From NCBI GenBank assembly GCA_031284485.1, contig JAISZT010000049.1:1-40996 (forward strand): a stretch of DNA of 40,996 nt, in the 5' to 3' direction. Within the stretch, counting starts at the first letter, position 1, and each line of letters begins with the position of its first letter. The stretch comes from Desulfovibrio sp. GTDB lineage: Bacteria > Desulfobacterota > Desulfovibrionia > Desulfovibrionales > Desulfovibrionaceae. The notes under the pieces were generated by a model, which did no database searches, was not told the origin of the DNA, and was given only the letters and a program-made list of their open reading frames with translations. The position numbers were made by a program, and so were the translations under genes. Shown here one piece after another: positions 1-40,996 of the stretch.

Positions 1-152
1 AACACCTGCGCCTGGGCAGCGCCCTGACCTACCGCATCAATGAAGCATGGTCGCTGGAACTCAATTATCAGTACAGTGAAAACTACTCCGCCAGCGATTT
101 GTACGACTACAAACAGCATGTGGTCAGCACCGGCATCGCCTGGAGTTTTTGA
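1..152 (+). CDS. Outer-membrane beta-barrel protein, C-terminal end (partial)
   Basis: Only the last 49 codons are visible, reading from base 3 to a TGA at 150-152. The peptide alternates polar and aromatic residues (ALTYRINEAWSLELNYQYSE) and ends in ...STGIAWSF. A terminal Phe preceded by alternating hydrophobic residues is the usual signature of a final beta-strand recognised by the BAM complex, so this is inferred to be the end of an outer-membrane barrel. The family cannot be named from this fragment. The next gene starts 9 bases after the stop, so the two may share a transcript. Confidence 0.7.
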   Translation, partial: HLRLGSALTYRINEAWSLELNYQYSENYSASDLYDYKQHVVSTGIAWSF

Positions 153-161
153 GGAACCGGC

Positions 162-2192
162 ATGGAAGTGATCTTGCGCGGCGTGCGCGGCAGCATCGCC
201 AACCCGTCCCCGGACACGGCCTTTTACGGGGGCAACACCGCATGTGTGGAACTGCGCGCGGACAGCGGAAATCTGCTTTTTTTCGATGCCGGGACGGGTC
301 TGCGCGAAGCCGGGGAAACCCTGCCCGACAGCGGCGAATGCCATATCTTCATCAGCCACGGCCATGCCGATCACATCATCGGCCTGTGGTTTTTCAAACC
401 GCTTCATTCCCCGCGCTGGACGACACATCTTTATCTGCCGGAATGGCTGGGGCATATCCCGGACTATTTTTACGAGGGCGGCATCTTCCCCGTCCCTTTC
501 GACAGACTCAAAGGGAACGTCGTCCGGCATCAGGCCAGGGCCGGGGAAGTCGTGCCCGTGGGTTCGGGGCCGCAGGGGCCGAGGGTGAAGCCTTTCGCCG
601 TCTGTCATCCCGGCCAGGGACTCGGCTACAAGGTAAGCGCGGACAACGCCCTCTTTGTCTACACCGGGGATCATGAAATCGGCGGACGCCCTTCCGCCCG
701 CGCCGAGGCCGAGGGCTTTCTGCAAGGGGCGGACATCGCCGTGGTGGACGCCATGTACAGCCGGGAGGATTACATGCCCGGCTGGGGACATTCCGCCTGG
801 GAGGATTGGGTTGAAGCGGCGGCAAAAGCGGATGTGCGCAACCTTGTGCTGACCCACCACGACCCGAACCGCTTCGACCGGGAGCTGGATGCGCTGGATC
901 ACAGGCTGATTGCCCTGGAAAAGCCGGGAAAAATGAACATCCATGTCGCCAGGGAGGGGATGCGCTTTGTCCCCTCCGGCCCCATACCCTTCACCCGCTA
1001 CGGCAGCGACTGGCTGCTCCTGTTTCTGGAGGAACTGGCCCGTTACCGGGACGAAAACGCAGTTCTCGACCGCATTCTCGCCAAGGCCAGGGAAATCACC
1101 CATGCCGACGCGGGCACGATCTTCCTGGTGGAAGGCGGGGAACTGGTCTTCGCCTATACGCACAACGACAGCCTCTTTTCCGTGGACAACGCCTACAAGT
1201 ACGCCTACGCCACCGTGCGCATGCCTGTTTCCAAAAGCTCCATCGCGGGGTACGCGGCGGCGACCGGGGAAGCCCTGAATATCGCCGACGTGCGCTCTCT
1301 CCCGCCCGGCGTGCCGTACAGCTTCAACAACAGCTTTGACGACAGCACGGGCTACCGGACCTGCTCCATGCTCACCCTGCCTTTTTTCGACAGCATGGGC
1401 AAGGTGTCCGGCATTGTGCAGCTCATCAACAGCCTTGATCCCCGCACGGGCAAACCCTGTCCCTTTACTCCCGGCATGGAATTCAACGCCCGGCTGCTGA
1501 CCAGGGAAGTGTCCGGAACCATTGAGCACAGCCGTCTGGAGCGCAAGAGCATCTACGGCATCCTGCGCATGGCCGCGGTGCACGACCCTTCTGAAACCGG
1601 CCCGCACGCGGAACGGGTGGGCGCCGTCGCGGCGGAACTGTACCAGCGCTGGGCGGAAAAGCGGCATCCCGATCCGGACAAGGACAGGATACGCTATGAA
1701 AAAAACCGCATCCGCCTTGCCGCCATGCTGCACGACATCGGCAAGGTGGGCATCAGCGACCTGATCCTGAAGAAACCGGGCAAACTGACGGACGGGGAGT
1801 TCGCCGTCATGCGCGGGCACACGGAGATCGGAGCCTCCGTCCTGGCGGAGGATTCCTCGGACATAGCCGGCATAGCCCAGAACATCGCCCTGTATCATCA
1901 TCAGAAATGGAACGGGCGGGGATATCCCCTGGTGGACGGCAAAACGCCCGCGGGAGAGGATATTCCCCTGTCCGCCCGGATTACCGCCGTTGCCGACGTA
2001 TTCGACGCCCTGGTGTCGCCGCGCTGTTACAAAAAACCCTGGACTTTTGAGGAGGCGCTGGACTTGCTGCGCAAAGAAGCGGGCGAACACTTCGACCCCG
2101 TGCTGGTGGAGTGCATGGAGGAACTGCGCGATATGCTGCCCCTGATCTATGAGCGCTTCCCCGACAGGACGGAAGCAAGCGACGGACAGTGA
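162..2192 (+). CDS. MBL-fold hydrolase / GAF / HD-GYP fusion, predicted c-di-GMP phosphodiesterase
   Basis: A 676-residue protein with three parts. Residues about 1-270 are a metallo-beta-lactamase fold with the metal motif HGHADH (66-71), a later TGDHE and a THHDP motif, so the metal site looks intact. Residues about 285-455 resemble a GAF sensor domain. The C-terminal part is an HD-GYP domain with LHDIGKVGISD near 522 and HHQKWNGRGYP near 580, matching the HD and GYP signatures of c-di-GMP phosphodiesterases. No membrane segment is seen, so it should be cytoplasmic. The ATG follows GAGGAACC at a good distance. Its TGA overlaps the GTG of the cyclase gene downstream, implying translational coupling. 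The family assignment is strong; the MBL substrate is unknown. Confidence 0.9.
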   Translation: MEVILRGVRGSIANPSPDTAFYGGNTACVELRADSGNLLFFDAGTGLREAGETLPDSGECHIFISHGHADHIIGLWFFKPLHSPRWTTHLYLPEWLGHIPDYFYEGGIFPVPFDRLKGNVVRHQARAGEVVPVGSGPQGPRVKPFAVCHPGQGLGYKVSADNALFVYTGDHEIGGRPSARAEAEGFLQGADIAVVDAMYSREDYMPGWGHSAWEDWVEAAAKADVRNLVLTHHDPNRFDRELDALDHRLIALEKPGKMNIHVAREGMRFVPSGPIPFTRYGSDWLLLFLEELARYRDENAVLDRILAKAREITHADAGTIFLVEGGELVFAYTHNDSLFSVDNAYKYAYATVRMPVSKSSIAGYAAATGEALNIADVRSLPPGVPYSFNNSFDDSTGYRTCSMLTLPFFDSMGKVSGIVQLINSLDPRTGKPCPFTPGMEFNARLLTREVSGTIEHSRLERKSIYGILRMAAVHDPSETGPHAERVGAVAAELYQRWAEKRHPDPDKDRIRYEKNRIRLAAMLHDIGKVGISDLILKKPGKLTDGEFAVMRGHTEIGASVLAEDSSDIAGIAQNIALYHHQKWNGRGYPLVDGKTPAGEDIPLSARITAVADVFDALVSPRCYKKPWTFEEALDLLRKEAGEHFDPVLVECMEELRDMLPLIYERFPDRTEASDGQ

Positions 2193-4393
2193 AATTCCCC
2201 GGCTTTCGCCATGCGCCCTGGTTTTCCGCGTCCCTGACCGGTCTGGCCGTGATCCTGGGCATGGCGTTTGTGTATATCGCCCAGCCGCCCCTGATCTCCC
2301 GTCTGGACTTCAAAATCTACGATGCGTTCCTGCCCCTGCGGGCCGAGCCGGAACCGTCGCCGGTTCCGGTGATCATCGACCTTGATGAAGCCTCCCTGCG
2401 CGACTACGGGCAATGGCCCTGGCCGCGCTATCTGGTGGCGGATCTCCTGACCACCCTCACGGAATACGGGGTGGCGGCCGTCGGGCTGGACATCATGTTT
2501 TCCGAACCGGATCGCTCTTCCCCTGACCGGATGCGGGAATACCTGGAGCGGGACAAGGCCGTCGCCCTCGGATTCACCGGCCTGCCTCCGGAATTGTACG
2601 ACTACGACGCGCTGCTGGCCCGCGCTCTGGAAAATGCCCCGGCCGTGCTTGGGGCCTACGCCCGTTTCGACGACGCGCCCGCCGAATCCGGGGGAGCGGA
2701 CGACGCGGTTCCGCCGCTTTCCGTGAACGTTATCGAGCGTGCCCTTCCCGGCGCGATCCCTCTGAACAAATCCATGCGGGCCGCGCCGGGCGCGATTCTG
2801 CCCCTGCCGGACTTGCGCGGCACGGCTCCGCTCGGCTTCATCAACGTGGCCCCGGACACGGACGGCATGGTGCGCAAGGTTCCCCTGCTCGTCCGGGTGG
2901 GTGACGCGCTCTATCCTTCCCTGGCCCTGAGTTCCCTGATGCGGGGCCTGGGGGCGAAAAACCTTGTGGCGCAATCCGGGCCATACGGCCTGGAATCCGT
3001 CCGGGTCGGGGCCTATGCCGCGCCGGTGACGCCGCAGGGGGAAATGCACATCCCCTTCATCGGCCCCCGCAAAACCTATCCCTACATCAGCGCCGGGGAT
3101 GTGCTGCGCAAAAACGTGTCCCCGGATGCCCTGCAAGGCCGGGTCGCCTTTGTGGGCACCTCCGCGCCGGGCTTGCTGGATATCCGCGCCACTCCGCTTG
3201 ACGCCGTCTATCCCGGCGTGGAAATTCACGCCGCCGCCGTGGACGCGATTCTGGCCGGGAACGCCGTCAGTATTCCCCCATGGACACCGGCGGCGCAGGC
3301 TTTGGGCATTCTTCTGGCGGGCATACTCTCCACCCTTGCTTTCGGCTTCGCCCGGCCGCGCATTTATCTGCCCACAGGCATCGCGCTTGTCGCCGCCGCC
3401 GTGCTGCTTTCCCGCCGCCTGTTCACGAACGGCCTCTTTGTTTCGCCCCTGTATGTCATCCTGACGGTCGCGGTCCTGGGCGCTCTCCTGCTGCTTCTGC
3501 GCTTTCTGCAGGAAGAAAAACAGAAACTTGTGCTGCGCAACGCCTTTTCCCGCTATGTTTCCCCGGAAGTCGTCAAACGCATCACCAAACTGCGCGGCGA
3601 TCTCTTTGCCGGAGAAGAGCGGGAACTGTCCATTCTTTTCACAGACATCCGGGGCTTCACCACCCTTTCCGAAAAACTTTCCCCGCCTCAGGTGGTCAAC
3701 CTGCTCAACCGCTACTTCACGCCCATGACCGCCCTGGTGCGCGCCCACAGCGGCACCATGGACAAATTCATCGGCGACGCCCTCATGGCTTTCTGGAACG
3801 CGCCCCTGGATGTGCCGGAGCATCCGGTGCGGGCGGTGTCAACCGCTCTTGCCATGCAGGAAAAGCTCCTGACCCTGAACGGAGAGCTTCAGGCGGAATT
3901 CGGTCTGGGCATCCGCATCGGGGCGGGGATCCATACCGGCCCGGCCTATGTGGGAAACATGGGATCAGCGGAACTGGTCAACTATACTCTCATCGGGGAC
4001 AACGTGAATCTGGCCTCCCGTCTGGAAGGACTCTGCCCGCAATACGGCGTTGGCCTTGTGGTCAGCGGTGAAACCAGGGCCGGGTGCGGAGAGGCTTTCG
4101 CGTTTCAATACCTGGACACCATCCGGGTCAAGGGCAAGTCGCAGCCGGTCAAGGTGTATGTCCCTCTGCGCCCGGAGACCGAAGCATCTCGCCGGGAAGA
4201 GCTTCGCGCCTGGGAGGAAGCCTGCGGCCTGTACCTTTCCGGAGATTTCATCCACGCCGCCGAAGCCCTTGCCGCTCTATGCGAACGCTTCCCGGAGGCT
4301 GCGCTGTACTCCGTGTACCGGGAGCGCGCCCGTTCCCTGCTGCGCGACCCGCCCGAAACCTGGGACGGCATCTGGACCGCGACACGGAAGTAG
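2189..4393 (+). CDS. CHASE2-domain class III adenylate cyclase
   Basis: A 734-residue membrane-bound cyclase that should make cAMP from ATP. It has an N-terminal membrane segment (about 12-33), a periplasmic CHASE2 sensor (about 35-360), three membrane helices (about 368-450) and a cytoplasmic cyclase domain (about 475-655). Both metal-binding Asp motifs are present: LFTDIRGFT near 483 and KFIGDALMAFW near 525, whose Lys fits adenine recognition. YTLIGDNVNLASRLE near 600 has Thr where mammalian enzymes have Asp, typical of class IIIb cyclases. About 75 residues follow that could form short helical repeats. The GTG start overlaps the previous stop (GTGA), so cyclase and HD-GYP protein are probably made together. 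The signal sensed by CHASE2 is unknown. Confidence 0.92.
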   Translation: MKFPGFRHAPWFSASLTGLAVILGMAFVYIAQPPLISRLDFKIYDAFLPLRAEPEPSPVPVIIDLDEASLRDYGQWPWPRYLVADLLTTLTEYGVAAVGLDIMFSEPDRSSPDRMREYLERDKAVALGFTGLPPELYDYDALLARALENAPAVLGAYARFDDAPAESGGADDAVPPLSVNVIERALPGAIPLNKSMRAAPGAILPLPDLRGTAPLGFINVAPDTDGMVRKVPLLVRVGDALYPSLALSSLMRGLGAKNLVAQSGPYGLESVRVGAYAAPVTPQGEMHIPFIGPRKTYPYISAGDVLRKNVSPDALQGRVAFVGTSAPGLLDIRATPLDAVYPGVEIHAAAVDAILAGNAVSIPPWTPAAQALGILLAGILSTLAFGFARPRIYLPTGIALVAAAVLLSRRLFTNGLFVSPLYVILTVAVLGALLLLLRFLQEEKQKLVLRNAFSRYVSPEVVKRITKLRGDLFAGEERELSILFTDIRGFTTLSEKLSPPQVVNLLNRYFTPMTALVRAHSGTMDKFIGDALMAFWNAPLDVPEHPVRAVSTALAMQEKLLTLNGELQAEFGLGIRIGAGIHTGPAYVGNMGSAELVNYTLIGDNVNLASRLEGLCPQYGVGLVVSGETRAGCGEAFAFQYLDTIRVKGKSQPVKVYVPLRPETEASRREELRAWEEACGLYLSGDFIHAAEALAALCERFPEAALYSVYRERARSLLRDPPETWDGIWTATRK

Positions 4394-4443
4394 GCTGCTC
4401 AAACTCATGCTGGATGGAGAAGACACGGAAAAAATGACAACAT

Positions 4444-5340
4444 TTAATCCTTGGACGGCTTGTAGAATCTGCCGTCCAGTCGCTCGGTTTTCAGAACATT
4501 GATAAAAGCGCCGGGGTCGAGTTCTTTCAGGGCCGATACCAGCGCGGTGACCTCGCTTGCCGATACGACCGAGTACAGAATCACCCGTTCCGCCATTTTA
4601 TACCGTCCTATTCCGGTAAACGATGTCGCGTCATGGTGGGTTATATCCCTGATCAGGGCATACGCCTCATCAGGCTTGTCCGTAATAATAAGCAGGGTCA
4701 TCCGCTGGTAGTTGCGGAACAGTGATTTCAGAGCCATGGTGGTCGTAAACTGAAAAATTATGGAATACAGCGCCTTGTCCAAGGAGAACAATCCTCCGGC
4801 CAGGACCAGAATGACGCAGTTTCCAACGAAAATATAATGCCAGGAATCCCTTCCGTGCTTTTCCGAAAAAAATATCGCTATAAAATCGGTTCCTCCGCTG
4901 GTGGCATTGGCGAACAGGCACAGGCTGATGGAAACCGCATTCAACAGACCGCCGAATACCGACACGAGGAGCATATCGCGCACCTGTAAAAAATTTGTGA
5001 GCATCGGCTGCGTCCAGTCGGTGAGCAGGCCGCTGAGGACAATCATCAGGCAGGAATACAACGTGAATCGATGGCCTATATACCTGTAGCTCAAAAGCGC
5101 CGGAATTGCGTTCAAGGTAAAAAGAATGACGCTGAACGGCAGGTCGAGTCCGCCAAAAAGCTGGAAGCTTTCCATCATCAGCAGGGCAAGACCGGTAAAG
5201 CCGCCGGGGATAAGCCCGCCTGCATGGACAAAGGTATTGATGTTAAAAGCCATCAGCGCCGCAGCGGTGACAACGCACACAAGCCTTTTCATGGTATAAG
5301 GTATTTGTCTTTGAGACAGGTAGTAACGAGAGCGTGGCAT
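4444..5340 (-). CDS. YitT family membrane protein (DUF161/DUF2179 type)
   Basis: A 298-residue protein with a hydrophobic N-terminal two thirds (five to six helices) and a C-terminal soluble domain of about 85 residues (TLLIITDKPDEAYALIRDI... to the end) matching the DUF2179 arrangement. The motif AGGLIPGGFTGLALL near residue 40 is characteristic of YitT proteins. The function of this family is not established; transport is often assumed. ATG at 5340 gives the full frame; an alternative ATG at 5292 (MKRLVCVV) would drop 16 polar residues. The gene is visibly more A+T rich than the cyclase operon it faces, and a separate sigma-70-like promoter lies just upstream. The convergent gap to the cyclase gene is 50 bases, without a clear terminator. 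Confidence 0.85.
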   Translation of the reverse strand: MPRSRYYLSQRQIPYTMKRLVCVVTAAALMAFNINTFVHAGGLIPGGFTGLALLMMESFQLFGGLDLPFSVILFTLNAIPALLSYRYIGHRFTLYSCLMIVLSGLLTDWTQPMLTNFLQVRDMLLVSVFGGLLNAVSISLCLFANATSGGTDFIAIFFSEKHGRDSWHYIFVGNCVILVLAGGLFSLDKALYSIIFQFTTTMALKSLFRNYQRMTLLIITDKPDEAYALIRDITHHDATSFTGIGRYKMAERVILYSVVSASEVTALVSALKELDPGAFINVLKTERLDGRFYKPSKD

Positions 5341-5360
5341 GGATTACATCTTTCCATCTG

Positions 5361-5389
5361 TTGATAGATACTGTCGTCTTTGAAGTCAA
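5361..5389 (-). promoter_or_regulatory. Probable sigma-70 promoter of the yitT-family gene
   Basis: On the minus strand TTGACT (5389-5384) is followed after exactly 17 bases by TATCAA (5366-5361). The start codon is about 20 bases downstream. It lies between the stop of the transglycosylase gene and the YitT start, so the YitT gene probably has its own transcript. Prediction from sequence only. Confidence 0.5.
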
Positions 5390-5438
5390 GCATCTCCTCA
5401 CAATGCTGTCGAAGAATATTTGTAATAATTGAATCCGC

Positions 5439-6878
5439 CTACCGCCCGGCGGGGATACGCAGCACATGTCCCGCGCGTACTTTGTCCGCGTCGGCAATCT
5501 GGTTATGTTCCTGCAAATCCCTGACACTCACGTTGTACTTTCTGGCCACAACATACAGACTTTCATCGGCCAGAAGTTTATGATTGCCAATATCCGCGCG
5601 AGGCTTGGTCTGCCCTTTGCGGGCGTCATTTTTCACGTTTGCCTTCAGATTTTCCGCTTTGCCGCGCCGCGGAGCGTTACGCTTGTCAAGGGCGGCAACC
5701 GCTGTGGGCGACATATCCACCGACTTTGGCACAAGCACCGTGTCCCCGGCGCGCAGAGTCTTATGACCAGGATTGACCGCCTGCAGTTGAGAGACGGCGA
5801 CACCGCCGCGACGGCTGATTTTTTCCCAGGAATCCGCTGCGGAACGCACATTGGACGGACGCCAGTTCGCATAAATCACAGACTTTGAAGAACGCAGAAA
5901 ACCGGCGGCCGACCGCTCGCTGCGCGCGGGCACATACACATAGGTGGAACGCTCCGTGGAGGTGACAGGACGTTTGTGGTGCGGATTATAGGCGACAAAA
6001 TCGTTCCAGTCCATCTGGCAGGCAGCGGCCAGACCTTTCAGGTCGGTGCCGGGCCGGGCCGTGAAACGCAGCACGCCTGGAGCCTTTTCCGGCGAGATGG
6101 GATCAAAACCCAATTGCGGCAAGTTGCGCATAATTTTTGTGACCGCCATCAAACGCGGCACATACTGTTTCGTTTCGTCACGCAGTTGGGCCTTGTCATC
6201 CAGAGTGTGATTGCGTTCTACAATTTCATAAAAATGTCGCGCGCCCGTGCCTTGTTTTGCACGGCTGATTTTTCCTTCACCCGCGTTGTACGCTGCCGCA
6301 GCCGTGGACCAGTCGCCAAAATCATCATAAAGCTTGCGCAGATAATCCGCCGCCGCTTCCGTAGCCTTGTAGGGATCAAGCCTCTCGTCCATCCACCAGT
6401 CCTGATGCAGACCGTACCTGGTGGCGGTGTAAGGCATAAACTGCCACGCCCCGGCCGCTCCTGCCGGAGATTTTGCGTTCGCTCTGTAACCGCTTTCTAC
6501 AATGGCGAGATAGGACATATCTTCAGGGATTCCACGCGACCGGAACACCTTGCGCGCATGGGCAAGGTACTGCTCGGAACGTTTGGAAAAATTACTCATG
6601 GTTCCGCGCCCCTTGCGCAAAAAATATTTGTACTGACGCGCCACTTCAGGCATGGCGGCAGACGGCACATTACGGTCAATCTGGCCTGTGGACTTTAAAA
6701 CAGCCAATTCCGTGTGCGTCAGGGAGGAAGTATCGTCATCCGGCACAACAAGAGACGGAGTACGGGTTTGCAGTCCATCTCCCTGGCGTGAAGCGCAGCC
6801 TCCGGCCAACGTCAAACAGACAACAGCCAGAAAAATTGGAAAAATCCGTGAATAACGGCGTAATTTGCATATTTTCAT
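5439..6878 (-). CDS. mltD: MltD-like membrane-bound lytic murein transglycosylase with LysM repeats
   Basis: A 479-residue predicted lipoprotein that cleaves peptidoglycan glycan strands in the periplasm. A basic start and hydrophobic stretch lead to LAGGC with the lipid-accepting Cys at 28. The SLT catalytic domain spans about 95-230, with catalytic Glu in LAIVESGYR, followed by PAGAAGAWQFMPYTA and AAAAYNAGEGKISRA, both typical of family 1 transglycosylases. A LysM-like repeat lies near 345-380, another at 435-478 (YVVARKYNVSVRDLQEHN), and a degenerate one between. The ATG follows GAGGTAAC. The domain order agrees with E. coli MltD, so the symbol is given by architecture. It is divergent from the rRNA methyltransferase gene. 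Confidence 0.88.
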   Translation of the reverse strand: MKICKLRRYSRIFPIFLAVVCLTLAGGCASRQGDGLQTRTPSLVVPDDDTSSLTHTELAVLKSTGQIDRNVPSAAMPEVARQYKYFLRKGRGTMSNFSKRSEQYLAHARKVFRSRGIPEDMSYLAIVESGYRANAKSPAGAAGAWQFMPYTATRYGLHQDWWMDERLDPYKATEAAADYLRKLYDDFGDWSTAAAAYNAGEGKISRAKQGTGARHFYEIVERNHTLDDKAQLRDETKQYVPRLMAVTKIMRNLPQLGFDPISPEKAPGVLRFTARPGTDLKGLAAACQMDWNDFVAYNPHHKRPVTSTERSTYVYVPARSERSAAGFLRSSKSVIYANWRPSNVRSAADSWEKISRRGGVAVSQLQAVNPGHKTLRAGDTVLVPKSVDMSPTAVAALDKRNAPRRGKAENLKANVKNDARKGQTKPRADIGNHKLLADESLYVVARKYNVSVRDLQEHNQIADADKVRAGHVLRIPAGR

Positions 6879-6923
6879 AATTGTTACCTCAATATAGCCA
6901 AAACCTTGCGTTCAATCGGAAAG

Positions 6924-7772
6924 ATGGGTACACAAAATCGGATGAAACCAGGACAGAAAAACATTGTCAGCGACCATTCCGACCAAACCCCGCTGCTGCC
7001 CGGTCTGAAGCCGGTGCTTGAACTGCTTGCGTCCGAACCTGGCCGCATTGACCATGTTTTCTGTAAAAAAAGCCTGCGCATCCACGAAGCGCAAAAAGTG
7101 CAGACGCTTTGCCGCCGGAACGGCGTGCGGTTTACCCTGGTGGAGCAGGCGGCGCTGGACAATCTCTGCCGGGAGGCCGGAGGCCATGACAATGTCGCCC
7201 ACCAGGGCATTGTGGCCCGTTTGTCCTTCACAAACTTTCATGAGCTTGAACATGTTCTGACCTCCGTAACTGACGCGCCCCTGCCCGTCATATTGGCCCT
7301 TGACCAGGTGCAGGACCCCGGCAACGTGGGAACGCTTGCCCGCACTCTTTACACACTCGGCGGCGCCGGGATCATTCTGCCCCGCCATAACAGCGCCTAT
7401 CTCGGCTCTGCCGCCCGACGGGCTTCCGCCGGAGCGCTGGAACATCTGCCGGTTGCCAAGGTGACCAACCTCGGGCACGCCCTGGACACCGCCGAGGAAA
7501 CCGGCCTTACAATCTACGGAGCAGGAAGCTCCGTTGCTTCCAATGCCCCCCGCCTCCTTGACGCTTTCATGTCGCCCCTGCGTCTTCCCGCCGTGCTGGT
7601 GCTCGGCAATGAAGACAAAGGACTGCGCCCCGGCGTGGCCAAACGTTGCGCGCACATGCTGCGTATCCCCCAGGCCCGGCCCTTCGATTCTCTCAATGTA
7701 GCTCAGGCCGGAGCCATACTGCTGGGGTTGACCGCCGCGCGGCTGCGCGCTTCAACATCCTCTGTTGTATAG
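6924..7772 (+). CDS. SpoU/TrmH-family rRNA 2'-O-methyltransferase (RlmB-like)
   Basis: A 282-residue SPOUT methyltransferase. It has the substrate-binding N-terminal domain (LLPGLKPVLELL..., about 25-105) and a knotted catalytic domain with all three family motifs: LDQVQDPGNVGTLARTL, VLVLGNEDKGLRPGV and SLNVAQAGAILLGL. It probably transfers a methyl group from SAM to a ribose 2'-OH; the RlmB site in 23S rRNA is the likeliest target, but related TrmH-family enzymes cannot be excluded. The start is uncertain: the frame is open from a TTG at 6906, ATG codons occur at 6924 and 6942, and none has a convincing ribosome-binding site. The gene is divergent from mltD with about 45 bases between. Confidence 0.85.
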   Translation: MGTQNRMKPGQKNIVSDHSDQTPLLPGLKPVLELLASEPGRIDHVFCKKSLRIHEAQKVQTLCRRNGVRFTLVEQAALDNLCREAGGHDNVAHQGIVARLSFTNFHELEHVLTSVTDAPLPVILALDQVQDPGNVGTLARTLYTLGGAGIILPRHNSAYLGSAARRASAGALEHLPVAKVTNLGHALDTAEETGLTIYGAGSSVASNAPRLLDAFMSPLRLPAVLVLGNEDKGLRPGVAKRCAHMLRIPQARPFDSLNVAQAGAILLGLTAARLRASTSSVV

Positions 7773-7947
7773 TTCGACACAAATGCGATATTTGAATAGG
7801 GCAGACGAGAGATATTACGGACAAGATCATGAGCGGAAAAAACGATGCATGCCTGGATGGATGGGATAATACGGCGCATAATCGCTGACAGTGGCAAAAA
7901 CAGCCAACAATCTTGCATTATTGAAAAAAAATCTTCAGGAGACCGCC

Positions 7948-8319
7948 GTGCGAAGACGAACTTTTCTCCACGCCCTTGCGTTTGCCGCAACGATATTTCT
8001 GGCGGATGCCGCTTCATCCTTTTGCGCGACGACGCACCGCGATTACGACTACAATCGCCGTCAGGAGCAGCAGCGCTTTGACGATCGCAGACGCAACGAC
8101 GACATACATCGCCAGGAACTGCGGCGTTTCGACGACAGACGGCGTGAAGACCGCAGCCTGATAGAGCGGAATTCGTTGGAAAATCAACGCCTGGAAGATG
8201 TACGGAAACAACGCCAACGTGACGACGAGCGCCGCCGCATGGAAATGCTCAGGGAAGAAGATCTGCCACGGCGTTATGATCAGCCCCGCCTGGACGACAA
8301 ACGCCAAAACCCCAGGTGA
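7948..8319 (+). CDS. Small exported Arg/Asp-rich protein of unknown function, Tat-like signal
   Basis: I chose GTG at 7948 because AGGAGA lies 6 bases upstream; the frame is open from 7891 but without such a site. The 123-residue product starts VRRRTFLHALAFAATIFLAD and has a cleavable-looking end at SSFCA. The RRxFL pattern resembles a twin-arginine signal. The mature part is almost entirely charged, with two near-identical blocks (QRFDDRRRNDD and RRFDDRRREDR) and further Arg/Glu-rich stretches that could form a coiled coil. No known domain is recognised. The gene ends 15 bases from the convergent fliQ stop. Low complexity means the charged part could be a weakly constrained sequence, but the start and signal peptide argue that it is translated. 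Confidence 0.65.
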   Translation: MRRRTFLHALAFAATIFLADAASSFCATTHRDYDYNRRQEQQRFDDRRRNDDIHRQELRRFDDRRREDRSLIERNSLENQRLEDVRKQRQRDDERRRMEMLREEDLPRRYDQPRLDDKRQNPR

Positions 8320-8334
8320 GCAAAAAACAAAGAT

Positions 8335-8604
8335 CTATCGTATATATGTAGGAATATTAATAAAAACTTCTCGGGTAAACGTGATCATCTGTTCCATGAG
8401 CCATGGCATCGCCAGAAGCAGCGCTATAAACATGCAAACTACCTTGGGAATAAAGGTCAGAGTCATTTCCTGAATCTGCGTGGCCGCCTGTATGACGCTG
8501 ACGACAACGCCCACGCCAAGACCAACGCCCAACATGGGCAGCGCCATCATCAAGGCAAGCTCAATACCCTGCCGACCAAATCCGATAACAAAATCCTGTG
8601 TCAT
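8335..8604 (-). CDS. fliQ: Flagellar export gate protein FliQ
   Basis: An 89-residue inner-membrane protein of the flagellar type III export gate, where it surrounds the FliP ring together with FliR. Two long hydrophobic helices are visible (about 14-40 and 53-72), joined by the conserved loop QAATQIQEMTLTFIPK. Length equals the family norm. GGAG lies upstream of the ATG. It is the last gene of the fliL-fliN-fliO-fliP-fliQ run, 17 bases after fliP. fliR, the common next gene, does not follow; an unrelated convergent gene is there instead. Confidence 0.95.
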   Translation of the reverse strand: MTQDFVIGFGRQGIELALMMALPMLGVGLGVGVVVSVIQAATQIQEMTLTFIPKVVCMFIALLLAMPWLMEQMITFTREVFINIPTYIR

Positions 8605-8621
8605 GGTTTTTCTCCAACCTT

Positions 8622-9425
8622 CTATAAAAGAAAACTGTTTACAAGCGATCCCACCAGTAAATTCCAGCCGTCCACCATTACAAAAAGCAGCAGTTTGAAC
8701 GGCATGGAAACCATCATCGGGGGCAGCATCATCATGCCCATCGCCAGAAGAACGCTGGAAATGACCATATCCAGTATAAGAAATGGAATATAAATCAAAA
8801 AACCAATGCTGAAAGCTGTTTTGAGTTCGCTGATCACATAGGCGGCGGCCAGCATTATGGTGGGCACTTCATCCTTGTTCTGCGGCGCTTCCATCTGGGT
8901 GATGGAATAGAACACGGAAAGATCCTTTTCACGCGTATGCTTGAACATAAACGTCCGCATCGGGGCCTGGGCGCGATCCAGCGCCAGTCTGTAATCAATC
9001 TGTTCACTGAGGTATGGCTGCAGGGCCTCGTCATTTATCTGTTTGCCCACAGGAAACATGATGACCACCGTCATAAAAATGGCGAGACTTGCCAGCACTT
9101 GCGTGGGGGGCAGTTGCTGAACACCCATTGCCTGACGCAGAAAGCTGAAAACAATAATAATACGGGTAAAACTTGTGACGGTGAGCACAATGGACGGGGC
9201 AACGGAAAGCACGGTGAGGAGAAAAAGAATTTCCAGCAGCAGTGAAACCTTGTCGGGCGAGGGCGTGCCCCCGGCCAGGGTAAGCTGCAGGGCGGGCAGG
9301 GCGAGATCCTGCGCCGCAAAAACAAGGTCAGCCTGTAGAAGAACCGGAAGAACCGCCAGCATCGCTATTGTCGGCTTCTTCCATAATTTTTTGAAAATTT
9401 GCGATACGGGATTCATGGTTCGCAT
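8622..9425 (-). CDS. fliP: Flagellar export gate protein FliP
   Basis: A 267-residue core protein of the flagellar export gate. A signal peptide (about 20-38, MLAVLPVLLQADLVFA) is followed by the family core: SFTRIIIVFSFLRQAMGVQQ, PPTQVLASLAIFMT, and the C-terminal helices with LILDMVISSVLLAMGMMMLPP. ATG at 9425 lies just after AGAGGA; a second ATG nine bases on has more usual spacing. Either start makes fliP begin inside fliO, with an overlap of 98 or 89 bases. Identification is certain; only the exact start is open. Confidence 0.95.
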   Translation of the reverse strand: MRTMNPVSQIFKKLWKKPTIAMLAVLPVLLQADLVFAAQDLALPALQLTLAGGTPSPDKVSLLLEILFLLTVLSVAPSIVLTVTSFTRIIIVFSFLRQAMGVQQLPPTQVLASLAIFMTVVIMFPVGKQINDEALQPYLSEQIDYRLALDRAQAPMRTFMFKHTREKDLSVFYSITQMEAPQNKDEVPTIMLAAAYVISELKTAFSIGFLIYIPFLILDMVISSVLLAMGMMMLPPMMVSMPFKLLLFVMVDGWNLLVGSLVNSFLL

Positions 9426-9762
9426 TTTCCTCTGTCAGAAGGGTGATGTGCCGGTCTGTAACCCCCAGCAACAACCTTCTATTCAAGAAACGTACCACCA
9501 TAAGTCCTTTGCGCGGTCCAAGCGGCATTTGAGCCTCCATCACCAGGGAGTCACGAGGAAAAGCGCCGGGACGCGGCATAAAATTGAACTTGCCGTAGCG
9601 GCGCGCCAGCCAGACGCCCCCCCAAAGCACTGCCAGCAGCAGACAAAGAATGCCGACAGCCTGGATATAGCCGCCGAAGGAGAAAGAAGATTCCCCAAGA
9701 GCCGGAGCCTGACGCTGGGCCTCCGCCGCAGCGTTTGCGACTGTAACGAAGGGGCTATCCAA
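9328..9762 (-). CDS. fliO: Flagellar export assembly protein FliO
   Basis: A 144-residue single-pass membrane protein that helps assemble the FliP ring. One hydrophobic helix (about 32-53, YIQAVGILCLLLAVLWGGVWLA) is followed by the FliO core with SLVMEAQMPLGPRKGLMVVRFLNRRLLLGVTDRHITLL. The tail (residues about 112-144) runs through the start of fliP in another frame. The start is TTG at 9762, overlapping the end of fliN by 8 bases and preceded by a GGGTGA-like site. Position between fliN and fliP supports the call. Confidence 0.88.
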   Translation of the reverse strand: MDSPFVTVANAAAEAQRQAPALGESSFSFGGYIQAVGILCLLLAVLWGGVWLARRYGKFNFMPRPGAFPRDSLVMEAQMPLGPRKGLMVVRFLNRRLLLGVTDRHITLLTEENANHESRIANFQKIMEEADNSDAGGSSGSSTG

Positions 9763-10324
9763 GCTGCTTCACCCTTTCAATGGGACTGATTATGTCTGTG
9801 AGACGTACGCCGAATTTTTCATTGATGACCACAGCTTCGCCACGCGCCACCAGTTTGCCGTTGACATATACTTCCAGAGGTTCTCCGGCCAGTTTGTTCA
9901 ATTCCACAACCGACCCCTGCCCCAGTTGGAGCAACTCATTGATCAGCAGACGCGTACGCCCCAGTTCGGCGGAGACTTCCAGCGGGATATCCAGAATGAA
10001 ATCCAGTTCCCTTTTGAGATTATTGTCCCGCGGCTGGCGGGACATTTCCGTCATATCCTTGAAATGGGCGTCCTTTACCGGGCTGGCATTAAACGACGTC
10101 GCTCCGCCGCTTCCTTCACTTTTCGTTTCTTCATCAGACGCCAGCGCCTCGGCCCACTGTGCGGCAAGGGCGTCATCATCAGTCGGGGCGGCCCCGGCTG
10201 ACGCCGTTACATCTGTTTTTGCGGCCGCCCCATCCGCACCGGCGGGCGCGTCGCCACCCTGTTCGCCATCTTCAAGCTGCGCCGCCCACTCGGCGGCAAG
10301 GGCTTCCTGTTCACTCTGCGACAT
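9755..10324 (-). CDS. fliN: Flagellar motor switch protein FliN, with extended N-terminus
   Basis: A 189-residue C-ring component. The C-terminal 80 residues form the SpoA/SURF domain (LDFILDIPLEVSAELGRTRLLI, GSVVELNKLAGEPLEVYVNG, RGEAVVINEKFGVRLTDIIS), which builds the ring with FliM and docks FliH for export. The N-terminal 100 residues are long for FliN and low in complexity, but carry two copies of a short motif: ALAAEWAAQLED near residue 8 and ALAAQWAEALAS near 52. FliN proteins often begin with one such segment; two suggest a duplicated docking helix. The gene follows fliL by 39 bases and overlaps fliO by 8. Confidence 0.95.
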   Translation of the reverse strand: MSQSEQEALAAEWAAQLEDGEQGGDAPAGADGAAAKTDVTASAGAAPTDDDALAAQWAEALASDEETKSEGSGGATSFNASPVKDAHFKDMTEMSRQPRDNNLKRELDFILDIPLEVSAELGRTRLLINELLQLGQGSVVELNKLAGEPLEVYVNGKLVARGEAVVINEKFGVRLTDIISPIERVKQLG

Positions 10325-10363
10325 GGCGCACCTCGTTAAAAATATGAACCGACCAGGTCAAAA

Positions 10364-11017
10364 TTATTCCACCACAAAATTTGTAAAATACACCTGAATA
10401 ACGCGCTGTGCCCCAAAAATCTGGTTAAGACGCGCCGCTATTTCCGCCTTGAGCAGCACCTTGCCGTCAGGCGTGGCAATGTCATTGTATGTCTTGCCTG
10501 CAAGCAGCATTATAATCGCATCGCGAATACGGGCGCTTTGCGCCTTTATCTGGGCTGAAACATCCGCATTGACTTCCACTTCCATGCCAAGTTTGAGATA
10601 ACGCCGCCCGCCGGCATCGGAAAGGTTGACCGTAATGGGCGGCAAAGACAATACCTGACCGGAGCTTCGCGGCAGATCATTCGGGCGCTCAATGCGTGCC
10701 GCGCCACCGGAACCATGCGCCGAAGTTCCGCCTCCGGACGCAGCGCTTCCGCTACCCGCGCCCTGAACGGTTCCCTGACCGGCCTTGTCGGCTTCAGCCC
10801 CTTGCGTCGCCTGTCCTTCCGCAGTCTGCACAGAAGCGTCACTCACCGGCTTGCGCATATACAGCCACCAGTAACCGGCGCCTCCGCCTCCGCCAAGCAT
10901 CATCAATAAAATAACCAGAATGATGACCAGACGCTTCACCCTGGATTTTTTTTTGGGCTGTTCGGCCTGTATTTCAGATTGAGGCAATGCTTCCTTGGGT
11001 GCATTTTTAGCCGCCAT
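10364..11017 (-). CDS. fliL: Flagellar basal-body protein FliL (first copy)
   Basis: A 217-residue protein with a basic N-terminus, one membrane helix (about 29-53, then GYWWLYM), a low-complexity Gly/Ser/Ala linker (75-115) and a periplasmic FliL domain: SLPPITVNLSDAGGRRYLKLGMEV, IRDAIIMLLAGKTYNDI and the ending IQVYFTNFVVE. FliL associates with the stators and affects torque. It is the first gene of the fliL-fliN-fliO-fliP-fliQ run and has a sigma-54-like promoter 43 bases upstream. A second FliL-like protein is encoded at 22480-23151. Confidence 0.93.
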   Translation of the reverse strand: MAAKNAPKEALPQSEIQAEQPKKKSRVKRLVIILVILLMMLGGGGGAGYWWLYMRKPVSDASVQTAEGQATQGAEADKAGQGTVQGAGSGSAASGGGTSAHGSGGAARIERPNDLPRSSGQVLSLPPITVNLSDAGGRRYLKLGMEVEVNADVSAQIKAQSARIRDAIIMLLAGKTYNDIATPDGKVLLKAEIAARLNQIFGAQRVIQVYFTNFVVE

Positions 11018-11058
11018 AGACTACCCACTCACGTTAAATTACAACACTAAAAATCACA

Positions 11059-11074
11059 TGCACATTCCATGCCG
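11059..11074 (-). promoter_or_regulatory. Probable sigma-54 promoter of the fliL operon
   Basis: On the minus strand CGGCATGGAATGTGCA carries GG and GC exactly ten bases apart, with GGCA and TGCA conserved against the -24/-12 consensus TGGCACG-N4-TTGC. The -12 element lies about 43 bases before the fliL start, nearly the same distance as in the flhB promoter. It sits in the only gap between yggS and fliL. It is weaker than the flhB site (C for T before GG, G for T in TTGC). Confidence 0.6.
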
Positions 11075-11080
11075 AAATCT

Positions 11081-11806
11081 TCAATGTTTTGACTGACGTT
11101 CACCAAAAATATCCGTTCCTATTCTCACAAGTGTCGCGCCTTCAGCCACCGCCGCCGCAAAATCCCCGCTCATGCCCATGGACAACTCCGGCAGGGCAAG
11201 GTTCAGACGGGAGCGCAAGGACTCGCGCAAGGCATACAAACGCGCAAAGTGCGGGCGCGCCGCCTCGCCTGCGTCAAAAACAGGAGGCAGACACATAAGC
11301 CCCCCAAGCTCAAGGTGTGGACATTCATTCATAATATAATCGGTCAGGACAAGCAAATCCCCAGGCGCAGCGCCGGATTTTTGCGGCTCGTCAGCTATGT
11401 TGATCTGCAACAGCACTGCCTGACGCGCGCCAAGCGCTGTCAGGCGACGCTCAAGCGCTGCAGCCAGTTTGCGTGAATCCAGGGTATGCAACAGGGCATA
11501 CGCCCCGGCCACGTCAGCGACTTTACGGCTTTGCACATGCCCGATCATGTGCCAACGTATGTTTTCGCAGGCTGGGTCACCGGACAATTCTTCACGTTTT
11601 TTCACAGCTTCCTGCACATAACTTTCGCCGAAGTCAACCTGCCCTGCGGCGGCTATGACGCTCACGGCCTGTGCCGGGCATTGTTTTGACACCGCGACAA
11701 GCTTCACTCCCTTCCGGGGGCGCCCTGCGGCGGAGCAGGCTGCGTCAAGCCGTTCAAGAACACTTTCATAACGCCGTTTTATTTCCGGCGGACTTTGAGC
11801 GTTCAC
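11081..11806 (-). CDS. YggS/PLPBP family pyridoxal-phosphate homeostasis protein
   Basis: A 241-residue protein of the PLP-binding YggS family, which has a TIM-barrel like alanine racemase and buffers cellular PLP. The PLP lysine is in KLVAVSKQ. Other conserved parts are [40 protein letters not shown] and the ending [31 protein letters not shown] chose GTG at 11806 because it overlaps the era stop (GTGA) and has AGCGGAG upstream; longer frames would run far into era. It forms an operon with ettA and era. Confidence 0.9.
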
Positions 11807-12732
11807 AAAGGCTCCGCTTGCATGGCGAGATCGCGTAAGAAAAGTTGATCTTCCATCCATCCCTCACGCACCTTGACCCAGAGTTCCAGGTGTACCTTGC
11901 CGTCAATTATCTCAAGGAGATCTTTGCGCGCCTCACTGCCGATCTGTTTTATGCCGTTGCCGGCACGTCCTATGATCATGGTTTTGTGCATGGGGCGCGC
12001 CACATAAATGACGGCATAAATAATTGTCTGTTCACGCTCCGCGTCCTCTTCCCAGCGCTCCACCGCAACGGCTGTTCCGTACGGCACCTCCTGACGCATG
12101 TATAAAAATATCTTCTCGCGAATTATTTCAGAAACCATAAAACGCAAGGGCGCGGTGGACAATTGTTCCTCAGGAAATTTCGCCGGCGCTTCGGGCAACT
12201 TACTCTTGATAAGCGTGGTCAGTTCTGGCAAACCTTCTTTATTCAACGCTGAAACCGGAAAAATCTCCGCATTTGGCCACAGTTCCTGCAAACGTGTAAG
12301 CAGAGGCAGCATACGGGTTTTATTGCCAAACAGGTCTATCTTGTTCACAACGGCAATCATCGGACGGCTGTCGCTGGACAGAGCTTCCGCCGCCGGAGCC
12401 AGATCGCGCTCAAGAAATTCAGGGTGTCGTATATAAAGATGTATGTCCAGAACAGGCATTATAACATCCGCCTGGGCGAGACTTTGCCAGATAGCCTGGG
12501 TCATGGTTTTGCTCAACCGCCCGCGTACCTGCGTCAGCCCGGGCGTGTCCATGAAAATGGCCTGCGCATCAGGGGTTGTAAGAATACCAACAATCTGGTT
12601 GCGCGTTGTCTGCGGTTTTGAGGTCACAATAGTTATCTTCTGCCCGAGCAATGCGTTCAACAATGTTGATTTCCCAGCGTTGGGCGGTCCCATGATGGCT
12701 ACCCAGCCGCACCGATGCCCTTTATTCGTCAT
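11803..12732 (-). CDS. era: Ribosome-assembly GTPase Era
   Basis: A 309-residue GTPase that binds the 3' end of 16S rRNA during 30S maturation. The G1 motif GPPNAGKST is near residue 15, G3 is DTPGL, and G4 is NKIDLFG near 130. A C-terminal KH RNA-binding domain contains [23 protein letters not shown] and [13 protein letters not shown]. Length is normal (E. coli 301). It lies 24 bases after ettA and overlaps yggS by four bases, so the three housekeeping genes look cotranscribed ahead of the fliL promoter. Confidence 0.96.
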
Positions 12733-12756
12733 GATGTGTTTCCTCAGTTACAAAAA

Positions 12757-14439
12757 TCAGCGCGTCATTTTACGAAATTTGATCCTGTGCGGCGTGTCCG
12801 CATCCTTGCCGAGGCGTTTTTTACGGTCAGTTTCATATTCGGAATAATTGCCTTCAAAGTACACTACACTGGAATCGCCCTCAAACACCAGCATGTGCGT
12901 GGCAATGCGGTCCAGAAACCAGCGGTCATGACTTATCGCGAGCACGCAACCGGCAAAATTGTCCAGAGCGTCTTCCAGGGCGCGCATGGTGTTCACGTCA
13001 ATATCATTGGTCGGTTCGTCCAGCAAAAGCACATTTGCCCCGGATTTGAGCATACGCGCCAGATGCAGCCTGTTGCGCTCGCCACCCGAAAGTTCTTCCA
13101 CTTTTTTCTGCTGATCCGCGCCGTGGAAATTAAACCGCGTGCAATAGGCCCGCGCGTTGACCTCCCGCCCGCCAAGCCTGATGGTTTCCTGCCCGTCGCT
13201 TATCAGTTCATACACGGTCTTGCCCGACGTAAGGGAAGCGCGCCCCTGGTCAACATACGCCAAACGCACGGTTTCGCCTATTTCGAGAACGCCGGAATCC
13301 GGCTTGTCCTCTCCCGCCAGCATGCGGAACAGCGTTGTTTTACCGGCACCGTTCGATCCAATAATTCCAACTACAGCGCCTGCCGGAATCAAGACATTCA
13401 CATTTTCCATGAGCAGTTTGTCGCCCATACTCTTACTCACGCCTTTCAATTCAATAACGCTTTTGCCCAGTCGCGGCCCCGGCGGAATATAAATCTCCAA
13501 ATCGGGCGCACACTTTTCACTTTCGTGCGCAAGCATTGCCTCATAGGCGTTTATCCTTGCTTTGCCCTTGGCGTGACGACCCTTGGGAGACATGCGTATC
13601 CACTCAAGTTCGCGGGCAAGCGTTTTTTGACGTTCCGTCTCGGATTTTTCCTCACCTGCCAGACGTTTCTGTTTCTGCTCAAGCCAGGAAGAATAATTGC
13701 CCTTCCAGGGTATTCCACGGCCTCGATCCAGCTCCAATATCCAGCCGGCCACATTGTCCAGAAAATAACGGTCGTGGGTAACGGCAATAACCGTTCCGGG
13801 AAAGGTGGAAAGATACTGTTCAAGCCAGGCGACGGATTCGGCATCCAGATGGTTCGTGGGTTCGTCCAGCAGCAAAATGTCGGGATTTTGCAGCAAAAGA
13901 CGACACAGAGCCACACGCCTGCGCTCTCCGCCGGAAATTGCGGAAACAGGCATTTCTCCCGGTGGACAGCGCAACGCATCCATGGCCATCTCCACACGGG
14001 AATCCAGATCCCAGATGCCCCTGGCGTCCATGATTTCCTGCACTTCAGCCTGCCGTGCGAGCAATGCGTCCATCGCCCCGGCTTCCATTGGTTCGGCAAA
14101 GCGGGCGTTGATATCTTCAAACTCTTTTGCAACTGTCACAAGCTCACTGACGCCCTCCTCCACCACTTCACGCACGGTTCTCTGTTCATTGACCAGCGGT
14201 TCCTGCTCAAGGTAGCCTATTGTATAGCCGGGCACCGGGGCAATTTTACCCTCAAAGGCCTGATCCACGCCCGCCATAATTTTTAATAGGCTTGACTTGC
14301 CCGCGCCGTTCAATCCCAACACACCGATTTTCGCGCCGTAAAAATAGGAAAGAGAAATATCTTTCAGCACTTCTTTCTGGCCGTGCCGCTTTGACACCCG
14401 CATCATGGAATAAATTATTTTGTCCGGTTCGATACTCAT
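12757..14439 (-). CDS. ettA: Energy-dependent translational throttle protein EttA (ABC-F)
   Basis: A 560-residue ABC-F protein that binds the ribosomal E site and gates entry into elongation according to energy state. Two ABC domains are complete: Walker A GLNGAGKSS and GSNGAGKTT, signatures SGGERRRVAL and SGGERNRLHL, and Walker B DEPTNHLD and DEPTNDID. The linker holds MSPKGRHAKGKARINAYEAML, typical of EttA. There are no membrane segments. Length matches E. coli EttA (555). It is the first gene of ettA-era-yggS and has a sigma-70-like promoter just upstream, divergent from ppaC. Confidence 0.93.
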   Translation of the reverse strand: MSIEPDKIIYSMMRVSKRHGQKEVLKDISLSYFYGAKIGVLGLNGAGKSSLLKIMAGVDQAFEGKIAPVPGYTIGYLEQEPLVNEQRTVREVVEEGVSELVTVAKEFEDINARFAEPMEAGAMDALLARQAEVQEIMDARGIWDLDSRVEMAMDALRCPPGEMPVSAISGGERRRVALCRLLLQNPDILLLDEPTNHLDAESVAWLEQYLSTFPGTVIAVTHDRYFLDNVAGWILELDRGRGIPWKGNYSSWLEQKQKRLAGEEKSETERQKTLARELEWIRMSPKGRHAKGKARINAYEAMLAHESEKCAPDLEIYIPPGPRLGKSVIELKGVSKSMGDKLLMENVNVLIPAGAVVGIIGSNGAGKTTLFRMLAGEDKPDSGVLEIGETVRLAYVDQGRASLTSGKTVYELISDGQETIRLGGREVNARAYCTRFNFHGADQQKKVEELSGGERNRLHLARMLKSGANVLLLDEPTNDIDVNTMRALEDALDNFAGCVLAISHDRWFLDRIATHMLVFEGDSSVVYFEGNYSEYETDRKKRLGKDADTPHRIKFRKMTR

Positions 14440-14466
14440 ACTTGCCCCAATGTAAAAATTTTGCGT

Positions 14467-14495
14467 GTTCTAACCGCAGCGCGGCCAATTTTCAA
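14467..14495 (-). promoter_or_regulatory. Probable sigma-70 promoter of ettA
   Basis: On the minus strand TTGAAA (14495-14490), 17 bases, then TAGAAC (14472-14467). The start codon of ettA is about 28 bases further. Found by eye only. Confidence 0.45.
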
Positions 14496-14524
14496 GGGTT
14501 TGCTCAAAAATCGTCGCCACCCTC

Positions 14525-14553
14525 TTGGCAGAGGCGCAATTTTAGGCTATTCT
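14525..14553 (+). promoter_or_regulatory. Probable sigma-70 promoter of ppaC
   Basis: TTGGCA (14525-14530), 17 bases, then TATTCT (14548-14553), with a predicted leader of about 50 bases before ppaC. It is divergent from the ettA promoter in the same 174-base gap. Confidence 0.55.
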
Positions 14554-14613
14554 GATAACAGCGACCCATCATACTGTGTATCACAACAAATTGCACGTAA
14601 AAGGAGATCTGAC

Positions 14614-15531
14614 ATGTCCGCACTTGTTCTTGGTCACATGAATCCGGATACCGACAGCATTATTTCCGCCATTGCTGCCGCCGACCTTTACAAAAAACGT
14701 GGTTTTGACGTTACCCCGGCGGCCCAGGGCGAACCAACCCCAGAAACAGAATTTGTTCTCAAAAAATTTGGCCTCACAGCGCCCCAGGTCGTCAAGGATG
14801 TGGCCGGCAAGCAGATCTATCTCGTTGATTATTCCGATTTGCCCCAGGCCCCGCAGGGTATGGATTCCGCCACTATACTCGGTATTGTGGACCACCACAA
14901 ACTGGGGGATGTGACCACCCCTATGCCTCTGGAAGCCTGGATATGGCCGGTCGGTTGCACAGGCACCGTACTTAAAAACATGTACGACTTTTATGGCGTT
15001 GAAATTCCAAAAAATATTGCCGGCGGCATGCTCTGCGCCATTCTTTCCGATACTGTCATCTTCAAATCGCCCACCTGTACCGAAGCAGACAAAAAAGCTG
15101 TGGACGCCCTTGCCAAAATTGCCGGTATTTCTGATGTAAAGGCGCTTGGCATGGAAATGTTCACGGTCAAAAGCGCGGTTGAAGGCGCTTCCATGCACGA
15201 TTTGGTCTTCCGTGACTATAAAGATTTTGATATGAACGGCAACAAGGTGGGCATCGGCCAGCTTGAAGTTGTGGATCTTTCCATTCTGGAAAAAATCAAG
15301 GCCGGATTGCAGACGGAAATCGAAAAAGTGAAGAGCGAAGGCCGCCACAGCGTTTTTCTGTTGCTCACCGACATTATGAAAGAAGGCTCGGAAATGCTGA
15401 TCGTTTCCGACAATCCGTCCGTTGTGGAAAAAGCCTTTGGCGTCAAGGCGGAAGGAAAATCCGTGTGGCTGCCCGGCGTTATGAGCCGCAAAAAGCAGGT
15501 TGTCCCGAATTTTGAAAAGGCCTTCAAATAG
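14614..15531 (+). CDS. ppaC: Manganese-dependent inorganic pyrophosphatase (family II, DHH)
   Basis: A 305-residue cytoplasmic enzyme that hydrolyses pyrophosphate to phosphate. GHMNPDTDSI near the N-terminus, LVDYSD, VDHHKLGD and the C-terminal DHHA2 part with PGVMSRKKQVVP are hallmarks of family II (DHH) pyrophosphatases. Length is typical. AAAGGAGA lies in front of the ATG at 14614; the frame is open upstream but without reason to start earlier. In sulfate reducers this activity removes the pyrophosphate released in sulfate activation, so high expression would fit the strong promoter and terminator here. Confidence 0.95.
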   Translation: MSALVLGHMNPDTDSIISAIAAADLYKKRGFDVTPAAQGEPTPETEFVLKKFGLTAPQVVKDVAGKQIYLVDYSDLPQAPQGMDSATILGIVDHHKLGDVTTPMPLEAWIWPVGCTGTVLKNMYDFYGVEIPKNIAGGMLCAILSDTVIFKSPTCTEADKKAVDALAKIAGISDVKALGMEMFTVKSAVEGASMHDLVFRDYKDFDMNGNKVGIGQLEVVDLSILEKIKAGLQTEIEKVKSEGRHSVFLLLTDIMKEGSEMLIVSDNPSVVEKAFGVKAEGKSVWLPGVMSRKKQVVPNFEKAFK

Positions 15532-15557
15532 CTGACCACATAGTCGAACATAAACAG

Positions 15558-15583
15558 ATAAACCCCGGTTCGCCGGGGTTTAT
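15558..15583 (+). terminator. Intrinsic terminator after ppaC
   Basis: ATAAACCCCGG, loop TTCG, CCGGGGTTTAT form an 11-bp perfect stem 26 bases after the ppaC stop, followed by TTTTTTC. The stem is symmetric and could also act, more weakly, on the minus-strand ORF ending at 15588. Confidence 0.9.
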
Positions 15584-15587
15584 TTTT

Positions 15588-15830
15588 TCACTGGAATTTA
15601 TTACCCTGACGCAACAGTCGGATTCCGATGACCGCCAGTATCTGCCCCACAGCCAGCGCAAGATCATAATCAAGCGCGGCGGCGGCCAGTACCAAGCAGA
15701 TGCCGACAATAAACAGCCATTGCCGGCAGCGGTAAAAATACGCCAACTGCAAAAGTACGCCGCTTGAAAACAGAAGCGGGAACAGCCAGACCGGCTGTGG
15801 AACGTTCAGCACAATCACATCCATACACAT
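15588..15830 (-). CDS. Small membrane protein of unknown function
   Basis: An 80-residue hydrophobic protein with three likely membrane helices: PVWLFPLLFSSGVLLQLAYF, QWLFIVGICLVLAAAALDY and LALAVGQILAVIGIRLLR, with positive charges between and a basic C-terminus. I do not recognise the family. ATG at 15830 or 15824 (MDVIV) is possible; neither has a strong ribosome-binding site. It is divergent from hslU and convergent with ppaC. It fills the space between two strong genes and keeps a regular hydrophobic pattern, which favours a real gene, but its small size leaves doubt. Confidence 0.55.
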   Translation of the reverse strand: MCMDVIVLNVPQPVWLFPLLFSSGVLLQLAYFYRCRQWLFIVGICLVLAAAALDYDLALAVGQILAVIGIRLLRQGNKFQ

Positions 15831-15874
15831 ATACTAAGTATAATTCATGACGGAAACAACAGGAGAAATTATTG

Positions 15875-17188
15875 ATGAACGCCCTATCGCCCCGTGAAAT
15901 TGTGGCTGAACTGGACAAATTTATAGTGGGGCAGGAACAGGCCAAACGTATGGTGGCTGTCGCTATGCGCAACCGCTGGCGACGCTGGCAGCTTTCCCCG
16001 GAACTGCGCGACGAAGTTGCCCCGAAAAATATCATAATGATGGGACCGACAGGAGTTGGCAAAACTGAAATAGCGCGGCGGCTTGCAAAGCTCGCCGGCG
16101 CGCCCTTTGTAAAGGTGGAAGCCACAAAATTCACCGAAGTGGGCTATGTGGGACGCGATGTGGAATCCATAATTCGCGACCTTATGGAAATAGGAGTCAA
16201 CCTCGTGCGTGAAGAAGAAAACAGGCGCGTGCGCAAGGCGGCGGAAGCGGCGGCGGAATCAAGCCTCATGGATCTGCTTCTGCCAAGTTCTTTCGGGCAG
16301 AAAGAGCACGCGGCCACAAGAGAAAAACTTCTTCAACAGTTCCGCCTGGGTTTCCTGGATCAGCGTGAGGTTGAAATGGAAGTGACCGAGCAGTCCGGTC
16401 CCGTCATTGATGTTTTCGCCATCCCCGGCATGGAGCAAATGGGCGGACAGGTCAGGGACATGTTCAGCAAGGCATTTCCCCCGCGCAACAGACGCCGCAA
16501 AATGAAGATTCGTGACGCCTTTAATGTTCTTATACAGGAAGAATCCGGTAAGCTGGTGGATCAGGAGGCGATTTCCGACCTGGCAAAGGAACGCGTGGAA
16601 GAAAGCGGCATTGTTTTCATTGACGAAATTGACAAAATTGCCAGTTCTTCACAAAATCGCACTTCAGATATCTCACGCGAAGGCGTTCAGCGTGATTTGC
16701 TGCCCATTGTTGAAGGAAGCGTCGTCAACACCAAGTACGGTATGATCCGTACCGACCATATTCTTTTTATCGCGGCCGGCGCCTTCAACTTCAGCAAACC
16801 TTCCGACATGATACCTGAATTGCAGGGGCGTTTTCCCTTGCGGGTGGAATTGCAGCCCCTGGGCAAGGAGGAATTTTTGCGCATTCTCACCGAGCCGGAC
16901 AACGCGCTGACAAAACAGTACGCCGCCTTGTTGGCGACTGAAAAAATAAGCCTGAATTTTACCGATGACGGACTCAATGAAATTGCGGCTTTTGCCGAAG
17001 ACACCAATTCCCGCACAGAAAATATAGGAGCGCGCCGCCTGTATACCATCATGGAGAAAATCCTGGCGGACATTTCCTTTGACGCCCCGGACACCCCAGG
17101 CGTGCAGGTCGTGGTGAACAAGGACTATGTGGCCGAACACTTGCAGGATGTTCGGGAAGATCAGGAGTTGCGTCAATATATATTGTAA
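15875..17188 (+). CDS. hslU: HslU, ATPase subunit of the HslUV protease
   Basis: A 437-residue AAA+ unfoldase that feeds proteins to the HslV peptidase. Walker [10 protein letters not shown] is near residue 60, followed by [20 protein letters not shown], the I domain (about 110-240), Walker [12 protein letters not shown] and sensor motif [12 protein letters not shown]. The C-terminus ends ELRQYIL, the tail known to insert into HslV, so a partner protease is expected. I use ATG at 15875, with AGGAGA 8 bases upstream, not the TTG just before it. hslV is usually adjacent but is absent here. Confidence 0.95.
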
Positions 17189-17291
17189 ATTTTTCCCTCA
17201 TAGAGAAGATTCCCGATATGAGTGGTGTTCACTTTAATTTAAGGAAAATCTGCGACGAGGTTTTTGGGGCGGGAGGGCATGTTGCACAATT

Positions 17292-17470
17292 TCCATGGCG
17301 CAAAAGAACTACAAAATCAGATATGCCGTCTGTAGGGCGGTGCGCTTCCGCGTCTGGGCAAACCAAATCGTACAGCAGTATACGATAAAAGGCTGGGTGA
17401 TGGATGGCGAACGCCTGAAGGAAGACGGCACCGTCCTGACCGAAAAATATTTTCCAGGCGGACGCCGCGC
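17292..17470 (+). pseudogene. Remnant of a RhuM-family gene
   Basis: About 55 codons (from the ATG near 17295) resemble the middle of RhuM-like proteins: IRYAVCRAVRFRVWANQIVQ followed by IKGWVMDGERLKEDGTVLTEKYF, where the family has ...FRIWAT..L...I.KGF.MDDERLK...YF. The sequence then turns into unrelated residues and stops at 17495, inside the 3' end of the opposite gene. The long N- and C-terminal parts of the family are missing, and no ribosome-binding site is seen. I read it as a decayed fragment left after recombination. RhuM proteins occur in mobile and defence regions; their biochemical role is poorly known. Confidence 0.65.
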
Positions 17471-17472
17471 AG

Positions 17473-20400
17473 CTACTTTGCCATGGACATCATAAGTTTT
17501 ATCCTGTTGATCTGGTTGACCTCACTTGCGCCGGGGTCATAATCCAGAGCAATGATATTTGATTCGGGATAGCGCAGTTTAAGCTCTTTTAGCAGCCCTT
17601 TTCCGGTAATGTGGTTCGGCAGACATCCAAAAGGCTGCATGCAAAGAATATTGGAAACCCCGGATTCCAGCAATTTTACCATTTCGGCCACGAGCAGCCA
17701 TCCTTCGCCTGTCTGGTGCCCAAGGGAGATGAGGTTTTTTGTTTTCTTCCGAAGCTCGCTGAAACGTACCGGCGGCGTAAACCGTTTGCTGCGCCTGAAG
17801 CCCATACGCATCGCCCACCTTGTGAACTCCAGGGTAAATATGCCCATCAGACCTGAAAAATAGCCCCTCCAGGAGCCGGCCAGATGCTGGTAGTTGAATA
17901 TATGATCATAAAAACAATACAGCGCAAAATCCATGAGATCGGTGACAACGGCTTCGCCCCCTTCGCTTTCAACTATTTCCGCCGCTCTATTGTTGGCGTC
18001 CGGATGATATTTGAGCAGAATTTCACCGACAAGGCCAACGCGCGGTCTGCGCTCCTCCGTGCGCAAGGACAGGTTGTCAAAAGCCTTGATCATGGCCAGC
18101 ATGGTGAGATCAAAGCTGATTACATTTGCGGAAAAAATGCATTTTTTGGCCTTTTCCGCCCATTTTTCGGCAAGACGGGCAGCGCTTCCTTTTTCAGATT
18201 CATAAGGTGTAACTCTATGCAGCATGCGCATCAGAGCATCGCCGAACTGACCGGCCATAATGAAGCGCAACATCATTTTTCCGGACAGCCTGAAGCTGTT
18301 TTCCTTTGTCTGGATATTCGCCACAAAGGACAAAATGGGAATATCCTCCATATTGCAGTCTCGCAGGGCTTTGCGCAGAAAGGCGATATAGTTTGTGGCT
18401 CTGCATCCGCCGCCTGTCTGCGATATCATGATGGCGATCTTGCTGCGGTCGAAGCGTCCACTGTGGATTGCCTGCAAAAGTTGTCCGATGACGACAATAG
18501 CCGGAAAACAGGCATCGTTGTTTACATACCGCAAGCCCATTTCTATGGCCTCTCTGTCAACAGCCGGCAGTTGCACGGCCTTGTAGCCGTCCGCGGCAAA
18601 CACCGTCTCCAGAAATTGAAAGTGCACCGGTGACATTTGCGGAATCAGGATGGTGTGTGTTTCCCGCATCTGCCTGGTGAAAGGCGGTGGGGATCTGTAG
18701 TCGTCCGCGGGAAGGGAGTGGGCGCTTTTTCTTGTCTGGCGCTCGCGCATGGCCGCGAGCAGTGAGCGAATGCGTATTCTTGCCGGGCCAAGATTTGTCC
18801 CTTCGTCAATTTTGATCTGGGCGTACAGACGGCCTTTGCGTGTGACAATCTCTTCAAGCTGGTCAGCGGTGATGGCGTCAAGACCGCACCCGAAAGAGAC
18901 AAGCTGCAAGACCGCAAGATTTTCTGTCGCGGCGACAAAAGCGCCGGCGCGGTATAATCGGGAATGGTAGGTCCATTGATCCACAACCCGCAGCGGGCCG
19001 GGGTCAGGCATCAGGTGCGCCACGGCGTCTTCGGTCAGCACTGCCATGCCGCAGGATGTGATCAAATCCGCTATGCCATGATGCACTTCGGGGTCAACGT
19101 GGTACGGATGCCCGGCAACGACGATGCCGAAGTCGCCCGTCTTCTCAAGGGTGGCCAGAGCTTTTTCTCCGGTCAGCCGCATGTCTTCCCTGAAACGTTC
19201 AAGTTCAAGAAAACCGTCCTGAACGGCAGTTTCCATTTCAATGGCGGGAATATCGGCAAAAAAGGGAACGGCGCAGAGCCGTTTTGCCAGCGCCCCCTTG
19301 TCCAGCGGAAGAAAGGGATGAATGTATACTATGTTGTTTTTTCGCAGGGCGTTGATGTTTTTTGCCAATAATTCAGGATATCCGATCACTACCGGACAGT
19401 TGAAAGTGCCCGCCTGAGTGTCAAATTCCTGCCGTTCATTGGGCAGACAGGGATAAAAAATAGTGTCCACCCCGCGTTCAATGAGGTCAAGAATATGCCC
19501 GTGAGCGAGCTTGGCCGGATAACACACAGTTTGTGAAGGGATTGTTTCATACCCGCGGAAAAACAGATCCTTGGATGATTCAGACGACAGAATCACGCGG
19601 AATCCCAACGTGGTGAGCAGGGTAAACCACAGAGGATAGTTTTCATACACGTTCAGGGCGCGCGGTATGCCTATTGTTCCGCGTCTGGCCTGATCTTCCG
19701 TGATCGGCGTGTACGGGCCGAATATCCGCTTGTATTTGTACGCGTACAAATTGGGGAGTTTGTTGGTGTCCTGCCCGAATCCCCGCTCACAGCGATTGCC
19801 GGAAATATAGCGGCGCTTGTCCGGAAATGTGGCAATAGTCAACAGGCATGCGTTGCCGCAATGCTTGCAACGCGTTGCCGTTGTTTTCATGGTGAAATTT
19901 TCCAGTTCTGAAGGCCCGATGAGACTTGTCGCCCGGTCTTCAGGCCCGCGATCCCTGGCTATCAGCGCCGCGCCGAAAGCGCCCATAAGACCTGCCAGAG
20001 CCGGTCGTGTGACTTCGCGTCCCAGTTGCAATTCAAGCGCCCGCAGGAGGGCGTCATTGGCAAATGCCCCGCCCTGAGTCACTATGTGTTCGCCAAGTTC
20101 ACTTACGTGCGTTGTTTTTATGACCTTGAAGCAGGCGTTGCGCACCACAGCGTAGGAAAGGCCGGCGGCAATGTCCCCCACGTCAATGCCTTCCTTTTGC
20201 GCCTGTTTGACTTTTGAATTCATGAAAACGGTGCAGCGCGTGCCAAGATCCGCCGGGCGCCTTGATTTCAGCGCCGCGTCGACAAATTGCGTCAGGGGCA
20301 TTTGCAGCGAGTCCGCGAAGTTTTCGATAAATGAGCCGCATCCGGCGGAGCAGGCTTCGTTTAACTGGATACGGGTGATAGCGCCATCCTGAATACGCAT

Positions 20401-21684
20401 ACATTTTATGTCCTGCCCGCCTATATCCAGAATAAAGCTTACGTTCGGTTCAAAAAAGCGGGCAGCGGCATAATGGGCGACGGTTTCCACTTCATCAATA
20501 TCCGCCTTGATGCCCGCGCGCATCAGACCGCTGCCGTATCCTGTGGCGGCTACGGCATTGATGGTCAGTTCAGGGTTCTTTCGGGCATAAATATCCTTGA
20601 GTATTTTTATTGCGGCGTTGATCGGTTCGCCCTTGTTCGGACCATAGAAGGAATAGATGAGCCTCGCCTGCTCATCAATCATAACGGCCTTAATGGTAGT
20701 TGAGCCGCTGTCAAATCCAAGCCAGGCTTTTCCCGTGCACTCTTCAAGAGAGGCACGGACAATGGCGTCTTTTCCGTGACGGACGCGAAACGCCAGAAAG
20801 TCCTGTTCCGATTCAAACAGGGGCGGCAGCGTCTGTTCGCTGCTGCGCGGAGCGTCAGCGGATAATCGCGCCGCCAGATCCCGCAATGGTTTTGTCTCGG
20901 CCGGTCGGCTTTTCGCATACAGCGCCGCGCCTATGGCTACAAAATATTCCGCATTTTCCGGCAGAACGCATTCGGAAGCTTCTTTCAGTGTTGCTTTAAA
21001 ACGCTCACGCAGCGACTTCAAAAAAGTAAGCGGCCCGCCCAGAAAAACCACTTTCCCCTTGATGGCCCGCCCGCGCGCAAGGCCACTCACCGTCTGGTTG
21101 ACGACAGCCTGCATGATGGAGGCCGCTATGTCTTCACGGGAAGATCCTTCGTTGAGTAGTGGGAGGATGTCCGACTTGGCGAATACGCCGCACCGTGATG
21201 CAATGGGGTAAATTGTGTTGTACTGTCGGGCCATAGTGTCCAGTCCGGCAGGGTCTGTCTGCAGGAATGCGGCCATCTGGTCAATAAACGCGCCTGTGCC
21301 CCCCGCGCAGGTTTCATTCATGCGCTGGTCAAGTCCTCCGGTCAAAAATGTCAGTTTTGCGTCTTCACCGCCAAGATCGATAATTATATCCACATCAGGA
21401 ACACGTTCCCTGATGCTCATTCCGGAGGCGATCACTTCCTGTGTGAAGGGTAGACCAAATTCCAGCGAGAGAGAAATCGCGCCTGATCCGCTTGTGCACA
21501 AGCGCCATGCATGCATTGGAAAGGATTCAGCAATGTTGTGCAAAAGAAGGGCGATGCATTCCCGCACATCTGAAAAATGTCGTGTATATTTTTTAAAAAG
21601 TATATTCCCGTCCGTGTCAAGCGCAACGGCCTTGACAGTAGTTGATCCGACATCCAGTCCGATGCGTATTTCAGAGAACGTCAT
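17473..21684 (-). CDS. Giant acyl-CoA dehydratase activase-like ATPase (double BadF/BadG/BcrA ASKHA, DUF2229)
   Basis: A 1403-residue soluble protein. It begins with two ASKHA ATPase domains of the 2-hydroxyacyl-CoA dehydratase activator type: the first with GLDVGSTTVKAVA (about 9) and NETCAGGTGAFIDQ (about 119-132), the second with GFDSGSTTIKAVM (about 325) and NEACSAGCGSFIEN (about 445). In the family the Cys of each such loop binds a [4Fe-4S] cluster between two subunits. CKHCGNACLL near 605 opens the DUF2229 region, and the C-terminal part resembles dehydratase subunits. The substrate is unknown. It begins 32 bases after a flagellar-operon gene on the same strand, so it may be cotranscribed. 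Activators are normally about 260 residues, so this is a distinct large form. Confidence 0.85.
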   Translation of the reverse strand: MTFSEIRIGLDVGSTTVKAVALDTDGNILFKKYTRHFSDVRECIALLLHNIAESFPMHAWRLCTSGSGAISLSLEFGLPFTQEVIASGMSIRERVPDVDIIIDLGGEDAKLTFLTGGLDQRMNETCAGGTGAFIDQMAAFLQTDPAGLDTMARQYNTIYPIASRCGVFAKSDILPLLNEGSSREDIAASIMQAVVNQTVSGLARGRAIKGKVVFLGGPLTFLKSLRERFKATLKEASECVLPENAEYFVAIGAALYAKSRPAETKPLRDLAARLSADAPRSSEQTLPPLFESEQDFLAFRVRHGKDAIVRASLEECTGKAWLGFDSGSTTIKAVMIDEQARLIYSFYGPNKGEPINAAIKILKDIYARKNPELTINAVAATGYGSGLMRAGIKADIDEVETVAHYAAARFFEPNVSFILDIGGQDIKCMRIQDGAITRIQLNEACSAGCGSFIENFADSLQMPLTQFVDAALKSRRPADLGTRCTVFMNSKVKQAQKEGIDVGDIAAGLSYAVVRNACFKVIKTTHVSELGEHIVTQGGAFANDALLRALELQLGREVTRPALAGLMGAFGAALIARDRGPEDRATSLIGPSELENFTMKTTATRCKHCGNACLLTIATFPDKRRYISGNRCERGFGQDTNKLPNLYAYKYKRIFGPYTPITEDQARRGTIGIPRALNVYENYPLWFTLLTTLGFRVILSSESSKDLFFRGYETIPSQTVCYPAKLAHGHILDLIERGVDTIFYPCLPNERQEFDTQAGTFNCPVVIGYPELLAKNINALRKNNIVYIHPFLPLDKGALAKRLCAVPFFADIPAIEMETAVQDGFLELERFREDMRLTGEKALATLEKTGDFGIVVAGHPYHVDPEVHHGIADLITSCGMAVLTEDAVAHLMPDPGPLRVVDQWTYHSRLYRAGAFVAATENLAVLQLVSFGCGLDAITADQLEEIVTRKGRLYAQIKIDEGTNLGPARIRIRSLLAAMRERQTRKSAHSLPADDYRSPPPFTRQMRETHTILIPQMSPVHFQFLETVFAADGYKAVQLPAVDREAIEMGLRYVNNDACFPAIVVIGQLLQAIHSGRFDRSKIAIMISQTGGGCRATNYIAFLRKALRDCNMEDIPILSFVANIQTKENSFRLSGKMMLRFIMAGQFGDALMRMLHRVTPYESEKGSAARLAEKWAEKAKKCIFSANVISFDLTMLAMIKAFDNLSLRTEERRPRVGLVGEILLKYHPDANNRAAEIVESEGGEAVVTDLMDFALYCFYDHIFNYQHLAGSWRGYFSGLMGIFTLEFTRWAMRMGFRRSKRFTPPVRFSELRKKTKNLISLGHQTGEGWLLVAEMVKLLESGVSNILCMQPFGCLPNHITGKGLLKELKLRYPESNIIALDYDPGASEVNQINRIKLMMSMAK

Positions 21685-21716
21685 TGAACAAATCCAGTAT
21701 CTGTGATTGAACGGGG

Positions 21717-22136
21717 TTACTGCTGCGCCAAAATAAGCTCAACTTCATCAACACTTAAACCTGCATTTTGGGCGATCTGCCGACTGGACAAGCCTTTACG
21801 TTTACCGTTCAAAATGATTTCACGCAAAAACTGCGGTGAACGACGTATGCCTTCGGCCTGTTCCAGCAGTCGGCCCAGTTCGTGCGCGCGTTCTTCCAGT
21901 TTTTCATTGAGATTGCGTAGTTCAGCCTGCCGTTGAGCAAATGTCGCCACAATTTCGCGTTCAAGGTGCGCGTTCATTTCTATGCGTTTAAGAAGGCTTT
22001 CCTGGTTGCCCTGAAGAGAATTGAGCAGAGTTTCAGAACGGCGCAAGCGCAGATAAAAAAAGAGCAACCCGGCCAGAACGGCCAGTTCCAGCAGTGAAAA
22101 AACAATTATCAATATCAGGGAGAGCGTTTCGTTCAT
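21717..22136 (-). CDS. Membrane-anchored coiled-coil protein, DUF2802-like, in flagellar operon
   Basis: A 139-residue protein with one N-terminal membrane helix (about 6-30), a heptad-rich coiled coil (about 32-95) and a C-terminal helix-turn-helix-like segment (SPQFLREIILNGKRKGLSSRQIAQNAGLSVDEVELILAQ). This order matches small DUF2802 proteins found near fliL/fliA-type genes. The C-terminal part looks like a DNA-binding fold, but in a membrane protein it may serve protein contacts. The start overlaps the previous gene by four bases (ATGA). Function unknown; a flagellar accessory role is inferred from context only. Confidence 0.75.
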   Translation of the reverse strand: MNETLSLILIIVFSLLELAVLAGLLFFYLRLRRSETLLNSLQGNQESLLKRIEMNAHLEREIVATFAQRQAELRNLNEKLEERAHELGRLLEQAEGIRRSPQFLREIILNGKRKGLSSRQIAQNAGLSVDEVELILAQQ

Positions 22137-22462
22137 ATTCTGACGTTTAACAAATTACCTACCAATGGGGAAAGGGGGGGACGTACTTCTTCCTGTTCCC
22201 GATGCGTGTCCACAAATTGCAGCCTTTTTTTGCGACGGCTTCCAAAGCTCAGGTTTTGCCGGTTGCGACCGTCAGCGGAAACAGCGGGTTTGTCCGTTTT
22301 TTCTGATTTTTCAACTTTCTGCTGCTCCTGTCTGGCTATTTCTGTGGCAATGACGCGTGACAAGGCTGCGGCGGCCTGCGGCGCCGCAGCAGCCGCGTTG
22401 ACCATGGGCGCGGCGAGTCCGGTCTGGGCATAAAGTACAGCCATGGTAACGTCAACACTCAT
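22133..22462 (-). CDS. Hypothetical protein in flagellar operon
   Basis: A 109-residue protein I do not recognise. The first 45 residues are Ala-rich and could form a helix (QTGLAAPMVNAAAAAPQAAA); the rest is basic and hydrophilic (SFGSRRKKRLQFVD). There is no signal peptide or membrane helix. It starts 17 bases after fliL2 and overlaps the DUF2802-like gene by ATGA, so translation is probably coupled. Position alone suggests a link to flagella. Confidence 0.65.
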   Translation of the reverse strand: MSVDVTMAVLYAQTGLAAPMVNAAAAAPQAAAALSRVIATEIARQEQQKVEKSEKTDKPAVSADGRNRQNLSFGSRRKKRLQFVDTHREQEEVRPPLSPLVGNLLNVRI

Positions 22463-22479
22463 GCCATTTCCTTGTTCCT

Positions 22480-23151
22480 CTATTCGTTCAAATAACTTTC
22501 AAACAATACATCCTCAATTTGCGCCTGGGTCAGATATCCATTGAGTACTGTCACCAAATCCGCCTTGATGGACAGGGAATTTTGCGCCGACAACAGATAG
22601 TCAATGTTTTTACCACGCAGATAATAATACACGGCATCGCGCAGGGAAATCATTTTTCTGTCCAGTTCCCTCTCAGAATTGGGAGAATTGGATAATGTTG
22701 AAAATTTGCAGATAAGAAAACGGGATGTTTTTTTTTCGTCAGAAAAATGTATAAAAAACGGGGCAAATTCCTTTATATAATGTTGTTTCGGTATCACTGC
22801 GGGTTTTGTGGGAACAACTATCAGTTCCGGCTTGACCACTTCCGGCGGAGGGGGAGGGGTACGCAGAACAAACCACCAGACGGCGGCACCAATGCCAATC
22901 AGCGCCAGCAGAGCCGCGCCCGCCAGTATAAGACGTTTTTTCTTTTTAACAGGTGGTGGAGCAGCAGCGTCCGGGGCAGCCGTGTCTTTCTCGCCGTCAG
23001 ACGCCGCAGGTGGATCCGGGGTTTTTATTTCCTGTAGAAAAGGCGCATCTTCAAGGTCAAGCTCCACTTTGGCTTGCCCGGCTCCGGACGATTGCGCTAC
23101 CTGTATTTCAGGCGTTTCCGGGGGGGAGGCGAGTTTGGTTTCGTCGGGCAC
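22480..23151 (-). CDS. FliL-like flagellar basal-body protein (second copy)
   Basis: A 223-residue protein with an acidic Pro-rich cytoplasmic N-terminus (1-70), a KKKKR stop and membrane helix (about 74-97), and a periplasmic domain with the FliL pattern: FAPFFIHFSDEKKTSRFLIC, ERELDRKMISLRDAVYYYLRG and the ending IEDVLFESYLNE. It differs clearly from the FliL at 10364-11017, so it is an old paralogue rather than a recent duplicate. It lies 39 bases after cheY. Confidence 0.85.
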   Translation of the reverse strand: MPDETKLASPPETPEIQVAQSSGAGQAKVELDLEDAPFLQEIKTPDPPAASDGEKDTAAPDAAAPPPVKKKKRLILAGAALLALIGIGAAVWWFVLRTPPPPPEVVKPELIVVPTKPAVIPKQHYIKEFAPFFIHFSDEKKTSRFLICKFSTLSNSPNSERELDRKMISLRDAVYYYLRGKNIDYLLSAQNSLSIKADLVTVLNGYLTQAQIEDVLFESYLNE

Positions 23152-23190
23152 ATCTTACTCCACCCATTGTCTGCATCGTCATGGGCAGAT

Positions 23191-23571
23191 TCAGGGGAAT
23201 ATCTTGTCAATTTTTTGTTTCAAAGTATCCGCAGTGAAAGGTTTGACAATGTAATTGGAAACTTTGGCCTGCACTGCCTCTATAATATTTTCCTGCTGCG
23301 CTTCAGCTGTAACCATCAAAAAAGGCGTGTCGGCAAATTGTTCGCTCGCCCGTACTTTTCGCAACAGGTCTATGCCGGTCATCTGAGGCATATTCCAGTC
23401 TGAAACAATAAAATCAATTTTGTCACGGTTGAGCACTTCCCACGCTGTTGTGCCGTCGTCGGCTTCCACAACATTGTTAAAGCCGAGCTGGCGCAAAATG
23501 TTACGTACAATACGACGCATGGTGGAAAAGTCATCAACAATAAGGACACGCATATTCGGGTTATATGGCAT
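23191..23571 (-). CDS. cheY: Chemotaxis response regulator CheY
   Basis: A 126-residue single receiver domain. All key residues are present: acidic pair D13/D14, phospho-accepting D58 (VSDWNMP), T88 (MVTAEA), Y107 and K110 (NYIVKPF), the set that switches CheY binding to FliM. A shorter start at M7 (MRVLIVDD) is possible. It sits between fliA and fliL2 in the flagellar operon; cheA, cheB and cheR are not in this window. Confidence 0.95.
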   Translation of the reverse strand: MPYNPNMRVLIVDDFSTMRRIVRNILRQLGFNNVVEADDGTTAWEVLNRDKIDFIVSDWNMPQMTGIDLLRKVRASEQFADTPFLMVTAEAQQENIIEAVQAKVSNYIVKPFTADTLKQKIDKIFP

Positions 23572-23592
23572 GCGTATATCTCCCTGATTTAT

Positions 23593-24375
23593 TTATATTT
23601 CATCAATACGTCCATAGAGGCTGACAAACTCTTTTCTCAGACGACTCAATGCCTGGGAATGCAGTTGCGAAACACGCCCTTCAGTGATGCACATGATTTC
23701 AGCAGTTTCACGCATTGTCAATTCATCGGTATAATAGAGTGAGAGTACCAATTTTTCTCTGGGTGTCAATCTTTCGATAAGCGGAGCCACCCGCTCGATG
23801 AGTTCCTGCATGGCCGTGGCACTGTATGGTTCGCCGCCGCTTTCTGCGGCGTCGTTCGCCAGCGTGTCCTGTATGGCGTCAAGGGAAAGCCAGAGTTGAT
23901 TTTGCAATGCTTCAAGCCCCTGACGGATATCGCGCAATTCAAGACCGGTGATACCCTGAAGTTCTTCCTCGCTGGCCTGACGTCCATGCTCGTGTTCGAC
24001 TTTGCGCATTGCTTCGTCGAGTATGCGTAACCGTTGACGCAATGATCGCGGAAACCAGTCCAGCCTGCGCAACTCATCCAGCATGGCACCGCGAATACGA
24101 TTTTCCGCATACGTTTCAAAGCGGATGCCGAGTTGCGGACGAAATTTGCCGAGAGCCTCCATTAGCCCCAGCGTGCCCGAACTTATCATTTCGCCCAGTT
24201 CCACGCTACGCGGCAATTTTGCTTTAAGTCGCAAGGCCAGAAAACGAATTTTTGGCGCATAATGTCGCACTATGGCTTCCTGTTCCACAGGGGAAAAATT
24301 ATCCCAGGCGGTGGCACCGGTTTCAAGCGCTTCCCAGGGATGTTCACGCAATACCTGCGCTGTGGCGGTTTTCAT
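23593..24375 (-). CDS. fliA: Flagellar sigma factor sigma-28, FliA
   Basis: A 260-residue sigma factor for late flagellar genes. Region 2 is clear (GLMEALGKFRPQLGIRFETY, then RIRGAMLDELRRLDWFPRSL) and region 4 carries a helix-turn-helix (LTMRETAEIMCITEGRVSQLHSQALSRLR). AAAGGAAC precedes the ATG. The gene lies between flhG (108-base gap) and cheY (21-base gap). No anti-sigma gene flgM is seen nearby. Confidence 0.95.
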   Translation of the reverse strand: MKTATAQVLREHPWEALETGATAWDNFSPVEQEAIVRHYAPKIRFLALRLKAKLPRSVELGEMISSGTLGLMEALGKFRPQLGIRFETYAENRIRGAMLDELRRLDWFPRSLRQRLRILDEAMRKVEHEHGRQASEEELQGITGLELRDIRQGLEALQNQLWLSLDAIQDTLANDAAESGGEPYSATAMQELIERVAPLIERLTPREKLVLSLYYTDELTMRETAEIMCITEGRVSQLHSQALSRLRKEFVSLYGRIDEI

Positions 24376-24483
24376 GACATGTTCCTTTTTGGTTCGTGCC
24401 TCTTCTTCCTTATGACATGTGTATCATGCCGGTTGTTCCCGAAGCTCCTGGCCCGCCCGGCTGGGCAACGGGAATGATGTGTT

Positions 24484-25299
24484 TCAACTTTCGCGGAACA
24501 GCAGTTTTCTCCAGAAAAATTTTATATTGCCATCAAGATGCTCGGGAACCTCCCATTCGGTAATTGTCCGGGCAAGCTGTGATACGGCCTTCGCCGCTCC
24601 GCTGTCCGGAGTGCCGACACAGAACGGCAGTTGTTCGATAACGGCTTTGCGCACATCTGTGTCGCGCGGAATTATACCTGCAAGATCCAGTGAAATTCCG
24701 CTTAAAAAATGGTCACATGCATTGTGCAGGCGCGTAAATATGTCCTTGGCCTCTTTTTCGTTTGGCGTCATATTCACGCATACTTTGAAATGTTCCACGT
24801 TATGGGTTTGTTTGAGCACTTTGACCAGGGCATAGGCATCGGTAAGCGATGTCGGTTCCGGCGTGAGGATAAGCAGTCTCTCCTGCGCGGCCAGATTGAA
24901 ATAACGGACATTATCACCTATGCCCGCGCCGGTATCGGTAATCAGGTAGTCAAGGTCATCTTCCAGTTCACTTACAGATTCCAGCAATTCAAATTTTTGA
25001 CCTGTGGAAAGGGCAAGCATGTCACTTACCCCGGAAGACGCCGGAAGGATGGAAAACCCGTAGGGCGTCGGGAAAAGAATATCGTGCAGTGACGCCCCGT
25101 GCAGCAGATCAAAAAGGTTTTTCTTTGGCGTCAGCCCCAGCAGCACGTCAACATTGGCCAGCCCGAGGTCCGCATCAAGCAGCACAACCCGTTTGCCCAA
25201 TCTGGCAAGACTGATTGCCAGGTTGACGGAAATATTTGTTTTACCGACGCCGCCTTTGCCGGAAGTTATGGAAAACGCCAGGGGAAATGTACCGCTCAT
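24484..25299 (-). CDS. flhG: MinD-like ATPase FlhG (FleN/YlxH), flagellar number regulator
   Basis: A 271-residue ParA/MinD-type ATPase with deviant Walker A SGKGGVGKTN near residue 12, DADLGLANVDVLLG, and ITDTGAGIGDNVRYF as Walker B region. It works opposite FlhF to limit the number of flagella. In some polar flagellates it also damps the sigma-54 master activator FleQ; with a sigma-54 promoter driving this operon, feedback of that kind is possible but not shown. It starts 15 bases after flhF. Confidence 0.93.
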   Translation of the reverse strand: MSGTFPLAFSITSGKGGVGKTNISVNLAISLARLGKRVVLLDADLGLANVDVLLGLTPKKNLFDLLHGASLHDILFPTPYGFSILPASSGVSDMLALSTGQKFELLESVSELEDDLDYLITDTGAGIGDNVRYFNLAAQERLLILTPEPTSLTDAYALVKVLKQTHNVEHFKVCVNMTPNEKEAKDIFTRLHNACDHFLSGISLDLAGIIPRDTDVRKAVIEQLPFCVGTPDSGAAKAVSQLARTITEWEVPEHLDGNIKFFWRKLLFRES

Positions 25300-25314
25300 T
25301 TGTTTACTCCATGT

Positions 25315-26379
25315 TTATGAACTTGCGGGACCGGCTGCTGCCTGCCCGGGAAGCTGCCGCTTGAAGATCAAGCGCCAGATCAGTGGTTCCGTGGCCGGGA
25401 CAAGGCTTTCTTTGAGTTCCGCCCCGAAGGACAGCGCCGAAATTGGCAGCCCGGACGAACAGGCCACATTGACCAGAGCGCCAAAACTCACGGCTTCATC
25501 CAGCTTTGTCCAGACAACGCTTGCCCGTCCTTCACATTTGTATCGCCGCAAAAAAACTTGTGTCTGTAAAGGATCGCAATAGTGGGACAGCGTCAAATGC
25601 ACAGCAATATTTGTGTCGGCAAGATTCATTTCTTCCCGCCATTGGACAAGATTTTGATTTTGTGAAAATCCCGGTGTATCTATAAATACTGCGCGCGCGT
25701 TTGTGGATGCCGACAGAGCGTGTTCCATGGCTGCCTTGTCCGGTGCTTCAATATAGGCAAAGTTGGAAAGCTCCGCCCAGTGACGCAGGATAAGCCTGCC
25801 GTTGCCGCGCAGGCAGTCGGCGTTGATAAAAACAATGCGGGCTTCAGGTTCACTTTTTCGCAGGGCAAGCGCAAAACGAAGGGCTGTGGTGGTCTTGCCG
25901 GAACCAAAAGGTCCGGTGAACAGATGAACGCGTTCATCCCAGTTTGTCGTTCCCCATGCCTTGACCGGAACCATACTGTAAAGGCATTCCAGAACGGATA
26001 CGCCGGGCCGGGCCAGAAGGCGTCTATACAAATCCACGGCAACAGCGTCGGAAACGCCCTCACGTTGCAGATATTCCAGAGCAATGCGCTGACGCGGGGT
26101 AAGACGCTCCATCTGGATGGCGGGTTTCATCAGCGCAAAAAGCTGTTCTTTGATCTGCATCCATTCTTTGTGCCATTCTCCCCATGAATCCGTCATGCCG
26201 GAAGCGGTTCCGGCGGCCGCTGATGTATGCTGTTCAATACCGGCGGTGATTTCATGAAAAACAACGCCGTTTTTGCGGTAGGTACGGTTGCTGAGGATGA
26301 CGGCTTCCGGCCCCATTTCAGCCTTGACCTTCGCAAGTACATCCTGGGATGTGGTGCCTGTGAATGTTTTTACCTGCAT
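25315..26379 (-). CDS. flhF: SRP-type GTPase FlhF, flagellar placement
   Basis: A 354-residue SIMIBI GTPase that marks the flagellar pole. The N-terminal KTFTGTTSQDVLAKVKAEMGPEAVILSNR is characteristic. The GTPase core has G1 TGPFGSGKTTT near 175, a G3 element FIDTPGFSQ, and G4 VWTKLDEAVSFGAL. Length is in the lower normal range. It follows flhA by 81 bases and precedes flhG, the usual pair for polar flagellation. Confidence 0.93.
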   Translation of the reverse strand: MQVKTFTGTTSQDVLAKVKAEMGPEAVILSNRTYRKNGVVFHEITAGIEQHTSAAAGTASGMTDSWGEWHKEWMQIKEQLFALMKPAIQMERLTPRQRIALEYLQREGVSDAVAVDLYRRLLARPGVSVLECLYSMVPVKAWGTTNWDERVHLFTGPFGSGKTTTALRFALALRKSEPEARIVFINADCLRGNGRLILRHWAELSNFAYIEAPDKAAMEHALSASTNARAVFIDTPGFSQNQNLVQWREEMNLADTNIAVHLTLSHYCDPLQTQVFLRRYKCEGRASVVWTKLDEAVSFGALVNVACSSGLPISALSFGAELKESLVPATEPLIWRLIFKRQLPGQAAAGPASS

Positions 26380-26460
26380 GAGCCGATCCTTTGCCTTGTT
26401 TCAAATCGTGTCGTTTATCAGACCTGAAATATGCTATGCAAATTAAGGGCCAACAATCCC

Positions 26461-28560
26461 CTACTCCGCGTTTATGGTGCCGACAGCCTGCAAGCGGATG
26501 TCCGCCGGTATTTCCGCCTGGGAGATCACCGGAACCGTAGGCAGAAAGCGGGTAACCAACTGCGCAAGGTGCGGACGAATTATCGGGCTCGTCAATATGG
26601 CCGGTTGGCCGTCCGTATTCACCGCGTTTTCGATTGTTTTGCTTATGTCCTGTATAAGGCGTTGCGCGACAGCCGGATTAAGTGAAAGAAAGGATGCGCC
26701 GTTTTCTGTCTGACGAATACTCCCCTGGATCATATGTTCGACGCTGCCGCTCAATGTCAGAACAGGCAATGTGCCCTGACTGTCCAGATAGGGACGCACA
26801 ATAGAACGCGAGAGTTTTTCGCGCACGTATTCGGCAAGCACGTCCGGGTTTTTGACAGTTTGGGCAAAATCTCCCAGAGTTTCCACAATGGTCAGCATGT
26901 CACGTATGCTCACGTTTTCGCGAACCAGTATCTGCAGCACCTTTTGCGTCGCGCCAAGGGATATCGTCCCGGGCACGAGGTCCTCCACCGCCTTGGGAGA
27001 ATGTTTGGAAAGCGTGTCCAGAAGTCCCTGGACAGCCTGACGATCCAGAAAGTCCGGCAGATGACGCTTGAAGACCTCTGTCAAATGCGTGGCAATCACA
27101 GTGGCCGGGTCAACTACCGTATACCCGGCCATCATGGCTTCTTCGCGCCGGCTTTCCGGTATCCAGAGCGCCGGCAGGTTAAATGCCGGTTCATTGGTCG
27201 CTATGCCGGTAATCTGCGTTGTGACGTTGCCCGGATCCATGGCCAGAAAATGATCAACAAGAATTTCAGCCGAAGCCACCTGATTGCCCTTGATCAGCAG
27301 AGCATACTGACCGGGTTTTAACTGCAGGTTGTCGCGCAGGTGCAGCGAGGGGACGACAACGCCCATATCAAGCGCGAATTGCCGCCGGATGGAGCGGATG
27401 CGCGCCAGCAGGTTGCCACTTTGCTCTTCATCCACAAGGGGGATAAGGCCGTAGCCCAGTTCCAGTTCAAGTGTGTCCAGAGGCAGCAGGGCCTGCACTT
27501 CTTCGGGCGTATCCGCGGAGGGAGAGCTTTTTCCCTTGCCCTTGGCATTTTTGCCGCCATTCTGCTCCTCTTCGTCGCCCTTGCCCGTCAGGCGTGAGAC
27601 AATAAAAAACAGTACGCTGAGCACAAAAAACGGGACGGTCGGCAATCCGGGCACTATGGCGAACACCAGCAATATGCCGGAAACCATTTTGAGCGCCTTG
27701 GTGTTAAGGGTGAGTTGGGCAAGAAATTCTTCACCCATCTTTGCTTCCGCGGCCGCGCGGGAAACAAGCAGGCCGGTGCCTGTGGAAACGATGATTGAAG
27801 GAATGGTGGAAACCAGACCGTCGCCTATGGTCAGCAGTGAATATGTAGTGAGGGCGGCGTTCCAGTCCATGTCTTTCTGCACAACGCCGATAATGATGCC
27901 GCCGATAAGGTTGACCATGGTTATCAGCATGCCGGCGTTCACATCGCCTGAAACGAATTTGCACGCGCCGTCCATGGCGCCGTAGAAGTCCGCTTCCCTG
28001 CGCAGGGCATGGCGGCGGGAGGTGGCCTCATCCTCGTCAATAAGGCCCGCGTTCAAATCAGCCTCAATGGCCATCTGCTTGCCGGGCATGGCGTCCAGGG
28101 TAAATCTGGCGGCCACTTCGGCGATGCGCGTTGTGCCTGCGGTGATGACGGTTTTGTTCAGGATGAAAAGGATCATAAAGATAACGCCGCCGACAACGTA
28201 GCTGCCGCCGACAACAAATTCTCCGAAAGCGCGTATGACGTTGCCCGCCGCTTCAACGCCCGTATCTCCGTTAAGCAGGATCAATCGGGTTGAGGCCACG
28301 TTCAGCGCCAGCCTGAGCAGTGTCGTCACGAGCAGCAGAGAGGGGAAAATGCTGAATTCCAATGGAGACGTCATAAACATCGTGGTGATAAGCACAAGCA
28401 GGGAAATGGAAATGCTCACGCAGAGCATGATGTCCAGAAAGAACGTGGGCAGAGGCACAAGCATGACAAAAAGAATAATCACGACGCCTGTGGCGAGCAT
28501 GATGTCCCCGTGCCTGGAGAAGCGACTGTAGTCCATTTGTGGTAAGCCGGTTGTTGCCAT
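26461..28560 (-). CDS. flhA: Flagellar export protein FlhA
   Basis: A 699-residue export gate protein. Eight membrane helices occupy about residues 17-320, with the conserved stretch RIAEVAARFTLDAMPGKQMAIEADLNAG (here given by its parts) in the FHIPEP region. A charged linker with low complexity (about 330-350) leads to the cytosolic domain forming the nonameric ring that receives chaperone-substrate complexes (LELGYGLIPLVDE, LWIPESRREEAMMAGY, HLTEVFKRHLPDFL). Length is normal. It starts 42 bases after flhB. Confidence 0.96.
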   Translation of the reverse strand: MATTGLPQMDYSRFSRHGDIMLATGVVIILFVMLVPLPTFFLDIMLCVSISISLLVLITTMFMTSPLEFSIFPSLLLVTTLLRLALNVASTRLILLNGDTGVEAAGNVIRAFGEFVVGGSYVVGGVIFMILFILNKTVITAGTTRIAEVAARFTLDAMPGKQMAIEADLNAGLIDEDEATSRRHALRREADFYGAMDGACKFVSGDVNAGMLITMVNLIGGIIIGVVQKDMDWNAALTTYSLLTIGDGLVSTIPSIIVSTGTGLLVSRAAAEAKMGEEFLAQLTLNTKALKMVSGILLVFAIVPGLPTVPFFVLSVLFFIVSRLTGKGDEEEQNGGKNAKGKGKSSPSADTPEEVQALLPLDTLELELGYGLIPLVDEEQSGNLLARIRSIRRQFALDMGVVVPSLHLRDNLQLKPGQYALLIKGNQVASAEILVDHFLAMDPGNVTTQITGIATNEPAFNLPALWIPESRREEAMMAGYTVVDPATVIATHLTEVFKRHLPDFLDRQAVQGLLDTLSKHSPKAVEDLVPGTISLGATQKVLQILVRENVSIRDMLTIVETLGDFAQTVKNPDVLAEYVREKLSRSIVRPYLDSQGTLPVLTLSGSVEHMIQGSIRQTENGASFLSLNPAVAQRLIQDISKTIENAVNTDGQPAILTSPIIRPHLAQLVTRFLPTVPVISQAEIPADIRLQAVGTINAE

Positions 28561-28602
28561 TTTTCTGACACCTCACAATATATCGGATATGAACGGCTCG
28601 TG

Positions 28603-29676
28603 TTACATCATTTTAGGCTTGAGTTTCCAGATGCTTGCAAGTACAGCGGCCACGGCCTTGTAAAGTTCTTCAGGGATCATTTCACCTATGTCGACAGCTT
28701 TATACAAAGCGCGTGCCAGAAGCACGTTTTCACGAATGGGCACCTTGTGTTCCCTTGCCACGGCCTTGATTTTTTCGGCCAGGTGATCCGCGCCCTTGGC
28801 AATCACAACAGGCGCGGGGGCTTCAGAAGTGTTGTAGCGCAAGGCCACGGCGATATGCGTGGGATTGGTTATGACCACATCCGCCTTGGGGATGTCCTGC
28901 ATCATGCGTTTCGTGATAACTTCCATCATTTTTTTGCGCTGTTGCGCCTTTACGGTCGGATCGCCTTCCGCGTTTTTTCTTTCGTCCTTCACTTCTTCCT
29001 TGGTCATCTTCATATTTTCATTGTAGGCGTATCGTGATTGCCAGACGTCAAAAACGGTGATGACCACTATCGGCAACAGGGCGTAGGAAGCCAGATGCAG
29101 CCCCATTTGCAGCATGTAAACGGCCACGCCTTCTGACGTGGCGTAATACATAGGCAAAAAATTTTCGTATTGCTTATAGATCAGATAGCCGGGAATAGCC
29201 GCGAGAATGACGGCAAACAGAAGACTTTTGAAAGTACGCAACAATGTTTGCGGCGAGGCCAATATCTGTTTCAGACCTTTGAAAATGTTGAAGCGCTGCC
29301 ATTTGAATTTGAATACCTTTGTAGTCCAGAGTTTGCCCACTTGCAGCCTTTGGGCAAGAAAGGACAAAAAAGCGAGAAACAGCAGGATGGGCATAAGGAT
29401 TTTACAAAGATTCAGCGATAGATCAATGCTCAAGGCATAAACATTTTGCGCGTTGGGTTCAAATTCCCAGGCATGCGTCAAAAAACGGCGGAAGATTGAC
29501 TTTATCTCCTCAGACATGGGGCCGATCCATACATAGAGCGCAATCAGCCCGCCAATCAGGCTGATAGCCTTGCCAAGTTCCTGTGATTTTGGAACATTTC
29601 CTTCATTACGTTGCTTTTCACGGCGCTTTGGTGTAGCGTTTTCCGTTCTGCTTGGGTCTTGTTGTTTGCCGAGCAT
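28603..29676 (-). CDS. flhB: Flagellar export switch protein FlhB
   Basis: A 357-residue export protein with four membrane helices (about 35-215) and a cytosolic switch domain. The autocleavage motif NPTH lies at bases 28855-28866 within [15 protein letters not shown], so the substrate-specificity switch from rod/hook to filament should be intact. The N-terminal [21 protein letters not shown] is typical. It is the first gene of the operon, with GGGAAAG before the ATG and a sigma-54 promoter upstream. Confidence 0.96.
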
Positions 29677-29718
29677 GCGTCTTTCCCGCTGTTGCGATTT
29701 TGGCGTTCATACGGGGGA

Positions 29719-29737
29719 TAGCAATAAACGTGCCCAT
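29719..29737 (-). promoter_or_regulatory. Sigma-54 promoter of the flhB operon
   Basis: On the minus strand ATGGGCACGTTTATTGCTA contains GGCACG-N4-TTGC, with GG and GC exactly ten bases apart, a match to the -24/-12 consensus at nearly every position. The -12 element is about 45 bases before the flhB start, giving a leader of roughly 33 bases. It drives the run from flhB towards the activase-like gene. Confidence 0.85.
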
Positions 29738-29812
29738 GCTGTCTGGAGAACTGGATTTTTTCCAGAATCTGATGTAGTTTGGCAATCGAAACCACAACAT
29801 GCAGGAAGATAT

Positions 29813-31066
29813 ATGGACAAACTGATCATTGAGGGCGGCGTGCCGCTCACGGGCGTTGTTGAAGTCAGCGGATCAAAAAACGCGGCTCTGCCCATACTAT
29901 TCGCCTCCATTCTTCTAACAGAGCCTGTGGTTTTCCACAATGTGCCTGATCTGCGCGATATTCGCACCACGATTGCCCTGTTGCTGCTGCTTGGCTGCGA
30001 CTGCGGCTATGAAAACCGCAAAGCGCGTGTTGTCGCGCCAGGTGTTCTGCACCCCGAGGCCCCCTATGATCTGGTGCGCACCATGCGGGCGTCGGTGCTT
30101 TGCCTTGGGCCTTTGCTCGCGCGTATCGGACAGGCCCGCGTGGCCCTGCCCGGCGGCTGTTCCATAGGCGCGCGTCCTGTGGATCAGCACCTCAAAGGCT
30201 TTGAGCAGATGGGCGCGCATTTTGACCTTGAAGAAGGCTATATTATCGGGCGCTGCCGCAAACTCAGGGGCGCGCATATCAGCTTTGACCTTCCCACCGT
30301 CGGCGGCACGGAAAACCTGCTCATGGCGGCTGTGCTGGCGGAGGGGGAAACCATTCTGGAAAACGCGGCACGTGAGCCGGAAGTTGTTGATTTGGCAAAT
30401 TTTTTATTGTCCTGCGGAGCGCGCATTGAAGGGCACGGCACAAGCTGCATCCACATAACCGGAGTGAGCAGCCTGCACGGCACGGAATACACCGTCATGC
30501 CCGACCGCATTGAAGCCGCCACATTCCTGGTGGCGGCCGGTATTACAGGCGGTGAACTGCTGGCGCGCAGTTGCCCTTTTGCGGAGTTGGAAACCGTTAT
30601 CCTCAAATTGCGGGACATGGGCATGGAAATCACCGCCACCGCAGACGGCGTACTGGCAAAATGCGCCCGCCCCCTGCGCGGAGTAGACATCACCACCCAG
30701 CCCTATCCGGGATTTCCCACAGATGTGCAGGCGCAGATTATGGCCATTATGTGTCTTGCCGAGGGCGCAAGCATCGTGCAGGAAAGCATATTTGAAAACC
30801 GCTTTATGCATGTGCTGGAACTGATGCGCATGGGTGCGCAGATAAAAATTACCGGGCGCACGGCCTTGGTGCGCGGGGTAAAACGTCTTGCCGGCGCGCC
30901 GGTTATGGCCTCTGATCTCAGGGCCAGCGCTTCACTTGTGCTGGCCGGTCTGGCCGCGCGCGGCACAACAGAGGTACGCCGCATTTATCATCTTGACCGT
31001 GGCTACGAACGTATAGAAAACAAATTGAACGCTGTGGGCGCACGCATACGGCGTGAAAAAGAATAA
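29813..31066 (+). CDS. murA: UDP-N-acetylglucosamine 1-carboxyvinyltransferase MurA
   Basis: A 417-residue enzyme that transfers enolpyruvate from PEP to UDP-GlcNAc, the first committed step of peptidoglycan synthesis. The start MDKLIIEGG with [16 protein letters not shown] is typical, and the catalytic Cys is at residue 116 in [16 protein letters not shown]. Later motifs include [25 protein letters not shown] and [18 protein letters not shown] at 29813 follows AGGAAG; the frame is open much further upstream but encodes nothing MurA-like. It is divergent from flhB. Confidence 0.96.
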
Positions 31067-31087
31067 CTACTCCACAGGAGGCATATC

Positions 31088-31636
31088 ATGCGTCAATCGG
31101 CACTGTTGCTGTTATTTTTGACTCTGATCCTGCAAGGATGCGCCGCAACGTATGGCGTCTATGACGACCAGAGGCTCTCCGACACCATAGCCGACGACAA
31201 GGTTCTGGCTTCCAAAATCAAGGCCGACATAGCCAAGGAAAAACTCAGCACCGGCTGGGCTGTCGCCGTCTATTCCTATTACGGTAATGTGTATCTGGTG
31301 GGAGAAGTACCGCAGGACATGCACAACAAGGTGCTGACCATCGCCCGCCGCCACAAGCCGCGATCTGTCACCCCGCACTGGTTCAACCCGGCGACGGCCG
31401 ACACCGGCGATGTGGTTCTGGCCACCAAACTGCGCGCCGAACTGATAGGCACAAAGGGGCTTTCTTCCACCCGCATAGACACGGAAGTGAATTCCGGTCG
31501 CGTGGTTCTGCTGGGCGTGGTAAAGGACGATGCGGAAAAACGCCTCGCCATCCGCGCTGCCAAAGAGGTCAAGGGGGTAAAATCTGTGACCAGCTATCTG
31601 ATATTGCCCCAACGCGGCGGAGCTGTTCCGGAATGA
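31088..31636 (+). CDS. BON-domain lipoprotein
   Basis: A 182-residue predicted lipoprotein with a hydrophobic signal ending LILQGC (lipid Cys at 18). Two BON domains follow: about 36-100 (KVLASKIKADIA... YYGNVYLVGEV) and about 110-175 (VVLATKLRAELIG... NSGRVVLLGVVKD). In OsmY and DolP such tandem domains bind phospholipid and support envelope integrity. AGGAGG precedes the ATG. It lies 21 bases after murA and 29 bases before rubredoxin; cotranscription with murA is likely. Confidence 0.85.
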   Translation: MRQSALLLLFLTLILQGCAATYGVYDDQRLSDTIADDKVLASKIKADIAKEKLSTGWAVAVYSYYGNVYLVGEVPQDMHNKVLTIARRHKPRSVTPHWFNPATADTGDVVLATKLRAELIGTKGLSSTRIDTEVNSGRVVLLGVVKDDAEKRLAIRAAKEVKGVKSVTSYLILPQRGGAVPE

Positions 31637-31665
31637 ATTTTTTACAGTAAAAAAGGGGATCCGGT

Positions 31666-31845
31666 ATGAGTGAACCAAAAGATATGTGGCGTTGCCCGGT
31701 AACGAACTGCGGCTATATGTACGACCCGGATCGCGGCGACCGCAAGGGCAAGATACCCAAGGGCGTAAAATTCGAAGACCTGCCCGACGACTGGCGTTGC
31801 CCTGTGTGCGGGGCGAGCAAAAAAGGCTTTACCTGCATGGGCTGA
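31666..31845 (+). CDS. Rubredoxin with C-X4-C first motif
   Basis: A 59-residue iron-sulfur protein with one Fe(Cys)4 site, an electron carrier typical of anaerobes. The second motif is normal ([10 protein letters not shown]). The first reads [13 protein letters not shown], with four residues between the cysteines instead of two. I recall this spacing from the type 2 rubredoxin of Desulfovibrio desulfuricans. The remainder ([25 protein letters not shown]) fits the family. AAAAAGGGGATC lies upstream of the ATG. It is the last gene before the convergent mqnC, with 17 bases between the stops. Confidence 0.93.
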
Positions 31846-31862
31846 CGCGCCCGCAACACGCT

Positions 31863-32969
31863 TCATGCTCGTGAAATCGGCTTGTAGTCCATTGTACGCT
31901 GCACAGGCTCAAACCCGGCGGCGCTGATGATCCTGCATATTTCATCGCGGCTCAGCGTGTACGCCACCCCGGCGGCGGCAACGACATTTTCCTCAATCAT
32001 CAGTGAGCCGAAATCGTTTGCGCCGTAAAAAAGCGCCAACTGCGCCGTCTGAGGCCCCATAGTCACCCAGGATGCCTGAATATTCGGCACGTTGTCCAGC
32101 ACCAGGCGGGACAGAGCCAAAAGGCGCAGATAGGCGGGCGCAGGCAAAGGCGCACGCTGAATGCGCGTGTGCGTCGGCTGAAACGTCCAGGGGATAAAGG
32201 CGGTAAAACCGTGGGTGCGATCCTGCGTCTCACGCACAGCAAAAAGATGATCCAGCCGGTGCCGGGGTTCTTCCTCATGGCCAAACATCATGGTGGCCGT
32301 GGTGCGCAAGCCCAGGGCGTGCGCCTCTTCCATAACGGCGAGCCATTGGCCAGCGGAACACTTGTTGGGCGAAACACGCGCCCGCACGTCATTATGCAGC
32401 ACTTCCGCTCCGCCGCCGGGCAGAGAATGAAGCCCGGCTTCCTTGAGTCGACGCAGCACCTCGGCCGTGGGCAGAGCGAATTTTTGCGACCAGAAAGAAA
32501 TCTCCGGTGGGGAAAAAGCGTGGATATGCAGCGAGGGCCACGTTTCACGCAGCCAGCGCAGCAAATCCTCATACCATTCCAGGGGCAGATCAGGATGGTG
32601 ACCACCCTGCAACAAAATCTGCGTACCGCCAAGGCGCAGTGTCTCCTTGATTTTTTCGGCCATTTCCTCACGGCTGATCACATAGCCGTCCTCGCTTCCC
32701 GGCGGACGAAAAAATGCGCAGAAACGGCAGCCGCACACACAGATGTTTGAATAATTGATATTGCGGTCACCCACATAGGTCACAACCGGTTCGGGATGCA
32801 AACGCAGGCGTACGGCGTGGGCCAGCGCGGACAGAGTGTGCAGGGACGCCCCGTAATACAGGGCATCGGCGGCGGCGCGGTCAAGACGCTCTCCCCGCGC
32901 GGCAAGTACCGCTGCTTCTGAAACTCCGGCACTTTCTTCAAGCGGGCTGTGGGCCGGGGCAAATATCAT
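31863..32969 (-). CDS. mqnC: Cyclic dehypoxanthinyl futalosine synthase MqnC
   Basis: A 368-residue radical SAM enzyme of the futalosine route to menaquinone. The [4Fe-4S] motif CX3CX2C is in SNICVCGCRFCAFF. GGTQILLQGGHHPDLPLEWYEDLL and GLHSLPGGGAEVL are typical of MqnC; the former separates it from MqnE. The start overlaps mqnE by four bases, so the two are cotranscribed and translationally coupled. The product of MqnC is converted to 1,4-dihydroxy-6-naphthoate by MqnD, encoded divergently. Confidence 0.9.
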   Translation of the reverse strand: MIFAPAHSPLEESAGVSEAAVLAARGERLDRAAADALYYGASLHTLSALAHAVRLRLHPEPVVTYVGDRNINYSNICVCGCRFCAFFRPPGSEDGYVISREEMAEKIKETLRLGGTQILLQGGHHPDLPLEWYEDLLRWLRETWPSLHIHAFSPPEISFWSQKFALPTAEVLRRLKEAGLHSLPGGGAEVLHNDVRARVSPNKCSAGQWLAVMEEAHALGLRTTATMMFGHEEEPRHRLDHLFAVRETQDRTHGFTAFIPWTFQPTHTRIQRAPLPAPAYLRLLALSRLVLDNVPNIQASWVTMGPQTAQLALFYGANDFGSLMIEENVVAAAGVAYTLSRDEICRIISAAGFEPVQRTMDYKPISRA

Positions 32970-34084
32970 CGTCCCGACTCCAGGGTTTCAAAAACGGCGT
33001 TGCGCCGCACGGGGCTGAAGCCTGACAGACGAATCATGCTTTCCAGTTCGCGGATGGTCATGCCGCTTGCCGAATCCGCGCCAGCCATATGCCCTATGTG
33101 TTCCTCGACAATGGTGCCGTCCAGATCGTCGGCCCCGTACCAGAGCGCGGTCTGGGCGGTCTTTGCCCCCAGCATGATCCAGTACGCCTTGATGTGTGGT
33201 ATATTGTCCAGCATGAGGCGCGCGACAGCCACGGTACGCAGTTGATCAAGCCCGTGAACCGGCCCGCGCTGCGCCTCGGGCAGTTTGAGGGCGCTGTTTT
33301 CGGACAAAAAAGGCAAAGGAATGAAACAGGTAAATCCGCCGCTCCTGTCCTGCTGTTCACGCAAACGGCAAAGGTGGTCAACGCGCTGTTCCAGGCTTTC
33401 CAGATGCCCGAACAGCATGGTGCAGTTTGTCTTGATGCCCAGGGAATGTGCCTCACCGGAAATGCGCAGCCAGTCTTTGGCGTCGGCCTTGTGCGGGCAC
33501 AGTTGCGGGCGCAGGCCTTCGTCAAAAATTTCAGCGCCCCCGCCGGGCATCATTACCAAACCGGCTGCCTTGAGACGACGGAGCACTTGCAGTGTGCTTA
33601 TGCCCTCAAGACGCGCAAAATGCGCAATCTCCACCGGTGTGAAGGCCTTGAGCGGTAAATCCGGGTAGCCGCTCCGCACGATGCGCAGCAAATTTTCAAA
33701 CCAGGACAGGGGCAGAGAGGGGTGGCAACCGCCCACAATATGCAGTTCGTCCAAATGAAGCAGGCTGCATGCGCGTAGCCGGGCCAGAATATCCTCCACG
33801 CTCAGGGTGAAGGCCCCGTCGTCGCTTTCCGCATCGCGGCGAAAAGCGCAAAAAACGCACCTGTTGACGCACACATTGGTGTAGTTGATCTGGCGATTGA
33901 CCACATAGAACGCGGCATCACCGTGCAAACGGCAGCGCGCATGCAGGGCGAGACTGCCCACGGCGGCAATATCCGGGCAGTTGAACAGAACCATGCCGTC
34001 TTCAAAATCCAGCCGTTCACCGGCCTTCACTTTTTCATAGATGGACAACAGCCCACAGATATTGTAATAATCAGGAGCAAACAT
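32966..34084 (-). CDS. mqnE: Aminofutalosine synthase MqnE
   Basis: A 372-residue radical SAM enzyme that joins SAM with the enolpyruvyl-benzoate precursor at the head of the futalosine pathway. CX3CX2C is in TNVCVNRCVFCAFRRD, and LDELHIVGGCHPSLPLSWFENLL and GLVMMPGGGAEIF match MqnE. I chose ATG at 34084 (MFAPDYYN); the frame is open to 34195, but that would run over the divergent mqnD start. No clear ribosome-binding site precedes 34084. It overlaps mqnC by four bases. Confidence 0.9.
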   Translation of the reverse strand: MFAPDYYNICGLLSIYEKVKAGERLDFEDGMVLFNCPDIAAVGSLALHARCRLHGDAAFYVVNRQINYTNVCVNRCVFCAFRRDAESDDGAFTLSVEDILARLRACSLLHLDELHIVGGCHPSLPLSWFENLLRIVRSGYPDLPLKAFTPVEIAHFARLEGISTLQVLRRLKAAGLVMMPGGGAEIFDEGLRPQLCPHKADAKDWLRISGEAHSLGIKTNCTMLFGHLESLEQRVDHLCRLREQQDRSGGFTCFIPLPFLSENSALKLPEAQRGPVHGLDQLRTVAVARLMLDNIPHIKAYWIMLGAKTAQTALWYGADDLDGTIVEEHIGHMAGADSASGMTIRELESMIRLSGFSPVRRNAVFETLESGR

Positions 34085-34123
34085 AGACCGAATTTTGTAA
34101 ACCGACCGGCACGCCTTGTCAAT

Positions 34124-34954
34124 ATGAATGCACAACTTTCTCTGGGACTTTCGCCCTGCCCTAACGACACCTTTATTTTCCATGCCCTGCTGCACGGGCT
34201 TGTCCCGTCACCGGTCCACATAGAGCCGCATTTTGCCGATGTTGAGGAACTGAACACCCTGACGCGGCAAAAACAGCTTGAAGTGAGCAAAATTTCCCTG
34301 GGCGCCGTGGCGCATATCATGGATGCGTACGCCCTGTTGAACAGCGGCGCGGCCCTCGGTTGGGGTTGCGGCCCCCTTGTCGTGGCGCGTGAGCGGCTGC
34401 CGCAAAAAACCTGGCGGACGGCGCGCGTGGCGACGCCCGGCCCGCTCACCACAGCCAACCTGCTGCTTGATCTGCACGGCGGCTTTCAGGGGCCTCGTCT
34501 CCCCATGCTCTTTAATGAAATCATGCCGTCTGTGGCGCGTGGCGAAGCGGACATGGGCGTTATCATCCATGAAGGGCGTTTTACCTACCAGCGCGTGGGC
34601 CTCAAAAAAATTCTTGATATGGGGGAATGGTGGGAAGAGACGTTCCGTGTCCCCCTGCCCCTGGGGGCCATCGTTGCGCGGCGCGACCTGCCCTTACGGA
34701 CGGCCCGGGCCATGCAGACGGCCATCGCGGCAAGCCTTGCCCACGCCCGCGTCCACCCGGACGACCCAAGAAATTTCATACGCGCACACGCTCAGGAACT
34801 GGAAGAAAGTGTGACCCAGGCGCACATCGCGACCTTTGTCACGGATTTCAGCCTTGACCTCGGGGCGCAGGGACGCGCGGCCATTGAAACTCTTGTGGGC
34901 AAAGCGGCGGCGCTGCAGGGACGGCGGATGCCCAGGGAATTATTTCTTCAATAA
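34124..34954 (+). CDS. mqnD: 1,4-dihydroxy-6-naphthoate synthase MqnD
   Basis: A 276-residue enzyme of the menaquinone futalosine pathway with a periplasmic-binding-protein-like fold. LGLSPCPNDTFIFHALLHGLV at the start, VSKISLGAVAHIM, GWGCGPLVVAR, ATPGPLTTANLLL and ADMGVIIHEGRFTYQ are typical. ATG at 34124 is 39 bases from the start of the divergent mqnE; no ribosome-binding site is obvious. The MATE gene starts 4 bases after its stop. mqnA and mqnB are not in this window. Confidence 0.92.
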   Translation: MNAQLSLGLSPCPNDTFIFHALLHGLVPSPVHIEPHFADVEELNTLTRQKQLEVSKISLGAVAHIMDAYALLNSGAALGWGCGPLVVARERLPQKTWRTARVATPGPLTTANLLLDLHGGFQGPRLPMLFNEIMPSVARGEADMGVIIHEGRFTYQRVGLKKILDMGEWWEETFRVPLPLGAIVARRDLPLRTARAMQTAIAASLAHARVHPDDPRNFIRAHAQELEESVTQAHIATFVTDFSLDLGAQGRAAIETLVGKAAALQGRRMPRELFLQ

Positions 34955-34958
34955 GCTC

Positions 34959-36365
34959 ATGCCACAATTCTTTGACAGGGCTGAAGCCCGCCGCCTCCGT
35001 TCCCTGGGGATTCCCGTATTTATTGCCCAGCTTTCCCAGATCGGCATGAGCGTCACGGACACGATCATGACCGGTCGGGCCGGACACGAACACATGGCCG
35101 CCGTCGCTGTGGCGACCTCGATTTGGGCCCCGCTGAGCCTGTTGGCCGCAGGAAGCCTCTATGCCCTGTCGCCCCTGACCGCCCAGGCGGCGGGCGCGGG
35201 CAAACGCGCGTACTCCGCCCATTTGCTGCGCCAGGGAGTCTGGCTCACATGCGCCTTGAGTCTGCTTTTCATGGGTTTTTTTTACGCCATTTCACACTTC
35301 ATGGAAGCCTTTGGCCTAGAACCGGAAATGGCGCGGCTGTCCTCGGGCTATCTCAAGGCCGTGCTCTTCGGCCTGCCGGGCTTTATGCTGTATGTAAATG
35401 TGCGCGGCTTTCTGGAAGGCCATTCCTACACGCGTCCGGATATGACCATAGGCTTTCTTGGTCTTTTGCTCAACATTCCTTGCAATTACGTGCTGATTTA
35501 CGGCAAGTTGGGATTTCCGGCGCTGGGGGCCGTCGGCGCGGGCATATCCACGGCGCTCTGTTTCTGGTTTATGGCTTGCTGCATGATCTGGTACACGCGG
35601 TCCGCGCCGCAGTTCAAAGACCTGCGGCCGCTGTTTCTGCCCCTCGTCAAAACGCGGCGACAAAGCCCGCAAACCCGTTTTGACGGCGCTCTGATCCTGC
35701 GCATATTGCGCATCGGCCTGCCTAACGCCATCGCGCTGTTTTTTGAGGTTTCCCTCTTCGCGCTGACCGCGCTTCTGCTGGCTCCGTTGGGTTCCACCAT
35801 TGTGGCCGGTCATCAAATCGCCATGAATTTCTCCGCGCTGGTTTTCATGTTGCCGCTGACGCTGAGCATTGCCTCCGCCATCCGCGTCGGGCACTGCCTT
35901 GGCGCGGAACAAACCATGCAAGCCCGCGCGGCGGCGCGTACCGCCCTGTGCATCAGCGTATTTTTCGCCCTGTGCATCGCGGTGGGCACGCTGCTTTTTC
36001 GCAAGAACATCGCCTGGATATACACGGAAAACCCCGAAGTGGGCGAACTTGCCACGCAGCTTCTGGTTTTTACGGCAACCTATCAGGTGCTGGACGGCCT
36101 GCAGGCGACAAGCTGCGGCATTTTACGCGGATACAACGACACCGGCATCATCCTGTATGTCTGTCTGTTTTCGTACTGGGGAATAGGTCTGCCGCTGGGC
36201 TATATTCTGGCGCGCACCAATCTGCTGGTTCCGGCAATGGGACCGGCCGGTTTCTGGACTGCCTACATTCTGGCGCTTGCTTTCGGGGCGGTCTGCTATC
36301 TCGCGCGCGTGCGTTTTCTGCACAAGATGAAGGATACCGAGATTCTGACGCGCCTGCAACGTTGA
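34959..36365 (+). CDS. MATE family efflux transporter
   Basis: A 468-residue inner-membrane protein with about twelve hydrophobic helices in two halves of six. FIAQLSQIGMSVTDTIMTGRAGHEHMAAVAVATSI near the N-terminus and GHQIAMNFSALVFMLPLTLS with AIRVGHCLGA in the second half are family features. MATE proteins export drugs or metabolites by Na+ or H+ antiport; the substrate cannot be told. The ATG at 34959 is chosen because mqnD ends at 34954. Operon membership with mqnD follows from the spacing. Confidence 0.92.
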   Translation: MPQFFDRAEARRLRSLGIPVFIAQLSQIGMSVTDTIMTGRAGHEHMAAVAVATSIWAPLSLLAAGSLYALSPLTAQAAGAGKRAYSAHLLRQGVWLTCALSLLFMGFFYAISHFMEAFGLEPEMARLSSGYLKAVLFGLPGFMLYVNVRGFLEGHSYTRPDMTIGFLGLLLNIPCNYVLIYGKLGFPALGAVGAGISTALCFWFMACCMIWYTRSAPQFKDLRPLFLPLVKTRRQSPQTRFDGALILRILRIGLPNAIALFFEVSLFALTALLLAPLGSTIVAGHQIAMNFSALVFMLPLTLSIASAIRVGHCLGAEQTMQARAAARTALCISVFFALCIAVGTLLFRKNIAWIYTENPEVGELATQLLVFTATYQVLDGLQATSCGILRGYNDTGIILYVCLFSYWGIGLPLGYILARTNLLVPAMGPAGFWTAYILALAFGAVCYLARVRFLHKMKDTEILTRLQR

Positions 36366-36372
36366 AAACAGA

Positions 36373-37734
36373 CTATCCGGCCCCGCGAAAAAGCTTCCAG
36401 GTGCATTTTATAACCGAAATCACGTCGCTTGATCTTGGCGGCGCCGCGGGAAGAGCGCTGATTTGCCCGATATCCGCCGCAGATTCCGGCAATGCGTCAT
36501 CATCGCATTCATTAAACGGCGCTTCCCCGCTCTCCCACAAGGCAACGGTATTTTTCCGCGCAGGCGCGGCCAAGGAAGAAGCGGAAGAACCAGCGGTTTT
36601 CACCGCCACGGCTGACGACACAGCCGACGGAGCGGTCGCCACGCGGGAAACCGCATCCTGACGCTCAACCGCAGCCTGATGACGCCGGACTTCACGCTGA
36701 CGCAACAGCGTGTCCAGTTCGCCGCCAAGAGCATTTCCCAAATTTTTTCCGCGATCGCCCAGAACGTTTTCCAGCGCAACGACGATTTTTTGCAGCATGT
36801 TCTGTGGATCCGGCGCGGCAAGGCAGGCCTGGGAAAATTTTTCTATGATCTGCGCGCGCGAAGTCAATTCAAATCCTTCAGCCAGCGCATTGACAGCCTC
36901 ATTGTAAAGACCGTGCCGCAAAAGCTGCCTTGCTCTTGTTAAAAAAGGGTTTTTCGCCGAGGGATCACGTTCGGCGAGACTTTTGTATACGGCGCGCGCG
37001 CGGGACCAGTCTCCGGCTTCGGCAAACGCGGCGGCGGCAAGGGCAAGAGAGGCGTGATGGCGCCCGATATTTCCTCTGCCTTTCCAGGCTGCGGCCAAGC
37101 CAAGCTCTGCTTCCCCCCTGCCCTGCGCGTCGTTTTCCGCGTTGCGCAGAGCCTGGTGAAAGGCATTGCCGGCTTCATTCCAGCGTTCCTGACGCAAACA
37201 TTGCATCCCCAGTTGAAAATAATCCTCAGACCGCAATGCAGGCTTGAGCAACAACCCGCCGGATGCCAGGGCGACGTCAAAATCTGTTGTGTCCACATCC
37301 CCGGGCATAGTTTGCCGTGCCACCGCCGCGCGCATACCGGCCGCCGTCAATACAGCGAGGCATTTTTTCAACTCGCCTGTGGAATATGGGCGCCCAAGCA
37401 GCATAGTGGCCTCACTGCCCAGAATTTTACTCCGCTCAACCTCTTCAGCGCTTGGCAGGATCAACAAAACAGGCAATTCCAGCAAACGGGGGTGCAAGCG
37501 TATAATTGAACAAAAACGCTCCCCTGCCATGTCTGCCAGTTTTGAGGCGCAGACAACAATATCCGGCAAATTGTCCGCAGCCAGACACTTTGCCGCCTGT
37601 ACCCCGGAAGTCATGACGCTGACTTGCGCGCACCAGGCTTCACGCAAGGCGCGTCTGTCAAGAACGCCCGCTTGTTCGCTTGCGCAAAGCAAAAAAACAG
37701 TCACTGTGTCTTGCCGACTGCTCAGACCGGACAT
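36373..37734 (-). CDS. Pseudo-receiver / TPR-like protein near cheW, function unknown
   Basis: A 453-residue soluble protein. Residues about 10-130 have receiver-domain layout (PDIVVCASKLADMAGERFCSII, PVLLILPS, LLGRPYSTGELKKCL), but the phospho-accepting Asp position is Cys and the Lys before Pro is Arg, so it should not be phosphorylated in the usual way. Residues about 165-320 look like TPR helices (YFQLGMQCLRQERWNEAGNAFHQAL, RAVYKSLAERDPSAKNPF). The C-terminal 110 residues are low complexity and probably disordered. It is 125 bases from cheW on the same strand, but behind the cheW terminator and with its own promoter. A chemotaxis or pilus scaffold is possible but unproven. Confidence 0.75.
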   Translation of the reverse strand: MSGLSSRQDTVTVFLLCASEQAGVLDRRALREAWCAQVSVMTSGVQAAKCLAADNLPDIVVCASKLADMAGERFCSIIRLHPRLLELPVLLILPSAEEVERSKILGSEATMLLGRPYSTGELKKCLAVLTAAGMRAAVARQTMPGDVDTTDFDVALASGGLLLKPALRSEDYFQLGMQCLRQERWNEAGNAFHQALRNAENDAQGRGEAELGLAAAWKGRGNIGRHHASLALAAAAFAEAGDWSRARAVYKSLAERDPSAKNPFLTRARQLLRHGLYNEAVNALAEGFELTSRAQIIEKFSQACLAAPDPQNMLQKIVVALENVLGDRGKNLGNALGGELDTLLRQREVRRHQAAVERQDAVSRVATAPSAVSSAVAVKTAGSSASSLAAPARKNTVALWESGEAPFNECDDDALPESAADIGQISALPAAPPRSSDVISVIKCTWKLFRGAG

Positions 37735-37757
37735 ACATTCACCCCTACAGCGATGGC

Positions 37758-37786
37758 ATGGTATCTCATTTTTTCAGTAATGACAA
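37758..37786 (-). promoter_or_regulatory. Probable sigma-70 promoter of the pseudo-receiver gene
   Basis: Minus strand TTGTCA (37786-37781), 17 bases, TACCAT (37763-37758), about 24 bases before the start codon. The -35 box overlaps the T-run of the cheW terminator. Confidence 0.45.
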
Positions 37787-37818
37787 AAAGCGGACATGCC
37801 GCAAGGCACATCCGCTTT
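37785..37818 (-). terminator. Intrinsic terminator after cheW
   Basis: Minus strand AAAGCGGATGTGCC, loop TTGC, GGCATGTCCGCTTT form a 14-bp stem with two G-U pairs, running into TTTTTG. It lies 42 bases after the cheW stop. Confidence 0.85.
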
Positions 37819-37859
37819 CTTGATGCTGCGGCGGGCTGTGAGCGCCGCATTGACGAATG

Positions 37860-38333
37860 TTATATTGTACCCAGCGTGTTTATGTCATCGCTGGAAAGCA
37901 GATTGTCAAGATCAAGCATAATCAGAAGCCGATCCTGCAATTTGCCGACACCGCTGATGTAGTCCGACTCAACTCCCGCCACGACAGGCGGCGGCGGTTC
38001 TACCGTGCTTGCCGGAATACGCAGCACCTCAGAAACCGCGTCCACGACAAAACCCACAATGATATTATTGATCTCTATCACAATGATTCGCGTATTTTTG
38101 TCGTGCGCCTTGGGTGTAAGCCCAAAACGCCGGCGCAGGTCAATAATGGGGATCACCTTGCCGCGCAGGTTGATGACTCCTTCCACAAAATCCGGGGCGC
38201 GAGGAACCTTGGTTATTTCCATAGTGCGGATAATTTCCTGCACTTTCAGAATATTTACGCCAAATTCTTCCTCGCCGATACTGAACGTCACGAGTTGTAA
38301 CAGTGTATCATCTTTTTTCTGATCCTGATCCAT
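37860..38333 (-). CDS. cheW: Chemotaxis coupling protein CheW
   Basis: A 157-residue coupling protein linking chemoreceptors to CheA. LQLVTFSIGEEEFGVNILKVQEIIR, VINLRGKVIPIIDLRRRFG, IIVGFVVDAVSEVLRIP and ISGVGKLQDRLLIMLDLDNLL cover the two-lobed CheW fold. Length is normal. It appears to be a single-gene unit with its own promoter and terminator, away from cheA. Which receptor array it serves is unknown. Confidence 0.95.
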   Translation of the reverse strand: MDQDQKKDDTLLQLVTFSIGEEEFGVNILKVQEIIRTMEITKVPRAPDFVEGVINLRGKVIPIIDLRRRFGLTPKAHDKNTRIIVIEINNIIVGFVVDAVSEVLRIPASTVEPPPPVVAGVESDYISGVGKLQDRLLIMLDLDNLLSSDDINTLGTI

Positions 38334-38377
38334 ATCCGCTCCCTTGTTGCAGACGCCTTAAAGGGGAACACTCCCTG

Positions 38378-38406
38378 AGTATACAAATATATCGTCAATT
38401 CCGCAA
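38378..38406 (-). promoter_or_regulatory. Possible sigma-70 promoter of cheW
   Basis: Minus strand TTGCGG (38406-38401), 17 bases, TATACT (38383-38378), about 45 bases before cheW. The -10 is good, the -35 weak. No sigma-28 consensus was seen. Confidence 0.4.
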
Positions 38407-38434
38407 AATTCCAATAGGGGCAATACGAAAATTT

Positions 38435-40255
38435 CTATTCCAGACCAAATGCTTCACGCATGCCCCGTTCCAAACTGCGCACGCCGTATACATCGCGCAG
38501 CACAAGCGGCGCAAAAGCCCCGTCCCCCGCGGGAAACAACGCCGTCAACGGGATGCTCTTGCTGCCCAGCGTCTCCAAAAGCCGCATGGCCTGGACATTT
38601 TCACCGGTCAGATCCACACGCACAAAGTCCACGCCGTAGCGGGACTGCCAGAAGCGCATCCGCTTCCCTGTCAGAACGGTGGCTTCCAAAACCTTGCAGT
38701 TGGGGCACCAGTCTGCGGTAAATTCCAGCAACAATGGCTTTTTGCCAAGCTGGGACATAAAGTATTCCTGGCTGAATGCCCGCCATTGCGGCGGCGGCTC
38801 CACAGGACGCAATGCCCAGACAAAAACCGCCAGTAGCGCCCCTCCGAAAAGTAAACCCACCGCGCACCGCCGGATGACCGAGGCCACAGTTCCGCAATAC
38901 CGGCTCCAGAACCAGACGCAGAACGAAAGCAGCAGCAGCGCACACAGCACCTTGACATGTTTGCCTTCGGGCAGGATGGATAGAAGATACAATGACGTAC
39001 CCAGCAAAAGAAAGCCTGTAACGCGTTCAAACACCTGCATCCACTGGCCTGGACGGGGGAAAATTTTCACCATTTCCGGCCATACGCACAACAGCAGATA
39101 CGGTAAGGCCATACCCAACCCCACTGCCCAGAACACCGCCACAAGTATCGGCAAAGGCTGTGAGAACGCCCACCCCAGAACGCCGCCCAGCAGCGGACCA
39201 CTGCACGGCGTGGCCAGAAATGTGGAAACAAGGCCTGTTGTATAGGCCTGTAAATGGGGATTATTTGTCTTGACACCAAGTTTGAGATCAATAACCGGCA
39301 GGGTAAACACCCCGAGCATGGAAAGGCCCATCAAAAAGACAATCAGCAACATGCCGAACAAAAGGGCCTGATTCTGATACATCTGTCCCCACATCATATC
39401 CGCAAAGCCCAGAGCCAGGGCAAGCACGGTGAAAAGCGTCATTATGCCGGCGGCAAAAAACAGATTGTAGGCACGAAAGCGGCGCAGTCTCTTTTTGCTC
39501 TCCCCACCGCCCAGCAACAGCAGCCCGCTTATTTTGAAGGTCAGTACCGGCAACACGCAGGGCATGGCGTTCAGCAGAAGGCCGGCCAGTATTCCTATCA
39601 GCAGGGCCTTGCCCAGACCCGCCACTTCAAAAATATCGCCTGCATAACGCGGTTTCAGGCGGACGGGGTCATCCGCAAGTTCGGCGGAATCAGGACGCCC
39701 ATTTGCGGGCGCCCCATCGGCAAGAGAACCTTTTAATTCACGCCAGCGGTCATTCCACCGCATATCCGTCAACAATGGCGCATTCGCAGGAATGACGCCC
39801 TTTACGGTTTGATTTAAAGGCTCGCAATTTTTTTTGGAACACAGCAGCAGGCTTACTTCAGCCGTAAACGATTTACCGGCGGCGTCCTCCGGCAGAGACA
39901 CAAAAAATATCGCCTCATCCTCATACACAAAAACCGTTGCGGCAGGATCATAAAAATCCCGCTGCATGGCCCCGGCAGGATACCGGACCGGCAAAGGGCG
40001 CGTACCCTCCAGCGCGAACTTGAGCATAGCCGGACGACCTGCGTCGCCCGGTTCGTGTGCGTAGGCATGGTAGCCGGGAGGCAGGGATACTGCGACAGCG
40101 GCGACATTTTCCGCGCCGTCGCCGGCAAACTGCACCTTTACCGGCGTTACAGCGGCGCAGGCCGACGCGGAATAAAAACACATGAAAACCAGCAGTGCCA
40201 GAAAGCCGGACAGATTGGGACGTGCACGTTGTGTTTTATGGAAAAGTCTTGACAT
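38435..40255 (-). CDS. dsbD: Thiol:disulfide interchange protein DsbD
   Basis: A 606-residue inner-membrane protein that moves electrons from cytoplasmic thioredoxin to the periplasm, for example to c-type cytochrome maturation. A signal peptide (about 16-34) is followed by the periplasmic alpha domain with two cysteines (LLLCSKKNCEPLN), eight membrane helices (about 210-475) with NAMPCVLPVLTFK and the partner Cys in LATPCSGPLLGG, and a C-terminal thioredoxin-like domain with FTADWCPNCKVLE. The three Cys pairs of the DsbD relay are therefore present. The start codon lies under the -35 box of the divergent tRNA promoter. Confidence 0.93.
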   Translation of the reverse strand: MSRLFHKTQRARPNLSGFLALLVFMCFYSASACAAVTPVKVQFAGDGAENVAAVAVSLPPGYHAYAHEPGDAGRPAMLKFALEGTRPLPVRYPAGAMQRDFYDPAATVFVYEDEAIFFVSLPEDAAGKSFTAEVSLLLCSKKNCEPLNQTVKGVIPANAPLLTDMRWNDRWRELKGSLADGAPANGRPDSAELADDPVRLKPRYAGDIFEVAGLGKALLIGILAGLLLNAMPCVLPVLTFKISGLLLLGGGESKKRLRRFRAYNLFFAAGIMTLFTVLALALGFADMMWGQMYQNQALLFGMLLIVFLMGLSMLGVFTLPVIDLKLGVKTNNPHLQAYTTGLVSTFLATPCSGPLLGGVLGWAFSQPLPILVAVFWAVGLGMALPYLLLCVWPEMVKIFPRPGQWMQVFERVTGFLLLGTSLYLLSILPEGKHVKVLCALLLLSFCVWFWSRYCGTVASVIRRCAVGLLFGGALLAVFVWALRPVEPPPQWRAFSQEYFMSQLGKKPLLLEFTADWCPNCKVLEATVLTGKRMRFWQSRYGVDFVRVDLTGENVQAMRLLETLGSKSIPLTALFPAGDGAFAPLVLRDVYGVRSLERGMREAFGLE

Positions 40256-40277
40256 ACATGCCCATCCAAGGTATTCC
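40249..40277 (+). promoter_or_regulatory. Probable promoter of tRNA-Lys
   Basis: TTGACA (40249-40254), 17 bases, TATTCC (40272-40277), then a GC-rich discriminator CAGACTCGCGC. The predicted start is about 10 bases before the tRNA. The perfect -35 offsets a poor -10; a GC-rich discriminator is usual for stringently controlled stable-RNA promoters. Confidence 0.55.
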
Positions 40278-40294
40278 CAGACTCGCGCATACCG

Positions 40295-40371
40295 GGGTCA
40301 TTAGCTCAATTTGGTAGAGCAGCTGACTCTTAATCAGTTGGTTCGGGGTTCGAGTCCCTGATGGCCCACCA
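40295..40371 (+). tRNA. tRNA-Lys (anticodon CUU)
   Basis: The cloverleaf folds by hand: acceptor GGGTCAT with ATGGCCC (one G-U pair), D arm GCTC...GAGC, anticodon stem GCTGA/TCAGT with loop CTCTTAA, giving anticodon CTT, and T arm CGGGG-TTCGAGT-CCCTG. The discriminator is A, and CCA is encoded. The anticodon reads AAG (Lys). Confidence 0.97.
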
Positions 40372-40382
40372 AGAAATTCAAG

Positions 40383-40411
40383 GACTTAAGGCGAAAATTA
40401 AGTCTTTTTTT
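40383..40411 (+). terminator. Intrinsic terminator after tRNA-Lys
   Basis: GACTTAA (40383-40389), loop GGCGAAAA, TTAAGTC (40398-40404) and then seven T. A second pairing, AAGGCGAA (40388-40395) with TTCGCCTT (40413-40420), excludes it. Confidence 0.75.
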
Positions 40412-40703
40412 ATTCGCCTTGACTCTATACTCCACTGCCCCTGCCAAAACAATAAAGCCTCGCAAGAATAAGGAGCTTTTATAAGACAAGTATCAGAAAA
40501 CGTACTGATCTGCAATGGGAAGTTCTACTTCTGAACGCTACCCTTTTTCGGAAAATTACAGACAAGACTATCGCCGCGGAGCGTGACCGCCACAATTTCG
40601 TGTGAAAGCGCTACCATGATTGCGGGGGCAAGGGTTTGGGCGGACAGTCAAAGTTATTTTGCTCTAGGCTATTTTAAGTTGAAATTATTTACAAAAATAA
40701 GCG

Positions 40704-40735
40704 GGCGGCTTGCTCGCATCTGCGATGCTCCCGCC
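40704..40735 (-). terminator. Second hairpin behind the autotransporter gene, possible tandem terminator
   Basis: GGCGG/CCGCC outer pairing with an inner GCATC-TGC-GATGC hairpin; on the minus strand it is followed by TTATTTTTG. It is imperfect and could be a backup to the terminator at 40744-40770. Confidence 0.4.
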
Positions 40736-40743
40736 GGAACCAC

Positions 40744-40770
40744 AAAAAAGCGGACGTTGCCGCCCGCTTT
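40744..40770 (-). terminator. Intrinsic terminator after the autotransporter gene
   Basis: Minus strand AAAGCGGGCG, loop GCAA, CGTCCGCTTT and further T form a 10-bp stem (one G-U) about 30 bases after the stop at 40801. It shares the AAAGCGG...CCGCTTT outer stem with the cheW terminator. Confidence 0.85.
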
Positions 40771-40800
40771 CCTGTTTCGGTTATCCCGCGCGGGTAAGTC

Positions 40801-40996
40801 TTAGAACTCCAATTTCACCTGCAAACTCCCGGTCACGCCTTCCCTCTTGCCCGTATAACCCTGCACACCCAAGTCAAAGGTCAGGGGAAGCGTCGCGGAA
40901 GGCTTGAGGGTCAGGCCGAGTTCACCTATGCCGGTATCGCCGCGCAGGGAGGGGGCTTTTATGGCAAAGCCGTTGGTGCTGGCCCTGGCCTTGCCG
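40801..40996 (-). CDS. Autotransporter beta-barrel domain, C-terminal end (partial)
   Basis: The last 64 codons are visible, ending in TAA at 40801-40803. The peptide contains GDTGIGELGLTLKP, LPLTFDLGVQGYTGKREG and ends SLQVKLEF. Alternating residues, a G-Y-TGKREG hairpin and a terminal Phe are characteristic of the type V autotransporter barrel that threads its passenger through the outer membrane. The passenger lies outside the window, so the function is unknown. Confidence 0.8.
   Translation of the reverse strand, partial: GKARASTNGFAIKAPSLRGDTGIGELGLTLKPSATLPLTFDLGVQGYTGKREGVTGSLQVKLEF

Follow-up and report, generated by a model that had tools for sequence, protein, structure and literature searches.

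The stretch of Desulfovibrio DNA analysed here, 40,996 nucleotides long and hereafter called the window, carries two sigma-54-type −24/−12 elements, one a short distance before flhB (PflhB) and one in the gap between flhA and flhF (PflhF). Both are conserved within the genus, and it is highly likely that they are the sigma-54 promoters heading the flagellar cascade of this organism, whose genome also encodes rpoN and a FleQ-like sigma-54 activator.

Seven genes follow one another on the minus strand, in the order flhB (28603–29676, PF01312), flhA (26461–28560, PF00771), flhF (25315–26379, PF00448, with TIGR03499 below its cut-off), flhG (24484–25299), fliA, encoding sigma-28 (23593–24375, TIGR02479 FliA_WhiG above cut-off), a gene for a CheY-like response regulator (23191–23571, PF00072) and, further along the cluster, a gene for a FliL-domain protein (22480–23151, PF03748). 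By ORF coordinates, the gaps between them are 42, 81, 15, 108, 21 and 39 nt. The candidate name flhG, for a MinD-like ATPase and counterpart of FleN (PF10609/PF01656, with the MinD models below cut-off), is given on gene position. The divergent neighbour of flhB, murA (29813–31066, plus strand, PF00275), lies outside the flagellar unit. The closest named FlhB found, in a comparison from which own-genome records were possibly left out, is that of Desulfovibrio sp. ZJ369 (82%), and a plasmid search listed no more than distant matches to FlhA and MurA. A 1403-aa ORF at 17473–21684, in the same orientation as the flagellar genes, contains two acyl-CoA dehydratase activase stretches.

PflhB, read directly on the minus strand at 29735–29720, is GGGCACGTTTATTGCT, that is, GGGCACG-TTTA-TTGCT, which keeps the GG-N10-GC spacing, has 1 mismatch to TGGCACG-N4-TTGC and scores 11/12 consensus positions. 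An earlier note on this DNA had placed a near-perfect sigma-54 element with exactly this spacing close before flhB, and the element is confirmed; the distance to the flhB ATG (29676), given there as 45 bases, measures 43 bases from the 16-mer. Pattern counting alone says little: at up to 1 mismatch, the whole genome (2.54 Mb) has 84 matches (1 exact) versus 54 for a reversed control pattern, and a scan of the window at up to 2 mismatches gives 15 matches versus 21.7 expected, which is chance level. A same-strand site scoring at least 11/12 is found in 0.16% of 120-nt stretches of own-genome DNA. It is position together with conservation that makes PflhB significant. Conservation was read from all 56 flhB matches of a same-genus search (55 of 79 genomes), with up to 550 nt upstream of each, a positive being a site with both GG and GC and at least 8/12 scored positions. 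The element precedes 41 of the 56 flhB genes, with the 16-mer beginning 38–85 nt before the ATG, a count whose members are not independent because the relatives share descent. Two spacer positions that played no part in the requirement or the score are T in 40/41 and 41/41 positive rows; the other consensus bases besides GG and GC counted in the score of these rows. Aligned on the 16-mer, the 41 rows have upstream columns of at most 0.52 bit, mostly below 0.2, and downstream columns of at most 0.68. The strict element is missing from 15 of the 56 upstreams. One of these (L126) is truncated where its contig ends, two (L131 and L145) hold the near-copies TTGCACGATTCTTGCA and GCGCACGATTTTTGCA, which have no GG, and the other 12, from more diverged members of the genus, are truly without it. 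Taken together, PflhB is very probably a real sigma-54 promoter.

The element goes with flhB independently of murA and fliR, since these neighbours are rare or missing in the 56 same-genus loci: within the 550 nt or less that were read, murA lies upstream of flhB in one locus, that of the source genome, and fliR in none. In other genera, fliR immediately precedes flhB in the same orientation in 22/22 loci examined, which are the best-scoring of 133 other-genus genomes with an flhB match. A fair GG-N10-GC site, scoring 10/13, is present at −60 in one of these loci (L088), and the remainder score 9 or less. Set beside the same-genus loci, these 22 (L087–L108) place a split of the fliR–flhB operon near the base of the genus. 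As fliR adjoins flhB in other genera but not in this one, flhB seemingly gained its own promoter after the split; we infer that once flhB had left fliR it needed such a promoter, which it then either gained or kept.

PflhF (TGGCCCTTAATTTGCA, minus strand, 26452–26437) lies inside the 81-nt flhA–flhF gap, with 57 nt between it and the flhF ATG, and scores 10/12. Sites resembling TGGCCCYNATTTTGCA occupy the same place in relatives, at 29 of 30 flhF loci (the source genome's own included) and in 3 of 7 further genomes, giving 32 of the 37 distinct genomes examined, out of 56 with an flhF match. One genome among the positives (L188/L238) is atypical, with its site within the end of flhA, and PflhF was not found in five of the 37 (L232, L205, L206, L210 and L211). 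Many of the FlhF matches, for example L215–L237, are listed as having one in-frame stop, possibly for no other reason than that the query extends a few residues beyond their ends.

The surroundings of PflhF bear on the control of fliA. Within the 4.6 kb that follow flhA, flhF is present in 26 of 36 relatives, at gaps of 33–3357 nt, and absent in 10, and in L194–L196 a terminator-like stem stands between flhA and PflhF; these gaps and the intervening stem indicate that flhBA is separate from flhF-flhG-fliA in part of the genus. Neither the flhA–flhF gap nor the flhG–fliA gap of the window has a called terminator, so PflhB and PflhF may both feed fliA, which, as far as sequence alone tells, is downstream of both. 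Given that PflhF is the nearer of the two and that flhA and flhF lie apart in some relatives, the flhB promoter would be at most part of fliA control. The lasting sigma-54 promoter of fliA is probably PflhF, kept also in genomes that have flhA and flhF at a distance from each other. The proposal of the earlier note that fliA is itself under sigma-54 control holds up, but the route through the flhB promoter of the same operon would be at most a part of it, as PflhF lies nearer and is found in 32/37 genomes.

Elsewhere in the genome, a site of at least 9/12 lies within 120 nt of 9 of 12 flagellar starts, namely flhB, flhF, fliL, fliM, flgB, flgE, flgF, flgI and flgN, against a background of 2.9% of 120-nt stretches. 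The 12 starts were not picked blindly, flhB being given and flhF and flgI having been noticed through the site scan; among the 8 unit heads reachable by family searches alone (flgF, flgN, flgE, the rod gene in L172, flgB, fliC, fliL and fliM), 6 have a site. The one before the fliL-fliN-fliO-fliP cluster, CGGCATGGAATGTGCA (minus strand, 11059–11074), is weaker, at 9/12, with 41 nt between it and the first gene's ATG. No site of at least 9/12 was found within 120 nt of fliA itself, of the rod-like gene in L172 or of fliC. Upstream of fliC, which encodes flagellin, is a sigma-28-type element, GCCGATAA. The gene in L172 (6481–6915) encodes a short rod/hook-family protein (Flg_bb_rod, Flg_bbr_C) and stands apart; its upstream region is AT-rich and has no GG-N10-GC site. 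The predicted arrangement is a sigma-54/sigma-28 cascade, with fliA after sigma-54 promoters and flagellin behind a sigma-28 site. A scan for the same element before other flagellar units had been put forward as a check, and its outcome, together with rpoN and a FleQ-like activator, supports the suggested hierarchy of FleQ/FlrA type.

The genome has one Sigma54_DBD match, rpoN, and 20 PF00158 matches for sigma-54 activators, 18 of them strong. The activator L033 (354 aa, G000:C29:10463-11524) contains GAFTHA, an AAA+ domain (PF00158) and, at its C-terminal end, a Fis-type HTH (HTH_8); its best PDB match in phmmer is FleQ (5exx, query residues 7–350, E 1.2e-94). The N-terminal, receiver-like FleQ domain PF06490 is not among its matches, and its sigma-54 domain starts at residue 8, so we name it FleQ-like and do not file it as FleQ: the regulator is of the kind that the earlier note had expected, except for the missing N-terminal domain. 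The HTH end is nearly identical in the source genome and 8 relatives. A perfect YGTCAGTGTATTGACA is present upstream of 25 of the 30 same-genus L033-type loci that were read (out of 63 matched genomes), at −42 to −143, whereas 26 of 900 shuffles contain a perfect YGTC-N8-GACR; before the source genome's own L033 gene the conserved repeat was not found. With thresholds of E 1e-60 for flhB and E 1e-120 for the activator, and with some genomes incomplete, 47 of the 55 genomes that have flhB also yield an L033-type protein (not found in 8), as do 16 of 24 without an flhB match. Its presence in the latter indicates that the protein is probably not flagella-only and has other tasks too. We lean slightly towards L033 as the activator of PflhF. 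A further activator, L036 (G000:C87 near 100014), has a receiver domain that scores under the Pfam cut-off and is a candidate FlbD/DVU1063-type flagellar regulator.

Past PflhF, an inverted repeat of the form YGTC-N8-GACR is found with at most 1 mismatch in 25/29 rows, compared with 5/29 equal-length upstream stretches and 95/1450 shuffles, and it begins 9–16 nt after the 16-mer in 26/29 rows. The copy in the source genome, GGTCTGATAAACGACA (minus strand, 26424–26409), is FleQ-box-like, has 1 mismatch and sits on the predicted PflhF start. FleQ is able to work from sites that lie downstream. For FlrC, activator sites beyond the transcription start are described (PMC6504787). Half-sites and spacing of the PflhF repeat are those of the DVU2894 motif of D. 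vulgaris, yGTCA-N6-TGACr (PMC4641369), and of the FleQ box, given as GTCAAT/ATTGAC repeats two bases apart (PMC10723142); in P. fluorescens F113 the FleQ consensus is called unreliable (PMC6120874).

The repeat past PflhB is weaker, with 13/41 rows at up to 1 mismatch, versus 0/41 upstream stretches and 116/2050 shuffles, and its distance from the promoter varies. In the source genome it has 2 mismatches (CGCCAAAATCGCAACA, minus strand, 29690–29705) and is a weak, tentative candidate for an activator site in the flhB leader; alternatively, the repeat may be part of the flhB leader itself or of the ribosome-binding region. At the fliL, flgF, flgN and flgE sites of the source genome, the best match to the repeat has 2–3 mismatches, and at flgI 1; the repeat therefore does not mark the flagellar promoters of this genome in general.

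Further motifs were set aside. A CGCCAA-N9-GGCGG motif in the flhB leader was demoted, as it follows the ATG better than the promoter, and perfect repeats in the flhA–flhF gap of L194–L196 went uncounted as activator sites, being terminator-like stems with T runs. A DVU2894-type motif upstream of the −24 element of PflhB, found within one mismatch in 8/56 loci versus 34/1120 shuffles, was also rejected; seven of these lie at a single position in rows that closely resemble one another, so the matches may be one inherited site, and the motif is not present there in the source genome. Four of the loci in which PflhF was not found (L205, L206, L210 and L211) have a perfect YGTCA-N6-TGACR 289–336 nt before flhF, with no T run. 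Across the source genome, the exact YGTCA-N6-TGACR occurs at 16 places versus 9 for a reversed control. At 3 of the 15 places checked, a sigma-54-like site lies within 300 nt, and it is strong only on contig C4 (L169:742-824, G000:C4), where the site TGGCAAGCACCTTGCA scores 11/12 and a perfect FleQ-box repeat, TGTCAATTCACTGACA, lies 51 nt upstream. The ORF that follows is small (~140 aa, starting MFFLLGGNEKK), and site and ORF are possibly a counterpart of a D. vulgaris DVU2894 target.

PflhB could be a sigma-54 promoter served by an FlbD-like activator of the DVU1063 class, which would put flhB in a later class than flhF–fliA. This is possible, and we regard it as rather doubtful. The division is known from V. 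cholerae, in which flhB is class III (FlrC) and flhA, flhF, flhG and fliA are class II (PMC6504787); few activator sites are reported 40–70 bp downstream of promoters in D. vulgaris, and most of these are DVU1063's (PMC4641369). L036, for its part, is present as a candidate with a receiver domain, albeit below cut-off. The DVU1063-type motif GGCA-N4-TGCC, at 0–1 mismatch, is in mild excess before flhB (16/56 upstreams versus 189/1120 shuffles) and before flhF (7/27 versus 80/540, at mostly scattered positions), an excess that we left unused; the 16 matches before flhB stand at scattered positions too, and none falls in the source genome's 350 nt before flhB.

Whether the repeat in the PflhB leader is instead an RNA or ribosome-binding element of flhB, and no DNA activator site, is a close call that we place marginally below even. 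Its distance to the ATG (−26 to −29) is often steadier than its distance to the promoter, and a like leader sequence is present in L145, which has no strict promoter element; yet the same half-sites and spacing recur past PflhF, 9–16 nt after the 16-mer in 26/29 rows, and an Rfam search of 21000–32000 gave no match at gathering threshold. That PflhB is a chance look-alike, with a sigma-70 promoter or some other source of transcription serving flhB, is very improbable: the 84 genome-wide matches, set beside 54 for the control, leave room for coincidence, but a site of score 11 is rare, the element is kept in 41/56 loci despite diverged flanks, and no sigma-70-like site was called in the flhB–murA gap.

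With PflhB and PflhF read as RpoN-dependent promoters, the PflhB transcript would start near 29709, some 12 nt beyond the GC, and PflhB would drive flhB-flhA, with possible read-through into flhF-flhG-fliA. PflhF would drive flhF-flhG-fliA, and perhaps cheY, its most likely activator being the short FleQ/FlrA-like L033 bound to the FleQ-box-like repeat at the start site. Sigma-28 would thus be made in the sigma-54 flagellar gene class and would then transcribe flagellin, and FlhG, encoded in the same flhF-flhG-fliA unit, would be the likely brake by feedback. A broader scenario is conceivable, at somewhat less than even chances: in Desulfovibrio, flhB would have been cut from the fliR–flhB arrangement that related genera have, received its own sigma-54 promoter and joined flhA, flhF, flhG and fliA, with a receiver-less FleQ relative acting at the PflhF start box. 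If true, the timing of the export gate would have been rewired in an event that can be dated, and FlhG would be the sole obvious brake.

The system is of a known kind, and the gain is in detail: a concrete promoter map extends the well-studied flagellar cascade to this group of Desulfovibrio, a likely master activator is named for flhF-flhG-fliA, and flhB is a clean natural example of a gene that changes operon and gains its own promoter. Among the paper titles listed for Desulfovibrio with these flagellar and sigma-54 genes, a part of the full lists, none deals with PflhB or PflhF in this genus; we make no claim that the two are unpublished. The flhB and flhA genes of D. vulgaris presumably lie at DVU323x. 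The term DVU323 has no occurrence in the main text of PMC4641369, and counterparts of PflhB and PflhF may already stand in the operon list of its Additional file 5. In D. vulgaris Hildenborough, sigma-54 is reported to control 19 flagellar operons, and there are two flagellar activators, DVU2894 and DVU1063 (PMC4641369, PMC3333781). DVU2894 is described as FlrA/FleQ-like, with GAFTHA and no N-terminal domain, and its listed targets are DVU0047-0043, DVU0410-0409 and itself (PMC4641369). L033 is like it in having GAFTHA and no N-terminal domain and in the yGTCA-N6-TGACr upstream of its relatives, a likeness drawn from the published description. In a 2025 survey of sigma-54 regulons, FlhB is among the enriched families in other groups (PMC12316311).

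As in the four-tier FlrA/FlrC hierarchy of V. cholerae, fliA, flhF, flhG and flhA would belong to an FlrA/sigma-54 class, whereas flhB, which ends the class III operon fliKLMNOPQR-flhB there, is here detached from fliR (PMC6504787). A like layout is known from P. putida, where PflhA and PflhF have both been measured to depend on sigma-N and FleQ and fliA lies at the end (PMC6424431). In both organisms two sigma-54-type promoters stand before an export-gate gene and before flhF, fliA is downstream of both and a MinD-like FleN/FlhG is encoded within the unit. They differ in that the promoters described here are known from sequence and their FleQ-like candidate has no N-terminal domain, and also in layout: in this Desulfovibrio flhB heads the cluster and PflhF lies in the flhA–flhF gap, whereas in P. 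putida PflhF lies inside flhA.
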